From Achromobacter insuavis (lineage in GTDB: Bacteria; Pseudomonadota; Gammaproteobacteria; Burkholderiales; Burkholderiaceae_B): a stretch of 64,000 nucleotides of DNA. The translations under genes were made by a program, and so were the position numbers. Positions 1 through 64,000 of this stretch are shown here, in pieces (the stretch's first letter is position 1; each line of letters opens with the position of its first letter). The notes beneath the pieces were generated by a model, which was not told where the DNA came from, did not search any database, and worked only from the letters and a program-made list of their open reading frames with translations. The DNA lies in the NCBI RefSeq assembly GCF_902859645.1, contig NZ_CADIJR010000012.1, positions 49,291-113,290 on the forward strand, read 5' to 3'.

Positions 1-278
1 ATCTCGAGCTCGACCAGCTACGAGTCCATCGGCTGAGCCGCGGATTCGCATGGCTCGACGCGGGTACCAGTACCGCCTTGCAAGAAGCGTCATCCTACAT
101 CCAGACCATCGAAAAACGGCAGGATGTCAAAATAGGCTGCCCAGAAGAAGCCGCGCTCATGCGCGGATTCTTGTCGATCTCGCAATTCGAGGCCCTGCTG
201 CAAACCATGCCGGAATGCGAATACCGGGCATATCTACAGCGCGTAGCTGAAGACGTGCGCCGACAGCAGTCACCCTGA
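1..278 (+). CDS. rmlA: Glucose-1-phosphate thymidylyltransferase, C-terminal part (gene enters from the left edge)
   Basis: The frame is open from base 3 to the TGA at 276-278, giving about 91 residues with no start in the window. The motif GFAWLDAGT followed by EASSYIQTIEKRQ and CPEE matches the conserved C-terminal third of RmlA, which makes dTDP-glucose from glucose-1-phosphate and dTTP, the first step to dTDP-rhamnose. The last 20 residues diverge from typical RmlA, and a Cys stands where the family usually has a Lys/Gly-rich stretch. The reading frame looks intact, so this is most simply the 3' end of a complete gene outside the window. A truncated remnant cannot be excluded. It converges on the minus-strand SEL1 gene. 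Confidence 0.8.
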   Translation, partial: LELDQLRVHRLSRGFAWLDAGTSTALQEASSYIQTIEKRQDVKIGCPEEAALMRGFLSISQFEALLQTMPECEYRAYLQRVAEDVRRQQSP

Positions 279-301
279 CGCGGGGCTTTCGGCCGCGGCC
301 A

Positions 302-1060
302 TCAAGGCCGAGCGCCCCCGGCGCTCAGATAAGGCTCGAAAAAGGCCGCCGCGGAGTCCTGCCCCGCATCCAGCAACATCGCGTGCGCCTCAACCAGAAA
401 AGCACTCGTGGCCGTCTCTGGAACACGCGCCAGCCATTGAGCCGCCTCCCGCTTATCGCCGCGCAGCAGCAGCATGCGGCCCAGGTGAAACATGCCGCGG
501 AAGTCGCCGCCCTCGGCGCAGCGCTGGTAGCAGTCGAACGCGCGCTCCAGGTCCTGCTCGACCACGTCGCCCGTTTCGTAGAAGCGGCCGACCACGCCGA
601 TGGATTTGACGTGTCCGGCCTGCGCGGCCTGCTGGTACAGCGCCAGCGCCGCCGCGCGGTTCTGCACCACGCCGCCGCGGCCGCTCTTGAGCATGTGGGC
701 GTAGTTGTACATGCCCCAGTCCAGCCCGCGATCCGCGGCCAGCCGGAACCAGTAGGCCGCCACGGTATCGTCCGGCGCGATGCCCCAGCCGTTTTCGTAG
801 CAGCGGCCGATCATGTTGATGGCCATGAGATGGTCGGCATTGGCGGCGCGCTTGAACCAGGCCAGCCCTTCGGCCTGATCCTGAGGCACGCCGACGCCGT
901 CGAGCAGCATCTGGCCGAAGATGGTCTGCGCCTCGACCAGGCCCATTTCGGCCGCCGTGCGGATCCAGGCGGCATATTGCGGCGCCGGCCCGGCGCGCAG
1001 GCTGGCCAATTGCTCGGGGGTGGTCGCGGCCACGTCGGCCGGGGTATAGCTTGTCTTCAT
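302..1060 (-). CDS. SEL1-repeat (TPR-like) protein
   Basis: The protein has about 252 residues and is made of tandem SEL1-like repeats, visible as recurring A-x-x-G-x-x-x-A, G-x-G-V-x-x-D and A-x-x-W-F/Y-x-x-A-A signatures (for example [19 protein letters not shown] and [11 protein letters not shown]). Such alpha-solenoids usually mediate protein-protein contacts. No signal peptide is obvious, so a cytoplasmic location is likely. The ATG at 1060 overlaps the lipB stop as ATGA, which suggests translational coupling, so I prefer it over an in-frame start upstream at 1084. In many proteobacteria lipA follows lipB; here this gene occupies that position. The partner and process are unknown. Confidence 0.75.
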
Positions 1061-1701
1061 GCGGGTGTCCTTGCCTGGCGCCACAAGCGGGTCAGGTTGC
1101 GAGCCAGCGCGTCGCCCACCTCGGTGGGCTCGCGCCGCACGCTACAGGACGCCATGTCGACCGTGCGCAGGCCGGCGTACCCGCAGGGATTGATGCCCAG
1201 GAACGGCGCCAGGTCCATCGCCACGTTCAGCGACACGCCGTGATAGGCGCGGCCGTTGCGGATCTTGATGCCCAGCGCGGCGATCTTGGCCAGGTCGCCG
1301 CCCTCGGGATGCGCCACGTACACACCTGGCGCGCCCGGCTTGCGGCAGGCGCCGGGCAGGCCCATCTCGTCCAGCGTGTCGATCACCGCCGATTCCAGCA
1401 GGGCCACGTACTCCTTCACGTACATGTCGACCCGGCGCAGGTCGAACAGCGCGTAGGCCATCACCTGGCCGGGGCCGTGGTACGTGACCTGGCCGCCGCG
1501 GTCGCAATGGACGATGGGGATGGCGCCCGGATTGAGCACGTGCTCGGGCAGGCCCGCCTGGCCCAGCGTGTAGACCGGGGCATGCTCGCACAGCCAGATT
1601 TCATCGGGCGTCTCGGCCGACCGCTGGTCGGTGTACGCCTGCATGTCCCGCCACACGGACAGGTAGTCCGCGGGCCGCGCCAGCCACTTGATCACAGCCA
1701 C
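1057..1701 (-). CDS. lipB: Octanoyltransferase LipB
   Basis: The protein (214 aa) transfers octanoyl groups from octanoyl-ACP to the lipoyl domains of 2-oxoacid dehydrogenases and the glycine cleavage H protein, the first step of endogenous lipoate synthesis in the cytoplasm. The diagnostic [12 protein letters not shown] block lies at residues 68-79. KIAALGIKI contains the catalytic Lys139, and NPCGYAG contains the acyl-carrying Cys173. The length is normal for the family. It follows the YbeD-like gene by 6 bases and overlaps the SEL1 gene by 4. The partner gene lipA is not in the window. Confidence 0.96.
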
Positions 1702-1707
1702 TTGCCT

Positions 1708-1980
1708 TTACAGGACGATCGACACCATCGGGTGGCCGTGCAAGGCCTGGTACAGGCTGTCGAGCTGCTCGCGCGAGGTGGCGCGCACCGTGAAGGTCAG
1801 GCCCATGTAGTTGCCGCCCTTGCTGGGCCGCATCTCGACCGTGGCGGCATCGAAGCCCGGGTCGAAGCGCAGCACGACCTCGGTCAGCGTCTGCGCGAAC
1901 TCCGGATGATGCTTGCCCATGACCTTGATGGGAAAGTCACTGGGGTACTCGATGAGGGATTCTTCGGGCGGAATATGCAT
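1708..1980 (-). CDS. YbeD/DUF493 family protein
   Basis: This 90-residue protein matches the UPF0250/YbeD family in length and in its ferredoxin-like ACT fold signature (YPSDFPIKVMGK near the N terminus, HPMVSIVL at the C terminus). In E. coli ybeD sits beside lipB, and the same order is seen here, between a D-amino-acid transaminase and lipB. The family is thought to have a regulatory role linked to lipoate metabolism, but the biochemical function is not established. It is probably cotranscribed with lipB. Confidence 0.88.
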   Translation of the reverse strand: MHIPPEESLIEYPSDFPIKVMGKHHPEFAQTLTEVVLRFDPGFDAATVEMRPSKGGNYMGLTFTVRATSREQLDSLYQALHGHPMVSIVL

Positions 1981-2085
1981 GATGGATGGCCTGGAACGTC
2001 AAACTATCTATATGGGGGCAGGCATCGTGCAGGCAAGGCCCGCCGCCGGCGCGGGGGGCCGCCAGGGCCGCCCCGCGTGGCCGTT

Positions 2086-2952
2086 CTAGAGTGCGGCGAT
2101 GCGGGCATCATAACCCGCGCGCAATTGCTCAAAAACGGGGCCAGGCTTACCCGAACCCACCGGCCGGCCGTCCAGCGACACGATCGCCAGCACTTCCTTG
2201 GTGGCCGAGGACAGCATCAGTTCGTCGGCCCGCGCGACCTCGTCCTGGGTGATGCGGCGCGCCTCGAACGGGATGCCGGCTTCGGCCGCCAGCTCGCCCA
2301 TCAGGCCATAGCGGATGCCTTCCAGGATCAGGTTGTTCTTGGGCGGGGCCAGCAGCTTGCCGCCGGAGACCACCCAGATGTTGGTGGACGAGCCCTCGGT
2401 GAGGAAGCCATCGCGGAACTGCAGCACTTCGTCGACGTGGGCGTCGACCGCCTGCTGCTTGGCCAGCACGTTGCCCAGCAGCGACACCGACTTGATCTCG
2501 CAATGCAGCCAGCGCTCATCGGGAATGGTGATGGCCGACAGCCCCCGCGCGCGGGACGCGGCCGACGGCGGCGCCCAGGCCGAGATCATGCCGAACACCG
2601 TCGGCTTGACCGGCTCGGCCGGGAACTGGTGGTCACGCTTGGCCACGCCGCGCGTGACCTGCAGGTAGACGATGCAGGTGTCCAGGTTCGAGCGCGCCAG
2701 CAGCTGCTCGATCAGGTCGATCCAGCCGGCGCGGTCGAACGGCTGGGCGATGCGCAGGGCCGCGAGGCTGCGGTCCAGGCGGTCCAGGTGTTCGGCCATG
2801 CGGAAGGCATTGCCGCGGTAGACGGGCACCACTTCGTAGATGCCGTCGCCGAAAATGAAGCCGCGATCGAGCACCGAGATCTTGGCCTCGTCGATACGCA
2901 AAAACTCGCCATTGAGAAACACCTGGCTTTCGCCCGGCACGCCCGGAATCAT
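2086..2952 (-). CDS. dat: D-amino-acid transaminase (class IV PLP aminotransferase)
   Basis: This is a fold-type IV PLP enzyme of 288 residues. SVLDRGFIFGDGIYEVVPVY is the N-terminal signature of the D-alanine transaminase/branched-chain aminotransferase family. CEIKSVSLLGNVLAKQ contains the PLP-binding Lys, and LTEGSSTNIW is the conserved phosphate-binding stretch. The ATG at 2952 is chosen because AGGAG lies 8 bases upstream. D-alanine aminotransferase supplies D-Ala or D-Glu for peptidoglycan, which fits the upstream D,D-carboxypeptidase gene. A branched-chain or 4-amino-4-deoxychorismate lyase activity is a less likely alternative. Confidence 0.85.
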   Translation of the reverse strand: MIPGVPGESQVFLNGEFLRIDEAKISVLDRGFIFGDGIYEVVPVYRGNAFRMAEHLDRLDRSLAALRIAQPFDRAGWIDLIEQLLARSNLDTCIVYLQVTRGVAKRDHQFPAEPVKPTVFGMISAWAPPSAASRARGLSAITIPDERWLHCEIKSVSLLGNVLAKQQAVDAHVDEVLQFRDGFLTEGSSTNIWVVSGGKLLAPPKNNLILEGIRYGLMGELAAEAGIPFEARRITQDEVARADELMLSSATKEVLAIVSLDGRPVGSGKPGPVFEQLRAGYDARIAAL

Positions 2953-3049
2953 GAGCCGCTCCTGAGAATCAAATGGATAGGGACGGGCCACCCGGCCCGC
3001 CCCTTCTTGGTAAAGCTTACACCCGCGACCGCGCCCGTGGCGCGTCCGC

Positions 3050-4312
3050 TTACTGGAACCAGCGCTTGACGGTGTCGACCATGCGGCCGAAGAAGCCCGC
3101 GCGTTCGACGGCGTCCTGCACCACCAGCGGCTCGGTGCGCAGCACCTTGCCGTCCAGCGTGAACTGCAGCGTGCCGACCTGCTGGCCCTTGGTCAGCGGC
3201 GCGATCAGGGGATCGGTGCGCTGCGCCACGGGCTTGAGGTCGCCGGCCTTGCCGCGCGGCACCGCGATCGAGACCGGGTTGGGCGGGCCGAGCTTGACGT
3301 TCTCGGCGGTGCCTTCCCAGACGCGGGCGTCGATGCCGGGCTGGCTCTTGTCGAACAGCTTGACCGTGTCGAAGTTCTGGAAGCTCCAGTTCAGCAGCTT
3401 CAGGCTTTCCTCGGCGCGCGTGGCTTCGCTGTCGGTGCCCACCACCACCACCAGGATGCGGCGGTCGCCGCGCACCGCGGTCGACACCAGGCAGTAGCCG
3501 GCCGAATCGGTGTGGCCGGTCTTCATGCCGTCGACCGACGGATCGGCCCACAGCAGGCGGTTGCGGTTGGGCTGGGTGATCTTGTTGTAGGTGTAGCTCT
3601 TCTGCTTGTAGTAGTGGAAGAACTGCGGGTGATCGGTGATCAGGTGAGCCGACAGCGTGGCCAGGTCGCGCGTGGACGTCATGTGCTGCGGATCGGGCAG
3701 CCCGGTGGCGTTCATGAAATGGGTGTTGCGCATGCCCAGGCGCTCGGCTTCCTGGTTCATGAGCGAGGCGAATGCGGTTTCGCTGCCGCCGACCGCTTCG
3801 GCCAGCGCGACCGAGGCGTCGTTGCCCGACTGCACGATCATGCCCTGGTTCAGCTCATCGACAGTGACCGGCTTGCGCGGTTCGATGAACATGCGCGAAC
3901 CGCCAGTGCGCCAGGCGTGCTCGGACACCGGCACGGTCTGCTCCAGCGTCAGGCGCTTCTCTTCGAGCGCGTTGAACACGACGTAGGCCGTCATGATCTT
4001 GGTGAGCGAGGCCGGCTCGACCTTCATGTCGGGATTCGACGCCGCCAGGGTCTGGCCGCTGTTCACGTCGATCACGATCCAGGCCTTGGCCGCGATGGTG
4101 GGCGCCGGCACCGCCGACACATCGCCCACCGGCACCACGCCCGTTGCCGTCGGCGCGGGGGCCGTGGCGCCCGCGGCCGCCGGCGTCGCGGCGGGCGCCT
4201 GCTGGGACCAGGCCGGCAGCGACGTCGCGAGCATCGCCGACAACACCGCGCCAGCCAAGGCGCGACGGGCAAAAACAACGGGGAAGTGAGCGGAGTGAGG
4301 CAAATTCTTCAT
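3050..4312 (-). CDS. dacC: Serine-type D-Ala-D-Ala carboxypeptidase (PBP5/6 type)
   Basis: The protein (420 aa) has an N-terminal signal peptide (hydrophobic stretch about residues 16-33, likely cleavage after LPAWS) and a Pro/Ala-rich linker to about residue 70. The peptidase S11 motifs follow: SLTK at 102-105, SGN at 162-164 and KTG at 264-266. A C-terminal beta-rich domain precedes an amphipathic tail ending DTVKRWFQ that would dock on the periplasmic face of the inner membrane. It trims the terminal D-Ala of peptidoglycan pentapeptides. The first ATG at 4312 is used because the upstream extension begins with TTG and lacks features of a signal peptide. The symbol (dacC versus dacA) is uncertain; the enzyme class is not. 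Confidence 0.93.
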   Translation of the reverse strand: MKNLPHSAHFPVVFARRALAGAVLSAMLATSLPAWSQQAPAATPAAAGATAPAPTATGVVPVGDVSAVPAPTIAAKAWIVIDVNSGQTLAASNPDMKVEPASLTKIMTAYVVFNALEEKRLTLEQTVPVSEHAWRTGGSRMFIEPRKPVTVDELNQGMIVQSGNDASVALAEAVGGSETAFASLMNQEAERLGMRNTHFMNATGLPDPQHMTSTRDLATLSAHLITDHPQFFHYYKQKSYTYNKITQPNRNRLLWADPSVDGMKTGHTDSAGYCLVSTAVRGDRRILVVVVGTDSEATRAEESLKLLNWSFQNFDTVKLFDKSQPGIDARVWEGTAENVKLGPPNPVSIAVPRGKAGDLKPVAQRTDPLIAPLTKGQQVGTLQFTLDGKVLRTEPLVVQDAVERAGFFGRMVDTVKRWFQ

Positions 4313-4440
4313 CGGCAACGTGGGTCCAGGAAAGACGCCCGCTGGCGCGGGGCAAGTGGCTGACAATTATAGGCAGTCGATGAGACCCGTCCGGCCCGGG
4401 ATGGGTTCCTTGGGCATTTAAAACATGCAACTTGATGCAA

Positions 4441-4461
4441 CGCGCCGCATTGCGCGGCGCG
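4441..4461 (-). terminator. GC-rich hairpin downstream of the hydrolase gene
   Basis: A perfect 8-bp inverted repeat (CGCGCCGC / GCGGCGCG) with a 5-base loop lies 4 bases past the minus-strand hydrolase stop codon. There is no long U tract after it, so it may act as a weak or factor-assisted terminator between the hydrolase gene and dacC. Confidence 0.4.
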
Positions 4462-4465
4462 CCGC

Positions 4466-5119
4466 TCAATCAAGCTTGACCTTCAGGTGCGCCTGCACCA
4501 GCTGGCGCAACACCAACAGCTTGCCGTGGAAAAAGTGCGACGCGCCGGGGATCACCACCACCGGGATCGAACGCGGGCGAGCCCAGTCCATGGCTTCCGA
4601 CAAGGGCACGACCTCGTCTTCCTCGCCATGCACCATCAGCGTGTCGCCGGGCACCTGGACCTCGTGCGACTGGAAACGGTTGACGGCGGGGCCCATCAGC
4701 ATCAGCGCGCTCGGCAGCACCGCATCGCCCTGGTCGGCCAGTGCGGCATAGGTTTGCGCGGCCACGGCCGTGCCGAACGAAAAACCGGCCAGCACCCAGG
4801 GCGCCTGCGCCAGTTCCGGGTGCAGCTCGCGCATCTGCGCCACCACGGCCAGCATGTCCTGGGTTTCGCCGACCGACTTGTCGAACGCGCCTTCCGACAG
4901 GCCGACGCCGCGGAAATTGGGCCGCACCGCCACCAGGCCGTGCTGGACACAGGCGCGCGACAGCGTGGTCACCACCTTGTTCTCGCGCGCGCCGCCCTGC
5001 AGCGGATGCGGATGCAGCACCAGGGCCCAGCCCCGCGGCGTGCCGTCAGGCCAGTCCAGCGCGCAGTCGATGCGGCCGGCGGCGCCGGTAAAGGCGTGGG
5101 TTTGGGTGCTTGCGGGCAT
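4466..5119 (-). CDS. Alpha/beta hydrolase (dienelactone-hydrolase-like)
   Basis: This is a 217-residue compact alpha/beta hydrolase without signal peptide. HPHPLQGG and RPNFRGVGLSEG form the oxyanion-side signatures. GFSFG holds the nucleophile Ser114, Asp168 in HGEEDEVV is the likely acid, and His195/His198 in GASHFFHG are the candidate general bases. The family is widespread in betaproteobacteria as a cytoplasmic hydrolase of unknown substrate. It lies between the dacC gene and the lipid-transport operon on the same strand, but the gaps are enough for separate promoters. The physiological substrate cannot be read from the sequence. Confidence 0.8.
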   Translation of the reverse strand: MPASTQTHAFTGAAGRIDCALDWPDGTPRGWALVLHPHPLQGGARENKVVTTLSRACVQHGLVAVRPNFRGVGLSEGAFDKSVGETQDMLAVVAQMRELHPELAQAPWVLAGFSFGTAVAAQTYAALADQGDAVLPSALMLMGPAVNRFQSHEVQVPGDTLMVHGEEDEVVPLSEAMDWARPRSIPVVVIPGASHFFHGKLLVLRQLVQAHLKVKLD

Positions 5120-5152
5120 AGGAAAACTCGTGCTGCGTGGAAAAGGAAGATG

Positions 5153-5758
5153 TTAACCGGCGGGTCGGGCCGCGGCCTTCGGTTGCGTGGCCAGCCATTG
5201 CGCCAGCTGGTCGGCGGCGTCGTCGGTGGCTTGGCGCAGGGCGGCCACGCCGCCCGCGGCGTCCTGCGTGGGCGCGGGCGCCCGCGTCGCGATGCGCAGC
5301 TGGCCGACCACGGCACGGCCGTTCAGCAGCACCGCCTGCAGCAGCACACGGCCCTCGCTGGCCGACCCGTCGGGCGTGAACACCTGCTCGAACTGCGACA
5401 GGTAGACCTGCACCTGCGGCGTCTGGCCGTTGGCGCGGTCGGCCAGCACCGGCCCCTGGCGCGACAGACGCTCGAGCAGGCGCTGGCGCACCAGGTCGGA
5501 CGGCGACGAGGCCCAGCGGTAGGTGGCATAGGATTGTGGCGCGGCGCTGTCGCCGACGCGCCAGATCACGCCGGTGCCGGACAGCGCCGGCACCGCCGAG
5601 AACGTCAGCGCGATGGGCTCGCGCGCCGGCAGCTGCGGCGCCGGCCGGGCGTCCAGGCCCAGATCGAATACGGCCGGCGGCGCGCCGACGCGGCCCACGC
5701 CGCAACCGGCCAGCGCCAGGGTCAGGATCAGGATCAGGATCGCGCTACGCATCTTCAT
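5153..5758 (-). CDS. ABC-type transport auxiliary lipoprotein (PqiC/DUF330-like)
   Basis: The protein (201 aa) begins with a lipoprotein signal peptide (ILILILTLALAGC), with the lipobox LAGC giving the lipidated Cys. The mature part resembles the auxiliary lipoproteins that accompany MCE-type transporters and is predicted to be anchored in the outer membrane facing the periplasm. The ATG at 5758 overlaps the preceding MCE gene stop as ATGA, so it is the last gene of a translationally coupled four-gene operon. Its role would be to connect the MCE subunit to the outer membrane during lipid transfer (inferred from the family). Confidence 0.8.
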   Translation of the reverse strand: MKMRSAILILILTLALAGCGVGRVGAPPAVFDLGLDARPAPQLPAREPIALTFSAVPALSGTGVIWRVGDSAAPQSYATYRWASSPSDLVRQRLLERLSRQGPVLADRANGQTPQVQVYLSQFEQVFTPDGSASEGRVLLQAVLLNGRAVVGQLRIATRAPAPTQDAAGGVAALRQATDDAADQLAQWLATQPKAAARPAG

Positions 5759-6711
5759 TTCGGCTGTCTCCCAAAACCGGCGAAGCCGGCCTCGCCCGGC
5801 CCGGGCGCCGCCGGCGCCGGCCCGAACAATAACGATTGCGGCGTGTTGTCCACGCGGCGCAGGGTGTAGGTGGCGCCGCGCGCGGCCTCGGTGACGCTGG
5901 CCGCCATGCCGGTGATGGCCGGCAGCGTCTCGTTGTCCAGGCGCGAGGCGGCATAGGCGATGTCGCTGAGGCTGCGCGTGGCCATGGCCAGCGCGCCGTC
6001 GGGCGCGTTCAGGCGCGCCAGCGACTGCCGCGCCTGTTGCGCCAGATCCGCCACTTCGCGCGCGGCGCGGTCCGCCTGGCGCGAGGTGCTGCCCAGCGAC
6101 TCGACCAGCGGCCCCAGCTTGGCCAGGGTCGGCGCCAGGTCGCGGCTGGCCTCTTTCAACGACTGGGTGATGTCAGTGGCGTTCTGCAGGCTGGCGGTCA
6201 GCGCCTGCACGTTCTGTTCGCTCAGCAGGCGGCGCAGCTGCTCGGTGGCGTCTTCGACGTTGGAAATCAGCCGTCCGCCGCGCTGCTCGATGCGGTCCAG
6301 GAAGCCCGGACGCAGCGGAATCGCCGCGGGATTGGCCTCGGTCGACGCCAGCCGCTTGAACGAACTGCCGTCGTCGCGCAGTTCGACGTTGGCCATGCCG
6401 GTCACGCCCTGCACGCCCAGTTCGGCCCAGGTCGACTCGGTGATCGGCGTGTTCGGCGCCACGCCGATGCGGATGCGCACCTGGCCCGGCTTGTCGGGGT
6501 TGAGCGCCAGCGACTGCACCTTGCCCACCGGCACCCCCTGGTAGCGCACGGTCGACTGCGGATTGAGCCCGCTGACGGCGGTCGCCGAGATGATTTCATA
6601 GGTTTGCAGTTTGGTCCGGTCGCGGCCGATCCAGACGGCCACCAGCGCAGCGGCGGCCAGCAGGACCAGCGTGAAGATGCCGGCCATGAGCGCGTGACTA
6701 CGGTTTTCCAT
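5755..6711 (-). CDS. MCE-domain (MlaD-like) lipid-binding protein
   Basis: The protein (318 aa) has one N-terminal membrane anchor (about residues 8-28), then an MlaD/MCE beta-barrel domain (about 38-115) with the typical GLNPQSTVRYQGVPVGKV signature. A long helical C-terminal region follows (about 140-270), with repeated coiled-coil-like segments. MCE proteins form periplasmic hexamers that shuttle phospholipids or other hydrophobic molecules with an ABC transporter. It overlaps the ATPase gene by 14 bases and the auxiliary lipoprotein gene by 4. MlaB and MlaC genes are not adjacent, so this is the compact MCE system rather than the full mla operon. Confidence 0.9.
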   Translation of the reverse strand: MENRSHALMAGIFTLVLLAAAALVAVWIGRDRTKLQTYEIISATAVSGLNPQSTVRYQGVPVGKVQSLALNPDKPGQVRIRIGVAPNTPITESTWAELGVQGVTGMANVELRDDGSSFKRLASTEANPAAIPLRPGFLDRIEQRGGRLISNVEDATEQLRRLLSEQNVQALTASLQNATDITQSLKEASRDLAPTLAKLGPLVESLGSTSRQADRAAREVADLAQQARQSLARLNAPDGALAMATRSLSDIAYAASRLDNETLPAITGMAASVTEAARGATYTLRRVDNTPQSLLFGPAPAAPGPGEAGFAGFGRQPK

Positions 6712-7537
6712 GATGCGTTCCCTTCGGCGCCATGTCCCCGAGCGCGCGCAAGCCGCGCTCGCCCAGGAAGAATGTATGTATGAACGGGTGGTCGACCTTC
6801 AGCACTTCCGGCACCGTGTCGCAAACGATCACCCGCTTGTCCGCCAGCACGGCGACACGAGTGGCCAGCGCGAGCAGCGTGTCCAGATCGTGCGTCACCA
6901 TGACGACGGTAAAGCCCAACTGCCGGTGCAGGCTGCGCACCAGGTCCACGAATTCGTCCGAACGCAGCGGATCCAGGCCCGCCGTGGGTTCGTCCAGGAA
7001 CACCAGTTCCGGGTCCAGCGACAGCGCGCGCGCCAGCGCCACGCGCTTGATCATGCCGCCGGACAGGTCGGACGGCCGCTTGTCGGCATCCTGCGCCGAC
7101 AGGCCGACCATCGCCAGGCGGCACATCACCACATCGTGCACCAGGTCCTCCGGCACCGTGCGCAGCTCGCGCAGCGGCAGCGCGACGTTGTCGTACACCG
7201 ACAGCGCCGAAAACAGCGCGCCCGCCTGGAACAGCATGCCCCAGCGGTACGACAGGCGCCGGCGTTCGCTCGGCGTCAGTTCCGACAACGTGCTGCCCAG
7301 CACCCGGATGGTGCCGGCCGCCGGCCGGTCCAGCCCGATGATCTGCCGCAGCAGCACCGTCTTGCCCGTGCCCGACCCTCCCACCAGCACCAGGATCTCG
7401 CCCGGAAAGACGGTCAAGTCCAGATTGTCGTGCACCACGTGGTCGCCGAAGGCGGTCCGCAGGCCGCGCACGGTGATGACCGGGGCGACCGTGACGTGCT
7501 CTTCGGTGAACAGGCGTTGTTGCTCGGCGCCGGCCAT
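6698..7537 (-). CDS. ABC transporter ATP-binding protein of MCE/Mla-type system
   Basis: This is a 279-residue ATPase. Walker A GGSGTGKT lies at 53-60, the signature LSGGM at 158-162, Walker B LVFLDEPTAGLDP from 178, and the H-loop VTHD near 213. It resembles MlaF and powers the MlaE-like permease encoded just upstream. The frame stays open well upstream, but the ATG at 7537 shares one base with the permease stop (TGATG) and starts at the normal N terminus. I therefore reject the much longer extension. Confidence 0.92.
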   Translation of the reverse strand: MAGAEQQRLFTEEHVTVAPVITVRGLRTAFGDHVVHDNLDLTVFPGEILVLVGGSGTGKTVLLRQIIGLDRPAAGTIRVLGSTLSELTPSERRRLSYRWGMLFQAGALFSALSVYDNVALPLRELRTVPEDLVHDVVMCRLAMVGLSAQDADKRPSDLSGGMIKRVALARALSLDPELVFLDEPTAGLDPLRSDEFVDLVRSLHRQLGFTVVMVTHDLDTLLALATRVAVLADKRVIVCDTVPEVLKVDHPFIHTFFLGERGLRALGDMAPKGTHHGKP

Positions 7538-8670
7538 CAGATGCCCACCGAACTGAAAATGACCGCGTACAGCGCGTCCAGCAGGATCACCCCGGTGATC
7601 GAGGTGACCACGGAGGTGGTGGTGCCGCGCCCCAGGCTTTCCGTATTGGGCTGGATGCGCAGGCCGAAATGGCAGGCGATCAGCGCGATCAGGATGCCGA
7701 AGGTCACGCCCTTCAGGATGCCGATCCAGTAATTGGTCAGGGAAATGGCGTCGGGCAGCGACTGCAGGAACCATTGCGCCGACACCCCCAACTGCACCTG
7801 CGCGGCCAGCATCCCGCCCAGGATCGCCATGGCGTCGGTCCACAGCACCAGCAGCGGCATGGTCACGGCCAGCGCCACCACCCGCGGCAGGATCAGCCGC
7901 TGGCCATGCGAAATGCCCATCACCAGCATCGCGTCCAGTTCCTGCGTGACCCGCATGACGCCGATCTGCGCGGTGATGGCCGACCCCGAGCGGCCCGCCA
8001 CCAGGATGGCCGCCAGCACCGGTCCCAGCTCGCGCACGATCGACACGCCGAGCAGCCGCACGATGAAGCGGTCGGCGCCGATCATCTGCAACTGCTGGGC
8101 GGACAGGTACGACAGCACCACGCCGATCAGGAAGCCCACCAGCGCGGTGATGCCCAGCGCCTGCGCCCCCGTGCGGTAGACCTGGGCCGAGATCTCGCGC
8201 CACGGGCCGCGCGACGGGCGCCGCAGCATGCCGAACAGGTCCAGGATCAGTTGCCCCAGCATGATCAGCAGCGCGCGGCCGTTCTCGGCCGCCTGCAGCA
8301 CGGCATCGCCCACGGCGCGCAGCCAGCCCCACGAGGGCTCGGGACGCGGCGGCGCCTGCTTGCCGCCCTTGTTCGTCGCCAGGGCGGTGAACACATCCTG
8401 CTGGCCGGCCGACCAGCGCACGCGCTCGGGCAGCTTTTCATCCCAGGCCTGCCAGATCAGCAGTGCGCCGATGGTGTCGAGGCGGCTGATGCCCTGCAGG
8501 TCCCAGCGCACGCCGGCGGCGGCGGCCTTGGCCATGGCCGCGCGGCGACGCTCGACCTCGCCCGGCTCGGCCAGCGCCAGCACGCTCCAGTCGCCCCCGA
8601 CGTGACACACGCCCGCTTCCTGGCGGAAGGGCGCGGCGGCGGTGGACGCGGACGGGGCGGAATGCGGCAT
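7537..8670 (-). CDS. MlaE-family ABC permease with N-terminal STAS-like domain
   Basis: The protein (377 aa) has two parts. Residues about 15-95 form a STAS/MlaB-like domain (VGGDWSVLALAEPGEV, GISRLDTIGALLIW). The rest is an MlaE permease with several membrane spans and the conserved VRELGPVLAAILVAGRSGSA motif. Known MCE transporters of this type carry the STAS regulator fused to the permease, whereas E. coli has separate MlaB and MlaE. The ATG at 8670 is preferred to an in-frame start at 8721. It is the first gene of the lipid-transport operon and is divergent from birA, with about 95 bases between. Confidence 0.9.
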   Translation of the reverse strand: MPHSAPSASTAAAPFRQEAGVCHVGGDWSVLALAEPGEVERRRAAMAKAAAAGVRWDLQGISRLDTIGALLIWQAWDEKLPERVRWSAGQQDVFTALATNKGGKQAPPRPEPSWGWLRAVGDAVLQAAENGRALLIMLGQLILDLFGMLRRPSRGPWREISAQVYRTGAQALGITALVGFLIGVVLSYLSAQQLQMIGADRFIVRLLGVSIVRELGPVLAAILVAGRSGSAITAQIGVMRVTQELDAMLVMGISHGQRLILPRVVALAVTMPLLVLWTDAMAILGGMLAAQVQLGVSAQWFLQSLPDAISLTNYWIGILKGVTFGILIALIACHFGLRIQPNTESLGRGTTTSVVTSITGVILLDALYAVIFSSVGI

Positions 8671-8765
8671 GAATGCAGGGTCGCAATGCAAAATGTATCG
8701 CCCATCATATACGCTGCGCACGACGCGGCGCGAACGCGGCCCGCGCGTGCCCTACAATCGGCGCC

Positions 8766-9620
8766 ATGTCCGCTCAAGTCCGCCCCACCGACCTGCCCGC
8801 GCCCGACGATCTCGCGCGGATGCTGGGTTCACGCCTGCCCGCTTTCCAAGATGTCGCCTGGACGTCCAGCACCGGCTCCACCAACGCCGACCTGCTGGCC
8901 CGCGCCCGCGCCGGCGCCGGCGCCGGCAAGCCCTGGCTGCTGGGCACCCATCTGCAGGAAACGGGCCGCGGCCGCGCCGGCCGCCCCTGGCAGAACCGGG
9001 TGGGCGCGGCGCTGATGTTCTCGTGCGCCTTCGACGTGCACCTGCCGGCCGCCCAGTTGCCGGCGCTGTCGCCGCTGGCCGGCCTGGCCGCCTGCGAGGC
9101 GCTGCGCGCCGTGGCCGGCCCGGGCGCCGAGGGCCTCTGCATGAAATGGCCCAACGACGTGCAATGGCACGACGCCAAGCTGGCCGGCGTGCTGGTCGAA
9201 ACCACCCGCAACCCGGGCGGCCGCGAGACCGGCTACACCGTCGTCATCGGCATGGGCGTCAATCTGGTCGATGCCGGCGCGCTGTCGCAGGCGCTGGGCC
9301 GCCAGGTCGCCGACTGGGCCTGTGTCACCGAACACGCGCCGGGCCATGCCGCCACCGCCGCGGACCTGGTCTGCGCCGCGGCGACCGCCTGGCACGAGGC
9401 CGTGCGGACGCTGGAGCGCGAAGGTTTCGCCGCCTTTTCCAGGCGCTTCGACCAGGTCGACGCGCTGGCCGGCCGCCCGGTCAACGTGCTGGACAAGGGC
9501 GACGTGGTCCTCAGCGGCACCGCCTGCGGCGTCGACGGCCAGGGCCGCCTGCTGGTGCAAACGCCCCAGGGCGCCATGCCGATCTCGGTCGGTGAAATCT
9601 CGATTCGACGCCAAGCATGA
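8766..9620 (+). CDS. birA: Biotin-[acetyl-CoA-carboxylase] ligase, monofunctional
   Basis: The enzyme (284 aa) activates biotin to biotinyl-AMP and attaches it to the biotin carboxyl carrier protein. The motif GRGRAGRPW binds biotinyl-AMP, KWPNDVQ and KLAGVLVE follow, and the C-terminal SH3-like domain lies after about residue 230. There is no N-terminal winged-helix domain, so unlike E. coli BirA it should not repress biotin genes. The ATG at 8766 begins right at the catalytic domain. The stop overlaps the coaX start (ATGA). Confidence 0.94.
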
Positions 9621-10423
9621 TCATCCTCATCGATTCCGGCAACAGCCGCCTCAAAGTGGGCTGGCTGGACCCCAGCAGCCCGGACATGCCGCGCGAGCCG
9701 GCCGCCGTCGCCTTCGACGGCCTGGACCTGGACGCCCTGGACCGCTGGCTCGCCGCCCTGCCGCAACGGCCATCGCGCGCGCTGGGCGTGAACGTGGCCG
9801 GCGCCGAGCGCGGCGCCGCGATCTCGGCCATCCTGCAGCGTCATGGCTGCGCGGTGACCTGGGCCACCTCGCAGGCCACCTCCCTGGGGCTGGTCAACCA
9901 CTACAAGACGCCGTCGCAGCTGGGCGCGGACCGCTGGGCCTCGCTGCTGGGCGTGCTGTCGCGCCTGCCCGGCGCCCATCCGCCCTTCCTGCTGGCCAGC
10001 TTCGGCACCGCCACCACCATCGACACCGTGGGACCGGACAACGTCTTCGCCGGCGGCCTGATCCTGCCGGGCCCGGCGATGATGCGCAACGCGCTGGCCC
10101 ACGGCACGGCCAACCTGCCGATCGCGGACGGCCAGGTGGTGCCCTACCCCACCGACACGCACGAGGCCATCGCCTCCGGCATCGCCGCCGCGCAGGCCGG
10201 CGCGGTGGTGCGCCAGTGGCTCGCCGGCCGCCAGCGCTACGGGCAGACGCCGCAGATCTTCGCCGCCGGCGGCGGCTGGCCCGAGGTGCACTCGGAAATC
10301 GAACGCCTGCTGGCCGATGCCGGCGGCGCATTCGGCGCCGCGCCGGTGCCGATCTACCTGAACCACCCGGTTCTGGACGGGCTGGCCGCCGTTGCGCGCG
10401 CCAACCTGGCAGCGAACGCCTGA
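9617..10423 (+). CDS. coaX: Type III pantothenate kinase
   Basis: The protein (268 aa) starts [16 protein letters not shown], the ASKHA phosphate-binding motif of CoaX (also called Baf in Bordetella, where it was found through pertussis toxin expression). [10 protein letters not shown] and [10 protein letters not shown] are the family-specific motifs for pantothenate and nucleotide binding. It phosphorylates pantothenate, the first step of CoA synthesis. It is coupled to birA by a 4-base overlap, the usual arrangement in Bordetella and relatives. Confidence 0.95.
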
Positions 10424-10435
10424 CGGGGCCGCGGC

Positions 10436-10600
10436 ATGCGAGTGCTCTTCATCCTGATCCTGCTGGCCAACCTGGGCGTCTACGCGCTCGGCCAGGGCTG
10501 GCTGGGCGTGCGCCCGGAAGACGAGGGGCGCGATCCGCGCCGTTTCAGCCAGGAACTGAACCCCGGCGCGGTCACGCTGGTGCCGCGCAAGCCTGCCTGA
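10436..10600 (+). CDS. Small single-span membrane protein
   Basis: This 54-residue frame starts at the ATG at 10436, 12 bases after the coaX stop. It begins MRVLFILILLANLGVYALGQGWLG, a single membrane segment, followed by a short hydrophilic tail with RPEDEGRDPRRF and NPGAV. That N-terminal pattern is like the membrane anchor of SPOR-domain proteins that often follow coaX in Burkholderiales, but no SPOR domain is present here. It may be a shortened derivative or an independent small protein. Function unknown. Confidence 0.6.
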   Translation: MRVLFILILLANLGVYALGQGWLGVRPEDEGRDPRRFSQELNPGAVTLVPRKPA

Positions 10601-10621
10601 CGGCCTGACAGGCCGCCAGCC

Positions 10622-11950
10622 TCAGCGCAGCCAGGGCGCCAGCGCTTCCATCGTCCGCGCCGTGGCGCCGGCATGGCTGGCGAACCAGGCGCGCGCCGCG
10701 TCGCCGGCCGCCTGCCTGGCGGCGGGATCCGCCACCAGCGCCAGCGCGGCCGTCACGGCCTGCTCCGGATCCGGCTGGCGCTGCGCCGCGCCGGCCTCGA
10801 TGGCATCGCTGGCGGCCTGCTGGAAGTTGAACGTGTGCGGCCCGACGATGACCGGCACCCCGGCGGCGCAGGCCTCGATCAGGTTCTGGCCGCCCAGCGG
10901 CGCGAAACTCCCCGCCACCACCGCCACGTCCGCGGCGGCGTAATAGAACGCCATTTCACCCAGGGTATCGCCCAGCAGCACCACCGTCTCCGGGCCGGGT
11001 TCCTGTCCCGATGACCGTCGCACGTGGGCCAGGCCGGCCTGCGCCAGCAGCGCGGCGGCCTCGTCGAAACGCTGTGGATGGCGCGGAATCAGCAGGAACA
11101 GCGGCCCGCCGGGCGTGGCGTGGCGCTTGAGGGCGTCGATGAACGGCGCATCCTCGCCCTCGCGCGTGCTCGCCACGGCGATCACCGGACGACCCAGTCG
11201 GGCGCGCCAGGCCTGTCCCGCCTCGACCTGGGCCGCGGGCAGTGACAGATCGAACTTCAGATTGCCGGACACGGAGGGACGCGGCGCACCGGCCCGGGCC
11301 AGCCGGCCGGCATCCGGCGCCGTCTGCGCCAGCACCAGGTCCAGCCCCGCCAGCGCCTCGCGCATCACCCCGCCCATGCGGCCAGCCTGCCGCAGCGACG
11401 ATTCCGAGAACCGCGCGCTCACCAGCGCCATCGGCAGCTTCGCGCGCCGCGCCGCGGCCAGCAGGTTGGGCCAGATCTCACGCTCGATCAGGATGCCGCA
11501 ACGGGGCGCGGCGGCGGCCAGGAAACGCCGCGTGGCGCCGGGAAAATCGTAGGGCAGCCAGGCCTGGCGCAATTGGCCGCGGGCGATGGCGTCCGCGAAC
11601 AGGCGCGCGCCCTCGGCCCGGCCGGTGGCGGTGATGTGAGTCAGCAGCACCGGCAGGCCGCGATCCAGCAGGGCCTGCAGCAGTGGCTGCGCGGCGCGGG
11701 TCTCGCCCAGGCTGACGGCGTGGACCCAGACCGGGGCTTGCGCGGTTTCGGCGGCCGCTGTCGCGCCACCGGCCTCGGCCCGACCTGACGCGGCCCGGCC
11801 TAGCGCGGCCCGGCCTGACGCGGCCCGACCAAACCGCTCCGGCGAGAAGATCTGCCATTCGCCGCCGGCGCGCTTGGCGCGGCGGGCCATCCACAGCCAG
11901 ATCAGGGGGGCCAGCGCCCGCAACCCCAGGGTGTAGACGGCGCGATTCAT
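10622..11950 (-). CDS. waaA: 3-deoxy-D-manno-octulosonic acid (Kdo) transferase
   Basis: The protein (442 aa) has an N-terminal membrane anchor followed by two GT-B Rossmann domains. HAVSLGETRAAQPL carries the conserved catalytic Glu region, IEREIWPN is the mid-protein signature, and GSFAPLGGQNLIEACAAGVPV is the C-terminal CMP-Kdo binding motif. It adds Kdo to lipid A at the cytoplasmic face of the inner membrane. Relative to typical WaaA there is an Ala/Gly/Arg-rich insertion (about residues 42-65) encoded by three tandem 15-bp units, just where the conserved PERFG segment ends. It follows waaC with a single intervening base. Confidence 0.94.
   Translation of the reverse strand: MNRAVYTLGLRALAPLIWLWMARRAKRAGGEWQIFSPERFGRAASGRAALGRAASGRAEAGGATAAAETAQAPVWVHAVSLGETRAAQPLLQALLDRGLPVLLTHITATGRAEGARLFADAIARGQLRQAWLPYDFPGATRRFLAAAAPRCGILIEREIWPNLLAAARRAKLPMALVSARFSESSLRQAGRMGGVMREALAGLDLVLAQTAPDAGRLARAGAPRPSVSGNLKFDLSLPAAQVEAGQAWRARLGRPVIAVASTREGEDAPFIDALKRHATPGGPLFLLIPRHPQRFDEAAALLAQAGLAHVRRSSGQEPGPETVVLLGDTLGEMAFYYAAADVAVVAGSFAPLGGQNLIEACAAGVPVIVGPHTFNFQQAASDAIEAGAAQRQPDPEQAVTAALALVADPAARQAAGDAARAWFASHAGATARTMEALAPWLR
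11781..11825. repeat. Three tandem 15-bp units inside waaA
   Basis: Three contiguous copies of a 15-base unit (cgRcctRRcgcggcc type) lie inside the waaA reading frame. Each adds five residues of the GRAAS/GRAAL/GRAEA type. Because the unit is a multiple of three, copy-number change would lengthen or shorten the protein without a frameshift. Confidence 0.8.
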
Positions 11951-11951
11951 A

Positions 11952-12989
11952 TCACTGTGCCGCCAGCGCCTGCTCCAACGAAGCCATCACGGCCTCGCGT
12001 GAAGGCGAAGCGCCGCGATCGCCGAGGCTGGCCGTATAGTTGGAGCCAACCAACGGGGTACGAACAGGCGTGGACGCACGATAGATACCTATGGTCGGTC
12101 GGCCAAGGGCGGCCGAGAGGTGGGTCAACCCGCTGTCCAGGCCTACCATCAAGCGCGCTCCCGCCAACAGGCGAGCAACGGAGGTCAGATCCATACGTGG
12201 CATGACCTCGGTACCGTCCATGCCAGCGACCAGCAATCTGGCACGCTCGGCTTCCTGTTCGTTGCCGGCCAACAATTTCAACGTACAACCGGCATCACGC
12301 AACCGCCGGAATACCGCCCGCCAGTCTTCTTCCGGCCATAGTTTATCGTCGCGGCTGGCCGACGGCATGATCACTGCGTAGCCACGATCATTGTCCAGAT
12401 GGTGTAGTCGTGGCAAATCAGTGGCATTCAGGCCTTCGCTGCCAACTACGTGGGCGAGATCGGTGGGCTGTCCCGCCTGGCGTGCAAAAGACTGCAACCC
12501 GAAATCCGGCAGGCCGCCGTGTTGATACCCGAAGGTCAATGCCGCCAGCTTGCGTTGCCGAATGACCGCAGGCTGCCAGAACTCCACCCGGTGCCGCACG
12601 TTGTAAAACAAGGAAGCCAACGGCTCCCGGGCGGATCGCCAGTCCAAGCCGTGGCGCACACCGCGCGCCTGGCGTACCAGCCAGGCCGACTTCAGCAGGG
12701 CCTGCATATCCAGAACAATGTCGTACTGCTTGGCGCGCAACCGATCCCGCAACGCCCTGCGCTCGGACCGCACCTGCCCTGACCACCAAGCCTTGCGCCA
12801 ACGGCGATGAGCAACCTTGATGACCTCTTTCACCGCCGGATGCCACAGCGGAATCTCGGCAAACGCCTCTTCGACGATCCAATCTATCTCGGCGTCGGGA
12901 ACATGCCTCGCAATATCGGAAATTGCTGGCAGCATATGGACGAGATCGCCCAATGACGAGGTACGAACGAGAAGAATGCGTGTTGGCAT
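11952..12989 (-). CDS. waaC: LPS heptosyltransferase I
   Basis: The GT9-family protein (345 aa) transfers L-glycero-D-manno-heptose to Kdo2-lipid A. The N terminus ILLVRTSSLGDLVHMLPAI is the family signature. DKLWPEEDW and the C-terminal GLDSGLTHLSAALGRPTIGIY motif bind ADP-heptose. It is cotranscribed with waaA (1-base gap). The gene is separated from the polysaccharide genes by about 165 bases that look like a promoter region, so core synthesis can be expressed apart from the O-chain genes. Confidence 0.93.
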   Translation of the reverse strand: MPTRILLVRTSSLGDLVHMLPAISDIARHVPDAEIDWIVEEAFAEIPLWHPAVKEVIKVAHRRWRKAWWSGQVRSERRALRDRLRAKQYDIVLDMQALLKSAWLVRQARGVRHGLDWRSAREPLASLFYNVRHRVEFWQPAVIRQRKLAALTFGYQHGGLPDFGLQSFARQAGQPTDLAHVVGSEGLNATDLPRLHHLDNDRGYAVIMPSASRDDKLWPEEDWRAVFRRLRDAGCTLKLLAGNEQEAERARLLVAGMDGTEVMPRMDLTSVARLLAGARLMVGLDSGLTHLSAALGRPTIGIYRASTPVRTPLVGSNYTASLGDRGASPSREAVMASLEQALAAQ

Positions 12990-13153
12990 CGATAAGAGCT
13001 AAAGAGATCCGGGCTGGCCCCCCCCGGGAAACTGGCCTGGCGCCGATCAATCCGAAGACGAACCAAAAGCGTAATCTCGGAATTTACAACAAACCCGTGA
13101 TGCGGCATCGGCGCAACCCTGTCGGGCGGTGTAATACCCCCCAGGCCACGGTA

Positions 13154-15094
13154 TCAATGCACGCGAACGTCCCCTTCCGCGCCACGCTCCAGATGTATCC
13201 AATCGACAATACCGCCATTCGGCCGGTAACCCGACACCAGCGCCAGCAGGAATGCACGCACCGCAGGAATGTCGTTCACTCTCAAGGCGCACTGCAGTTC
13301 CTCGAGCTTGCCCTGCAACACGTGCCAGGGCAGACAATCTTCATGAGCCTTCATGATGCGCGAATGCTGGGTCGGCTCGGGATTATCTCCGATCAGCAAT
13401 TCCTCATAGAGTTTTTCACCTGGCCGCAGCCCGGTGACTTCAAGCGCGATATCGCCATCAGGCTCCTGCGCCGTCCTGATGGTCAAGCCGGACAGTTCCA
13501 CCATCCGTCGTGCCAGATCGACAATCTTCACTGGCTCGCCCATGTCCAGTACGAAAACGTCGCCGCCATTGGCCATGGCGCCGGCCTGGATCACCAGTTG
13601 CGCGGCCTCGGGAATGGTCATGAAATAGCGCGTGATTTCGGGATGCGTCAATGTAACCGGGCCGCCCGCCTTGATCTGCTGACGAAACTTGGGAACCACT
13701 GAGCCTGAAGAGCCCAGTACATTGCCAAAACGTACCATCGAGAACTTGGTCGACGTATCTTCCGCCGCCAGCGCCTGCAGCACCATTTCCGCCAGCCGTT
13801 TGGTCGCTCCCATGACGTTGGTGGGACGCACCGCCTTGTCGGTACTGATCAGAACAAAGTCAGCGACTTTCTGGGTGATTGCGGCTTTGGCGACGATCAG
13901 CGTTCCCAGTACATTGTTGCGTACCCCCTCGGCAGGATTGTGCTCCACCAGTGGCACATGCTTGTATGCTGCGGTGTGATAGACCGTATCCGGCCGCCAG
14001 GCCGCCATGATTTCGCCCAAGCGGATCTCGTCACGCACCGAAGCCAGCAACGGCACCAGCCTGAATGTCGGACCGCCGGTATCTGCCAGCAAGGCGGTCA
14101 GTTCCTGGTGCAACTCATACAACGCGTATTCGTTCTGTTCCACGAGCAATAGCGCAGACGGCGCAAGATTCACGATCTGGCGACACAATTCACTACCAAT
14201 CGACCCCCCCGCGCCTGTCACCAGGACCGTCTTGCCCGCGATATTCCGGGCGAGCAGCTCAGGATGAGGCTCCACCGGCTCCCGACCTAGTAGATCGTCG
14301 ATATCCAGTTCCCGTACGTCAGCAATGCTGACCCGCCCCTGGGCCAGATCGGTCACGCTCGGCAACGTACGCACCGAAACCTTGGCCGGCAGTACGCGTT
14401 GCAGAATTTCGTTGCGGCGATGCCGTCCCGCGGAAGGCAGCGCCAACAGAACATCATCGACTTCCAGTGACGCGACCAGCATGGGCAGATCGGTCGGCGA
14501 ATAGACAGCCAGGCCATTCAAGATCCGGCCATGAAGACGTTCGTCATCGTCCAGGAAACCCACCACCCGCATTTCAGGACCATTGGCCATGGCGGCTGCG
14601 AGCTGGCGGCCGGCCGAACCCGCGCCGTAGATAAGCGCCTTGCGCAGAGCATTGCGTTGCAGCTGGCCACGGTACAGCCCCCCCAGCCAATATCGTGCGA
14701 TAACCCGAGAACTACCCACGGTCAGCAGCAGCAGGATCGGCTGAATCAGACCGACGGTGCGGGGGATGCCATTCACGCCGACTGCGGTGAAAATGGCGGA
14801 GTACACCAACCCATAGATCACGATGGCTTTGAGCACCGCGATCATCGCCGGCAACCCCGAATACCGGAAAATGGCGCGGTAAAGGCCGGAGACGATGAAA
14901 ATGGGCAAGGCGATAGCCATCGATGCAACCGCGGCCCAGAGCGGCCGCCCGGACAGCAATACCCAATCATCGAGGCGGAGATAGAACGCTAGCCACGTGG
15001 TAAGCACACAGAGGCTGGCATCAACCGACAGGGCGAGCAATCGCTTGGCCGTACGCGGCATACCAAGCATGGGTTTGGCCAAGCTAGTCAACAT
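13154..15094 (-). CDS. WbpM/FlaA1-type membrane-bound nucleoside-diphosphate-sugar 4,6-dehydratase
   Basis: The protein (646 aa) has four N-terminal membrane segments (about residues 17-125), a first Rossmann domain (GAGSAG near 158), and a SDR domain starting TVLVTGAGGSIGSE near 289. The active site is S-T-D-K (417-420) with Met428 and Lys432 in NVMGATK. This is the Ser-Met-Lys triad typical of WbpM-like enzymes, which make UDP-4-keto-6-deoxy-GlcNAc. With the WbpV-like reductase two genes downstream it should supply UDP-QuiNAc or UDP-FucNAc. The exact product cannot be told from sequence. The start at 15094 has a GGGA 8 bases upstream. Confidence 0.9.
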   Translation of the reverse strand: MLTSLAKPMLGMPRTAKRLLALSVDASLCVLTTWLAFYLRLDDWVLLSGRPLWAAVASMAIALPIFIVSGLYRAIFRYSGLPAMIAVLKAIVIYGLVYSAIFTAVGVNGIPRTVGLIQPILLLLTVGSSRVIARYWLGGLYRGQLQRNALRKALIYGAGSAGRQLAAAMANGPEMRVVGFLDDDERLHGRILNGLAVYSPTDLPMLVASLEVDDVLLALPSAGRHRRNEILQRVLPAKVSVRTLPSVTDLAQGRVSIADVRELDIDDLLGREPVEPHPELLARNIAGKTVLVTGAGGSIGSELCRQIVNLAPSALLLVEQNEYALYELHQELTALLADTGGPTFRLVPLLASVRDEIRLGEIMAAWRPDTVYHTAAYKHVPLVEHNPAEGVRNNVLGTLIVAKAAITQKVADFVLISTDKAVRPTNVMGATKRLAEMVLQALAAEDTSTKFSMVRFGNVLGSSGSVVPKFRQQIKAGGPVTLTHPEITRYFMTIPEAAQLVIQAGAMANGGDVFVLDMGEPVKIVDLARRMVELSGLTIRTAQEPDGDIALEVTGLRPGEKLYEELLIGDNPEPTQHSRIMKAHEDCLPWHVLQGKLEELQCALRVNDIPAVRAFLLALVSGYRPNGGIVDWIHLERGAEGDVRVH

Positions 15095-15112
15095 CTCTTG
15101 TCCCTATCCTGC

Positions 15113-15673
15113 TTAGTGTGAGACGCCATCTTGCCGAAGCACCCTGGCGGCCGTCATCCAGATGATTTTCAAATCGAACCAGGCTGACTTCCGGCGCAGA
15201 TACTCCGCATCCAGTTTGACCTTCTCAGGGATAGGAAGCTCATCGCGCCCGTTAACCTGGGCCCAACCGGTCAAGCCTGGCAACAATTCGTGCACGCCGT
15301 ACTCGGTGCGCAATTGGATCAGATCCTCCTGGTTGAACAATGCGGGACGTGGCCCGACAAAACTCATTTCTCCGGCCAGGATGCTCCACAATTGAGGCAA
15401 CTCGTCCAGACTGCTGCGCCGCAAGAATGAGCCGATCGGTGTCAATAGTGTCTTCGGGTCCGGCAACAAATGCGTCGCCACAGTCGGTGCGCCCACCCGC
15501 ATGGTACGGAATTTCGGCATGCGAAAGATCCGATTACCGCGACCGACCCTGTCAGACCAATACAGAGCGGGCCCCGGCGATGTCAATCGAACGGCGAGAA
15601 AAACCACCAGAGCCGGCAGCACGAGCAACAGCGACAGCAACACGGCAAAGCAGAAGTCGAATAGGCGTTTCAC
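15113..15673 (-). CDS. Initiating sugar-phosphate transferase (bacterial sugar transferase, PglC type)
   Basis: This protein (186 aa) is a small monotopic phosphoglycosyl transferase. One N-terminal hydrophobic segment (residues 8-28) is followed by the catalytic core with KFRTM, SLDELPQLW (the Asp-Glu active pair), FVGPRP and PGLTGWAQVNGR. It transfers a sugar-1-phosphate from a UDP-sugar to undecaprenyl phosphate, starting the repeat unit on the cytoplasmic face. Adjacency to WbpM- and WbpV-like genes suggests QuiNAc or FucNAc phosphate as the first sugar (inference). Confidence 0.9.
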   Translation of the reverse strand: MKRLFDFCFAVLLSLLLVLPALVVFLAVRLTSPGPALYWSDRVGRGNRIFRMPKFRTMRVGAPTVATHLLPDPKTLLTPIGSFLRRSSLDELPQLWSILAGEMSFVGPRPALFNQEDLIQLRTEYGVHELLPGLTGWAQVNGRDELPIPEKVKLDAEYLRRKSAWFDLKIIWMTAARVLRQDGVSH

Positions 15674-15691
15674 GGGGAATTGGCGAAGTTA

Positions 15692-16630
15692 TTATTTACT
15701 AACGGCATCAAGCAGTTCGAATGGCAGGATGGCGGGCTGATAGCCCAGGATCTTTCGAGCCTGCGAATCGTCTACCTGCAACCATCCTGACAACTGTTCA
15801 TACGAGCCTCCCTGGCCTGCCGCCCTGGCCACGGCGCGCAATAGCGACTGTGGTGCTGGAAACAGGCGCGCCGGACGGTGCAGCGCTTGCGCCACGCGTC
15901 TCAACAGATCCGGCGTGGAGTAGTCCTGCGCATCCCGTACATGAAACACATGACCCGCAGCTTGCGGCTTAGTGATGCATGCGCACAATACGGCAGATAG
16001 GTTATCCACATGAATCAGGCTGCGCTGATTCGAAATGTTGCTTAGTGGCAACGGAATGCCGGCATTCACCCAACGAGCCAGGCGAGCCATGTTGCCCGGC
16101 GCGCCCTGGCCGTAAACCAGCGGCGGACGCACCACTACGAGTTCGGCGCCATGACGCTGCGCGATATCTGCCAACTCGCCCTCGGCCTTGAGCTTCGACC
16201 TGCCGTACGGTGTCGTGGGCTGACAGGGGCTGCCCTCGTGTAATGGCTCACCCGGAACGCTATAGGTCGCCACCGCGCCGATGGAGCTGACGAACACGAA
16301 CCGACGAACCCCTGCCTCGAACGCGGCTTGTGCCAGGCGACGTGTCCAATCGACATTCACGCTTTCGAACTGGGCTTCATGATCCGCCGGCGCTTTACCA
16401 AGAACGTGAGCCCGCCCGGCCAAGTGACAGACCACATCCACGCCAACCATTGCCCGTGCCAGCGCGGCATCGTCCGCCATGTCAGGGATGTTGCAAACCT
16501 CGACACGTGGATCAGTCACGGCCCTGCGGGTCAACAATCGCAGCGGTATCCCGCTTTCGTACAGATCGCGTACCACCCGCCGACCCACGAAGCCGGTCCC
16601 ACCCGTAACCAGTATCCTGCTCGTATCCAT
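15692..16630 (-). CDS. WbpV-like NAD(P)-dependent 4-ketoreductase/epimerase
   Basis: The SDR protein (312 aa) has the cofactor motif VTGGTGFVGRR, VSSIGAV, and the YGRSK catalytic Tyr-Lys pair. It resembles WbpV/WreQ, reductases that convert UDP-4-keto-6-deoxy-GlcNAc (made by WbpM) to UDP-QuiNAc or UDP-FucNAc. Its place between the initiating transferase and a glycosyltransferase supports that role. A UDP-GlcNAc 4-epimerase function is a possible alternative. Confidence 0.8.
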   Translation of the reverse strand: MDTSRILVTGGTGFVGRRVVRDLYESGIPLRLLTRRAVTDPRVEVCNIPDMADDAALARAMVGVDVVCHLAGRAHVLGKAPADHEAQFESVNVDWTRRLAQAAFEAGVRRFVFVSSIGAVATYSVPGEPLHEGSPCQPTTPYGRSKLKAEGELADIAQRHGAELVVVRPPLVYGQGAPGNMARLARWVNAGIPLPLSNISNQRSLIHVDNLSAVLCACITKPQAAGHVFHVRDAQDYSTPDLLRRVAQALHRPARLFPAPQSLLRAVARAAGQGGSYEQLSGWLQVDDSQARKILGYQPAILPFELLDAVSK

Positions 16631-16636
16631 GGCGAC

Positions 16637-17401
16637 TCAGAATTGACGGTATTTCAGCAAACCCCTCAGCGCATATTGGCTGAAATGCCAGACCGATGCC
16701 ACCACACCGAGTTTTTCAAGGTCCCGGTAGGCTCGCCAGACATGCATTGCCGAACGCCGCTTGTTGCGTGACACCGATTGGCTCATGACGCGATAGCGCA
16801 TCAGATCCTCGTCCAAGCCGTGGGCGAGACGCCCAGGCTTCAGTATCTGCAGCCAGCAATCGAAGTCGTCATAGTAGGTTTTCCTCATGCGCACATCACC
16901 CAGCTCGACACGGTCAAGCAAGACCGTCGAAGTCGCAATCGCTGTGTTGCCCAGCAATGAGCGGTAAGACAGCGTGCGAGGCACATGAACCTGCTTACCG
17001 GTCTGAGCGCCGTCAGCTGAAATGCGGCGGAAGCCGGTATAGGTCAACACCGAACCATTCGCCTTGGCGTGCGCCAACGTGCGCTCCAGCTTTTCGGGTA
17101 GCCAGAGATCATCGCTGTCGAGAAAAGCAATCCAACCGCCTGTTGCCTGGGCCAGCGCCGCATTTCGCGCCATAGCTGGCCCGCCATTGGCAGGCATGGA
17201 CACCAGCTTAATTCGTGAGTCTCTTTTCTCCCATTCCCGGATGACGTCCCGCGTATTATCGGGCGAACAGTCCTCCGCGATCAGCAATTCCCAATCCGTA
17301 TATGTCTGGGCCAATACAGATTCGATCGTCTCTCCGATGATCAACGCCGCCTTGTAGGCTGGCGTAATGATGGAGACCCGGTTGGCATTCACGATAGGCA
17401 T
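16637..17401 (-). CDS. Family 2 glycosyltransferase
   Basis: This is a 254-residue GT-A enzyme. VSIITPAYKAA is the start of the fold, AEDCSPDNT and FLDSDDLW contain the nucleotide/metal-binding Asp residues (DXD type), and no membrane segments are present. It would add a sugar to the undecaprenyl-linked repeat unit in the cytoplasm. Donor and linkage cannot be predicted. It is 4 bases from the UDP-xylose synthase gene. Confidence 0.85.
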   Translation of the reverse strand: MPIVNANRVSIITPAYKAALIIGETIESVLAQTYTDWELLIAEDCSPDNTRDVIREWEKRDSRIKLVSMPANGGPAMARNAALAQATGGWIAFLDSDDLWLPEKLERTLAHAKANGSVLTYTGFRRISADGAQTGKQVHVPRTLSYRSLLGNTAIATSTVLLDRVELGDVRMRKTYYDDFDCWLQILKPGRLAHGLDEDLMRYRVMSQSVSRNKRRSAMHVWRAYRDLEKLGVVASVWHFSQYALRGLLKYRQF

Positions 17402-17405
17402 GGAT

Positions 17406-18362
17406 TCAAACCGCCCCGCCCGCTTCGGCCACCAGCAGCTTGTCGAAGTATTCGATCGTCTTGACTAGGCCCGATTCCAGTTCGACCGTAGGCGTCCAGC
17501 CCAATTTTTCACGCGCTAGCGAGATATCCGGCTGGCGCTGTTGCGGATCGTCCTGCGGCAATGGTCTGAACACCAATTTGGAAGCGGAACCGGTCAATTC
17601 CAGTACCTTTTCGGCCAATTGGCGAATGGTGAATTCGCCCGGATTCCCAAGATTGACGGGGCCCGTCAACGTGTCAGGCGAGTTCATCAAACTGATGAAA
17701 CCTTCCACCAGATCGTCAACATAGCAGAAGCTGCGTGTCTGCTGGCCCTCGCCATAGATTGTGATGTCCTGGCCTTTCAACGCCTGCACGATGAAGTTGC
17801 TAACCACCCGACCATCGTTCGGGTGCATCCGGGGACCATACGTGTTGAAAATCCGCGCCACCTTGATATCGAGCGCATGCTGACGGTGATAATCGAAGAA
17901 TAGCGTCTCCGCGCAACGCTTTCCTTCGTCGTAGCACGAGCGAATTCCGATGGGATTGACCCTACCCCAATAGCTCTCACTCTGCGGGTGGACTTCCGGA
18001 TCACCATAGACTTCGCTAGTCGATGCTTGGAAGATCTTCGCCTTGAGACGTTTGGCCAGACCCAGCATATTAATGGCACCATGCACGCTGGTCTTCAGCG
18101 TCTGGACCGGATCGAACTGGTAATGCACCGGCGAAGCGGGGCATGCCAGATTGTAGATTTCATCCACCTCCACGTAGAGAGGAATCGTCACGTCGTGGCG
18201 CAGCAATTCGAAATACGGATTGGCGAACAAATGAACGATATTCTGCTTCGAACCCGTGAAGAAATTGTCGACGCACAACACCTCGTTGCCCTGCGCCAGG
18301 AGACGCTCACATAGGTGTGACCCGAGAAACCCAGAACCACCAGTAACCAATATTTTTTTCAC
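17406..18362 (-). CDS. UDP-glucuronate decarboxylase (UDP-xylose synthase) family
   Basis: The extended SDR protein (318 aa) has [10 protein letters not shown] at the N terminus, [28 protein letters not shown] (Tyr-x-x-x-Lys) and NTYGPRM. This set is characteristic of UDP-glucuronate decarboxylases that make UDP-xylose. The substrate can come from the UDP-glucose dehydrogenase at the start of the same cluster, so the two form a UDP-Glc to UDP-GlcA to UDP-Xyl branch. A 4-epimerase function is less likely because of the characteristic CPASPVHYQ segment. Confidence 0.88.
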
Positions 18363-18377
18363 ATCAGCTCCACATAT

Positions 18378-19622
18378 TCAATGACCTGACAGCTCGTTGC
18401 CAGATCGTACCGGCCACGTCGTCAACCCGCCGCCGCGCCGAGACAGTGCATACCAAAGCGCTACAAAGACGCCGAAGCGCCACACACCCAGTCCGTTATA
18501 GATGTAATTGTCGATACCCGAAACCAACACCACCATCACGATATACACCACGAATCCTGATACGTGGCCGTTCTTCCTCCCGCTCAACAGGTAGATGACA
18601 AGCAACAGAATCAGGATCAGAGTTCCAATAAATCCGAAATCCAGCAACAGCGACGCGTACAGTGTCTGATACGTTCCCGCGCGAGGATTTATCTGCAAGA
18701 TCGCATCCTGAATCGCCTGACGATCGCACGCCAACAGCAGACAAACCTGATCTTCAAAATACAACCCCGATCCGAAGATACCGATCGCGCCATGCTCCAG
18801 TACGACACCGAACTCAGCCATCGAGTGCGTGACGTACTGCACCAGGTAAATCAAGGGCATCAGCACTGGAAACACCTCGTTCGTCGACGACACCACGTCC
18901 GATGGAATCGGCATGTTGTCGAAAATCCAGGAATACCGGATGGTCGCCACCCAATCCCAGCCCACGGTCAGCACGTCGGCGGAACGACCACGAGTCTGGT
19001 AGTCGACCAGCACCACCATGAAGATCGCCAGAGCCACCAGGCAGCAGATCGACCTGACTCGGAAGAATCTCACCCGGAGCATCAGAAGGTGAAACAGCAA
19101 TACGAAAAATGGCGCGTTGCGAGTACCTAGGATGATGAAGTCCACCGAGATGACAGCAAACATCAACACCGCATATCCGTAGTATTTTCTCCTGGGTATA
19201 TCGATGAATGCGAGCAGGATGCACAGCGGATAAAAAAGGATCGAAAATGCGGAATACCATCCACCGCCGCCGACCGACGTGTCCAGCCGAGTCAGGTACA
19301 ACCCTTTTTCAAGGAAAACAAAAATGTAAGGCAACCGGCTACATACAAACGTGATAACGAAAGTGCTCAGGAACAGCCACTTGAAGACCCGCTGATTAAA
19401 TGCGGGCCACTCCATGCTCTGACTCATTCTCAAATAGCTGAGCAACAGCAGAATCATGCCCAGCGTCACCGTTCCTTCCAGAACCAACAGGCTGCGGATA
19501 TCGAATTCGGCAACAAAGGTAATGTGCAGCAGCTGGATGATCCCCATAAGCGCGTACAGAATCGACGCGCGCATGACGAACACCCTCGGAGAGATGCTCT
19601 GCATGTTCACATTCATGCGCAT
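18378..19622 (-). CDS. Putative O-antigen/oligosaccharide repeat-unit polymerase (Wzy-like)
   Basis: The protein (about 414 aa) is very hydrophobic, with around ten predicted membrane spans and a large loop between roughly residues 205 and 290 holding Arg- and aromatic-rich stretches. That is the usual layout of Wzy polymerases, which join lipid-linked repeat units in the periplasm. Sequence conservation in this family is low, so the call rests on topology, size and its position next to the flippase. Start candidates are the ATGs at 19622 and 19616. The first is used because GGGA precedes it by 4-5 bases, but the spacing is not ideal. Confidence 0.7.
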   Translation of the reverse strand: MRMNVNMQSISPRVFVMRASILYALMGIIQLLHITFVAEFDIRSLLVLEGTVTLGMILLLLSYLRMSQSMEWPAFNQRVFKWLFLSTFVITFVCSRLPYIFVFLEKGLYLTRLDTSVGGGGWYSAFSILFYPLCILLAFIDIPRRKYYGYAVLMFAVISVDFIILGTRNAPFFVLLFHLLMLRVRFFRVRSICCLVALAIFMVVLVDYQTRGRSADVLTVGWDWVATIRYSWIFDNMPIPSDVVSSTNEVFPVLMPLIYLVQYVTHSMAEFGVVLEHGAIGIFGSGLYFEDQVCLLLACDRQAIQDAILQINPRAGTYQTLYASLLLDFGFIGTLILILLLVIYLLSGRKNGHVSGFVVYIVMVVLVSGIDNYIYNGLGVWRFGVFVALWYALSRRGGGLTTWPVRSGNELSGH

Positions 19623-19653
19623 GAGTCCCACACGCCAGCAGGCATCGTCGCGC

Positions 19654-20901
19654 TCATGTGAGTGATTCCGCTTGCAAAGCCTGCCGCTTTCTGAATCTGA
19701 TTATGCAGCACAACAACACCGCGCTCCCGATCGTGAATGTCAACGCCAAGCCATAGGCAGCCCCCGCCGCTCCCCACTTGGACACGAAAATATACAGGCA
19801 TACGAAGTTGAATATGACCATACCGGCATTTATATACGCAATTGCCACCGTCTTCCGCATGAAAATCAAGACCGCGGAAATCATATTGAACATACCGGTG
19901 CAAGCCGTCGCGAGCAGACAGGGAAACAGGAACACTTGTGCCGGGGCAAAATCTTTGGACGTCAAATAGGGCATCATGAATCCGAGGATCCCGGGCAGGA
20001 TGAGGACCAGCACGCACATGCCAGCAAATATCCCCAACAGGCGCAGGCCAATTCGCCTAATTGCCCTGCCATCAATCGGGCCCAGGCTAGTGAAAACCCA
20101 TGATTCCCAGGCCGGCAACACCGCGCTGAACACCAGACCCGCAGCTGCAGCCAGTTGCAGTGCCACGCTGTACAGGCCCAGCTCATGAGCGCCGCTGAAC
20201 TCCGCGATGAACATGCGATCGGAAACCATGAATACATAGCTCATCAAGCCACTGGGTAGCAACGGCAGACTGAACCGCAGCATTTTCTTCATCAACGCCG
20301 GGTCGAACGACCAGCGCAATTGGTATTGCTTCCGCAGGTAGTAAATAGCCACGGGGAACGCAACCATCGCTGCAATCCATTCGCCCCACGCCCGGGCGCG
20401 CCAATCTGCGCCCACTGCAAAGATAAACAATATCGCCAGCCCATAAGACAGGATATTGGAAGTCAACGCCCAGATGCCGAACGGCAGAGCCCGATTGGTG
20501 ATCTGCCACAAGTGGTGCAGCACCATACTGTTGAACCGAAAATACACCAGCAACACGATCAGGAACAGCCAATGCCAGGGAATGCCATAGAACCTGTCAA
20601 AGAATGGCCAAAGCAGCAGAACCACCAGCGCATACGGCACCATCATGAAGGTCGAGAACACCGTCGCACTGCTCACGTAGGGCGAGAACTTCTGCGGTGC
20701 CTCGACGTATTCACGCTTCAAGGCCATGTTCAGTTCGAGCCGAAATGCATTGCCCGCGAACATGCTGACGATGGTGAAGATCGTGAACAGCCCGTAATCT
20801 TCCGGCGTCAGGTAGCGAGTAAGGATCGGCAACGCCATGATCGGCACGACTGCCGACAGGACATTGAACACCAGATAGATCGATACGCTTCTGAAATTCA
20901 C
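19654..20901 (-). CDS. Polysaccharide flippase (Wzx-like, MATE/MVF superfamily)
   Basis: This is a membrane protein of 415 residues with about 12 predicted spans. The N-terminal segment LPILTRYLTPEDYGLFTIF is the hallmark of Wzx-type lipopolysaccharide flippases. It moves the undecaprenyl-linked repeat unit to the periplasm. It overlaps the upstream glycosyltransferase-like gene by 4 bases and precedes the polymerase, a normal Wzx/Wzy order. Confidence 0.88.
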   Translation of the reverse strand: MNFRSVSIYLVFNVLSAVVPIMALPILTRYLTPEDYGLFTIFTIVSMFAGNAFRLELNMALKREYVEAPQKFSPYVSSATVFSTFMMVPYALVVLLLWPFFDRFYGIPWHWLFLIVLLVYFRFNSMVLHHLWQITNRALPFGIWALTSNILSYGLAILFIFAVGADWRARAWGEWIAAMVAFPVAIYYLRKQYQLRWSFDPALMKKMLRFSLPLLPSGLMSYVFMVSDRMFIAEFSGAHELGLYSVALQLAAAAGLVFSAVLPAWESWVFTSLGPIDGRAIRRIGLRLLGIFAGMCVLVLILPGILGFMMPYLTSKDFAPAQVFLFPCLLATACTGMFNMISAVLIFMRKTVAIAYINAGMVIFNFVCLYIFVSKWGAAGAAYGLALTFTIGSAVLLCCIIRFRKRQALQAESLT

Positions 20902-22205
20902 GCGTTTGCCTTCAGGACCTTATCTGGCTTGGCTAGACCGATGTAAGCGGTCAGGAAGCGTTCAAACTCGGCGCTGTAGCTGCCGTTGTCCGGCACATGG
21001 ATGTACTCGTCGAGAAACTCCCGGACGTAGGTAGCCGGAATCGGCGGCGTCTGGCCACGTACGCTGGCCTCGATCATCGCCAACAGCTCAGCCGGCGAGC
21101 GCGCGAACCCCACGACCCGGGAGATGACTTCCCGGTCAGCCGGATACATGACCTCGTCGCCACGGTCCATGCATTCACCCCAAGCGGGGATTACCGAACT
21201 CGCACGCGCCATCACCGCTTCCACCAGTGACAGCGAGTTGTAGTTGATCACCAGGCGTGACTTGGGAAGTACGTCGAAGAGATTCAGCTCGTGACCGCAG
21301 CGCACCCCCCCCAGCCCCATCTCAGTCATGATCCTGCGCACCGCCACCGAATCATTGACATCTTTCGTCTTGACCAGAAAATCCAGGCCGCCCCGGCCAT
21401 ATAGGACGGCTGCCTCGCAAAACAGCTTCAACACTTCCTTGAAGGTCTGGTCGGCATAATAGCCTTCGGTGAAGGTCAGCAGCGTGACCAAGGGCCGCTC
21501 GGCCACCGGCAGCGACGTGTCCACATCCTGCCACGCGTCATAGCGGGGAAGGCCTGTGATGGTGATCTGGTCGGGCCGACAGACCGTGCCAACAGCCAAC
21601 GTGACATCACGAGTGGACTTTCCTGCTACGGCCATGGCGGTCCCCTCGAAGCGGTACCCGGATTCGCGATACCAGCGAATCACCTCGGCGCATACCTTGG
21701 GTACGACAGGATGCTCGCGCGAAAGCACCAGAAACGGAATGGATAATTCCTTGGCGACCTGCTTGAACCCGTTGTCCTGCCAATAGTCGAAGTTGGCGGA
21801 CAGGATCGCATCCACCCGCTGTTTACGACCGACAAGACGGACCAGATGACGCGCATAGGCAGTGCTCTGCCGCAATGCCCGTGGATTGTCGGCCATCTGG
21901 CGCTGGTAGAACGTCTGGATCTGCATGGCAGTTGGCGTCCATGCCATCTGGAATCGGGTGAACCCCCCCATCACCATTGGATAGTTGAAGGACGAACGTT
22001 TGCGCAATTCCACCACGTCCTTCACGAACGACTCACGAGACAGACAAAGGACAGTCCGCTCCCGCGTCATCGCCCCCCAATCAATACTCAAGTAGCTCAG
22101 GTAGGCTGCCACTCTCGGGCCGCCCAGCCGCACCATCGTCGACGAAAGCCAAGGCCAAATGCGAGCAAGGGCGCCATAACGCAAGGAGTGCAGGACTCTC
22201 TTCAT
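20898..22205 (-). CDS. Polysaccharide biosynthesis protein, probable GT-B glycosyltransferase
   Basis: I do not recognise a named family with certainty. The 435-residue protein has no membrane segment beyond a weak N-terminal hydrophobic patch. The second half (TLLTFTEGYY, FLVKTKDVND, LPKSRLVINYNSLSLVEAVMARASSVIPAWGE) resembles the C-terminal nucleotide-binding domain of GT-B enzymes and KpsS/KpsC-like capsule proteins, where an Asn/Ser-Glu-Ala motif precedes a conserved Pro. The ATG at 22205 lies 9 bases after the upstream stop. The neighbouring 22214-23788 gene has a similar C-terminal half, so the two may act in succession, for example in attaching the nonulosonic acid. The sugar specificity is unknown. 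Confidence 0.6.
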   Translation of the reverse strand: MKRVLHSLRYGALARIWPWLSSTMVRLGGPRVAAYLSYLSIDWGAMTRERTVLCLSRESFVKDVVELRKRSSFNYPMVMGGFTRFQMAWTPTAMQIQTFYQRQMADNPRALRQSTAYARHLVRLVGRKQRVDAILSANFDYWQDNGFKQVAKELSIPFLVLSREHPVVPKVCAEVIRWYRESGYRFEGTAMAVAGKSTRDVTLAVGTVCRPDQITITGLPRYDAWQDVDTSLPVAERPLVTLLTFTEGYYADQTFKEVLKLFCEAAVLYGRGGLDFLVKTKDVNDSVAVRRIMTEMGLGGVRCGHELNLFDVLPKSRLVINYNSLSLVEAVMARASSVIPAWGECMDRGDEVMYPADREVISRVVGFARSPAELLAMIEASVRGQTPPIPATYVREFLDEYIHVPDNGSYSAEFERFLTAYIGLAKPDKVLKANA

Positions 22206-22213
22206 CTTCGTCT

Positions 22214-23788
22214 TCAACGATCGCCACGCGGGAACGCGTCGCGAATAATGTCTATCGGGCGGAACATCCAACGGCGATGAACCAGGCGTGGGACTGCCGG
22301 TAGTTGCTCAACGCCGTCTCCCAATGCATTGAGTTCCTCCCACTCGCGCCGCGAAACCATCGCCAGCACCTCATCTTCGCCGCTTTCATTGTCCGCATGG
22401 GTGGCATCATCGGCGGAAAGAGCGCCACGACGGAACGTGTCGACCAACCGGCCGGCATCCGCACCCTCCCGATATTCGTAGCGGGTGGCGGTGATACTGC
22501 GTACATAATCCACGTACTGAGGTGCGCGATAGATCATCGTGTAGGCAAAGCGCAAAGTCAGGCGGGCAATATGGGCGCGCTCGCTGAAATTCGACGCCGG
22601 CAGCAGGCTCATGGCCTGCAGCGCAGCAGGCGACATTGCATCACTTTGGAAGCCCGCCTGCTGATAGATCGATGGCCCCATCGCAATGACCTGCTTGCCC
22701 AACATGCCCGCTTCCAGCGCGGCGGAGCCCCCCGCGACCACGATGGCATCGCTGCGCTCGATCAGACCCAGAGTACTGGCCGTGTCCGTGCTGGCGATAC
22801 AGTGCACGCCCCTACGGTTTGCCCAATCCGTGTAGTAACGCTCCGCTTTGCTGCCATCCGCCGTGCCAATCCTTTCACCCCAGTTCGGATGGCAGCGCAA
22901 CACCAGCTCAGAGGGCTGCAGATCGAACCGGTCAATCAGGGCATCATAGGCAGCCGTCTGCTCTGACCATTTCGACACCCAATCCGGGTGCCCCCAAAAT
23001 TCGTTGTAGCTGCCCGGCACCAACAGAATGCGGCGGGCCGATTCGGCTTGCGGCCATTCCACGGTCCGAGCCGCAACGTTATAGGCACGCCACTCCTTGT
23101 CATTGCGGCGCAAGAATCGCGCAGCCACATGACGCACGGCGCGCAGGGCCTGATTGCGTGTGAGTGGACGATCGCGCCATTGCGCCATCATTTTTCCCAA
23201 AGTCCTCAGGCCCAAGCAGTTCTCGTTCGGCAGAAGCTGCAAGCCGTCGCCAAACCAGGTCCGCTCGAGACTGACAAAGGGAATGCCGGCGCTACGCGCC
23301 GCCTCGAGGACAGCACGAGTCGCATCCATGCGCCCGTTAAACAAGCAGACGGCCTCGAGCCGCTCCCGCTCGATCCAGCGCAGTGCAGCAGAATAGGCTT
23401 TCTGCGTGCCGTCCTCCAGACTGCGAGCGATCGCATGGAATTCCGGGCTCTGGAAATCCGCCTTCGATTCAAAACGGCCCAGCGTGCTGGCGCTGGAAAG
23501 CGCGCCATGATGAGCGTCCTCGGAAAACGGCACGCCGCTGTCCGCAAATGACCCGATAGAACAGACATGCTGGCCAGCAAACGAACGGATATTGCCGGCC
23601 CGGCATCGCAGACAATGCATCAGCGCGCTGCGCTGTGGATGCAGTGCCTTTGGATAGCAACCACTCAAATTGCCGTCGCAAGCCAGGAACGAAGCCGAAT
23701 GGCCAGCATCGCGCATGATGCCGGCTAGATAGTAAAGATGCTCTACATGCGGGCGCCAGCTGTAGATGCTTGCATAACCAATACGCAT
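22214..23788 (-). CDS. Capsule-type polysaccharide biosynthesis protein with N-terminal four-cysteine motif
   Basis: The protein (524 aa) has two recognisable parts. Residues 1-70 carry a Cys37-x6-Cys44-x14-Cys59-x2-Cys62 pattern that could bind zinc or an iron-sulfur cluster. Residues about 235-410 look like a GT-B/capsule-synthesis domain (RILLVPGSYNEFW, LVLRCHPNWGERIG, AIVVAGGSAALEAGMLGKQVIAMG). The ATG at 23788 is used because the frame extends upstream only to a TTG at 23803. Its position directly downstream of pseI suggests a role in transferring or assembling the nonulosonic-acid-containing unit (inference). Confidence 0.6.
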   Translation of the reverse strand: MRIGYASIYSWRPHVEHLYYLAGIMRDAGHSASFLACDGNLSGCYPKALHPQRSALMHCLRCRAGNIRSFAGQHVCSIGSFADSGVPFSEDAHHGALSSASTLGRFESKADFQSPEFHAIARSLEDGTQKAYSAALRWIERERLEAVCLFNGRMDATRAVLEAARSAGIPFVSLERTWFGDGLQLLPNENCLGLRTLGKMMAQWRDRPLTRNQALRAVRHVAARFLRRNDKEWRAYNVAARTVEWPQAESARRILLVPGSYNEFWGHPDWVSKWSEQTAAYDALIDRFDLQPSELVLRCHPNWGERIGTADGSKAERYYTDWANRRGVHCIASTDTASTLGLIERSDAIVVAGGSAALEAGMLGKQVIAMGPSIYQQAGFQSDAMSPAALQAMSLLPASNFSERAHIARLTLRFAYTMIYRAPQYVDYVRSITATRYEYREGADAGRLVDTFRRGALSADDATHADNESGEDEVLAMVSRREWEELNALGDGVEQLPAVPRLVHRRWMFRPIDIIRDAFPRGDR

Positions 23789-23803
23789 AGATCCGCGGCT
23801 CAA

Positions 23804-24874
23804 TCAGTCCCGAGGCGCCACGTCGACCGAGTTCCAGTCCACAGGCATTCCGTAATGCACGTCCCGAGTGACCCGGCTACCGATCAGGACTTCCAGATGT
23901 TTGGGCGCGAGCCCGAAACCGGGCCGCACACTGCGCACGGCATCCGCCGAGACGAGATCGCCAACCTTCAGGTCTCGCACGAAATAGAGTGAACGACGGA
24001 ATTTGGCATTGCCCTGCTCACTGGATTTCCGGCCATAATCGATCTTGCCCAACGACTCCCAAGCGGTCCGCGCACCTTGGCACAACTGAGCCATTTCCGC
24101 AGGCTCCAGCGAGAAACTGTCGTCGGGTCCACCACCACTGCGATTGAGCGTGAAGTGTTTCTCGATGATCGCGGCGCCCAGCGCAACACTGGTAATCGCG
24201 GTGGTATTGTCCAGCGTGTGATCCGACAAGCCCGTCACCAACCCGAAGCGCTGCATCATGTCCGGAATGGTGCGCAGGTTGTAGTCGGCGGCAGGGGCGG
24301 GATAGCCACTGACACAGTGCAGAATCGCAAGCTCCGTGCAACCGCCCTCGCGGGCGGCATCGACGGCCTCCTGTATCTCTTCGGCGTCAGCCATGCCGGT
24401 CGAGATGATCATGGGCTTTTTCGTGCCCGCCACATACTTGATGAGCGGCAGATCGATCGCTTCGAAAGACGCGATCTTGTAGGCCGGCGCGTTCAGGTCT
24501 TCGAGCAGATCGACGGCCGTAGTGTCGAACGGCGAACTGAAAATACTGATGCCCAGTTTGCGGGCGTGCTCGAACAAGGGGGCGTGCCATTCCCAGGGCA
24601 TATGCGCTTCCTGGTACAGGTCGTACAGGCTGCGCCCATCCCACAGGCCACCGTGGATCAGGAAATCGTCGGTATCGCAGTCCAGGGTGATTGTGTCTGG
24701 ACGATAGGTCTGCAGCTTCACCGCATCGGCGCCGGCCTTGCACGCTTCCTCGATGATCCGCAGGGCAACATTGAGTTTGCCGTTGTGATTGGCCGACAGT
24801 TCAGCAATCACATAGGGAGGCTCTTCGACGCCGATGCGGCGTCCGGCAATTTGCAGGCTCGGTGTAGTGGACAT
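23804..24874 (-). CDS. pseI: Pseudaminic acid synthase (NeuB family)
   Basis: The enzyme (356 aa) condenses phosphoenolpyruvate with a 6-deoxy-2,4-diamino hexose to make a nine-carbon nonulosonic acid. The N-terminal barrel starts VIAELSANHNG, the PseI form of the motif. PMIISTGMAD, ILHCVSGYPAP, GLSDHT and IIEKHFTLNR follow, and the C terminus is an antifreeze-like SAF domain. The SANHNG and GYPAP signatures favour Pse rather than sialic or legionaminic acid. A 93-base gap with a strong hairpin separates it from the upstream fused gene. Confidence 0.92.
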   Translation of the reverse strand: MSTTPSLQIAGRRIGVEEPPYVIAELSANHNGKLNVALRIIEEACKAGADAVKLQTYRPDTITLDCDTDDFLIHGGLWDGRSLYDLYQEAHMPWEWHAPLFEHARKLGISIFSSPFDTTAVDLLEDLNAPAYKIASFEAIDLPLIKYVAGTKKPMIISTGMADAEEIQEAVDAAREGGCTELAILHCVSGYPAPAADYNLRTIPDMMQRFGLVTGLSDHTLDNTTAITSVALGAAIIEKHFTLNRSGGGPDDSFSLEPAEMAQLCQGARTAWESLGKIDYGRKSSEQGNAKFRRSLYFVRDLKVGDLVSADAVRSVRPGFGLAPKHLEVLIGSRVTRDVHYGMPVDWNSVDVAPRD

Positions 24875-24906
24875 GGCATTTACTCTCAGAACTTCACAAT
24901 AATCCG

Positions 24907-24935
24907 CACCAGCCTTGACAGAATCAAGGCTGGTG
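24907..24935 (-). other. Intra-operon 12-bp stem hairpin
   Basis: A perfect inverted repeat (CACCAGCCTTGA and its complement) with a 5-base loop lies between the stop of the cytidylyltransferase-aminotransferase gene and the start of pseI. No U tract follows on the minus strand, so it is better explained as an mRNA-processing or stability element, or a partial attenuator, than as a full terminator. Confidence 0.7.
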
Positions 24936-24967
24936 TTCGCGTCAGCGGCGGACTCTGGCGCCTGGCA

Positions 24968-26995
24968 TCAGTTCAGTCGCTTGAACCCGCCGTGGCATAC
25001 CGGGCCCTTGAGCAGTCCCATCACATCACGACCATCCTCGCACTCTTTCACCATCCCGAAGATCGGATCGAGCGCGGTGAAATATCCATCGACGATCTCC
25101 GGCGTGTGCTCGGTGCAGGCGTACACACTATTGCCCGCCAAATAACCCTTGGTGAGCATTTCTTGCGTCACCAAAGTCTTGTAGGCCAACGCGTTCGGGC
25201 TTTGGAAGGTGTACCCCGTCAAAGCAGGCAGCCCCCATTGTTCGATCTTCAGGCCGTGCTTGTCAGCCAGTTTCTGCCAACGCGCGCGGACATCCAATCC
25301 GATCTTGGTGATGGTTTCCCAGGATTGGGTACGTTCCATCACTTCGAGCGTCTTGAGCGCCGCGGTGGGACCAATACGCTCGGTCCAGAAAGTGCTGCTG
25401 ATGAAAGTGGACTGAGCGGCCTCCATGATCTCGCGGCGCCCAATGGTCGCGGTGATGGCGTAGCCGTTACCGAGCGTCTTGCCGAACATCGCCATGTCGG
25501 GCTCAACGTCGTACATTTTGTGCAGGCCACCAAACGTCTGACGGAAACCCGACGTGCACTCGTCAAAAATCAGCACAATGCCATGGTCGGTGGCCAGTTT
25601 GCGCACCTTGTGCAGGAAGTTATCCTCCGGGCCCTTGTTGCGCACCACTTCCATCTTGATGACGCCGATGTCGTGAGCTTTGACCAGGGCTTCGAGCTCG
25701 GCATAGTTGTTGTAGTTGAAAGGGAACACCGTGCCACGCAGATTCTGCGGCACCCCCTTCGGCTCCAGGCCGGGCAACAAATGGCCGGCCAGGTTTTCGT
25801 TCTCGCCCAGATTGGCCGATAGGTACCAGTCATGCCAGCCGTGGTAGCCGCAGACGGCGACCTTGTCCCGGCCGGAGGCGGCGCGGGCGATGCGGATGGC
25901 AATAGCGTTGGCCTCGCCGCCCGACCGTGCGAACCGCGCCATGTCGGCCCACGGATGCAGTTCGATCAGCTTCTCGGCTAGGTAGACCTCCTCGGGGCAG
26001 TTGAGCGTCGTCATATTGCCCAGGTCCACCACCTGACGCACTGCCGCGTCAACCTCCGGATTGCCATAACCCAGGCTGTTCGTACCGACACCCATTAAGG
26101 ACATGTCGAAGTACTCGTTGCCATCCAAGTCCCATACCCTGCAGCCCTTCGCCTTGCTGAAGTACGCCGGCCATTGATCCGGCAGCATCATTTCGGCACG
26201 CTTGGACAAAAGCATGTTCCCACCCGGGATGATCTGCTTGGCGCGCTTCCAAAGTTTTTGACCGGTGCCCATACTGGCTCCTTCGTTTCGGATAAGTTGT
26301 TTGTTGGCAGAAAACAATTGCGGCTGGGCCTGCTGCAAATCCAGCACCTGCCGCCACGTGAAGTGAATTTCCGGAGCGAAATGCGCAAACACCTGAGAAA
26401 TCACATCGAGATCGACCGGCTCATCCACCGTCCATCGCAATCCGGACAGGTCGTCCTTGTGACTCGTTCCAGCCCGGCTGAAGTGATCGGATCCCCTCAG
26501 GTAAGGGGTCACATGCTCACGGTCGAACGGCACGGACGTCTCTTTGGCAGCGCGCTCCAGCGCGGCAAAACTAAAAACCTCGATATCCAGACCATCAGGG
26601 TAGGTCGGCGGATCCGTATTCGAGAAGTAATCCACCTCGGCAACCTTATAGCCACGGATCACGTCATCGACCAGAGCAGGATCCACCAATGGACAATCAC
26701 CCGTGATTCGAACGACCACCGTGGCGTCACTGATGCGCGCGGCCTGGTAATAACGGTCAAGCACATCGTCTTCGCTGCCCGCGTGACAGCGATATCCCAG
26801 CGAACGGACATGTTCGATCAGCGGCGCGTTCTGCGCTGCCTCCGACGTCGCCAGGACAATCTCGTCGATCTCGTTCGAGCACGACAGGCGAGCCAGTAAC
26901 AGCTCGATCATCGGCTTGCCGCCGATGCGCTTCATGACCTTGTTGGGTAGGCGCGTAGAACCCATGCGCGCCTGTACGATCGCTACCACTTTCAT
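24968..26995 (-). CDS. Fused SpsF-type cytidylyltransferase and class III (HemL-like) aminotransferase
   Basis: The protein has 675 residues in two domains. Residues 1-241 begin KVVAIVQARMGSTRLPNKVM and contain VVRITGDCPLVDP. This is an SpsF/COG1861 nucleotidyltransferase expected to activate a nonulosonic acid as CMP-sugar. Residues 242-675 form a fold-type I class III PLP aminotransferase like glutamate-1-semialdehyde aminomutase (GGEANAIAIRIARAASGRDKVAVCGYHGWHDW, LIFDECTSGFR, FGKTLGNGYAITATIG with the PLP Lys). The junction contains a perfect AAGGAG and an ATG at 26272, so the aminotransferase may also be made alone. It overlaps the aldo/keto reductase gene (ATGA). The aminotransferase substrate is unknown; amination of the nonulosonic acid or its precursor is an inference. 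Confidence 0.85.
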   Translation of the reverse strand: MKVVAIVQARMGSTRLPNKVMKRIGGKPMIELLLARLSCSNEIDEIVLATSEAAQNAPLIEHVRSLGYRCHAGSEDDVLDRYYQAARISDATVVVRITGDCPLVDPALVDDVIRGYKVAEVDYFSNTDPPTYPDGLDIEVFSFAALERAAKETSVPFDREHVTPYLRGSDHFSRAGTSHKDDLSGLRWTVDEPVDLDVISQVFAHFAPEIHFTWRQVLDLQQAQPQLFSANKQLIRNEGASMGTGQKLWKRAKQIIPGGNMLLSKRAEMMLPDQWPAYFSKAKGCRVWDLDGNEYFDMSLMGVGTNSLGYGNPEVDAAVRQVVDLGNMTTLNCPEEVYLAEKLIELHPWADMARFARSGGEANAIAIRIARAASGRDKVAVCGYHGWHDWYLSANLGENENLAGHLLPGLEPKGVPQNLRGTVFPFNYNNYAELEALVKAHDIGVIKMEVVRNKGPEDNFLHKVRKLATDHGIVLIFDECTSGFRQTFGGLHKMYDVEPDMAMFGKTLGNGYAITATIGRREIMEAAQSTFISSTFWTERIGPTAALKTLEVMERTQSWETITKIGLDVRARWQKLADKHGLKIEQWGLPALTGYTFQSPNALAYKTLVTQEMLTKGYLAGNSVYACTEHTPEIVDGYFTALDPIFGMVKECEDGRDVMGLLKGPVCHGGFKRLN
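26270..26283 (-). promoter_or_regulatory. Internal Shine-Dalgarno and ATG at the fusion junction
   Basis: On the minus strand AAGGAG is followed after 6 bases by an in-frame ATG (26272-26270), which is codon 242 of the fused gene and the expected N terminus of the aminotransferase. This is a full consensus ribosome binding site inside an open reading frame, as if two genes were joined by loss of the first stop codon. Confidence 0.75.
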
Positions 26996-27864
26996 AGGGC
27001 ACTCCAGCGTGCGGGATTAACCAGATCGGTATCGATGGGAGACGGCCAGACCGGCAGGTCTGGCAGGGGCGCCTGCGTCACCGCGAGGATGCCACGCAAT
27101 TGTTCCAGGCTGTCCACGCCGACGACCACCTTGTCCACTGATGGGACCGACAGCGCAAAGCGTAGGCACGCGTTTATGGCGGGAATTTCGGTTGCCTGCA
27201 ACCAGCGTTCCCATTCCTGCCACAGGCCGTCCCAACGATCAAACTTCTCGGCCCTGTCGCCCCGCGCCATCAACAACAGGCCTTGCAGGAACACGGACCG
27301 CACATGCAATTCGATACCTGCCGCCTTGAGACGATCCGCCCAGCCGGAGACGATCATGCGCTGATCCAGCACGCTCAACGGTGCCTGCACCATGTCGATA
27401 TCCAGAACCTGCAGGAGCGCTTCCAGCTCCTGCGGCGCATAGATCGACACGCCGACTTTTGCCACGAGCCCTTCGCGCCTCAACTCACGGAGGGTACGCG
27501 CCAGCGCGGCCCCCTGGCCCCCAAGAAGTTGCTCCGGGCGATGCAGCAGGAGCCCGTGCAGCGCATCGACACGCAAGCGCCGCAAAGATCCCTCGAGTTG
27601 CTGGCGCACCCAGGTGGCACAATCGCCGCAATCGTCGGGCATGCCCGGCAATTTGCTGATGATCTGCCAGCCTGCCACATTCGCATCGCCCAACGCCGAC
27701 TCGCTATCACCGTAGGCAATTGCCGTATCGAGCGTATCGACACCCGAGTCCCGGGCATCCGCCAGAATATGGCGGACTGCAGACGGCGCCACCCGCCCCG
27801 TCTGGTTGGCGATACCGTACGGCAGGCCAAACTGCGCCGTTCCTAACACCAAACGCCGACTCAT
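26992..27864 (-). CDS. Aldo/keto reductase of the nonulosonic acid cluster
   Basis: The AKR-superfamily protein (290 aa) starts LVLGTAQFGLPYGIAN and has VDTLDTAIAYGDSE (catalytic Asp and Tyr), ISKLPG (Lys) and GLLLHRPEQL (His), so the Asp-Tyr-Lys-His tetrad is present. NAD(P)H-dependent AKRs of this kind reduce or oxidise sugar carbonyls. Its coupling to the fused cytidylyltransferase-aminotransferase (4-base overlap) and 15-base distance from pseC place it in sugar biosynthesis. One role fitting the context is to generate or reduce a keto group for the class III aminotransferase. This is inference, not shown by the sequence. Confidence 0.85.
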   Translation of the reverse strand: MSRRLVLGTAQFGLPYGIANQTGRVAPSAVRHILADARDSGVDTLDTAIAYGDSESALGDANVAGWQIISKLPGMPDDCGDCATWVRQQLEGSLRRLRVDALHGLLLHRPEQLLGGQGAALARTLRELRREGLVAKVGVSIYAPQELEALLQVLDIDMVQAPLSVLDQRMIVSGWADRLKAAGIELHVRSVFLQGLLLMARGDRAEKFDRWDGLWQEWERWLQATEIPAINACLRFALSVPSVDKVVVGVDSLEQLRGILAVTQAPLPDLPVWPSPIDTDLVNPARWSAL

Positions 27865-27879
27865 CCAATGCTCTCCTGG

Positions 27880-29046
27880 CTAGCCGCGCAACGCTTGGCG
27901 CAGCACGTCGACCACGCGGTCTTGCTCGGCTTCTTGCAAAATCGCGTACATCGGTAGACTGATCGCCTCGGAGTAATAGCGCTCGGCCTCGGGAAAGTCC
28001 CCGGCCTTGAAACCCATGGCGGCGTAGTACGGCTGGAGATGTACCGGTATGTAGTGCAGATTCACGCCTATGCCATTTTGGCGCATCGCGTCAAACACTT
28101 GGCGATGCGTGCGCGCCGTCTTGTCCAATTGCAGGCGAATCACGTAAAGATGCAAACCGGAATACGTATCGGGATGCTGCCACGGCACTGTCACCGGGCA
28201 TTCCGCGAGCAACCCGTCATACCGACGCGCCAGTTCATGGCGCCGAGCGACGAACTCATCCAGACGATCGGTCTGACTGACACCCAACGCCGCCTGCAAT
28301 TCCGTCATGCGGTAGTTGTACCCCAGCATGATCTGCTGGTAGTACCAGTCCCCATCCGGAGCGTGCGTCATCTTGGTGGCGTCGCGCGTGATGCCATGGC
28401 TGCGCAACAGCGCCATACGTTCGGCCAGCTCATCGCTGTTGGTCATCGCGACGCCACCCTCGGCTGTCGTGATGATCTTCACCGGGTGAAAACTGAATAC
28501 CGTGATATCGCTGAACTCGCAGGAACCGATAGGCTGATCGGCGTATCGCCCGCCGACTCCGTGCGACGCGTCTTCAATGATCTTGAAGCCATAGCGCTGC
28601 GCCAACGCATGGATGGCCCGCATATCGCAGGACTGGCCCGTCAGATGCACTGGCACCACCACCTTCGGCAACCGGCCTTCCCGCTCAGCCTGCTCCAGCT
28701 TGCGTTCAAGCGCCACCGGGCACATATTGTAAGTACTCGGATCGATATCCACGAAATCGACCCTTGCACCGCAATACAGACCGCAATTGGCCGACGCCAC
28801 GAATGTGATGGGCGAGGTCCAGAGCCAGTCTCCCGGCCCAAGGCCCAGGGCCATGCAAGCCACGTGCAACGCCGACGTCGCACTATTGACGGCCAGCGCA
28901 TGCGCCGTACCACAGTAGTCCGCCAGGAGTTTTTCAAACTTGGGGACGGCGGGTCCCTGGGTCAGATAATCCGATTGCAGCACACGCACGACGGCATCGA
29001 TGTCCGCCTGGTTGATATGCTGCCGGCCATACGGAATGGATTGCAT
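27880..29046 (-). CDS. pseC: UDP-4-amino-4,6-dideoxy-N-acetyl-beta-L-altrosamine transaminase
   Basis: The DegT/DnrJ/EryC1 family enzyme (388 aa) starts IPYGRQHINQADIDAVVRVL. It contains LAVNSATSALHVACMALG, IIEDASHGVGG, and the PLP Lys in FSFHPVKIITTAEGG, a sequence shared with PseC. The reaction is the 4-amination of the PseB product with glutamate as donor. The ATG at 29046 shares one base with the pseB stop (TGATG), so pseB and pseC are translationally coupled. This start is clearly preferable to the longer frame. Confidence 0.93.
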   Translation of the reverse strand: MQSIPYGRQHINQADIDAVVRVLQSDYLTQGPAVPKFEKLLADYCGTAHALAVNSATSALHVACMALGLGPGDWLWTSPITFVASANCGLYCGARVDFVDIDPSTYNMCPVALERKLEQAEREGRLPKVVVPVHLTGQSCDMRAIHALAQRYGFKIIEDASHGVGGRYADQPIGSCEFSDITVFSFHPVKIITTAEGGVAMTNSDELAERMALLRSHGITRDATKMTHAPDGDWYYQQIMLGYNYRMTELQAALGVSQTDRLDEFVARRHELARRYDGLLAECPVTVPWQHPDTYSGLHLYVIRLQLDKTARTHRQVFDAMRQNGIGVNLHYIPVHLQPYYAAMGFKAGDFPEAERYYSEAISLPMYAILQEAEQDRVVDVLRQALRG

Positions 29047-30044
29047 CAGATGGCTCCGATCTTTTCGCGATTCGCGTCGATCCAGGCCTGCAGTTCCTCG
29101 TCCCGCATCCATTCTGTGTTGTTATCGCTGGCATACACGAAACCCTCCGGCACCTTCTGGCCGGTCTTGATGCGCTTTTCGCAGGTTGCCCATCCATTGA
29201 TTGTGGGCAGGATCTTGAAATGCTCAGGATACTCGTAGGTATAGTAGGCATCCTCGGCGCTGATCATCTGTTCATGCAGCTTTTCACCAGGACGGATGCC
29301 AATCACTTCCTGCTTCGCCTCGGGAGCAATGACGCGAGCCAGATCAGCAACCTTCATGGACGGAATCTTCTTGACGTAGATCTCACCGCCTTCCATATCC
29401 TCGAAGGCATGCCAGACAAGTTCCACACCCTCTTCCAGCGAAATCATGAAACGCGTCATACGTGGGTCCGTGATCGGCAACACGCCCTGATCCTTGATGG
29501 ACATGAAAAACGGGATGACCGAACCGCGAGAGCCCATAACGTTGCCGTACCGCACCACGGCAAAGCGCGTGTTGTGGCCACCGGAGTACGAGTTGCCCGC
29601 CACGAACAACTTATCCGATGCGAGCTTGGTTGCACCATAGAGATTGATGGGACTGCTGGCCTTGTCGGTAGACAGCGCGACAACCCGCTTGATCCCCTTA
29701 TCGATGCAGGCATCGATAAGGTTCATCGCACCGATAACGTTGGTCTTGACGCATTCGAACGGGTTGTATTCCGCAGTCGGGACGATTTTAGTCGCCGCGG
29801 CATGAACGACGTAATCCACGCCATCTAACGCGCGGTAGAGACGATCCTTGTCGCGCACATCGCCGATGAAAAAACGGATGCGATCATCTTTCTGGTACTT
29901 CTTGGCCATATCCCATTGCTTCATCTCGTCGCGCGAAAAGACGATTATCTTTTTGGGATTGTATTTGGCCAGCGTCATCGGAACGAAGGTATTGCCGAAC
30001 GAACCCGTGCCGCCAGTAACCAGTATGGTTTTATTTTCGAACAT
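29046..30044 (-). CDS. pseB: UDP-N-acetylglucosamine 4,6-dehydratase (inverting)
   Basis: The SDR enzyme (332 aa) starts MFENKTILVTGGTGSFG. It contains FSRDEMKQWDM, FFIGDVRDKDRL and STDKASSPINLYGATK (Tyr present, unlike the Met of the WbpM-like enzyme in the same island). It makes the 4-keto-6-deoxy-L-arabino sugar that enters the pseudaminic acid pathway. Start and length match the family. It lies downstream of ugd with a 21-base gap. Confidence 0.94.
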   Translation of the reverse strand: MFENKTILVTGGTGSFGNTFVPMTLAKYNPKKIIVFSRDEMKQWDMAKKYQKDDRIRFFIGDVRDKDRLYRALDGVDYVVHAAATKIVPTAEYNPFECVKTNVIGAMNLIDACIDKGIKRVVALSTDKASSPINLYGATKLASDKLFVAGNSYSGGHNTRFAVVRYGNVMGSRGSVIPFFMSIKDQGVLPITDPRMTRFMISLEEGVELVWHAFEDMEGGEIYVKKIPSMKVADLARVIAPEAKQEVIGIRPGEKLHEQMISAEDAYYTYEYPEHFKILPTINGWATCEKRIKTGQKVPEGFVYASDNNTEWMRDEELQAWIDANREKIGAI

Positions 30045-30065
30045 GTCGTTAAATCCTATGGATTT

Positions 30066-31232
30066 TTAATCATTTCCAAAAAGGTCGCGGGTATACACCT
30101 TCGACTCAACATCAGCCAATTTTGGACTCATTCTATTGGCAACAATGACATCTGCACGCCGCTTGAATTCATCCAGATCGCGGATCACTTTAGAATGGAA
30201 AAACTCATCGTCGGTCAACGACGGTTCATATACGATGATTTCCACCCCCTTGGCCTTGATACGCTTCATGACTCCCTGAATACTGGACGCGCGGAAGTTA
30301 TCCGACCCACTCTTCATTATCAGACGATATACCCCGACGACGCTCGGCCTGCGCGCCAGAATGCTATCGGCCACGAAATCCTTGCGCGTCGTATTGGACT
30401 CGACGATGGCATGAATCAAATTCTGAGGCACATCCCGATAATTAGCGAGCAACTGCTTGGTATCTTTCGGCAGACAGTAGCCGCCGTAGCCAAATGATGG
30501 ATTATTGTAGTGCGCACCAATACGAGGATCCAGGCCGACCCCTTCGATGATCTGACGCGAATCCAAACCGTGGGTGGCTGCGTACGTGTCAAGTTCGTTG
30601 AAATACGCTACACGCATCGCCAAATAAGTATTTGAAAACAGCTTTACTGCTTCGGCCTCGGTAGAACTGGTGTAAAGGATCGGAACATCCTCTTTCAGCG
30701 CACCTTCCCGAAGCATATTGGCAAATATCTCGGCACGACTTGACTGCTCACCAACGATAATACGAGAAGGATAAAGATTGTCATATAACGCCCTGCCCTC
30801 CCGCAAGAATTCAGGTGAGAAAAAAATATTGGCGCAATTCAACTGCCGGCGCATTTTCATGGTAAAACCAACCGGCACGGTGGACTTGATGACAATTACT
30901 GCCTCGGGATTGATCGCCATCACATCGTTTATAACCGCCTCGACGGTCCGGGTATCGAAGTGATTGGTTTTCGGATCATAATCCGTAGGCGTCGCGACAA
31001 TAACGAAATCGGCCCCCTCGTAAGCCTCACCTTTGTCCGTCGTCGCCTTTAAATTCAAAGACTTGGTCTTGAGGTAGTCCTGCAACTCGGCGTCCACGAT
31101 CGGGGTTTCACGCCGATTCAACATATCCACTTTCGACGCCACGACATCAAGCGCCACGACCTCATGGCGCTGTGCCAGCAGCACTGCGTTGGACAATCCG
31201 ACATAGCCACTGCCGGCGACCGCAATCTTCAT
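30066..31232 (-). CDS. ugd: UDP-glucose 6-dehydrogenase
   Basis: The enzyme (388 aa) oxidises UDP-glucose to UDP-glucuronate with two NAD+. The N terminus is [19 protein letters not shown], the central helix [24 protein letters not shown] is typical, and the catalytic Cys253 lies in [11 protein letters not shown]. It feeds the UDP-xylose synthase gene in the same operon. The start overlaps the regulator stop (ATGA). This gene and its neighbours are noticeably more A/T-rich than the flanking chromosome. Confidence 0.95.
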
Positions 31233-31585
31233 TCATTGGCCTCATTTATTTTCGACATCTCTTCCTTCAGAGCCTCGATCTCGACGCGTATAGCCTCGTA
31301 TTCCTGCATCTTGCGTTTCAGAAAACGCGCAGTTAGCGACGTTTTTTCTGCAATTCCGGCGGGTGTCAACAAATAAACATAGCCGAATTTGTTTTTGCTG
31401 TGGCTGAAATTCTGCATTTTCACCAGCCCCTTTTCCATCAGGGCTTTAATGCAATAATTAACCCCGCCCAAACTGATTCCGAGCTCTTTCGCCAACTCGC
31501 GCTGAGTGATGTCCGGATTTTCCTCCAGACGCTTCATCACCCAGAAATGGGTATCTTCCTGTGATTTGAGTCGACGATCGATCAT
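31229..31585 (-). CDS. MarR-type EPS-associated transcriptional regulator
   Basis: This is a 118-residue winged-helix protein. [49 protein letters not shown] forms the DNA-binding domain, and the C-terminal half (about residues 80-118) is a Lys/Glu-rich coiled coil. It fits the small MarR-like family found at the head of exopolysaccharide and O-antigen clusters. As first gene of the long minus-strand operon it probably controls its own promoter. An inverted repeat about 75 bases upstream is a candidate operator. Confidence 0.87.
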
Positions 31586-32032
31586 TTACAAGATGATTAA
31601 ACCAAAGTTGAGGGGCGGCAGACTGTTCAACCGTCCGGCCAGTAGCGGCAGGGGATCGTTCAGCTTCTGAACAAAAAAGACACGCCAATCCACAATCGGG
31701 CGTACCCCCATGCATCAGCAGGGCATGCCCATCGATCCGTACTCGAATCCGCGTCTGGCCCCCCTCGTTGGCTGGCGGCCGGTCCGGGAAGCGCGCAAGA
31801 GTATGCATCTCGTCCCCTACCTTGCACAACAACCCAATTGTAACAATCACGAGACATCATGCGGGCGCAACAAGGAGCACTCTACCCCGCTCGTCAGTTA
31901 TTGCACTTGCCGTAACAAAATAGTAAACATCGGGTGTTAGCACTAGCAACAAATCCCACCAAGCTACAGCAAGATACAACTGATTTCGACCACCCCGTCT
32001 ACAATATTTATTTCCGCTGCCAAACGCAATTT
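31586..32032. other. Divergent intergenic region with candidate operator
   Basis: This 447-base region separates the minus-strand polysaccharide operon from the plus-strand wzz-like gene and has no convincing gene. It contains the inverted repeat GTTCAG-CTT-CTGAAC at 31658-31672, next to a run of A. A TACAAT at 32000-32005, 28 bases before the wzz-like ATG, could be a -10 element, but no matching -35 box is clear. I did not find an ops/JUMPstart element. Confidence 0.55.
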
Positions 32033-32878
32033 ATGACCACATCTCATAGCGCCCCAACCCCGATGGGCAGCAATTTCGACCTTGGGGACGTTATCGTCTT
32101 TCTCAGATCTAATGTAATCACTATTTTCATCTGTGGCACGATCGGCTTGCTGGCGGGGGCTGCGCACATATGGCTTACACCCAAGCAATATGAATCCGTA
32201 GGGCTGATTCAAAGTGCGTTGACAACGTCGTCGACCAATCTGCGCAGGGGCTCGTCGGCTCCCCAAATTCCTGTGGAAGACTCAGCCCTGACGATCGCCA
32301 GACTGCAAATACCGAGTTCCTATACCGATGCTGTTGTGAAACTTTGCGAGCCGTCGAGCAGCGGTCCACTGAATCGCGAGGCAATGCTGAGCATCGTGAA
32401 GCCGACAATCAATCGCATGAGTCCGGGAGCCATCGAATTGCGAGTACGGCGAGAGGATCCGGCCGTGGCTCAGGCCTGTGCCCAGGCGGTGTTCGAGATG
32501 ATACGACAACAGCAAATAGCGATGACCGAGCCGATGATCAAGTCGCTTGAAGAACAACGGACAACCGCGCAAGCCCAGATCGCGAGCGGCCAGGACATGA
32601 TCAGGAAGATGGAGTCCGCTCAGGAAAAATCCGTGGCCTATCTGATCACTCGTGACGAAACCTTGGTCCAGCAGGATCGACTGCACTCGATCGACAACGA
32701 CATCGGCTTTATCACTCGCAATCCGACCTCGTTGCTGGCCCCTTGGTACACACCAGAAACACCTGTGCTGCCGAAAGTACGCATCACCTTGTTGGCCGGC
32801 TTGCTCGCGGGCCTGCTGATCGGTGTACTGTATGCCTTGGGACGTCAGGTCTTGCGCACTTCAGTACGTCACAGATGA
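32033..32878 (+). CDS. Wzz-like chain-length determinant protein
   Basis: The protein (281 aa) has the polysaccharide co-polymerase layout. Membrane segments lie at about residues 28-50 (VITIFICGTIGLLAGAAHIWL) and about 250-270 (ITLLAGLLAGLLIGVLYALG), with a periplasmic region between them that is largely helical (EEQRTTAQAQIASGQDMIRKM). Such proteins set the modal length of Wzy-made polysaccharide. The ATG at 32033 is the first that gives a normal cytoplasmic N terminus; no strong Shine-Dalgarno is visible. It is transcribed opposite to the rest of the island. Confidence 0.78.
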   Translation: MTTSHSAPTPMGSNFDLGDVIVFLRSNVITIFICGTIGLLAGAAHIWLTPKQYESVGLIQSALTTSSTNLRRGSSAPQIPVEDSALTIARLQIPSSYTDAVVKLCEPSSSGPLNREAMLSIVKPTINRMSPGAIELRVRREDPAVAQACAQAVFEMIRQQQIAMTEPMIKSLEEQRTTAQAQIASGQDMIRKMESAQEKSVAYLITRDETLVQQDRLHSIDNDIGFITRNPTSLLAPWYTPETPVLPKVRITLLAGLLAGLLIGVLYALGRQVLRTSVRHR

Positions 32879-32983
32879 TGCCTGGCGAGGCATACGCGCC
32901 TCGTCGAATGGGCCTCGCCCCTTCAATGCTCAGGCCACCTTCGTTGGCAGGACCGAGGTGAGCCCCCTGGCGGTGAGCGATCC

Positions 32984-34075
32984 TCAGACTGCGGTGGACC
33001 GGCCCAATTGGTCAATGATGCGCTGGACACCCTTGCCATCCACCAATTTGGCTGCGCGTTCGCTCAGGCCGCGCAACATCGCCGGCTGGTGCAGGGCATA
33101 TTCGACAAGGTTCACACAGTCGCCGACTTGATCCGGCGATTCTCGCGACACGCCTAGTACCAACCCATCTTGTTCCAGGTCGCGCAACACTGGCTCCTGG
33201 TTATCCGCCACCGCGACCGCAATAGCGGGCGCGGCCAGGCAAAATCGTTCCCAATTGCTGCTACCGCTTGCACCGACAACAAGGTCGGCCGCATCAATCA
33301 ATTCGGCCATACGGTCCGACTGGACGTGCAGTTGAACATCCGACCGCGCCATACACAACGACTGCAACAACGCACGCTGCGGATTGCCCCCTCCAATGAC
33401 CACATCCATGAAACAACCGTCGTTGCGAGGCGGAAGCGCCGCCAAGAAACGGCCTGTATGATTGGCCAGGTCCATGCCGCCGAACGCGACTAGGATCTTG
33501 CGCACAGAGCCATCACGGACACGGCTCTGATCGCGCAGGCGCTGAAACTCCGATCGCAATAGCGCATAGCGGGGGCCGAGCAGCTGGATACAATGCGGAG
33601 GCACCCGCCCCCGGTAGCGGTCCGAATCACGGAAATAATTCTGGTCCAGCAATACATCGCAATCATGGTTGCGGTCTGCTAGGTCATCGATCACCAGGAT
33701 CCCACCCACCCAGGGACGCAACGGCGACTGCCACGCCCGACCGAGCGCGTAGTGATCGACAACGAGCCAATCAGGGCGGACCTGGCGCAACACCCGTGCT
33801 GCAGCCTGTGCGTCTTGCGCCTGCGTAACCCCGAGCCACTTGCCGTAACCCTCGAGTTCCAGAGCGGGCTCGGCGTCATCCAGCCAATGCACAACATGTC
33901 CCTTGCTCTCGATCAGATCGCCAAGATGTGCAACGTGCCGCCGGGTAAGAAAATGCACTTGGCCACCTTGGCGCGCAATACCGTCCGCCAAGGCGAGGCA
34001 TCGCATTACATGCCCCGCTCCGATCAAGAGAGAAGCGTCGGCCCGGATGGCAACAACGGGAAGCGGCCGCAGCAT
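32984..34075 (-). CDS. pseG: UDP-2,4-diacetamido-2,4,6-trideoxy-beta-L-altropyranose hydrolase
   Basis: This is a 363-residue GT-B-like hydrolase. The N terminus VAIRADASLLIGAGHVMRCLALAD is the PseG hallmark (the His in GAGHVMRC is catalytic). LVVDHYALGRAW, LGPRYALLRSEF, and VVGASGSSNWERFCLAAPAIAVAVADNQ follow. It removes UDP from the diamino sugar to give the substrate of PseI. The length shows it is not a PseG-PseH fusion. The gene is outside the main pse operon, converges with the wzz-like gene and must have its own promoter. Confidence 0.92.
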   Translation of the reverse strand: MLRPLPVVAIRADASLLIGAGHVMRCLALADGIARQGGQVHFLTRRHVAHLGDLIESKGHVVHWLDDAEPALELEGYGKWLGVTQAQDAQAAARVLRQVRPDWLVVDHYALGRAWQSPLRPWVGGILVIDDLADRNHDCDVLLDQNYFRDSDRYRGRVPPHCIQLLGPRYALLRSEFQRLRDQSRVRDGSVRKILVAFGGMDLANHTGRFLAALPPRNDGCFMDVVIGGGNPQRALLQSLCMARSDVQLHVQSDRMAELIDAADLVVGASGSSNWERFCLAAPAIAVAVADNQEPVLRDLEQDGLVLGVSRESPDQVGDCVNLVEYALHQPAMLRGLSERAAKLVDGKGVQRIIDQLGRSTAV

Positions 34076-34244
34076 AGGAACCTGTCGAGAAATTCATGGG
34101 GGAATGACTCGCATTGTAGATCTGTATCGCACAAATGAGCAGAGCAGAGCCTCGTTCAAAACGCCTTTCGTCCGCGCGGGAAGGCATCAACCAGGTAGCA
34201 GGACCGAGCTATGATTGCGCCCACCCTTCCCACACCACACACTC

Positions 34245-35249
34245 ATGCAATATCAGTCCATCCAAGCGCTTCGAGCGATCGCGGCATTGACTGTAGTCGT
34301 GTTCCACTCTCACTGGGCGTCAGCATGGAACTCCAGCCAGCTCCTGCGACTGCCTCTCATTTCCGACTACGGATACATCGGGGTGGATCTGTTTTTCTGT
34401 ATATCGGGCTTCATCATTTGCCACGTGGCATCGTCAGCGCCACGTTTCAATCCAATCCGATTTCTGCTCAAGCGCGTTTGGCGAATCGCTCCGCTGTACT
34501 GGGGGATCCTGGCACTGATCCTAATCTGGACGCTAGCCACCAACCGCTACGCCAATGAGATCAGCGCCTTGGGCATGAACGGAGTTATCAAGAGTTTCCT
34601 GATGTTCCCGATGGAGGCTTACCCGCTCCTTTCGCCGGGCTGGTCACTGGAACACGAAGTGCTCTTCTACCTGCTCGCCGCATTGGTCGTGCCTTTCTTT
34701 GGAACAGCCGGCCTCGCCGTGACCCTCTTCTGCCTTTGGGGAACCGGCCAACGGTGGACGGGCTGGGACTATCACCTGTTCTCTTACGCTCAGCTCTATT
34801 TCGCGGCCGGCATCCTCGCCTATCGGCTGCGTCATGCGCCGATGAGAGTCACTGGCGTTGTTTGCCTGGCGTCCCTGGCCGCCGGGTTGCTCATGCTCTA
34901 TGGCATCGTCGGATTGCCCGGATGGCTCAGGCATCCACTATTCGCGACGGCATTTGGCGCTTTGATTTCCTTTCTGGCCGCCGCGGAACAGGCCGGCTTG
35001 AAGTTCCCAATGCCACTCCTCAAGCTGGGGGATGCATCCTACTCGCTTTACCTGGTGCATGGCCCCATATTCGTGGAATTGTCAGTCATTGGATATCGCT
35101 CAGGCATGCCGATCGAAATCTGGCGCTGGCTCTCGATCGCCGTCAGTATCGGCGCCGCGCTGTTGGCCCGACGCTACATCGAACTGCCAGCGCAGGAACT
35201 AGGTAGACGGTTGCCGGGAATGTCCGAAGCAAGGCCCGCATCGGTTTGA
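34245..35249 (+). CDS. Acyltransferase 3 family (OafA/YrhL-type) membrane protein
   Basis: The membrane protein (334 aa) has about ten spans. SIQALRAIAALTVVVFHSHW contains the conserved His of the acyltransferase 3 family, GYIGVDLFFCISGF follows, and FLLKRVWRIAPLYW is the Arg motif. These enzymes O-acetylate surface polysaccharides using cytoplasmic acetyl-CoA. Its place at the end of the island points to decoration of this polymer. The ATG at 34245 is used because the upstream frame (34215) is Pro-rich and lacks a binding site. It does not look like the N-acetyltransferase PseH. Confidence 0.86.
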   Translation: MQYQSIQALRAIAALTVVVFHSHWASAWNSSQLLRLPLISDYGYIGVDLFFCISGFIICHVASSAPRFNPIRFLLKRVWRIAPLYWGILALILIWTLATNRYANEISALGMNGVIKSFLMFPMEAYPLLSPGWSLEHEVLFYLLAALVVPFFGTAGLAVTLFCLWGTGQRWTGWDYHLFSYAQLYFAAGILAYRLRHAPMRVTGVVCLASLAAGLLMLYGIVGLPGWLRHPLFATAFGALISFLAAAEQAGLKFPMPLLKLGDASYSLYLVHGPIFVELSVIGYRSGMPIEIWRWLSIAVSIGAALLARRYIELPAQELGRRLPGMSEARPASV

Positions 35250-35339
35250 GCTCGAACGGCAAGTCCTTACTTGGCATGGTCTTTTTTCAAATTTGGGTTC
35301 ACAATAAAAAGAAGAAGTGCCAAATAAAAGGAGACAGCC

Positions 35340-35909
35340 ATGCGCATTGCAGATGCCCAATGGATTCCCTCCACCCAGCATCAAACCTGGGACGCCCTCA
35401 CGGATCCCGCGGTATTGCAGCGATGCATACCGGGTTGCATCAGCGTGACACAGCGGTCCGCCACCGAATATGCGGTCACATTGCGGGCCAAGGTGGCCGG
35501 CATCGATACCGACTATGAAGGCGAAATCCTGCTGTCCGACGTCGATCCGCCCAATAGCTGCACGCTGGTGTTCGAGGGCAAGGGGCTGGCGGCCTGCCTG
35601 GCGATCGGCACCGCCCAGGTCAATCTCAGCACCAAGGACGAAGGCACCCGCGTCGCCTACACCCTCGCCGGCATGACCGGCGGCAAGCTGGCCGAATGCG
35701 GCGAGGGCCTGGTGTTGAAGGCCGGCGAGAAAATCATCGAACGCTTTTTCACTGCCTTCATCGACTACATGGCCGCGCAGCCGCGGCTGGCGCCGCCACC
35801 GCCGCCGCCGGAACCCCCCGGCCGCGGGCTGTCGAATTCACGCTGGTCGTGGGCCATCGTGGTGCTGGTCATCGCGGTTTTCTGGAGTTACCACGCCTTC
35901 TACAAGTGA
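35340..35909 (+). CDS. CoxG/SRPBCC-domain protein with C-terminal membrane anchor
   Basis: The protein (189 aa) has a START/SRPBCC fold (residues about 1-145) resembling carbon monoxide dehydrogenase subunit G (CoxG). WDALTDPAVLQRCIPGC and GEGLVLKAGEKIIERFF are its signatures. A Pro-rich stretch and a single C-terminal membrane helix (about 168-186) follow. The ribosome binding site is strong (AAAAGGAGA, 6 bases before the ATG). No CO dehydrogenase genes are nearby, so it may serve another membrane-linked ligand-binding role. It marks the return to typical high-GC chromosome. Confidence 0.8.
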   Translation: MRIADAQWIPSTQHQTWDALTDPAVLQRCIPGCISVTQRSATEYAVTLRAKVAGIDTDYEGEILLSDVDPPNSCTLVFEGKGLAACLAIGTAQVNLSTKDEGTRVAYTLAGMTGGKLAECGEGLVLKAGEKIIERFFTAFIDYMAAQPRLAPPPPPPEPPGRGLSNSRWSWAIVVLVIAVFWSYHAFYK

Positions 35910-35930
35910 AAACCCTAGTGGGCCGATGAT

Positions 35931-37364
35931 ATGCTTGGCGGCATGAACCCGCCCCCCCCATCGACCCAGCCCGCCGCTCCCGTACATTCCCGCCGCGATC
36001 TGCTGATGGCCATGGCGGGGGTCTCCGCCACCGTGGTGCTGGCGGCGTTCGATTCCACCATCATCAGCACCACCCTGCCGCGCGTGGCCGAGGCCCTGAA
36101 CGGCATGGCGCTCTATGCCTGGGTCGGTACCGGGTATCTGCTGGCCACCGCCGCATCGATCCTGATCTTCGGCCGCCTGGGCGACATGTTCGGCCGCAAG
36201 CCGCTGATGCTCGTATCGGTGCTGATCATCGCCCTGGGTTCCATCGCCTGTGGCCTGGCGCAGTCGATGACGCAACTGATCATCTTCCGCTCGCTGCAGG
36301 GCATTGGCGGCGGCATGATGATCGCCACGGCCTTCGCCGCGCCCGCCGATCTGTTCCCTGACGCCAAGCAACGCGTGCGCTGGATGGCGCTGGTCTCCGC
36401 CGCGTTCGCCATGGCCAGCGGCATCGGGCCGGTGCTGGGCGGCGCGGTGACCCAGGCGCTGGGTTGGCGGGCCGCGTTCTTCATTTCGCCGATCGCGGCG
36501 GCCTTCACGCTCTTCCTGCTGGCCCGGTACTTCCCCCGCATCCGGCCGCTGCACGATGAAAGCCGCAAGATCGACTGGCTGGGCGCCGTCCTGCTCGTCA
36601 TCGCGGTGGGCGCCCCGCTGGCGGCGCTGGAGCTGGCCTTCGCCAGCAGCGACCACGCCCATCCCGTGCTGGGCCTGTGCCTGGCGCTGGCCGGCGTCAT
36701 TGCCATTGCCATCCTGATACCGACGGAGCGCAGGGTTGCCACCCCGATATTCCCGCTGCGCGTGCTGGCGGGCTGGGAGTCACGGCTTCTGAATCTGGCC
36801 GCCATGATGGTCGGCGCCGTCATGTTCGTCCTGATCTTCTACAGCCCCCTGCTGTTGCAGCAGGTGCTCGGATACTCCCCGAGCGAAGCGGGCCTGCTGC
36901 TGACGCCGCTGGTGGCCGCGATTTCGGTCGGCAGCATCATCAATGGCCGCCTCTTCCCCAGGCAGACCGAACCGCAGCGCCTGATGGTGTTCGGCGGCGG
37001 GCTGCTGGCGACAGGTTCGCTGATGGTGCTGCTGATTTCCCCCGGCACCTCGGCCTGGTGGATCCTGGCGGCCTTCTTCGTCAACGGCTGCGCGCTCGGC
37101 TTCCTGTTGCCGAACCTGACCCTGTTCATGCAGATGCTCAGCGAGCGCCGCGACGTGGGCGTGGCTTCCGCCCTCGTCCAGACCACCCGCGCCATCGGCA
37201 GCGCCCTCGGCACCGCGGTGGTCGGCATCCTGATCTCCCACAGCAGCGTACTAAACGGAGTGCGCACCGGCCTGGTCCTCTGTATCGTCCTGTCCCTGAC
37301 CTGTGCGCTGCTGGCGCACCGGGTCAAGATGAAGAATCTGGCCACGAGCCGGAAGACAACGTAA
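35931..37364 (+). CDS. MFS drug/metabolite:H+ antiporter (DHA2-like, 14 spans)
   Basis: The membrane protein (477 aa) has the MFS motif A (GRLGDMFGRKPLM) in the 2-3 loop and motif C-like GIGPVLGG in span 5. The span pattern suggests 14 helices, as in the EmrB/QacA group. DSTIISTTLPRVAEAL in helix 1 is the DHA2 signature. Substrate cannot be predicted. The start may be 35931 or the ATG at 35943, since neither has a strong ribosome binding site. The stop is 15 bases before the DMT transporter gene. Confidence 0.88.
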   Translation: MLGGMNPPPPSTQPAAPVHSRRDLLMAMAGVSATVVLAAFDSTIISTTLPRVAEALNGMALYAWVGTGYLLATAASILIFGRLGDMFGRKPLMLVSVLIIALGSIACGLAQSMTQLIIFRSLQGIGGGMMIATAFAAPADLFPDAKQRVRWMALVSAAFAMASGIGPVLGGAVTQALGWRAAFFISPIAAAFTLFLLARYFPRIRPLHDESRKIDWLGAVLLVIAVGAPLAALELAFASSDHAHPVLGLCLALAGVIAIAILIPTERRVATPIFPLRVLAGWESRLLNLAAMMVGAVMFVLIFYSPLLLQQVLGYSPSEAGLLLTPLVAAISVGSIINGRLFPRQTEPQRLMVFGGGLLATGSLMVLLISPGTSAWWILAAFFVNGCALGFLLPNLTLFMQMLSERRDVGVASALVQTTRAIGSALGTAVVGILISHSSVLNGVRTGLVLCIVLSLTCALLAHRVKMKNLATSRKTT

Positions 37365-37379
37365 CCCGGGACTGAACGC

Positions 37380-38249
37380 ATGCGTCAACGTGATCTGCTG
37401 GACCTTCTGGTACTGGCCGCCGTCTGGGGCGGCTCTTTTTTGTTCATGCGCCTGGCGGTGGCGGACTTCGGTCCGGTCGCGCTGATCGAACTGCGCGTGG
37501 GCCTGGCGGCGCTGTTCCTGCTGCCGATTGCCTTGTGGCGCGGCAAAATTCCGATCATCCGTCGGCACTGGAAATCGCTGCTGGTGGTCGGTACGCTCAA
37601 CGCGGCGGTGCCCTTCCTGCTGTATGCCTACGCGGCCCAGTCGCTCGGCGCCGGATTCCTGTCCGTGGCGAACGCTGTCACCCCGGTCTGGGGCGCGGTC
37701 GTGGGCTGGCTGTGGTTCAAGGACCGTCTGCCCTGGATGCGGTCGCTCGGCCTCATGATCGGCCTGGTCGGTATCGTCGTGCTGGTCTGGGACAAACTGC
37801 ACTTCCAGGACGGCGGCACCGGTCCTGCCGTGATTGCCGCGATTTCCGCGCCCATCTTCTACGGCATCGCCGCCAACTGGACCAAGCGCTTCCTGAGCGG
37901 CGTGGACGCCTTGGCCAATGCCACGGGCAGCATGATCGCCGCCTCGCTGGTCCTGCTGCCGCTGGCGATCTCCGCCTGGCCCGAAACACCCGCGTCGGGC
38001 TCCGCCTGGATCGCCACCATCCTGCTGGCGATCGTCTGCACCGGCGCGGCCTATATCGTGTTCTTCCGGCTGATCGCCAATGTCGGCCCCACCGGGGCCG
38101 TCAGCGTCACCTTCCTGGTGCCGATCTTTGGCGTCGTCTGGGGCGCCTGGTTCCTGGACGAGGCCATCACGCCATCCATCGGCGCCGGCGCCGCCATCAT
38201 CCTGGTCGGCACGGCGCTGGCCCTGGGGCTGCTGAAAAAACGCGCCTGA
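37380..38249 (+). CDS. DMT-superfamily (EamA) transporter
   Basis: The protein (289 aa) has ten predicted membrane spans arranged as two EamA repeats (AAVWGGSFLFMRLA at the N terminus and the second repeat from about residue 145, with conserved Gly/Pro). These transporters export amino acids, nucleotides or other metabolites. It probably shares a transcript with the MFS gene. Specificity is unknown. It converges on clsB. Confidence 0.87.
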   Translation: MRQRDLLDLLVLAAVWGGSFLFMRLAVADFGPVALIELRVGLAALFLLPIALWRGKIPIIRRHWKSLLVVGTLNAAVPFLLYAYAAQSLGAGFLSVANAVTPVWGAVVGWLWFKDRLPWMRSLGLMIGLVGIVVLVWDKLHFQDGGTGPAVIAAISAPIFYGIAANWTKRFLSGVDALANATGSMIAASLVLLPLAISAWPETPASGSAWIATILLAIVCTGAAYIVFFRLIANVGPTGAVSVTFLVPIFGVVWGAWFLDEAITPSIGAGAAIILVGTALALGLLKKRA

Positions 38250-38260
38250 GGCGGCGCGCG

Positions 38261-39472
38261 TCAATACTTGTCCGACGTCCCCGTCAACGCCACCCCGATC
38301 CGCAGCAAGGTATAGGACGCCGCGTCCACCCAGCGCCGCACCCAGCCGCGCCGCTGGTACTCCAGCGGCCGGATGAAGCGCCCGCCCTGCTCGATGGCCG
38401 CCTCCAGCCGCTCCTGCAGGTCCCAGGCGAACGGCTGGTCGTCGACCACCACGTTGGCCTCGCGCGCCAGCAGCAGGCTGAAGGGGTCCAGGTTGGACGA
38501 GCCCACGGTGGCGACGTTGTCGATCACGGCCACCTTGGCGTGCAGGTAGCTCGGCATGTACTCGTAGATCTCGATGCCGTCGCGCAGCAGCTGGTCGTAG
38601 AGCGAGCGCGTGGCGTGGTACTGCATGCGGTATTCGACCTTGCCCTGCAGCAGCAGCCGCACGCGCACGCCGCGCGCGGCGGCCTTGGCCAGGGCGCGGC
38701 GGAACTGGCGGCCGGGAAAGAAATAGGCGTTGGCGATGAGGATGTCGCGCCGCGCCTGGGTGATGCCGTAGAGATAGGCGCGTTCAAAGGTCTGGCGAAA
38801 GCGCAGGTTGTCGCGTAGCACCAGCGCGGCGCGCAGCTCGCCGCAGGGCGCGACGTGCGCGTGGCTGGGCTTGGTCAGGCGCATGCGGTTCCAGTCGCGC
38901 GGATGGCGCCGCAGGCGCGCCCAGTTCAGGCGGACCCACAGCAGGTCCTGGGCATAGGCCGCCTCTGTCACCAGCGGGCCGCGCACCTGCACCGCGAAAT
39001 CGAAGCGCGGCGCCGAGATGCCATCGGTGGGATCGAGGTCGTCGTAGTCGTCGATGATGTTGATGCCGCCGATGAAGGCGACGTTGCCATCGACGATGGT
39101 GACCTTGCGGTGCAGCCGTCGCAAGCGGCTGCGCGAAGGAATGAACCTGGCGAACCAGCGCGGTTCCGGGCGGAAGACGCGGCATTGCGCGCCCGCGCCG
39201 GTCAGGCGCTCGCGCAGCGTGTCCACCGTCTCGGCCGCGCCGAAGCCATCGAGCACCACGCGCACCTTGACGCCGCGCGCGGCCGCCGCCATCAGGCAGT
39301 CCAGGACCTTCAGGCCGGTGCGGTCCAGCATGAAGATATAGGTTTCCAGGTGCACGCTGGACTGCGCCGCGTCGATCGCCTGGCACAGCGCCGGGAAGAA
39401 TTCGGTGCCGTTCTGCAGCAGCCGGATGTCGTTGCCGTCGGTCCACTCCAGCCTGACCTGCTCGGCCTTCAC
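38261..39472 (-). CDS. clsB: Cardiolipin synthase B-type phospholipase D family enzyme
   Basis: The protein (403 aa) has two HKD motifs: HRKVTIVDGNVAFIGG near residue 120 and HAKVAVIDNVATVGSSN near 310. It has no N-terminal membrane helices, like E. coli ClsB, which makes cardiolipin from phosphatidylglycerol (and phosphatidylethanolamine). The start is a GTG at 39472 that overlaps the upstream stop as GTGA. The longer reading frame upstream is a shadow of the endonuclease gene. It forms a two-gene unit with the endonuclease/exonuclease/phosphatase family gene, an arrangement also seen in E. coli (ybhP-clsB). Confidence 0.9.
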   Translation of the reverse strand: MKAEQVRLEWTDGNDIRLLQNGTEFFPALCQAIDAAQSSVHLETYIFMLDRTGLKVLDCLMAAAARGVKVRVVLDGFGAAETVDTLRERLTGAGAQCRVFRPEPRWFARFIPSRSRLRRLHRKVTIVDGNVAFIGGINIIDDYDDLDPTDGISAPRFDFAVQVRGPLVTEAAYAQDLLWVRLNWARLRRHPRDWNRMRLTKPSHAHVAPCGELRAALVLRDNLRFRQTFERAYLYGITQARRDILIANAYFFPGRQFRRALAKAAARGVRVRLLLQGKVEYRMQYHATRSLYDQLLRDGIEIYEYMPSYLHAKVAVIDNVATVGSSNLDPFSLLLAREANVVVDDQPFAWDLQERLEAAIEQGGRFIRPLEYQRRGWVRRWVDAASYTLLRIGVALTGTSDKY

Positions 39473-40335
39473 GGGAGTTCCAGCTCGGCCAGCAAGGGGG
39501 AATGATCGGACAGCCGCGCCCACTCGCGGCCCCGCAGCACGCGCGCGCTGCGCACGGCGAAGCCGCGTTGGTAGATGCGGTCCAGGCGGAACCAGGGGAA
39601 CACGGCCGGGAAGGTGCGCGGCGGCGGCAGCAACAGGCGCGAACTGCCGTCCATGCCCAGCTGGTTGTTGCGCTCCAGCACCGACACGCCGCTGTTGGGC
39701 AGGCCGCGCAGGGCGTTGCTCAGGCGCTTGACCGAATCGCGCAGGCGCGGCAGTTCGCCGCCATGGCTGCGCGGCGCATGCGAGAACACCTCGTACAGGC
39801 CCAGCTGCTGCACGAACAGCGGCGCCAGGCGGTCGCCCCAGTCGTTGAAATCGCCCGCGATCAGGATGGGCTCGCCGTCGGGCACCATGCGCCGGATGCG
39901 TTCGGTCAGCGCCAGGATCTGGCGGCTGCGGCTGCCGGCGAACAGCCCCAGGTGCACCACGAAGCAATGCACCGAACGGCCGTCGAGCTCGATGGTCGCG
40001 TGCAGCAGGCCGCGCTGCTCCAGCCGGTGGTCGGAGATGTCCTGGTTTTCGTGGTCAAGAATGGGAAAGCGCGACAACAGGGCGTTGCCGTGGTCGGTCT
40101 CGTGGCGGATCGCGTTGCGGCCGTAGGCCACGTCCAGCTTGAGCGCGGCGGCCAGCGATTCGTGCTGGGCGTCGAGCAACGACTTCTGCTCGTTGCGGCC
40201 CTGCACTTCCTGCAGGAAGACCAGGTCGGGGCGCAGGCCATACAGGCCCAGGCGCAGTTCATTCAGGGAGTCGCGGCGGCCCAGCGCCGAGCGGCCCTTA
40301 TGGATGTTGTAGCTGACGACACGGATGAGCGACAT
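39469..40335 (-). CDS. Endonuclease/exonuclease/phosphatase family protein (YbhP-like)
   Basis: The protein (288 aa) has the EEP fold. LIRVVSYNIHKG is the start of the core, FLQEVQG holds the metal-binding Glu, LIAGDFNDW contains the Asp-Asn pair, and LSDHSPLLAELEL contains the catalytic Asp-His. E. coli YbhP is the partner of ClsB, and the coupling here (GTGA overlap) agrees. A role in phospholipid head-group or nucleic acid hydrolysis has not been settled. The ATG at 40335 removes a hydrophobic extension that runs upstream to 40404. That extension is not obviously a signal peptide but remains possible. Confidence 0.85.
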   Translation of the reverse strand: MSLIRVVSYNIHKGRSALGRRDSLNELRLGLYGLRPDLVFLQEVQGRNEQKSLLDAQHESLAAALKLDVAYGRNAIRHETDHGNALLSRFPILDHENQDISDHRLEQRGLLHATIELDGRSVHCFVVHLGLFAGSRSRQILALTERIRRMVPDGEPILIAGDFNDWGDRLAPLFVQQLGLYEVFSHAPRSHGGELPRLRDSVKRLSNALRGLPNSGVSVLERNNQLGMDGSSRLLLPPPRTFPAVFPWFRLDRIYQRGFAVRSARVLRGREWARLSDHSPLLAELELP

Positions 40336-40586
40336 GGAGGAGATGGCGCCTCTCAAGACAGTGAAACCGCCAACCGCGGCCCACAAAAAAAGGAGCCCCG
40401 GCAAGCGCCGCCAACCCAGGCGGCGTCTGCCAGATTACTCCAATTCCATGAACCCTTCCCACCTCGGAGACACCCTGAAACCAGAGTGACCGGGCCGGTG
40501 CGCGTCCCGCGCACAGGCCCAGGCAAGCCAGATGTCCCGCCCCAAGCCAGGCCGCCGGGATCCGGCTCCGCCGGTCCCGCGCGGCG

Positions 40587-40615
40587 CCCCCTTGAGGGGG
40601 AGCGCCGCAGGCGCT
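40587..40615 (-). terminator. Double-hairpin terminator-like repeat downstream of aspS
   Basis: Two adjacent short hairpins (CCCCC-ttga-GGGGG at 40587-40600, and AGCGCC-gca-GGCGCT at 40601-40615) sit about 12 bases past the aspS stop. From memory, this composite occurs repeatedly at gene ends in Bordetella/Achromobacter genomes. There is no U tract, so termination would be factor-assisted. The rest of 40336-40626 shows no gene. Confidence 0.55.
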
Positions 40616-40626
40616 CGGGGGTGGAC

Positions 40627-42414
40627 TTACTTCGGCTCTGCGTTGCGCAGGCGGATGTGCAGCTCGCGCAGTTGCTTCTCGTCGACTTCCGACGGCGCCT
40701 GGGTCAGCAGATCCTGGGCGCGCTGGGTCTTCGGGAAGGCGATCACGTCGCGGATCGATTCGGCGCCGGTCATCATCGTAACGATGCGGTCCAGGCCGAA
40801 GGCAATGCCGCCGTGCGGAGGCGCGCCGTACTGCAGCGCGTCCAGCAGGTAGCCGAACTTCTCGCGGGCTTCCTCGGCGCCGATCTTGAGCGCGCGGAAC
40901 ACCTTGCTCTGCACTTCCTCGCGGTGGATACGGACCGAGCCGCCGCCGATTTCCCAGCCGTTCAGGACCATGTCGTAGGCCTTGGCGAACGCCTTGCTGG
41001 GATCGGTCTCGAGGAAGTCCTCGTGGCCGTCCTTGGGGCTGGTGAACGGATGGTGGGCGGCGGTGTAGCGGCCGTCTTCCTCGTCGTATTCGAACATCGG
41101 GAAGTCGACCACCCACAGCGGCTGCCAGCCGGCGGTGAACAGGCCGGTCTTCTTGCCGAATTCGCTGTGGCCGATCTTCACGCGCAGCGCGCCGATGGCG
41201 TCGTTGACGACCTTCTCGCGGTCAGCGCCGAAGAAGATGATGTCGCCGTCTTGCGCGCCGGTGCGCTTGACCAGTTCGGCCAGGGCGGCGTCATGCAGGT
41301 TCTTGACGATGGGCGATTGCAGGCCGTCGCGGCCCTTGGCCACTTCGTTGACCTTGATGTAGGCCAGGCCCTTGGCGCCGTAGATGCCGACGAACTGGGT
41401 GTAGCCGTCGATCTCGCTGCGCGACATCTCGGCGCCGCCGGGCACGCGCAGGGCGACCACGCGGCTGCCGGGCGCCGTGGCGGCGGCGGCGAACACCTTG
41501 AAGTCCACGTCGCGCATGACGTCGGTCATGTCGGTGAACTCGAGCTGCACGCGCAGATCGGGCTTGTCCGAGCCGTAGCGACGCATCGCTTCGGTCCAGC
41601 TCATGATCGGGAACGGCTCGGCCAGGTCGACGCCCTGCACCACCTTGAAGACGTGGCGGATCAGGTTCTCGAAGATCTCGCGGATCTCGAATTCGTTCAG
41701 GAACGAGGTTTCGCAGTCGATCTGGGTGAATTCAGGCTGGCGGTCGGCGCGCAGGTCTTCGTCGCGGAAACACTTGGTGATCTGGTAGTAGCGGTCGAAG
41801 CCCGACACCATCAGCATCTGCTTGAACAGCTGCGGCGACTGCGGCAGCGCGAAGAAGTGGCCGGCGTTGACGCGCGAGGGCACCAGGTAGTCGCGCGCGC
41901 CTTCGGGCGTGCTCTTGGCCAGCATCGGGGTCTCGATGTCGATGAAGCCCAGCTGGTCCAGGAACTTGCGGGTCTCGATCGAGACGCGGTAGCGCAGCAT
42001 CAGGTTGCGCTGCATCTGCGGGCGGCGCAGGTCCAGCACGCGGTGCGTCAGGCGGGTGGTTTCCGACAGGTTGTCGTCGTCCAGCTGGAACGGCGGCGTG
42101 ACCGACGCGTTCAGGATCTCGACTTCCTTGCACAGGACTTCGATTTCGCCCGAGGCCAGCTCGGCGTTGGCGGTGCCCGCCGGACGCTCGCGCACCAGGC
42201 CGGTGACGCGGATGCAGAATTCGTTGCGCAGGCGCTCGGCGGTGGCGAAGGCGGCGTTATCCGGATCGAACACGATCTGCGCCAGGCCCGCGCGATCGCG
42301 CAAGTCGATGAAGATGACCCCGCCGTGGTCGCGGCGGCGGTTCACCCAGCCATACAGGGTGACGGTCTGGCCGAGATGGTCGCGGCAAACCTGGCCGGTG
42401 TAGCAGGTACGCAT
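40627..42414 (-). CDS. aspS: Aspartyl-tRNA synthetase
   Basis: The class II synthetase (595 aa) has an N-terminal OB-fold anticodon domain ([22 protein letters not shown]). Motif 2 is around [19 protein letters not shown], a GAD insertion domain follows, and motif 3 is [10 protein letters not shown] near the C terminus. The full bacterial-type length indicates the enzyme for tRNA-Asp; whether it also charges tRNA-Asn (non-discriminating) cannot be decided here. It follows the DUF502 gene with about 40 bases. Confidence 0.97.
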
Positions 42415-42454
42415 CGGGATAACTCCGTTGTGTGCTTGGTAGTAGCGTAAAGGG

Positions 42455-43123
42455 TTACAGGTCGACGCCCGGCGCGCGCTGCGCGTCCGGCGTCGGAGCG
42501 GGCGGCGCCGGCCGGGCGCCCGGCATGGCCGGACCCGGGGCGACGACGCCCATGGAAACGATGTACTTCAAGGCCGCGTCCACGCTCATCTGCAGGTCCA
42601 CCGTGTCGGCACGGGGCACCATCAGGAAGAAGCCGGACGTGGGATTCGGCGTGGTCGGCACGTACACGCTGATGTGGTCCCCGGGCAAGCGCTCGGCCAC
42701 TTCACCGCTGGGCGTGCCGGTGACGAATGCGATGGTCCAGCTGCCGGCGCGCGGATACTGCACCAGCACCGCCCGGCGGAACGCCTGGCCGTTCGGGGCC
42801 AGCACGGTATCGCTGACCTGCTTGACCGAGTTGTAGATCGAACGCACCAGGGGAATGCGGCCCAGCAGGTTTTCCCACTGGTCCACCATGGTACGGCCGA
42901 TCAGGTTGGCCGCGAAGATGCCCGTCAACAGTACCACCACGATGACCAGGACGAAGCGGAAGCCGGGAATGTCGACGCCGAACAGCGATTCGGACGACAG
43001 GAAGCCAGGCACGAACCCTTCGAGGGTGGCGACCAGCAGCCCCAGCACCCACACCGTGATGACCAGGGGAACCCAGATCAGCAGGCCGGTGATGAAGTAC
43101 TTTTTGATGACGCGCATACGCAT
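42455..43123 (-). CDS. DUF502 family inner membrane protein
   Basis: The protein (222 aa) has two hydrophobic segments (about residues 8-34 and 55-78), then a soluble domain with [17 protein letters not shown] and FPxSGEV-type motifs typical of DUF502. The last 25 residues are Pro/Ala-rich and variable. The family is conserved next to aspS in Burkholderiales and has no proven function. Possible starts are 43123 and 43117. Confidence 0.88.
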
Positions 43124-43134
43124 CGCGCGCGTGC

Positions 43135-43449
43135 TCAGGAAGTGGTGGCCGGTCCCGCGGCCGGCGCGGGGGCAGCGGCCGGAGCCGGTGCGCTGGCGGC
43201 CGGCGCGGCGCTGTCAGCGGGCGTCGACGGGGCGCTGGCGCCGGTGGCCTGCTGGCCGCCGCTGCCGTTGCCGCGGAAATCGGTGACGTACCAGCCCGAG
43301 CCCTTGAGCTGGAAGCCAGCCGCGGTCACTTGCTTGGAAAACGTGCTCTGGCCGCATTCGGGGCAAACCGAAAGCGGCGCGTCGGAAATCTTCTGCAGGA
43401 CGTCTTTGGCATGGCCACAGGCGCTGCACTTGTAAGCGTAGATGGGCAT
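43135..43449 (-). CDS. FmdB-family zinc ribbon protein
   Basis: The N terminus MPIYAYKCSACG with a second CPECG pair makes a CxxC...CxxC zinc ribbon (residues 8-32), the FmdB/YgjD-type regulatory motif. The rest is a Ser-Gly-Thr and Ala-Pro low-complexity tail. It was named after a putative regulator of formamidase genes, but its function in betaproteobacteria is unknown. It probably shares a transcript with DUF502 and aspS. Confidence 0.88.
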   Translation of the reverse strand: MPIYAYKCSACGHAKDVLQKISDAPLSVCPECGQSTFSKQVTAAGFQLKGSGWYVTDFRGNGSGGQQATGASAPSTPADSAAPAASAPAPAAAPAPAAGPATTS

Positions 43450-43694
43450 CGAGGGCTCCCAGGCGCGGGCCCGGTATATCTATGACCGTCGACCGGACGC
43501 TGCGCAAAACCAGGGGCGCGAGGGTCCTCCAACGAGAGGCCCCGGGGCCGGAACTGGCTTGGACCGGACAACGGCCGGGCACGGCCGGAAAAATACGGGA
43601 AAGTCTTGAATTTTAGCGGTTTTTCATGAAAGGCCGGCGGCACCCCCGCGACGGGGCGCCCCGGGGCTCCGGCGGGGGTGCGCGCCCCGCTCCG

Positions 43695-44978
43695 TCAGAC
43701 GGGCAGCAGGAACATCAGGGCGGCCACCAGCGTCGGCCCCAGGGCGGACAAAAACAGCCGTCCGGACGAGATGCTGCCGTCCGGGAAATGATTCTTCAGG
43801 ATGGCGAAACCGGCCGGATTCGGGGCGTTGGCGATCACCGTCAGGCCGCCGCCCGTCACCGCGCCCGCCACCAGCATGTAGCGCCAGGCCTCGCTGGTGC
43901 CTTCCACCAGCGACCCCAGGTAGGTCAGCGCGGCGTTGTCGGTGATCGCCGTCAGGGCGGTCGCGCCCCAGAACAGCACGAACGGCTCCAGGCCGCCCAA
44001 GAGGTCCTGCAGCCACCACTTCTGCAGGCCGCCCAGCACCACCAGGCCCGCCAGGAAGAAACCCACCATCAGCCCCTCCTTGATGAGCAGGCGGTTCTGG
44101 TGGCGCTTGTAGGCCTCGGCAAAACCGATGAACATCATCAGCAGGCCCAGGAAGATCGCCGGATGATGCGCGCTCAGCACCACCGCCACCAGGAACACCA
44201 GGTGGATCAGCATCACCAGCGCCGGCACCGGCGGGCGGTTGTCCTTGCCGTCCGGCGCGTCGACCCCGCCGCCCGTGCCCACCGAGCGCTCCAGCAGCGC
44301 CTTGCGGCAGATGAAGGTCAGCAGGCCCGCGTTCAGGCACACCGCCACCGCCGCGCGCCAGCCGAAATGCTGCGCCATGAAGGCCGAGTCCCAGCCGAAG
44401 GTGGACGCCACCATCAGCACCGGCGGCGCCGCGTACGAGGTCAGCACGCCGCCGATGGAGACGTTGACGAACAGCACGCCGAGCGTCAGGTACTTGAAGC
44501 CGGCGCGCCCGCTGCTGCGGAAATAGGCGTCGCGCAGCAGGATGGCCGCCAGCGTCATGGCCGCCGGCTCGGTGATGAACGAGCCGCCCAGCGGCACCAG
44601 CGACATCACCACGAAGAACGTCGCCAGCTCCCGCGGCAGCGGCAGCACGCGCGCCGTGGCGCGCACCAGCAGGCCCACCAGCTCCAGGATCGGCCGGCTG
44701 GCCGCCACCACCATGATGGTGAACACGAACAGCGGTTCGGTGAAGTTGCGCGTGTCCATGTAGCCGATGGCCGCGGACGGCCCCGACAGCGCCGCCATCG
44801 CCACGATCAGGGCGAACGCCCACACGCCGAACACCGCCTCGACCTCGGCCAGCAGGTGCCAGAAGCCGGCGTGCGGGCCGCCGCGATGGGCCAACCGCGC
44901 AAACACGGGAACGGAGAAGGTGTGCAACACCGCCACGACGAACAGGAGTGTGGCAATGACTTCTATGGACTGGGGCAT
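43695..44978 (-). CDS. Putative Na+/H+ antiporter (DUF1504-type)
   Basis: The membrane protein (427 aa) has about 11-12 predicted spans. VPLGGSFITEPAAMTLAAILL and TALTAITDNAALTYLGSLV are two re-entrant-type conserved stretches with acidic residues in membrane helices, as in ion-transporter superfamily antiporters. The ATG at 44978 is chosen for its GGAAG Shine-Dalgarno 8 bases upstream. The exact ion specificity is not proven. It stands alone between the FmdB gene and the lipid operon. Confidence 0.8.
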   Translation of the reverse strand: MPQSIEVIATLLFVVAVLHTFSVPVFARLAHRGGPHAGFWHLLAEVEAVFGVWAFALIVAMAALSGPSAAIGYMDTRNFTEPLFVFTIMVVAASRPILELVGLLVRATARVLPLPRELATFFVVMSLVPLGGSFITEPAAMTLAAILLRDAYFRSSGRAGFKYLTLGVLFVNVSIGGVLTSYAAPPVLMVASTFGWDSAFMAQHFGWRAAVAVCLNAGLLTFICRKALLERSVGTGGGVDAPDGKDNRPPVPALVMLIHLVFLVAVVLSAHHPAIFLGLLMMFIGFAEAYKRHQNRLLIKEGLMVGFFLAGLVVLGGLQKWWLQDLLGGLEPFVLFWGATALTAITDNAALTYLGSLVEGTSEAWRYMLVAGAVTGGGLTVIANAPNPAGFAILKNHFPDGSISSGRLFLSALGPTLVAALMFLLPV

Positions 44979-45105
44979 CGAAAGCGCTTCCGGAATGGGA
45001 ATCCGGGTCACGCGCACGCGGCCCCGAATCGGCGGACAAGGGTCGCACTATAGCGTAGCGACCTCGACCCGCCCTATAGGGACAACGCCAGGATCCACCC
45101 GTTTT

Positions 45106-46002
45106 TCAGGCGATCGGCGCCGGCGGTTCGCCGCCCTGCTGGGCGTCCCGCATCTCCATCAGCAGGCTGTGCAGCATCTCGGTAGACAGGCCGTGCAGCA
45201 CCAGCCGGTAGCCGGCGCGCAGCGTCGACATCGGCACCAGCGGATGGCTGTTGTTGACCAGAATCAGGTGCTGCGGCGCGCCCAGCAGCTTGGCCGCGTA
45301 GATGCCGATGGTCTCGTCCAGCTGCAGCGAGTTGGCCGCGCGCCAGAAGTCGTTGTCGGTCAGCATCAGCTGGTAGAGCGGCGTGAACAGTTCGATGGCG
45401 CTCTGCAGGTCGAGGAAATTCAGCCTGCCCTGCGGCATGTCCTCGAGCTTGAGACCCGGGTCGCGGATCATCGAGAAGTCGACGCGCTCGGGCGCATGCA
45501 TCTCCACGCCGGCGTCGCGCAGCGCCTGGTTCAGCCGGATCACGAAGTTGAACAGGTTCAGGTCGTGCTTGACGAACAGCTCGTCCTTGAGATCGTCGAT
45601 CTCCATCGGCTCGAGCGGCGTGGTGGCCACGCGCACCGGCGAATTGGCCGCGATGAACGCCAGGATCTGCGCGCCCAGGTGGAAATGCCGCAGGATCAGC
45701 CAGTTGGCCTCGGGCGACACGAAGCGCTTCAGGCCCCACGCCAGGATGCGGTGCAGCAGCCGCGAATGCGACCAGCGGCGCGGCAGGAAGGTCTTGATGA
45801 CCTGGATCAGGATGATGAAAGCGCGCGCCAGCGGCCGCAGGAACGGCAGCAGGTACTGGCGCGAGCCGCAGCTCGAATCGGTCAGCCAGGCCTTCTTGAC
45901 CTTGTCCGGCAGCGGCGTGCTGCGATCCAGGTACAGCGCCAGCCAGGGGCTCGGATCGGCGGGATCGTGCCCCTTGGCCAGGAATTCCGGTTCCTTGTTC
46001 AT
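45106..46002 (-). CDS. Conserved hypothetical protein of the ketosynthase operon (DUF6999-like)
   Basis: I do not recognise a characterised function. The 298-residue protein is soluble apart from one weakly hydrophobic stretch near residues 58-72, and is helical, with conserved segments LILRHFHLGAQILAFIAANSP, DELFVKHDLNLFNFVIRLNQAL and LILVNNSHPLVPMSTLRAGYRLVLHGLS. It overlaps the ketosynthase-diiron fusion gene by 4 bases (ATGA), so the two products are probably made in matched amounts. It may be a partner or an accessory factor in lipid handling. Confidence 0.65.
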   Translation of the reverse strand: MNKEPEFLAKGHDPADPSPWLALYLDRSTPLPDKVKKAWLTDSSCGSRQYLLPFLRPLARAFIILIQVIKTFLPRRWSHSRLLHRILAWGLKRFVSPEANWLILRHFHLGAQILAFIAANSPVRVATTPLEPMEIDDLKDELFVKHDLNLFNFVIRLNQALRDAGVEMHAPERVDFSMIRDPGLKLEDMPQGRLNFLDLQSAIELFTPLYQLMLTDNDFWRAANSLQLDETIGIYAAKLLGAPQHLILVNNSHPLVPMSTLRAGYRLVLHGLSTEMLHSLLMEMRDAQQGGEPPAPIA

Positions 46003-47930
46003 GCGGCGTCATCCTCCATCACGTGATGAAACTGCATCAGGTACAGCGCGGCCGTGCGGCGCGCGGTGTCGACGATGCGCTGCTCGGCGCGGCCGTCCTC
46101 ATCGCAGTCCAGCGCCAGTTCCACCGCCGTCAGCCAGCGCGCCAGGTGGTTCTCGTCGTTGTGGCCATGGTATTCCAGGAAGCGGAAGGCGTCCGGCGGC
46201 AGCTTCAGGCTGGCTTTGAGCAGCGGCAGCAGGGCCGGCACGATGCGCTGGCCGGTGCCCTCGATGATGTAGATGGCGCCCAGGAGGCCGATCGGGTCGC
46301 GCGTGGCGGCCAGGCTGTGCAGATAGGCGTTGAGCGCCTCGCCTCCGGGGTTGCGGCGCAGCGCGTCGATGCTGTCGATGGCGCCGCCGGCCGTGCGGTA
46401 GTCTTGGAACAGGATCTGGAAATCGTTCTGCTCCTCGCCGGCATGCATGTCGATCAGCGCGGCCAGCGGCTGGTACTGCTCGGTCAGCGAGGCCGCGCCT
46501 TCGCGCATCCACTTGCTGCCCTCGCGCACCTGCGGGATCCAGTTCTCCATCCAGTTCAGGTAGTCGGCGGTCTCGAAGCGGCGGTTGCGCAGGCGCCGCA
46601 CCACCGGCGTGCGCCAGACGCGCGAGCGGTAGTCGTGCCAGATCGCCGCCAGTTCGGTCAGCAGCTGGCCCAGGCCCTGCGGCGCCATGTCCGGATCGTG
46701 CGGCGGCGCGATGGCGTCGGCATCGGCGCTGTGCGCGTCCTCGCGCCCGGCCGCGGCTGGCGTGGCGCCCACGGCCACCGACGGCGCGGCCTCATGCGCC
46801 GCCTCGGCTTCCAGCAACATGTAGGCCGCCATGAAGCGGCCCGACTCGGGGATGTAGCAGAAGATCTGCTCGCCCGGCTTGATCTCGCGCGTTTCCAGGA
46901 ACTCGGCCAGCATGATCAGGATCGACGCCGCGCCGGTGTTGCCGCGCCAGGCCAGGTTGCTGAACCAGCGCTCGCGCGGGATCACCAGGCCGGCCTTCTC
47001 CATCAGGTCCTCGACCACCGGAATGAATTTCTCGGACGAGTAATGGCACAGGAAATGGTCGACCTGATCCGGATCCAGCCAGCCGTCGCGCACCAGCTTG
47101 GCGTACTCGTGGATGCCGATGTCGAACAGATGCGGCAGCAGGCGGATGTCCTGGCGCAGCGACAGCGCGCCATCGGCCTCGGCCTCGTTCCACGACGGAT
47201 AGTCCAGGTGGCCCTTCTGCCGGTCGGCCGACAGGCCCAACTGCATGCAGACCGGATAGTCGCCCGAGAACGAACGCTGGTGCACCCACTTCAGGCGCAG
47301 CCGCACGCCCTTGGAGGCGCCCGGCAGCGGCCGGCCGCCGCGTCCCAGCAGCAGCGCGCCAGCGCCGTCCGACAGCATCCAGCGCAGGAAATGCGCATCG
47401 AAGTCGGCGTCATAACCACGCGCGGCAAAGCGCGAGCGCTTGAACAGGCGCGACGGCAACTCGGCCGCCACCGCCAGCGCGCTGGCGTGGCCGCCCATCT
47501 CGACGCCCTGCGCAGCCACCTGGATCGCCGACACGCCCGCGGCGCAGATGCCGTGCACCGATAGCGTCTCCATCGGATGCGCGGCCAGCTCGCCCTGGAT
47601 CATGTTGGCAAAGCCCGGCATCAACGCATCGCCGCCCGACGAGCCGCTGGTCAGCAGCGACACGTCCGCCAGGTCGCCGTCATTGCGCCGCAGGCAATCG
47701 CGGATGGCGTTGGCGGCCAGCTGCGCGTTGGTGAAAACGGTGGAACCCTCGGCATCGATCGCGTAGTAACGCTGCTTGATGCCGTTCTCGGCCAGGATGC
47801 GGCTCTTGATGCGGCTGGACATGCGGTTCAGCGGCGCGATGTAGCTGTCCATGGCCTCGTTGGACACGGGTTCGCCCGGCATGAAATAGCCGGCGCTTTC
47901 CAGGTAGACACGATTGAACGCGATAGGCAT
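45999..47930 (-). CDS. Ketosynthase III fused to heme-oxygenase-like (putative diiron) domain
   Basis: The protein (643 aa) has two domains. Residues about 1-375 form a thiolase-fold ketosynthase of the KAS III/StlD-DarB kind. The active site is Cys129 (SVHGICAAG), His296 (FLCHYSSEKF) and Asn331 (AWRGNTGAAS). An Ala/Asp-rich linker (about 380-418) leads to residues 420-635, a helical TenA/heme-oxygenase-like domain with candidate metal ligands in HAGEEQND (496-503), IIEGTG (Glu557) and YHGHNDENH (588-595). Such domains include non-heme diiron oxygenases that cut or oxidise fatty acids. Sequence supports the two folds; the combined reaction is unknown. Confidence 0.75.
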   Translation of the reverse strand: MPIAFNRVYLESAGYFMPGEPVSNEAMDSYIAPLNRMSSRIKSRILAENGIKQRYYAIDAEGSTVFTNAQLAANAIRDCLRRNDGDLADVSLLTSGSSGGDALMPGFANMIQGELAAHPMETLSVHGICAAGVSAIQVAAQGVEMGGHASALAVAAELPSRLFKRSRFAARGYDADFDAHFLRWMLSDGAGALLLGRGGRPLPGASKGVRLRLKWVHQRSFSGDYPVCMQLGLSADRQKGHLDYPSWNEAEADGALSLRQDIRLLPHLFDIGIHEYAKLVRDGWLDPDQVDHFLCHYSSEKFIPVVEDLMEKAGLVIPRERWFSNLAWRGNTGAASILIMLAEFLETREIKPGEQIFCYIPESGRFMAAYMLLEAEAAHEAAPSVAVGATPAAAGREDAHSADADAIAPPHDPDMAPQGLGQLLTELAAIWHDYRSRVWRTPVVRRLRNRRFETADYLNWMENWIPQVREGSKWMREGAASLTEQYQPLAALIDMHAGEEQNDFQILFQDYRTAGGAIDSIDALRRNPGGEALNAYLHSLAATRDPIGLLGAIYIIEGTGQRIVPALLPLLKASLKLPPDAFRFLEYHGHNDENHLARWLTAVELALDCDEDGRAEQRIVDTARRTAALYLMQFHHVMEDDAA

Positions 47931-47965
47931 GGCGGGTCTCTAGTGGCAGGTATGGGGTTGCGGCG

Positions 47966-48874
47966 CTAGCGCACGTGTTCGGGCGCCATGCACGAGCGGC
48001 TGCGAAAGCGCGGCAGGAAGGTGCCCAGCACGAACACGCGGAACATGTACGGCGTCAGGCCGCCTTCGTTCAGCGCGGGCGTCACGCGGGCCCGGTAGTG
48101 GTCGCGGTGCAACCGGGTCAGTTCGGACCAGTGCGCGCGCGGACTCTCGTGATGCGCGGTGTGCAGGCCGATGTTGAACAGCAGCGGATTGACCAGCCCT
48201 TCGAAATTGCGGGCGTAGTTCAGGCCCGCGACGGCGCGCGGCCCGCCATCGGCGTGCGCGTGCTGCAGGTAGTTGGTGGCCAGCAGCCAGTGCAGGCCAT
48301 GCAGTTGCGGAATGATGACGAACACCAGCGCCTTGACCGGATTGATCGCCAGCAGGCCGCCCCACAGCCCCAGCCAGGCGCCGTACTGGCACAGGCAATA
48401 GCGCCAGGCGCCCGGCCAGTGGCGGCTCAGCCGCCCGAGCCAGGCGAAGAACAGCGGATACAGCACCCACACGGCCTGCGCCGGATGGATCAGGTAGCCC
48501 CACAGGTGATTGGTGTCGCCGCCGAAGCGATAGGTGCGCGCCACGTCGCGCGCGCCGTGCTTGAAGCGGTGATGGTTGGCCACGTGCGCCGGATAGAACA
48601 CGAAGGTGGGATGCCCCTGCAGCAGCGTGATCCAGAAATCGGTGGCGCGATTGGCCCAGCGGCCATGCCACATGCGGATGTGCGTGTGGTTGTGATGGAT
48701 CACGCCGATGCCCAGCGTCAGGAACAACATCAACGCATACAGCGGCCACCAGAAGCCGTGCAGCCACTGCCACGCCGCCAGGGCGGGCAGCGCGGCCAGG
48801 TAGGCCAGGCTCTGCCAATCGCGCCGGTTGCGCAGCGCGGGCAGCCGGCGCCTCTTGCTAAGCCCGTCCGCCAA
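47966..48874 (-). CDS. Membrane fatty acid desaturase family protein
   Basis: The integral membrane protein (302 aa) has the histidine boxes HHNHTH (60-65), HVANHH (about 97-102) and HTAHH (about 243-247), plus HYRA, and around four membrane segments. These boxes bind the diiron centre of acyl desaturases and related hydroxylases. It overlaps the sterol-desaturase-like gene by 17 bases and precedes the ketosynthase gene. The substrate is probably an acyl lipid. Whether it desaturates or hydroxylates is unknown. Confidence 0.82.
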   Translation of the reverse strand: MADGLSKRRRLPALRNRRDWQSLAYLAALPALAAWQWLHGFWWPLYALMLFLTLGIGVIHHNHTHIRMWHGRWANRATDFWITLLQGHPTFVFYPAHVANHHRFKHGARDVARTYRFGGDTNHLWGYLIHPAQAVWVLYPLFFAWLGRLSRHWPGAWRYCLCQYGAWLGLWGGLLAINPVKALVFVIIPQLHGLHWLLATNYLQHAHADGGPRAVAGLNYARNFEGLVNPLLFNIGLHTAHHESPRAHWSELTRLHRDHYRARVTPALNEGGLTPYMFRVFVLGTFLPRFRSRSCMAPEHVR

Positions 48875-49634
48875 TCGATTCTCGCTGCCGGAAAGCCTCC
48901 AGCTGGGACGTCGCCGCCTCGGCCTTCAGCCGGGTGCGGAACAGGCGGTCCATGAAGGTGAACTGGAAGCCGAAATTGCCGTTGTAGCAGGCGTGGTGCA
49001 GGTGATGCCGGCGGCTCGCGGCGAACCAGTGCGAATACGACACGTTGGGAAAAAAGTCGTAGTTGGCGTGGCCGATGCAGTTGAAGAACAGGCTGAACAG
49101 CGGCACCGACGCCAGCGACCAGAAGCTGAAATCATGCAGCACCATCGGCAGCATGATGACGTTGCCCAGCATCAGCGCTTCGATCGGATGGAAGCTGTAG
49201 GTCGAGAACGGCGTGGTCACCACCGAGCGGTGGTGCGGCAGGTGGAAACGGCGCAGCAGCTTGGTGTGCAGCAGCCGGTGGTTGATCCAGAAATGCACGT
49301 CGTTCCAGGCCACCAGGGCCAGGATCTCCAGCGTGATTTTCTGCCAGCTGGCATCCGGATCCAGGTGCGCCCAGCCCAGCTGCAGCAGGCCCCAGGGAAA
49401 GATCATGCCGGTGCCGAACAGCAGGATCGACACGCCCGACTGCGTGAACTCGCGGCGCAACTGGCCCGGCGCCAGCGGCCGCGGATCGAGCGGCCGGCCG
49501 ATGCCCAGCGCCGGCAGGATGCGCTGGGTCAGCAGCCAGGTGGCCGCGCCGAAAAGCAGGTAGATGCCGCCGAAGAACAGCAGGCCCGCCAGCATGACCT
49601 GCCAGGCGGACAACGCGACAAAAGCTTGGGCCAT
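48858..49634 (-). CDS. Sterol desaturase/fatty acid hydroxylase superfamily protein
   Basis: The membrane protein (258 aa) has the ERG3/FA-hydroxylase histidine motifs HFWINHRLLH, HLPHH and HHLHH, and four hydrophobic segments. It is the first gene of the operon. In bacteria, members hydroxylate acyl chains or carotenoids rather than sterols. Together with the desaturase and the ketosynthase fusion it implies successive oxidation of a lipid. The ATG at 49634 is the only reasonable start. Confidence 0.83.
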   Translation of the reverse strand: MAQAFVALSAWQVMLAGLLFFGGIYLLFGAATWLLTQRILPALGIGRPLDPRPLAPGQLRREFTQSGVSILLFGTGMIFPWGLLQLGWAHLDPDASWQKITLEILALVAWNDVHFWINHRLLHTKLLRRFHLPHHRSVVTTPFSTYSFHPIEALMLGNVIMLPMVLHDFSFWSLASVPLFSLFFNCIGHANYDFFPNVSYSHWFAASRRHHLHHACYNGNFGFQFTFMDRLFRTRLKAEAATSQLEAFRQRESIGGRA

Positions 49635-49758
49635 GAACGTTTTGTTTCACCCCGGAGAATGGCCGCATCATAAGCAATCCGTCAGCCTCGCGGTGAGACA
49701 TTTATTACCAAATGAATCCGGGCGCCACAAAGCTGCCGCGCCCGGGCGCAACTTCCCG

Positions 49759-50652
49759 CTATTGGCAGGGAAACTGCCGGTTCAGGCCCGCTACCGCAGC
49801 GTCCATGCGCCGCGCCAGCGCCGCGCTGGCGGCCGGCATGGGTTCGCGCAGCTCGTCGCTGAGCAGCCCCTGGCGCCCCAGCTGTGCCTTGACCGGTCCC
49901 GGGTTGGGTTCGGCGAAGGCCAGCTGGATCACCGGCGCCAGCGCCTGGAACAGCCTGCGCGCCAGGTCCAGCTGCTGCGCCCGCACCGCCTGGTGCATGG
50001 CCACGAACAGATCGGGACGGATATGCGCGGCCGCCGCGATCAGGCCGCTGCCGCCCAGGCACAGCAGCGACAGCGATTGCAGGTCCTCGCCCGCCAGCAC
50101 GTTCATGTTGCCGTCGGCGATCAGCGCCAGGGTCTTGTCGAGCGAACCGCCGCAGTCCTTGATCGCGGCGATGTTCGGATGCGCGGCCAGCGACAGCAAT
50201 GTCGCGGTCTCCAGCGTTGTGCCTGTGCGATAGGGAATGTCGTACAGCACCAGGGGAAAGCGCGAGGCATCGGCCAGGCTGCGGAAATAGGCGGCCGCGC
50301 CGTCCTGGCCCGGGCGCACGTAGTATGGCGCCGGCGCCAGGATGCCGGCCAGCGGCCGGGTGCCGAACGCGGCCAGCCGCTGCAGCACGTGGCCCTGGTG
50401 ATTGCCCGCCAGGCCCATCACCACCGGCATGGCGCCGGCCTCGTTCAGCACGGCGTCCAGCACCGCCAGTTGCTCGGCGTCATCGAGCGCCGCGGCTTCG
50501 CCCGTGCTGCCGCAGACGACCAGGCCGTCGACGCCCGCGGCCTTGAAATGGCGCACCAGGCGGCGCAAGGCCCCGCCATCGACGGCGCCGCCGGAAAACG
50601 GCGTCACCAGGGGAATCCAGACGCCTTGGAACGGGGATTGATGAGTTTGCAT
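49759..50652 (-). CDS. DapA-family lyase (4-hydroxy-tetrahydrodipicolinate synthase-like)
   Basis: The TIM-barrel protein (297 aa) has VCGSTGEAAAL (Thr50), PYYVRP (Tyr111), LYDIPYRTG (Tyr137) and AAIKDCGG with the Schiff-base Lys165. All residues required for DapA catalysis of pyruvate with aspartate semialdehyde are present. N-acetylneuraminate lyase and other DapA paralogues share these residues, so a catabolic role is possible. A GTG in frame upstream is rejected: AAGGAG sits 6 bases before the ATG at 50652. The upstream region has two competing hairpins. Confidence 0.85.
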   Translation of the reverse strand: MQTHQSPFQGVWIPLVTPFSGGAVDGGALRRLVRHFKAAGVDGLVVCGSTGEAAALDDAEQLAVLDAVLNEAGAMPVVMGLAGNHQGHVLQRLAAFGTRPLAGILAPAPYYVRPGQDGAAAYFRSLADASRFPLVLYDIPYRTGTTLETATLLSLAAHPNIAAIKDCGGSLDKTLALIADGNMNVLAGEDLQSLSLLCLGGSGLIAAAAHIRPDLFVAMHQAVRAQQLDLARRLFQALAPVIQLAFAEPNPGPVKAQLGRQGLLSDELREPMPAASAALARRMDAAVAGLNRQFPCQ

Positions 50653-50752
50653 GAACACTCCTTCGGTGTAAGCGGACCGTGGTTGGACCGTACAGAAGTG
50701 CTCGGGATACTAGGGGGTGCGCGCGAAGGCGCCGTGGCGCCGCCGTGAGGCC

Positions 50753-50798
50753 GCTGTTCCGTCGCCCATCTGACGGAACAGCATGCTCCGGTCAGATG
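50753..50798. promoter_or_regulatory. Overlapping, mutually exclusive hairpins upstream of the dapA-like gene
   Basis: An 11-bp stem (GCTGTTCCGTC at 50753-50763 with GACGGAACAGC at 50772-50782) and an 8-bp stem (CATCTGAC at 50767-50774 with GTCAGATG at 50791-50798) share bases 50772-50774, so only one can form. They lie about 100-145 bases from the dapA-like ATG in a gene-free stretch (50653-50960). They could be an attenuator or a pair of protein-binding palindromes. Confidence 0.55.
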
Positions 50799-50960
50799 AG
50801 CGGCTGTTTTTTGGATTTCAGGCCGGCGCAAACCGTCACCACGCCGAGGGCGCGGAACAGGAAAGCGGACTGGAGGGCCTGAGGAATCATGAATGGAATA
50901 AAGGGTTGAAACCGGCCGCGAGCGACCGATGCGCAAATCTACCGGGCCGCCGCCACGCTG

Positions 50961-51446
50961 TCAACGCAGGCTGGCCAGGAAGATCGCGCACAGCGCTTCC
51001 ATGCCCTGGCGATCGTCTTCGTCGAAGCGGTCCGGCACCGGGCTGTCCACGTCCCACACGCCGATCAACTCGCCCCGGTGCACCAGCGGCACCACGATCT
51101 CGGAACGCGAGGCCGCGTCGCAGGCGATGTGGCCGGGGAACGCGTGCACGTCCGGCACCAGCTGCGTCTGGCGCTGGCTGGCGGCCGCGCCGCACACGCC
51201 GCGATTGAGCGGAATGCGCACGCAGGCCGGCTTGCCCTGGAACGGGCCCAGCACCAGCTCGGTGCCGTCAAACAGGTAGAACCCGACCCAGTTCAGGTCG
51301 GGCAGCGCCTGGTAGGCCAGCGCGCTCAGGTTGGCGGCATTGGCGATGCGGTCGTGCTCGCCGTCCAGCAGGGCGCGGGCCTGCTTGGCCAGTTCGGCGT
51401 ACAGCGCGGCCTTGGAATCGGCGGTGATCGGGGCGGCTTCAAACAT
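50961..51446 (-). CDS. msrC: Free methionine-(R)-sulfoxide reductase (GAF domain)
   Basis: The protein (161 aa) is a single GAF domain. WVGFYLF begins the core. Cys75, Cys85 and Cys109 have the same 10- and 24-residue spacing as the catalytic and resolving cysteines of E. coli YebR (MsrC). VCGAAA and RSEIVVPL are family motifs. It reduces free Met-R-O using thioredoxin. The ATG at 51446 is used; the longer frame upstream has no family similarity. Confidence 0.9.
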   Translation of the reverse strand: MFEAAPITADSKAALYAELAKQARALLDGEHDRIANAANLSALAYQALPDLNWVGFYLFDGTELVLGPFQGKPACVRIPLNRGVCGAAASQRQTQLVPDVHAFPGHIACDAASRSEIVVPLVHRGELIGVWDVDSPVPDRFDEDDRQGMEALCAIFLASLR

Positions 51447-51613
51447 ATATCTAAATGTAACTGTACAGGCGATTATCGATGCAAGTGATTTTAGGGGCTG
51501 CCCACGATAAAGGGGCCACCTTGCCACGCTGTGGGACAATAGTTTACGCAGTAACGTCTTTACCGCGCCGTTGTCATCACCCCGTCACCCCCTTCTTGAT
51601 TAAGAAGCAAACC

Positions 51614-52816
51614 ATGGACAAGCCTCTCGAACCGACGTTCGCATTTTCCGAACGCGCCCTGCAACTCACCAGCTCCGCGATCCGCGAGATCCTCAAGGTC
51701 ACCGAGCGCCCCGAAGTCATTTCGTTCGCAGGCGGCCTGCCGGCGCCCGGCGGCTTCCCGGTAGAAGTGGTGCGTGCGGCATTCGACAAGGTACTGTCCA
51801 CCAACGGCCGCGCCGCCCTGCAGTACGGTCCCACCGAAGGCTACGCGCCGCTGCGCCAATGGGTCGCCGACGACCTGAACCGCGCCGGCGCCAATGTCGC
51901 CGCCGACCAGGTCCTGATCGTGTCCGGCTCGCAGCAGGCGCTGGACCTGCTGGGCAAGGTGCTGGTCGACAAGGACAGCAAGGTGCTGGTCGAAGACCCC
52001 AGCTACCTGGGCGCCCTGCAATCGTTCAGCCTGTACCAGCCCAAGTACGTGCCGGTGCCCACCGATGACGGCGGCCTGATCCCCGAGGCCATCACGCCCG
52101 AGCTGGCCGCTGGCGCCCGCTTCCTGTACGCGCTGCCCAACTTCCAGAACCCGACCGGCCGCACCCTCAGCCTGGAACGCCGCATCGCGCTGGTCAAGCG
52201 CGCCGCCGAGCTCGGCCTGACCATCATCGAAGACGATCCCTACGGTGAACTGCGCTACGCCGGCGAACCGCAACCGGGCCTGATCGCCCTGGCCGCCGAA
52301 TACGGCGCCAACGTCGTGCGCCTGGGCACGTTCTCCAAGGTGCTGGCCCCCGGCCTGCGCCTGGGCTACATCGCCGCCGCCCGTCCGCTGATCAACAAGC
52401 TGGTGCAGGCCAAGCAGGCCACCGACCTGCACACGCCCACGCTGACCCAGATGGCCGTGTACGAAATCGTCAAGGACGGCTTCCTCGAAGAGCACCTGCC
52501 CAACGTGCGCGAGATCTACCGCGCCCAGGGCAGCTGCATGCTGGACGCCATCGCGCGCGAATTCCCCGCCACCGTCAGCTGGACCAAGCCCGAAGGCGGC
52601 ATGTTCATCTGGGTGACGCTGCCCGAGCACATCGACAGCACCAAGCTGCTGGAAAAGGCCATCGCCCAGAACGTCGCGTTCGTGCCGGGCGCGCCGTTCT
52701 ACAGCGGCGCCGGCCGCGCCAACACGCTGCGCCTGAGCTTCGCCACCGTGCCGGAAGACAAGATCCGCACCGGCATCGCCATCCTGGGCAAGCTGCTCAA
52801 GGAATACACGGCCTGA
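51614..52816 (+). CDS. PLP-dependent aminotransferase (MocR/Aro8-like class I)
   Basis: The fold-type I aminotransferase (400 aa) contains ISFAGGLPAPGGFP and LQYGPTEGYAPLR, SGSQQALDLLGKVL, NFQNPTGRTLS, and IIEDDPYGELRY. The PLP Lys lies in LGTFSKVLAPGLRLGY and the substrate Arg in LRLSFAT. This group includes 2-aminoadipate and valine-pyruvate type aminotransferases. No HTH domain is present, so it is not a MocR regulator. The start at 51614 follows AGAAGCAAACC, a weak site. A strong terminator follows it. Confidence 0.88.
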   Translation: MDKPLEPTFAFSERALQLTSSAIREILKVTERPEVISFAGGLPAPGGFPVEVVRAAFDKVLSTNGRAALQYGPTEGYAPLRQWVADDLNRAGANVAADQVLIVSGSQQALDLLGKVLVDKDSKVLVEDPSYLGALQSFSLYQPKYVPVPTDDGGLIPEAITPELAAGARFLYALPNFQNPTGRTLSLERRIALVKRAAELGLTIIEDDPYGELRYAGEPQPGLIALAAEYGANVVRLGTFSKVLAPGLRLGYIAAARPLINKLVQAKQATDLHTPTLTQMAVYEIVKDGFLEEHLPNVREIYRAQGSCMLDAIAREFPATVSWTKPEGGMFIWVTLPEHIDSTKLLEKAIAQNVAFVPGAPFYSGAGRANTLRLSFATVPEDKIRTGIAILGKLLKEYTA

Positions 52817-52847
52817 AAACCGGGTCCTGACCAGGCTTGACGGTCCC

Positions 52848-52877
52848 ACGGCCGGGCGCGATGCCCGGCCGTTGTTT
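52848..52877 (+). terminator. Rho-independent terminator after the aminotransferase gene
   Basis: A 10-bp perfect stem (ACGGCCGGGC / GCCCGGCCGT) with a 5-base loop is followed by TGTTTT, about 32 bases past the aminotransferase stop. Confidence 0.85.
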
Positions 52878-52910
52878 TATGCTGTCGGCTTTCCTCCCTT
52901 TTCTTTCGCC

Positions 52911-53843
52911 GTGACAGTGAGCGCTCCGCAACCCTCTCCCGTCGACCTCAGCGACATTGTTTTCACCGACTGGGTCGAACGTTGGCTGCCCAAATCGTGG
53001 CGCCCCTACGCCCGGCTGTGCCGGCTCGACCGCCCCATCGGCACCTGGCTGACGCTGCTGCCCTGTATCGCCGCCCTGATCCAGGCAGCCGGCGGCCTGC
53101 CCGACCTGCAACGCCTGGTGGTGTTCTCGCTGGGCGCGCTGCTGATGCGCGGCATCGGCTGCACCGTCAACGACATGTGCGACCGCGACTTCGACAAGCA
53201 CGTCGAACGCACCCGCTTCCGTCCGTTGACCAGCGGCCAGCTCAGCATGCGTAATGCGGTCTGGTTTTTATTTGGCCAATTGGTGGTCTGCGGCTCGCTG
53301 CTTTTCTTCCTGAATGGCATGAGCCGCTGGCTCGCGCTGGCCGTTTTGCCGTTCGTTTTCATCTATCCGCTGTGCAAGCGCGTCACCTATTGGCCGCAGG
53401 TCGTCCTGGGCATCTGCTTCAACTGGGGCATGCTGATGGCCTGGTCGGATACGCAGAACCACGTGCCCCTGGCCGCCATCGCGATGTGGTTCGGCGCGGT
53501 GCTGTGGCAGGTGGGCTACGACAGCATCTACGCCTACGTCGATGTGCGCGATGACCGCAGCCTGGGCCTGCATTCCACGGCCATGCGCTTCGGCGACCAG
53601 GGCAAATTGTGGATCGGCGGCTTCTATTTGGCCACCGTGATCCTGTGGGCCTGGGGCGGCTATGCCATCGGCATGTCGTGGGCCTATTACGTCGGCATGG
53701 CGGCGATCGGCGTGCACCTGGCGTGGCAGTTGAAGGTGTTCGACATCCAGCGTCCCGACCGCAACTTCATGCTGTTCCGCGCCAACCTCTGGCTGGGCGC
53801 GATCCTGGTCGCGGCGGCGCTCGCGGGCACCCTGATCGGCTGA
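52911..53843 (+). CDS. ubiA: 4-hydroxybenzoate polyprenyltransferase
   Basis: The integral membrane protein (310 aa) with about eight spans prenylates 4-hydroxybenzoate in ubiquinone synthesis. The first Asp-rich motif is GCTVNDMCDRDFDKHVERT and the second is YDSIYAYVDVRDDRSLG, both diagnostic of UbiA. There is no ATG before the conserved N terminus. GTG at 52911 or 52917 is the likely start; the upstream TTG at 52872 lies within the preceding terminator. Confidence 0.92.
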   Translation: MTVSAPQPSPVDLSDIVFTDWVERWLPKSWRPYARLCRLDRPIGTWLTLLPCIAALIQAAGGLPDLQRLVVFSLGALLMRGIGCTVNDMCDRDFDKHVERTRFRPLTSGQLSMRNAVWFLFGQLVVCGSLLFFLNGMSRWLALAVLPFVFIYPLCKRVTYWPQVVLGICFNWGMLMAWSDTQNHVPLAAIAMWFGAVLWQVGYDSIYAYVDVRDDRSLGLHSTAMRFGDQGKLWIGGFYLATVILWAWGGYAIGMSWAYYVGMAAIGVHLAWQLKVFDIQRPDRNFMLFRANLWLGAILVAAALAGTLIG

Positions 53844-53913
53844 TCCGGCGCATTGCGGACGCGCCATGCTTGGGAGATGATGGCCGTTCCGACACGCTTT
53901 ACGGAGACTCCGC

Positions 53914-54324
53914 ATGTCCGCACTGACCAAAACCCTGCTGGCACTGGCCTCGGCCAGCGCCCTGTTCGGCACCCTGCCGGCCCACGCCCAGGCCACCACC
54001 GATTGCTCGGCCCAGCGCGGCTGCGCTGCCAAGTTCTGCCATCTCGAAAACGAAATCACGTATGCGCGCGCCCACGGCAACACGCACCGGGTGGCTGGCT
54101 TGCAGAAGGCGCTGGCAGAGGCCAAGGCCTACTGCACCGACAGCCGCCTGCAATCGCAACGCGAAGCCGACGTGCGCGACAAGCAGAACAAGGTGTCCGA
54201 GCGCGAAGACGAGCTCAAGGCCGCTCGCGCCAAGGGCAAGCAGGAAAAGATCGACAAGGCCCAGCGCAAGCTGGACGAAGCCCGCGCCGAATACGACGCC
54301 GCGCTGGCCGACCTGAACCGCTGA
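53914..54324 (+). CDS. DUF1090 family periplasmic protein
   Basis: The protein (136 aa) has a signal peptide (residues 1-25, cleaved after AHA). The mature part has a Cys pair (DCSAQRGCAAKFC), HLENEITYARAHGN and a long Lys/Glu/Arg-rich coiled coil (about 75-130). This is DUF1090 (E. coli YqjC-like). The function is unknown; a role in the cell envelope is assumed. Confidence 0.9.
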   Translation: MSALTKTLLALASASALFGTLPAHAQATTDCSAQRGCAAKFCHLENEITYARAHGNTHRVAGLQKALAEAKAYCTDSRLQSQREADVRDKQNKVSEREDELKAARAKGKQEKIDKAQRKLDEARAEYDAALADLNR

Positions 54325-54741
54325 CCCCTTACCCTTGCCGTATCCGCCCCCGGAGCCCCGCGCTCCAGGGGGCAGGTTCCGCGCCGCGCCTCCCCGCACC
54401 GCCTTTTTTTATCGCCCGTCGCTCGCCTGCCGAGACGCGGCTTGCGAGCGCACGCCCGCTGCCTGCCCCGCGGGCCGGAAACCTACCCCGCCCCTCTCGT
54501 CCGCGGCCAATGCCGCCAACCACTACCTATTGCGTCATCAAATGGAAATATCGCCACCTATGGTGCCATTTGGTAAGTTCCCAGCCGATTAGTATTCATT
54601 TTGGAAAGATGTTTTCAGGTAATAAGGGTTTATCCCAGGGTTATTTGGGCCGAGAATGCATCTCATCGGGACACAGCAAGCGACCCCCGGCAATCAGGCC
54701 AGAGGATCGGATCCCAAGCTCAAGACATATGGAGGTCTGCT
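54325..54741. other. Intergenic region with nested palindrome upstream of a DUF4148 gene
   Basis: No gene is visible. A GC-rich imperfect hairpin (54346-54373) lies just after the DUF1090 stop and may be its terminator, but no U tract follows immediately. At 54539-54572 CAAATGG ... CCATTTG encloses a smaller CACC-TAT-GGTG palindrome, about 170 bases before the DUF4148 start. The stretch 54540-54660 is much more A/T-rich than the surroundings, as expected for a promoter region. Confidence 0.55.
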
Positions 54742-55137
54742 ATGAAAACCCTTGCTACCGCTTTGATGCTGTCCATGTCCGTTCTGGCCGCCGCTGGCGC
54801 CCAAGCCGCTGAAGCCGACCAAGGCCCGACGCGCGCCCAGGTTCAAGCCGAACTGCAACAAGCCAAGGTTTCCGGCCAATACACCTTCGGCGAAGAAGGC
54901 TACCCCGCCGCTATCGCCTCGAAGTCGAGCCTGACCTCGCAGCAAGTGCAGGACCAACTGGCCCAGGCCAAGAATGCCGGTGAAGTCACCTTCGGCAACA
55001 TGGACTACCCGCCCGTCGCCCACGCCGCCAGCACCACGTCGCTGAGCCGCAGCCAGGTCCAGACCGAACTGGCCCAAGCCAAGGCGGAAGGCCTGGTCAC
55101 CTTCGGCAACATGGACTACCCCCCCATGGGCAGCTGA
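54742..55137 (+). CDS. DUF4148 repeat-containing exported protein
   Basis: The protein (131 aa) has a signal peptide (cleavage after AQA, residue about 22) and three copies of a DUF4148 repeat (TRAQVQAELQQAKVSGQYTFGEEGYP, TSQQVQDQLAQAKNAGEVTFGNMDYP, SRSQVQTELAQAKAEGLVTFGNMDYP). The ATG at 54742 has GGAGG 8 bases upstream, while the longer frame has none. DUF4148 proteins are abundant in Burkholderiales and their function is unknown. It is followed by a strong terminator. Confidence 0.9.
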   Translation: MKTLATALMLSMSVLAAAGAQAAEADQGPTRAQVQAELQQAKVSGQYTFGEEGYPAAIASKSSLTSQQVQDQLAQAKNAGEVTFGNMDYPPVAHAASTTSLSRSQVQTELAQAKAEGLVTFGNMDYPPMGS

Positions 55138-55175
55138 TTGCACGGCCTGGCTTCCAGGCCCGGCAATCGCCCCCA

Positions 55176-55211
55176 AAGCCCTCCGGCCTCACCCGGGGGG
55201 CTTTTCTTTTT
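55176..55211 (+). terminator. Rho-independent terminator after the DUF4148 gene
   Basis: An 11-bp stem (AAGCCCTCCGG / CCGGGGGGCTT, one G-U pair) with a 6-base loop is followed by TTTCTTTTT, 39 bases past the stop. Confidence 0.88.
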
Positions 55212-55341
55212 GACGTTTCGACCGTCAATTAAGTCATAACGACGTTACTTAAAACCGTTACGACGCTTTGCTATCTACAAATCGACAGCGCCCGCGCATA
55301 GGATGAGGCCAACCCATCCCCCTCTATGCAGGAGCCGCACC

Positions 55342-56460
55342 ATGTCCCCCTCCCCCAAGCCCATCCTCCTCCTGGGCGCCGGCAAAATCGGTTTCGCCAT
55401 CGCCCTGATGCTCGAGCGCAGCGGCGACTATTCGGTCCTGGTGGCCGACCAGGATCCGGCGCGGCTGCGCGTTGTCGCGGAATTGGGTTGCGAGACGCGC
55501 CAGATCAGCGACGACGCATCGCTGGCCCGCTGCATCGAGGGCCGCTACGCGGTGGTCAACGCCCTGCCGTTCCATCGCGCCATCGCGGTCGCGCAGTTGT
55601 GCGCCCAGGCCGGCGTGCACTATTTCGACCTAACCGAAGACGTCGCCAGCACCCATGCCATCCAGGCGTTGGCCAGCGACGCCCGCGCGGTGCTGATGCC
55701 GCAGTGCGGCCTGGCGCCGGGCTTCATCGGCATCGTCGGCAATGCGCTGGCGCGGCGCTTCGACACCCTGCTGGACCTGCGCATGCGCGTGGGCGCATTG
55801 CCGCGCTACCCGTCCAACAGCCTGCGCTACAACCTGACCTGGAGCACGGAAGGGTTGATCAACGAATACTGCAATCCGTGCGAGGCCATCGTCGACGGCC
55901 AATTGACCAGCGTGCCGGCGCTCGAAGGCTACGAGACCTTCGCGCTGGATGGGGTCGAGTACGAGGCCTTCAACACCTCGGGCGGCCTGGGCACCTTGCC
56001 GGCGACCTTGCTGGGACGCGCCCGCAACGTGGACTACAAGTCGGTGCGCTATCCCGGGCACTGCAACCTGATGAAGCTGCTGCTCAATGACCTGCGCCTG
56101 CGCGATCGTCGCGACCTGCTCAAGGACATCTTCGAGACCGCGATTCCCACCACCGAGCAGGATGTCATCGTCATCCAGGCGCAAGCCTCGGGCCACCGTC
56201 ACGGCCGACTGGAGGAAGAGTCCTATCCCATCCGCGTGTTCGGCGCCGACGTCGACGGTCACCGGCTCAGCGCCATCCAGCTGTCGACCGCGGCCGGCAT
56301 TTGCGCGGCGCTGGATCTCGTTGCCCACCAGGTGCTGCCGCAGCGCGGCTTCGTGGGCCAGGAGCAGATCTCGCTGGAGGCCTTGCTGGCCAACCGCTTT
56401 GGCCGCGTCTATGCGGGCAAGCCGCTGGCCCTGGCCGGCGCCGTGACCGAAGACCGCTGA
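55342..56460 (+). CDS. Saccharopine dehydrogenase family oxidoreductase
   Basis: The protein (372 aa) has an N-terminal Rossmann domain (LLLGAGKIGFAIALML, VADQDP). The C-terminal part carries CGLAPGFIGIVGN and LRYNLTWSTEGLINEYCNP, typical of saccharopine dehydrogenase/lysine-ketoglutarate reductase-like enzymes, and the long RYPGHCN loop of the family. The ATG at 55342 is preceded by GGAG 9 bases upstream. It may act in lysine or another amino acid metabolism; specificity is not clear. No fused partner domain is present. Confidence 0.82.
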   Translation: MSPSPKPILLLGAGKIGFAIALMLERSGDYSVLVADQDPARLRVVAELGCETRQISDDASLARCIEGRYAVVNALPFHRAIAVAQLCAQAGVHYFDLTEDVASTHAIQALASDARAVLMPQCGLAPGFIGIVGNALARRFDTLLDLRMRVGALPRYPSNSLRYNLTWSTEGLINEYCNPCEAIVDGQLTSVPALEGYETFALDGVEYEAFNTSGGLGTLPATLLGRARNVDYKSVRYPGHCNLMKLLLNDLRLRDRRDLLKDIFETAIPTTEQDVIVIQAQASGHRHGRLEEESYPIRVFGADVDGHRLSAIQLSTAAGICAALDLVAHQVLPQRGFVGQEQISLEALLANRFGRVYAGKPLALAGAVTEDR

Positions 56461-56538
56461 GCCCGGCGACGCGCGCGGCATCATCGCGCAGCGGGCCGGC
56501 TGTCGGCCCGTCCGCCGCCCCGATCCGCGCGGTCGCGT

Positions 56539-57297
56539 TCAGGTCCACCCTTCCAGGCGCAGCGTCGCCCGCACCAAACGCTGCTCTTCCTGTTCGATCT
56601 CGGCCAGGTTCTGCCGCACGCTGTCGACGTGGTCGGCCGCGGCGCGGCGCGCCTGCTCCGGCTGGCGGCCGATCACGGCATTGAATAGCCGCGCGTGCTG
56701 CTTGTCGATCTGGCGCTTCTCCGGCTCGCGGTGGTACAGGTTGTTCACACAGGCGAACACCGAACCGAGCATCAGGTCGTTGAGCGACTGCAGCGTGTGC
56801 ACCAGCACCGGATTGTGCGAGGCCTCGCAGATGGCCAGGTGAAAGGCATGATCCAGGTGCGCGTGCGTGGCGGTGTCCGCGGCCTGCGTGTTCACCATAT
56901 CGTCGTAGCGCCGACGGATCATGATGAAATCGGCCTCGGTGCCGCGCAAGGCCGCCAGCCGCGCCGAATCCGCCTCCAGCAGCGAGCGCACTTCCAGCAG
57001 GTCATACAGCGTGCGCGGCTGCGAATTGAACAGATGCATCAGCGGCCCGGCGTCCACCTTCGAGATGCGGGCCACGAACGAGCCCTTGCCCTGCGAGGTA
57101 TGGATGATCTCGCGCGCGCGCAGCAGCTTGAGCCCTTCGCGCAGCGCGGTGCGCGACACGCCCAGTTTTTCCGTGAGCCGCCGCTCCGATGGCAAGGCCT
57201 GGCCGGCCTTCAGGACGCCGTCCAGGATCAGGCGCTCGATGCGCTCCGCCACCTCGTCCGCCACCTGGCGGGGTTTCGCTTCAGTTTCCGCGTGCAT
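56539..57297 (-). CDS. GntR/FadR-type regulator (GlcC-like)
   Basis: The protein (252 aa) has a winged-helix domain (about residues 10-72, LPSERRLTEKLGVSRTALREGLKLL) and a helical FCD ligand domain (about 95-230) with the metal-binding Asp/His pattern (DHAFHLAI, HARLFNAV). It is divergent from glcB, and two identical TGGTATGACCA sites sit between the genes. Genes of this kind beside glyoxylate-cycle genes (GlcC, PdhR, LldR) repress until glycolate or a related acid binds. The ligand here is not known. Confidence 0.87.
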   Translation of the reverse strand: MHAETEAKPRQVADEVAERIERLILDGVLKAGQALPSERRLTEKLGVSRTALREGLKLLRAREIIHTSQGKGSFVARISKVDAGPLMHLFNSQPRTLYDLLEVRSLLEADSARLAALRGTEADFIMIRRRYDDMVNTQAADTATHAHLDHAFHLAICEASHNPVLVHTLQSLNDLMLGSVFACVNNLYHREPEKRQIDKQHARLFNAVIGRQPEQARRAAADHVDSVRQNLAEIEQEEQRLVRATLRLEGWT

Positions 57298-57314
57298 TGC
57301 GTTCTCCGGACCAG

Positions 57315-57325
57315 TGGTATGACCA
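57315..57325. promoter_or_regulatory. Candidate GntR/FadR operator, copy 1 (TGGTATGACCA)
   Basis: The 11-base site has the TGGT-N3-ACCA pattern bound by FadR-family regulators such as PdhR and GlcC. It is 18 bases upstream of the regulator's start, so it may provide autoregulation. Confidence 0.75.
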
Positions 57326-57422
57326 TACCGCCGCCATCCTTGGTCCGTCGCTCCCTGCCTTTGTAAGTGACTGATATAGAACCATAAAAAAACGATGTTT
57401 GCCGGACCTCCGCCAAATAAAC

Positions 57423-57433
57423 TGGTATGACCA
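57423..57433. promoter_or_regulatory. Candidate GntR/FadR operator, copy 2 (TGGTATGACCA)
   Basis: An identical second copy lies 108 bases from the first and about 100 bases before the glcB start, where it could block or activate glcB transcription. Confidence 0.75.
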
Positions 57434-57534
57434 GCGGTTTTTGATATGGACTTTGGGTCGGGTGCGAACGATGATGTCAGGACCGATTCGCCCGGCGCCC
57501 GCGCCGCCCAGACCTACTACCGTCAGAGATCCGC

Positions 57535-59709
57535 ATGACTCAACGCACCCAGCACCACGGCCTGCAAGTGGCGGCCAATCTCAGCCAGTTCATCGAAAAG
57601 GAAGCGTTGCCCGGCTCCGGCCTGGATGCCGACGCGTTCTGGAAGGGATTCGCGGCCCTGGTGCATGACCTGGCGCCCAAGAACCGCGCCCTGCTGGCCG
57701 AACGCGACCGCCTGCAGGCCGAACTCGACGCCTGGCATCGCGCCCATCCGGGCCCGATCGCCGATCCGGCGGCCTACCGCCAGTTCCTGGAAGGCATCGG
57801 CTACCTGCTGCCGCAGCCTGCCTCGGTGCGCGCCACCACCGACCACGTCGATACCGAAATCTCGCAACAGGCCGGTCCGCAGCTGGTCGTGCCGATGTCC
57901 AACTCGCGCTATGCGCTGAACGCGGCCAACGCGCGCTGGGGCAGCCTGTACGATGCCCTTTACGGCACCGACGCGATTCCCGCCACGCCGGGCGACAACG
58001 GCGCCGGCTACAACCCCGAGCGCGGCCGCGCCGTCATCGCCCGCGCCCGCCAGTTCCTCGATACCGCCGCGCCGCTGGCGCAGGGCTCGCACGCCGACGC
58101 CCGCGGCTACACGGTCGAGAACGGCCAGCTGAAGATCGCGCTGGCCAGCGGCGCCACCACGCTCAAGACGCCGGCGCAGTTCACCGGCTACCAGGGCGAC
58201 GCCAGCGCGCCCACGGCCATCCTCCTCAAGAACAACGGCCTGCATTTCGAGATCCAGGTCGACCGCGCCCACAGCATCGGCGCCACCGATGCCGCTGGCG
58301 TCAAGGACGTGCTGGTCGAGGCCGCGCTGACCACCATCATGGATTGCGAGGACTCGGTCGCCGCGGTCGACGCCGAAGACAAGGTCCACATCTACCGCAA
58401 CTGGCTCGGCCTGATGAAGGGCGACCTGACCGAGGACGTCACCAAGGGCGGCAAGACCTTCACCCGCAAGCTCAACGCGGACCGCCAGTACACGCGTCCG
58501 GACGGCTCGGCGCTGACGCTGCATGGCCGCTCGCTGATGTTCGTGCGCAACGTCGGCCACCTCATGACCAACCCGGCGGTGCTGGACCGCGACGGCCAGG
58601 AGATCCCCGAGGGCATCCTCGACGCCGTGGTCACCAGCCTGGCGGCGCTGCAGGATCGCGAGCGCAAGCTCAACTCGCGCACCGGCTCGGTCTACATCGT
58701 CAAGCCCAAGATGCACGGCCCGGTCGAGGCCGCGTTCGCCAGCGAGCTGTTCGATCGCGTCGAGGACCTGCTGGGCCTGCCGCGCAACACCCTGAAAATG
58801 GGCATCATGGACGAAGAGCGCCGCACCAGCATCAACCTGAAGGCCTGCATCCAGGCCGCGGCGTCGCGCGTGGCGTTCATCAACACCGGCTTCCTCGACC
58901 GCACCGGCGACGAAATGCATTCGAGCATGGAAGCCGGCCCCATGCTGCGCAAGGGCGACATGAAGTCCACCGCCTGGATCACCGCCTACGAGCGCAACAA
59001 CGTGCTGGTCGGCCTGGACGCCGGCCTGCGCGGCCGCGCGCAGATCGGCAAGGGCATGTGGGCCATGCCCGACCTGATGGCCGCCATGCTCGAACAGAAG
59101 ATCGCCCATCCCAAGGCCGGCGCCAATACGGCCTGGGTGCCCTCTCCCACCGCCGCCACGCTGCACGCGCTGCACTACCATCAGGTGGACGTGCAGGCGG
59201 TCCAGCAGGAACTCGAGCGCACCAAGCTCGACAGCGTGCGCGACGAACTGCTGGCCGGCCTGCTGACGGTGCCGGTGGGCGACCGCAGCAAGTGGTCCGC
59301 CGCCGACATCCAGCAGGAACTGGACAACAACGTGCAGGGCATCCTGGGCTACGTGGTCCGCTGGATCGACCAGGGCGTGGGCTGCTCCAAGGTGCCGGAC
59401 ATCCACAACGTCGGCCTCATGGAAGACCGCGCCACGCTGCGCATCTCCAGCCAGCACATCGCCAACTGGCTGCGCCACGGCGTGACCAACAACGACCAGG
59501 TCATGGAGACCTTCAAGCGCATGGCCAAGGTGGTGGACGGCCAGAACGCCGGCGATCCCCACTACCTGCCGATGGCGGGCCACTTCGACAGCTCGCTGGC
59601 GTTCAAGGCCGCCTGCGCGCTGGTGTTCGAGGGCCTGACCCAGCCCAACGGCTACACCGAGCCGCTGCTGCACAAGTTCCGCCTGGAATTCAAGGCCGCC
59701 CGCGCCTGA
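57535..59709 (+). CDS. glcB: Malate synthase G
   Basis: The monomeric malate synthase G (724 aa) condenses glyoxylate with acetyl-CoA. [14 protein letters not shown] and [14 protein letters not shown] hold active-site residues (catalytic Arg), and GMWAMPDLM and [26 protein letters not shown] contain the catalytic Asp and the conserved Cys. The alpha/beta insertion domain and plug are intact and the length is standard. It serves the glyoxylate cycle or glycolate use. The GntR regulator upstream and a terminator downstream make it a single-gene unit. Confidence 0.97.
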
Positions 59710-59741
59710 GTCTTCCGCCTCGGCACGCGCAACACCTGGAC

Positions 59742-59771
59742 ACCGGGCAGCCCAGGCTGCCCGGTTTTTTT
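59742..59771 (+). terminator. Rho-independent terminator of glcB
   Basis: A stem of nine or more base pairs (ACCGGGCAGC / GCTGCCCGGT) with a tight loop is followed directly by seven T, about 33 bases past the glcB stop. Confidence 0.92.
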
Positions 59772-59811
59772 GGGGTGCGCGGCCCCGACCCGGCGCGTTG
59801 ATCGCGCTTTT

Positions 59812-59829
59812 TTCGCACAGTCGTGCTAA
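59812..59829. promoter_or_regulatory. TetR operator-like palindrome upstream of the TetR gene, copy A
   Basis: TTCGCACAGTCGTGCTAA lies 10-27 bases upstream of the TetR-family ATG and matches 15 of 18 bases of the perfect palindrome at 60503. Two sites flanking the same regulator suggest that it controls its own promoter and that of the downstream small gene. Confidence 0.7.
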
Positions 59830-59838
59830 ATTTCCGAC

Positions 59839-60456
59839 ATGACTGCCAAGACCGAAAAAAGCGAACTGACCTTCGCGGCCATTGTGGACGCGGCCCTCGA
59901 CATGGCCGCCGCCCAGGGGCTGGAAAGCCTGTCGCTCGGTCAATTGGCCAAGCGCCTGGGCATCAGCAAGAGCGGCGTGTTCTCGCGGGTGGGATCGCGC
60001 GAAGCCCTGCAGCAGGCCGTGCTCGAGGAATACGACCGCCGCTTCGTGGCGGCCGTCTTCACGCCCGCCATGGCCCAGCCCCGCGGCCTGCCGCGGTTGA
60101 ACGCGCTTGTCACGCTCTGGATCGAGCGCGCCTGCAACGTCGAGCTGCTGACCGGCTGCATCTACGTGGCCGGCGCCTTCGAGTTCGACGACGTCGAGTC
60201 GCCGCTGCGGGCGGTGCTTGAAGAGCGCCTCAAGCGCTGGCGCGCCGCCATGGTGCGCACGGTCGGCCAGGCATTGGAAGAAGGCCACCTGCGCCCGGAC
60301 ACCGATCCGGAACAGCTGGTGTTCGAGGTCTACAGCCTGATGATCGGGCTGATGCACGACGCCCGTTTCCTGCGCGATCCGCGCGCCCGCGAACGGGTGC
60401 GGGCCGCGTACGAACGGCTGATTTCCACGTATCGCAGCTTCCAGTACATCACGTAG
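59839..60456 (+). CDS. TetR/AcrR family regulator (first)
   Basis: The protein (205 aa) has an N-terminal TetR HTH (AALDMAAAQGLESLSLGQLAKRLGISKSGVFSRVGSREALQQAVL) and a C-terminal ligand domain (ACNVELLTGCIYVAGAFEFDDVESPLRAVL). The promoter carries a palindrome (59812) shared with the downstream peptide gene (60503). The ligand and wider regulon are unknown. Confidence 0.88.
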   Translation: MTAKTEKSELTFAAIVDAALDMAAAQGLESLSLGQLAKRLGISKSGVFSRVGSREALQQAVLEEYDRRFVAAVFTPAMAQPRGLPRLNALVTLWIERACNVELLTGCIYVAGAFEFDDVESPLRAVLEERLKRWRAAMVRTVGQALEEGHLRPDTDPEQLVFEVYSLMIGLMHDARFLRDPRARERVRAAYERLISTYRSFQYIT

Positions 60457-60502
60457 TCGTTGCAACGGATACCGGCACGGGCCGGTATTTCTTTCGGATA
60501 AT

Positions 60503-60520
60503 TTCGCACGATCGTGCGAA
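60503..60520. promoter_or_regulatory. Perfect 18-bp TetR operator palindrome, copy B
   Basis: TTCGCACGATCGTGCGAA is a perfect 18-bp palindrome between the TetR gene and the 38-residue peptide gene, 23-40 bases before the peptide ATG. It is closely related to the copy in front of the TetR gene. Confidence 0.82.
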
Positions 60521-60542
60521 TTTTTGGACAAGGAACGAGATC

Positions 60543-60659
60543 ATGGTCTTCTACATCGGCGGGGCCGTCGTCATCGCGGCGCTGGCGCGTCTCTGGCTGC
60601 TGTGGCGCGCCCTCCTGCGCCAGTTGCCGGACCAGCCGCACCATCTGGTGCTGTTCTAG
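60543..60659 (+). CDS. 38-residue membrane peptide under TetR operator
   Basis: The frame starts at the ATG at 60543, 9 bases after AAGGA, and stops at 60659. The product begins MVFYIGGAVVIAALARLWLLW, a single membrane span, then RALLRQLPDQPHHLVLF. It is too small for routine ORF calls, but the Shine-Dalgarno and the perfect operator just upstream support a real gene. It could be a small membrane regulator or the N-terminal remnant of a larger protein. Function unknown. Confidence 0.5.
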   Translation: MVFYIGGAVVIAALARLWLLWRALLRQLPDQPHHLVLF

Positions 60660-60768
60660 GCGCGGCCACCGGCGGGCAGGCCGGTCCCCGGGGCGGGCCG
60701 GCGCGTGGCGCTCGCCCGCGGCGCGCATCCCGGTCTATATTTCACATTCACTCCCCGTCACTGCCCCC

Positions 60769-61623
60769 ATGTCGCGCTCCGTTCACCTACTGATCATCGA
60801 TCCGCAAAACGATTTCTGCGACCTCCCCGCGGAATATCTCCCCGTCGATCCGCTGACCGGCCGCGCCACCGCGCCCGCGTTGCCGGTGCCGGGCGCGCAT
60901 GCCGACATGCAGCGGCTGGCGCGCTTCATCGATGTCGCCGCGCCCGCGCTGTCGGCCGTCACCGTCACGCTGGATTCGCACCATCGGCTCGACATCGCCC
61001 ATCCGACCTTCTGGCGCGGCGGCGACGGCCGCCCGGTGGCGCCCTTCACGCCCATCACCGCCAGCCAGGTGCGTTCGGGCGCCTTCCTGCCCCGCCACGT
61101 CGACGACCTGCCGCGCACGCTGTCCTATCTGGACGAACTGGAGACGCGCGGCCGCTACACCTTGATGGTCTGGCCGGTGCACTGCGAGATCGGCACCTGG
61201 GGCCACAACGTCCACCCGGACGTGCGCGCCGCCTATGGCCGCTGGGAAGAGGAAAGCCAGTACATCGTGCGCAAGGTGCCCAAGGGCGCCAACCCCTGGA
61301 CCGAGCACTACAGCGCGCTGATGGCCGAAGTGCCCGATGCCGATGATCCGCGCAGCCAGCTCAACCGCAAGCTGCTGGACTCGCTGGACCGCTCCGATCT
61401 CATCATCGTGGCCGGCGTGGCGGGCAGCCATTGCGTCAAGGCCACGGTCGAGCACCTCGCCGAACATCTGCCGGGCGGCAACCTGTCGCGCGTGGTGCTG
61501 CTGACCGACTGCATCAGTCCGGTCACCGGCTTCGCCGACGCGCAGTCCGCTTTCCTGCAGCGCATGCGCGACCTCGGCATGCAGGCGCGCAGCAGCGCGG
61601 ACATGGCGCGCGCCCTGGGGTAA
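60769..61623 (+). CDS. Cysteine hydrolase (nicotinamidase/isochorismatase family)
   Basis: The protein (284 aa) has the family triad pattern: Asp in LLIIDPQNDF, a Lys in VRKVPKG, and the nucleophile Cys in GVAGSHCVKATVEHL. The central VWPVHCEIGTWGHNVHP stretch resembles nicotinamidase metal-binding His residues. It is longer than PncA (about 210 aa) owing to insertions. The ATG at 60769 starts at the conserved core; the in-frame extension to 60514 covers the small peptide gene. The substrate (nicotinamide or another amide) is not certain. Confidence 0.82.
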   Translation: MSRSVHLLIIDPQNDFCDLPAEYLPVDPLTGRATAPALPVPGAHADMQRLARFIDVAAPALSAVTVTLDSHHRLDIAHPTFWRGGDGRPVAPFTPITASQVRSGAFLPRHVDDLPRTLSYLDELETRGRYTLMVWPVHCEIGTWGHNVHPDVRAAYGRWEEESQYIVRKVPKGANPWTEHYSALMAEVPDADDPRSQLNRKLLDSLDRSDLIIVAGVAGSHCVKATVEHLAEHLPGGNLSRVVLLTDCISPVTGFADAQSAFLQRMRDLGMQARSSADMARALG

Positions 61624-61653
61624 TACCCCCGCGCCGCCCGCGCCAAAAACACA

Positions 61654-61682
61654 ACGGCCGCACGCTTGCGCGTTGCGGCCGT
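61654..61682 (-). terminator. Terminator-like hairpin between convergent genes
   Basis: A 9-bp stem (ACGGCCGCA / TGCGGCCGT) lies between the hydrolase and the second TetR gene. On the minus strand it is followed by TGTGTTTTT, so it mainly serves the TetR gene; it may also act for the plus-strand gene. Confidence 0.6.
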
Positions 61683-61703
61683 GGCACTGGAAAAACGGAT
61701 GGA

Positions 61704-62294
61704 TCAGGCGGCGGGCTTGTCCTGGCACTCGACGTACAGGGCGCTGATCGCTTCGCACAGGGCCGGCGGCGCCTGGAACAGGCGTGACACCAGCATGCAG
61801 CCCTGCACCGTGGCGAACACCGCCCGGCCGGCCGCTTCGGCGGTGCCCGAAAACTTCAAGGTGCCCTCTTCGGCGCCTTGCGCCAATACACGGGTGAGCC
61901 AGGCTTCGTGCGCACGGAAGAATCCCTGCAGCGCGCCGCGCACGCGGTCGGGCAGGCTCATCATTTCGGCGGCCAACATGCCGCCCAGGCACAGTTCGCC
62001 GTGGCCGCAAGCCTTCGATTCCATCATCGACAGGTAGGCGTCGAGCTGGGCGTGGGCCGGCTGCGCGGTGTCGATGCTGCGCACCGACGCCAGGGCGCGA
62101 GCGCTGTAGGCTTCGACGGCCTCGTAGAGCAGGTCGTCCTTGCCGGGAAAGTAGTAGTGGATGCTGGACGTCTTCACGCCCACGTGCTCGGCCAGGTCGC
62201 GATAGCTGAAGCCGTTGCAGCCGCGGGTACGGATCAGCTTTTCGGCATGGGCCAAAAGCTGGTCGCGGGTGGTGTTGGGGGTCGGAGTGTCCAT
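61704..62294 (-). CDS. TetR/AcrR family regulator (second)
   Basis: The protein (196 aa) has an N-terminal HTH (LLAHAEKLIRTRGCNGFSYRDLAEHVGVKTSSIHYYFPGKDDLLYEAV) and a C-terminal domain with several Cys (SKACGHGELCLGGMLAAE, TVQGCML), of the kind seen in TetR regulators that sense reactive compounds. The sequence ACCTA-N4-TAGGT lies 12 bases before its start and recurs in front of the two DUF4148 genes, so it probably represses itself and them (inference). Confidence 0.87.
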   Translation of the reverse strand: MDTPTPNTTRDQLLAHAEKLIRTRGCNGFSYRDLAEHVGVKTSSIHYYFPGKDDLLYEAVEAYSARALASVRSIDTAQPAHAQLDAYLSMMESKACGHGELCLGGMLAAEMMSLPDRVRGALQGFFRAHEAWLTRVLAQGAEEGTLKFSGTAEAAGRAVFATVQGCMLVSRLFQAPPALCEAISALYVECQDKPAA

Positions 62295-62305
62295 GGCTGA
62301 ATATT

Positions 62306-62319
62306 ACCTACTAATAGGT
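62306..62319. promoter_or_regulatory. AYCTA-N4-TAGRT operator, site 1
   Basis: ACCTACTAATAGGT sits 12-25 bases upstream of the second TetR start and fits the pattern found at three other places within the next 1 kb. Confidence 0.75.
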
Positions 62320-62424
62320 CGGTTCGTCATCGGCGGTATCCCTAGGCGGTGATCCGATGCAACCGTGCGAACCCCGGCCGGGAATGATCCCGCCCCCCGG
62401 GGTTCGCAGTGGCCGTCATCGGAC

Positions 62425-62730
62425 TCAGCCTTGGACGGGCGGGTAGTCCAGTTCGCCGCTTTCGGTCAGACCCTGGGCGCGCGCGGCGGCCAGTTCCTGC
62501 TTCACCTGGGCGCGGCTCTTGTCGCCGGCGCTGGCGAAGGCGGTGGCGGCGTAGCCTTCTTCACCGCTGGCCAGTTCGCCGTTGGCGCGGGCGGCGGCCA
62601 GTTCTTGCTGCACTTGGGCGCGGGTCACCGTGCTGTGGGTGTCCACGGCGGGCGGATAGTCCAGTTCACCCGCATGGGCGGCGCCCAGGAACGAAGCGGT
62701 CAGGATCAGGGCGGATACGAGGGTCTTCAT
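62425..62730 (-). CDS. DUF4148 exported protein, copy 1
   Basis: The protein (101 aa) has a signal peptide (MKTLVSALILTASFLGAAHA, cleaved after AHA) and two DUF4148 units with TRAQVQQELAAARANGE and SRAQVKQELAAARAQGL followed by GELDYPP. It is nearly identical to the gene at 62810-63115, so the pair is a tandem duplication. The upstream AYCTA-N4-TAGRT site suggests TetR control. Function unknown. Confidence 0.9.
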   Translation of the reverse strand: MKTLVSALILTASFLGAAHAGELDYPPAVDTHSTVTRAQVQQELAAARANGELASGEEGYAATAFASAGDKSRAQVKQELAAARAQGLTESGELDYPPVQG

Positions 62731-62776
62731 GGTGGATCTCCAGTAAGGATCAGTACGGCACGATTACGTTGTTGCT

Positions 62777-62794
62777 ATCTATCTGTAGATAGAT
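62777..62794. promoter_or_regulatory. AYCTA-N4-TAGRT operator, site 2
   Basis: ATCTATCTGTAGATAGAT contains ATCTA-TCTG-TAGAT and is an almost perfect 18-bp palindrome, 47 bases before the start of DUF4148 copy 1. Confidence 0.78.
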
Positions 62795-62809
62795 TCGATG
62801 GGAAAAAAA

Positions 62810-63115
62810 TCAGCCTTGGACGGGCGGATAGTCCAGTTCGCCACTTTCGGTCAGGCCTTGGGCGCGGGCGGCGGCCAGTTCCTGCTTCACCTGGGCGCGG
62901 CTCTTGTCGCTGGCGCTGGCGAACGCGGTGGCGGCGTAGCCTTCTTCGGTCGTGGCCAGTTCACCGTTGGCGCGGGCGGCAGCCAGTTCTTGCTGCACCT
63001 GGGCGCGGGTCACCGTGCTTTGGGTGTTCAGGGCGGGCGGGTAGTCCAGTTCGCCGGCTTGGGCGGCGCCGATGAAGGAGGCGGACAGGATCAGGGCGGA
63101 TACGAGGGTCTTCAT
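62810..63115 (-). CDS. DUF4148 exported protein, copy 2
   Basis: The protein (101 aa) has the same layout as copy 1: signal peptide ending AQA, then two repeats with GELDYPP ends. Over most of the length the residues are identical (for example the last 35). The two genes are 79 bases apart and each has its own operator-like site, so they look like recent tandem duplicates with separately regulated promoters. Confidence 0.9.
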   Translation of the reverse strand: MKTLVSALILSASFIGAAQAGELDYPPALNTQSTVTRAQVQQELAAARANGELATTEEGYAATAFASASDKSRAQVKQELAAARAQGLTESGELDYPPVQG

Positions 63116-63160
63116 GATGTGATCTCCAGATAACGATGGCTAGGGTGTTTCGTTTAAACT

Positions 63161-63178
63161 ATCTACTTATAGGTAGAT
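63161..63178. promoter_or_regulatory. AYCTA-N4-TAGRT operator, site 3
   Basis: ATCTACTTATAGGTAGAT contains ATCTA-CTTA-TAGGT, 46 bases upstream of the start of DUF4148 copy 2, in the same relative position as site 2 is to copy 1. Confidence 0.78.
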
Positions 63179-63267
63179 AACAAGGCAAATAAAAAGGGGT
63201 GCTACTGTATTTCTGGTTTGGGGCGACGCTGCGGTGTTGCTGGGTGCTGCGTCGATGGATGAATCTT

Positions 63268-63281
63268 ACCTACTACTAGAT
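63268..63281. promoter_or_regulatory. AYCTA-N4-TAGRT operator, site 4
   Basis: ACCTACTACTAGAT matches the same pattern. It is 107 bases from site 3 and has no obvious gene of its own, so it may be an auxiliary operator for DUF4148 copy 2 or serve an unrecognised transcript. Confidence 0.6.
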
Positions 63282-63492
63282 AGATAGCGCAAGAGGCTTT
63301 TATGAAACTAAATATTTCACACCACCGAACTGCGCTTTTCCTCCCCGCGCCTGCCTGAAGCCCCTCCTCCTCCGGCCGGTCCGTCAGCGGCTGCATAGGA
63401 CGATCCCGGCCCTCGCGGGCGGCACTGCCTCCGTTGGAAACATCACGCCGTTGCAGCGATGCCGGAATGCGCCCTTTCACCCCTGTTGAAAA

Positions 63493-63558
63493 GCTGTGGA
63501 AAAACCCCGAATCACGGTGCACAAGCTGTGCATATGCTGTGCGCAGCCTGTGGACAGC
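63493..63558. repeat. 66-bp imperfect direct repeat, copy A
   Basis: The ungapped alignment with 63701-63766 covers 66 bases, with shared CAAGCTGT, TGCTGTGC and CAGCCTGTGGA blocks. It contains TGTGGAAAA (63495-63503), one base off the DnaA box TGTGGATAA. Confidence 0.75.
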
Positions 63559-63700
63559 AAGCCCTCCCGCTACCTGTAGATCCAGCCTGCGGGCGGCTTG
63601 CAGGCGGGTGGCGAAGCACGGATCCGAAATCCGGCCGGTTGAGGCACCGCCTCGCCGGCCCGAGGGCGCCAGGGACCTGTCTGGCAGGCCCTGTGAACAA

Positions 63701-63766
63701 GCGGTGGACAAGACCCGAAAATCAGTGGGCAAGCTGTTGAAATGCTGTGCACAGCCTGTGGATAGC
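63701..63766. repeat. 66-bp imperfect direct repeat, copy B
   Basis: This is the second copy, 208 bases from the first. It ends in TGTGGATAG (63757-63765), one base off the DnaA-box consensus on the complementary strand. TGTGAACAA (63692-63700) lies just before it. Confidence 0.75.
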
Positions 63767-63835
63767 TGGCGAGATTTCCCTGGAAAAACAGCGGCTTCCC
63801 GCCGCAGCGCAGCCTTGGCGGCGCCCAAACGGCAC

Positions 63836-63868
63836 AAAGCCCGGCAAGCGCAAGGCTTGCCGGGCTTT
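63836..63868 (-). terminator. Rho-independent terminator of ssb
   Basis: A perfect 14-bp stem (AAAGCCCGGCAAGC / GCTTGCCGGGCTTT) with a 5-base loop lies about 27 bases past the ssb stop. The stem itself ends in T on the minus-strand exit side (GGGCTTT). Confidence 0.9.
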
Positions 63869-63894
63869 GTTCGTGAACTGCCGCGTGGACGCGA

Positions 63895-64000
63895 TCAGAA
63901 CGGAATATCGTCGTCCATGTCGGCCAGGTTGGCGCCGCCGCCGGCGGGCGCTGCCTGGGGCGCGGGACGCTGCTGCGGCGCCGGGCGCTGGGCCGGGGCG
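63895..64000 (-). CDS. ssb: Single-stranded DNA-binding protein, C-terminal part (gene continues past the right edge)
   Basis: The minus-strand frame ends in NLADMDDDIPF and stop (63897-63895), the acidic C-terminal peptide by which SSB binds its partner proteins. The visible 34 residues are otherwise a Gln/Pro/Ala/Gly-rich linker (QRPAPQQRPAPQ), typical of betaproteobacterial SSB. The OB-fold DNA-binding domain is outside the window. Confidence 0.93.
   Translation of the reverse strand, partial: APAQRPAPQQRPAPQAAPAGGGANLADMDDDIPF

Follow-up and report, generated by a model that had tools for sequence, protein, structure and literature searches.

A StlD/DarB-related ketosynthase joined to a probable iron-dependent oxidase and accompanied by DUF6999 in an Achromobacter operon

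Introduction

DarB makes 4-carboxy-2,5-dialkylcyclohexane-1,3-diones (PMC5515871), and darA, listed as a DAR-aromatase, lies next to darB in Azoarcus (PMC3949708). UndA, a fatty-acid decarboxylase, is one of the heme-oxygenase-like dimetal oxidases (HDOs) (PMC13108848), and DtpC is a further HDO for comparison (PMC13232832). For A. mucicolens, the available part of PMC9045304 gives an antiSMASH 'resorcinol' region with a DarB core gene, as a predicted class with no product shown.

A DarB region in Achromobacter is thus labelled 'resorcinol', yet in the window DarB's expected partner is absent and a probable iron oxidase and DUF6999 are found instead. Here we characterize this gene set in the window, that is, the whole stretch of 64,000 nucleotides of Achromobacter insuavis DNA that was analysed, and compare it with related loci in other genomes.

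Results

Organization of the operon

Four open reading frames, genes A, B, C and D, lie on the minus strand where a preliminary description of this DNA had placed them:

48858..49634, minus strand: gene A, membrane hydroxylase of the sterol-desaturase type (FA_hydroxylase), accessory; 258 aa; Pfam PF04116, E 3.5e-21
47966..48874, minus strand: gene B, membrane fatty acid desaturase (FA_desaturase), accessory; 302 aa, TTG start; Pfam PF00487, E 1.3e-22
45999..47930, minus strand: gene C, fusion of a StlD/DarB-like ketosynthase III and a heme-oxygenase-like oxidase; 643 aa
46791..47930, minus strand: ketosynthase domain of gene C, about residues 1-375; C129, H296, N331; PES loop 361-363
45999..46685, minus strand: oxidase (HDO) domain of gene C, about residues 416-640; candidate metal ligands; PDB 3dde profile
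45106..46002, minus strand: gene D, DUF6999; 298 aa; Pfam PF22523, E 6.8e-133

The packing is exactly as tight as had been described: 17 bases are common to genes A and B, 35 lie between B and C, and C runs 4 bases into D. The dN/dS values of the four genes against 9 relatives were 0.06-0.33, and the order A-B-C-D was found again in five of the six loci read from other genera of the same taxonomic order (L040-L044), while the sixth (L045) gave no match to gene A. Because of these values and the recurring order, the operon is not a chance arrangement. The flanking genes of the window gave no match at the same-order, other-genus loci read, and a scan for promoters and terminators showed nothing beyond shuffled controls.

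A core of ketosynthase, oxidase and DUF6999

In one sample of 398 genomes, DUF6999, close relatives of the oxidase (E < 1e-87; next best 7e-28) and a StlD/DarB ketosynthase scoring under the family cut-off were found in the identical 9 genomes; the three counts, of equal sample size and with the same genome labels, were taken as one draw with 9 positives. We then examined the best 80 of 453 DUF6999 matches, which were ranked against a Sphingomonas sequence and whose taxonomic shares are not representative. A ketosynthase was present in 77 of these 80 loci from five phyla (partial only in L108 and L120), and the other three end at contig ends. Within the same best 80 of 453, ketosynthase and oxidase were fused in 51 loci, encoded by adjacent split genes in 25 and accompanied by a distant ketosynthase in 1. 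The fusion occurred in each of the five phyla sampled, and the gap from oxidase to gene D was at most 200 bases in 73/78. A search for further conserved neighbours (ORFs of at least 100 aa, 25% identity, 50% coverage) showed no other family at a fixed place in these best 80 of 453 loci; besides A and B it returned overlapping frames and lineage-specific neighbours only.

Gene A was present in 19 and gene B in 15 of the best 80 of 453 loci, and both were present in 12 of the 13 betaproteobacterial ones. Most Sphingomonas and Paenibacillus versions among these loci lacked both. Genes A and B are therefore add-ons that are common in Betaproteobacteria, and the four genes, previously proposed to act together, reduce to a functional unit of C and D, that is, ketosynthase, oxidase and DUF6999 (hereafter the trio); A and B are optional members when the wider family is considered. 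We are highly confident that these three proteins form a coherent biosynthetic core. The assignment of A and B as two membrane His-box enzymes stood: in addition to the Pfam matches above, H114, H119, H123, H131, H134, H135, H189, H210, H213 and H214 of gene A were invariant in 19/19 rows (window and 18 loci), hydrophobic stretches were present in gene A, and the His clusters of gene B were invariant in 16/16 rows (window and 15 loci). Neither gene matched the PDB up to E 1.

Some neighbours offer a lipid context. A gene for an MFS-acyltransferase-AMP-binding protein adjoins five Sphingomonadales loci, and Sneathiella (L115) has one that matches in part; in L045, gene D is overlapped by a gene for diacylglycerol kinase. 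The names LplT/Aas and OleA are provisional labels here.

A ketosynthase on its own branch within the StlD/DarB family

Gene C matched ACP_syn_III_C (1.4e-9) and Haem_oxygenas_2 (3.3e-11) in Pfam. The closest PDB match of the ketosynthase was StlD (5gk0, 8e-64), with the best other ketosynthase III at 1e-8, in agreement with the StlD/DarB type proposed earlier. The Cys129-His296-Asn331 triad, likewise reported as complete, was retained throughout: C129 in 76/76 rows having that column (the other 2 of 78 are fragments lacking the N-terminal part), and H296 and N331 in 78/78. This triad and the PES loop are common to 12/12 DarB-type enzymes, and the loop of the genome's own FabH-like protein differs from PES. 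Glu157, considered as a StlD-specific cyclisation residue, was rejected as not diagnostic, the FabH-like protein having Glu in that column.

The ketosynthase of the window scored 328.6 bits against the NCBIfam StlD/DarB model NF005293, below the curated cut-off of 450. In the 398-genome sample, 9 trio members scored 302-398 bits and the 12 proteins over the cut-off 560-601. An unrooted tree (68 ketosynthase rows) separated trio and DarB with a support of 100/100, and in a quick tree with a FabH outgroup (69 rows) the trio ketosynthases fell on one side with a support of 32 and the DarB group with 85. The trees leave out between 24 and 27 loci, which are mainly close copies and in some cases partial. 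As judged from sequence, the trio ketosynthase branches separately within the StlD/DarB family; it may be a clade or the stem from which DarB arose, since the unrooted split fits either. Given the score under the cut-off and the separate branch, its substrates may differ. When the ketosynthase and D trees (56 rows for D) were compared by eye, most genera agreed, and the Acidobacteria row L104 was placed differently.

These comparisons bear on a head-to-head condensation of the OleA or PpyS kind, giving a beta-ketoacid or pyrone that the oxidase would cleave to a ketone or hydrocarbon, which is close to what the preliminary description suggested. PpyS and OleA are described as joining two acyl units head to head (PMC4578411), and UndA, an HDO, as yielding a hydrocarbon (PMC13108848). 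However, we consider this route unlikely in view of the wide gap between StlD and the best other ketosynthase III match in the PDB and of the PES loop that gene C has in common with DarB-type enzymes. Since the ketosynthase resembles StlD far more than it does other ketosynthase III entries, a hydrocarbon is a less likely product than a cyclohexanedione or resorcinol lipid.

The presumed darA is missing from the trio loci

DarB-type genes have a conserved neighbour, which we take to be darA from its position. This presumed darA adjoined 12/12 DarB-type genes sampled (searched at E 1e-5). In contrast, it was found at 0/95 trio loci at the laxer threshold of 1e-2; these are the best 80 of 453 plus 15, they overlap (L046 and L055 share one contig, as do L049 and L119) and some stop at contig ends, so they are not 95 independent cases. 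Two copies of the presumed darA were scanned: neither matched Pfam, and one gave a sub-threshold flavodoxin match in NCBIfam (16.9 bits, cut-off 198). Its plasmid relatives are annotated 'hypothetical protein'. One genome, G432, carries a DarB-type pair and the trio together, and the two products therefore probably differ.

The oxidase domain has an altered ligand set

The heme-oxygenase fold of the second domain was recognized by sequence, from Pfam Haem_oxygenas_2 (43.7 bits, cut-off 28.9) and a profile match to PDB 3dde (5.3e-13). Seven candidate metal ligands, H496, E500, D503, E557, H588, D592 and H595, were each invariant in 79/79 rows. The canonical 3-His/3-carboxylate set, with the ligand numbering of UndA, CADD and SznF, was retained at five of six positions, and the sixth is Asp (D503) in 79/79. 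The diiron site proposed earlier for this heme-oxygenase-like domain thus holds as a full candidate ligand set, but not as a canonical one. Invariant H496 might stand in for the missing canonical His. In the 11 more distant relatives used for the column comparison, out of 77 second-tier genomes, the H496 column is Tyr; PDB 3dde carries His there and in the other column alike, so a His at this place is not confined to the trio oxidase family.

These residues point to gene C having a probable iron-dependent oxidase domain, although with Asp503 for the canonical His it may not carry out UndA chemistry. We also considered that the domain has lost iron chemistry and has a structural or substrate-holding role, with D or the membrane enzymes as the oxidases. 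The same constant Asp would suit such a role, and heme-oxygenase folds with metal-independent functions are known (PMC13108848). This is very improbable in our judgement: with seven invariant ligand-type residues, five of the six canonical ones included, a dead site is disfavoured, as drift would be expected.

Gene D is a full-length DUF6999 protein

The preliminary description rightly called the product of gene D a protein of unknown function but missed that it is DUF6999 (PF22523; 442 bits, cut-off 27, profile positions 1-275 of 275). H84, N100, R105, H106, H146, D147, D198, E204, D229, E230, H253, H270 and E275 were conserved in 81/81 rows, and a very divergent copy in G421 retains R105, H106, H146, D147, D198, D229, H270 and E275. 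Sequence and profile searches of the PDB with DUF6999 gave no credible match, a scan of 29 DUF6999 members for other Pfam families gave weak stray matches only, and our literature search found no paper naming it. A remote relationship to the oxidase domain was rejected (hhalign probability 0.1%).

The constant presence of DUF6999, the invariant D503 and the retention of a DarB-type pair beside the trio in G432 together favour an outcome in which the cyclohexanedione is made and the oxidase, instead of aromatising it, carries out a hydroxylation, desaturation or cleavage, after which DUF6999 completes a non-resorcinol product. Examples of such products would be a quinone, a furanone or a ring-opened diketone lipid. 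We regard this outcome as possible though rather doubtful, because the missing DarA is most simply read as replacement and no particular product is singled out.

Discussion

Our best overall explanation, held tentatively, is that two acyl chains are joined into a lipid by way of a DarB-like dione, with the fused oxidase acting in DarA's place. The ketosynthase half of gene C would first condense a beta-ketoacyl and an enoyl thioester, like StlD and DarB, to a 2,5-dialkylcyclohexane-1,3-dione, possibly still with its 4-carboxylate. From the sequence comparisons such a condensation appears well supported, and a DarB-like first product is likely. The oxidase would then work on the dione in place of the aromatase DarA, and we see even chances for this replacement on a DarB-like product. 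The simplest chemistry would be UndA-like, an oxidative decarboxylation that removes the 4-carboxylate together with a beta-hydrogen and would yield the tautomer of a 2,5-dialkylresorcinol; that replacement should follow this particular route is doubtful. As a guess, DUF6999 would make a further obligatory change or be a partner of the oxidase. Finally, in the lineages that have A and B, these two membrane enzymes would tailor the alkyl chains or the ring. Plain replacement of DarA leaves the constant presence of DUF6999 unexplained, which counts against this explanation.

A bolder formulation, for which our confidence stays below even, is that a DarB-related ketosynthase, an altered-ligand dimetal oxidase and DUF6999, as a new enzyme class, form a widespread core in at least five phyla. 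This core would turn two acyl chains into a lipid outside both the dialkylresorcinols and the products described so far, through an iron-dependent oxidation of the ring that would be new to the HDO superfamily. The altered ligand set here is Asp for the canonical His and, at a distance of two helix turns, a His that is invariant. Because H496 is not unique, our confidence in this formulation is slightly lower. If the oxidase does replace DarA, the HDOs would gain a new reaction type and DUF6999 a function, and one lipid class would be common to Achromobacter, Bordetella, Sphingomonas, Paenibacillus, myxobacteria and Acidobacteria.

We recognized no paper as describing this gene set, in line with the earlier statement that no characterized pathway matches it, but the general product class is already partly anticipated by the antiSMASH 'resorcinol' label (PMC9045304). 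The genome of the window is similar in having one match to the StlD/DarB model at E up to 1e-40, namely gene C. The available part of PMC9045304 mentions neither oxidase, DUF6999 nor the absence of DarA for its region, which may not be the same operon. Gene D is a full-length member of DUF6999 (PF22523), a family without a function.

The oxidase resembles the HDOs UndA, SznF, CADD and DtpC in its fold by sequence and in five of six canonical ligand positions. It differs from them in the Asp at the sixth (79/79) and in being joined to a ketosynthase, as no HDO is described in the available text of PMC13108848. With the DarB/DarA and StlD pathways the trio has in common the ketosynthase family, the catalytic triad and the PES loop, and the same two-acyl substrate logic is expected. 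However, its ketosynthase lies under the family cut-off on a branch of its own, and in place of a presumed DarA neighbour it has an oxidase and DUF6999.

Gene set and distribution of the trio

The preliminary description had placed four genes at 45106..49634, and four minus-strand ORFs were found at exactly those coordinates. The first and second ORF overlap by 17 bases, the second and third lie 35 bases apart, and the third and fourth overlap by 4. The Pfam names for genes A to D were FA_hydroxylase, FA_desaturase, ACP_syn_III_C plus Haem_oxygenas_2 (the ketosynthase-oxidase fusion) and DUF6999, respectively. Compared with seven members of the genus and two relatives, the four genes had dN/dS values of 0.06-0.33.

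In a 398-genome sample of the phylum, DUF6999 was found in 9 genomes. The oxidase-domain profile matched 86 genomes in two tiers (9 at E < 1e-87, 77 at 7e-28 or weaker), and the StlD/DarB model, with matches accepted to E 1e-40, found 21 places in 20 genomes; 12 of these exceeded its cut-off, at 560-601 bits, and 9 fell short of it, at 302-398 bits. DUF6999, the strong oxidase matches and the sub-cut-off ketosynthases occupied the same 9 genomes. Ketosynthase, oxidase and DUF6999 are a real unit, hereafter the trio. Within the genus Achromobacter, DUF6999 was present in all 37 genomes searched.

Searching named genomes for DUF6999 yielded 453 matches, and our locus counts rest on the best 80 of these. 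Ketosynthase and oxidase formed one fused protein in 51 of the 80 loci, were encoded by two adjacent genes in 25 and lay at a distance from each other in 1; three loci ended at contig edges, two with DUF6999 alone and one without the ketosynthase. By phylum, the 80 comprised Pseudomonadota (48), Bacillota (21, including a probably mislabelled one), Myxococcota (7), Acidobacteriota (3) and Bacteroidota (1), and the fusion was present in all five. The split form occurred in Alphaproteobacteria, one unclassified proteobacterial bin, the probably mislabelled 'Bacillus' and genome G421, which belongs to the window's own class. Gene A accompanied 19 and gene B 15 of the 80 loci, with both present in 12 of the 13 betaproteobacterial ones, and no further gene family had a fixed place in the 80.

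On the contig titled 'Bacillus sp. 2B10' (L070) the trio ketosynthase and DUF6999 nest within Sphingomonadaceae, and the assembly is probably mislabelled or mixed. The sole DUF6999 match among 72,556 plasmid records was a relative of 31.8% identity, annotated hypothetical, on an 801-kb Pseudoalteromonas plasmid (NZ_CP045419.1:702860-703669).

Ketosynthase and the presumed DarA neighbour

The closest known structure to the ketosynthase was StlD (8e-64), the next KS III scoring 1e-8. The triad and the PES loop were identical in the trio members and 12 DarB-type enzymes, and the FabH-like protein of the window's own genome had a loop differing from PES. When 56 trio and 12 DarB ketosynthases were placed in an unrooted tree, a single branch supported at 100/100 divided the two sets; in a tree that had FabH as outgroup, support for the trio side was only 32. 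Among the named ketosynthases of the thinned trees, the one from A. agilis came closest to that of the window, at 95% identity, which puts the genome in Achromobacter or close to it; an A. dolens locus (L125) scored above A. agilis, yet was omitted from these trees.

One conserved protein adjoined all 12 DarB-type genes and was not seen at any of the 95 trio loci; family libraries offered no name for it. We presume it to be DarA, given the arrangement in Azoarcus, where darA adjoins darB (PMC3949708). The same source lists DarA as the DAR-aromatase.

Oxidase domain and proposed second step

Residues H496, E500, D503, E557, H588, D592 and H595 of the oxidase were each invariant in 79/79 rows. 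All eleven more distant relatives, drawn from the 77 second-tier genomes, shared E500, E557, H588, D592 and H595 column for column, but had His at column 503 and Tyr at column 496; the PDB relative 3dde had His at both. The trio oxidase therefore keeps five of the six canonical ligands, with Asp as the sixth. The invariant H496 lies two helix turns off, and at least one other heme-oxygenase-like dimetal oxidase has it too. From these alignments we infer a metal site that is retained but altered.

The DarB product is reported as 4-carboxy-2,5-dialkylcyclohexane-1,3-diones (PMC5515871). Because its carboxylate neighbours a hydrogen-bearing carbon, UndA-type oxidative decarboxylation of a DarB-like product would give a resorcinol in a single step. 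For this reason, the favoured explanation is that the oxidase may replace DarA.

DUF6999

Many polar residues of DUF6999, among them H106, H146, D147, D198, D229, H270 and E275, were invariant in 81/81 rows, and the protein has a single hydrophobic stretch. Sequence searches gave no credible match among known structures, and a comparison with the oxidase domain revealed no relationship. DUF6999 looks like an enzyme.

Neighbouring genes at other trio loci

Genes noted beside, within or near the trio were:

L055:10883-14284, MFS-acyltransferase-AMP-binding fusion, beside the trio
L045:9171-9557 (genome G372), prokaryotic diacylglycerol kinase gene, 4-base overlap with DUF6999
L102:9075-9962 (Acidobacteria bin), another FA_desaturase, between fusion and DUF6999, no match to the gene B profile
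L047:11941-12507 (genome G421), 188-aa His-containing membrane-like protein, directly before the ketosynthase, no Pfam match
L100:3609-4322 (Paenibacillus bin), FA_hydroxylase, strand opposite the trio and convergent with it

The MFS-acyltransferase-AMP-binding fusion, presumably LplT/Aas-like, adjoined the trio in five Sphingomonadales loci (L055, equal to L046; L056, L058, L059 and L074), and Sneathiella (L115) had a shorter match to it. Such lipid genes, the diacylglycerol kinase gene of L045 included, adjoin the trio in some lineages and are consistent with a membrane lipid product. The DUF6999 of G421 was a very divergent copy.

A TetR-like regulator occurred in ten alphaproteobacterial trio loci. 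In Corallococcus terminator (L093:7626-10975) an FA_desaturase lies between fusion and DUF6999; beyond DUF6999 come a bacterial globin and a ferredoxin-FAD-NAD reductase, a possible electron supply.

Comparison with known systems

For Achromobacter mucicolens, PMC9045304 gives a region that antiSMASH classes as 'resorcinol', its core gene being DarB, and (dialkyl)resorcinol is an existing antiSMASH class (PMC4489286); the gene class is thus already flagged automatically. The literature available to us, in which subscription journals are poorly covered, yielded no publication recognisable as an account of these genes or of what they make. Genome G432 (L158) has the trio alongside a DarB-type ketosynthase that keeps its customary neighbour, an argument against the two sets making the same product. 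The trio is a real, conserved biosynthetic core, a variant of the DarB/resorcinol kind, with an unusual, probable dimetal oxidase and a partner from the function-less family DUF6999.
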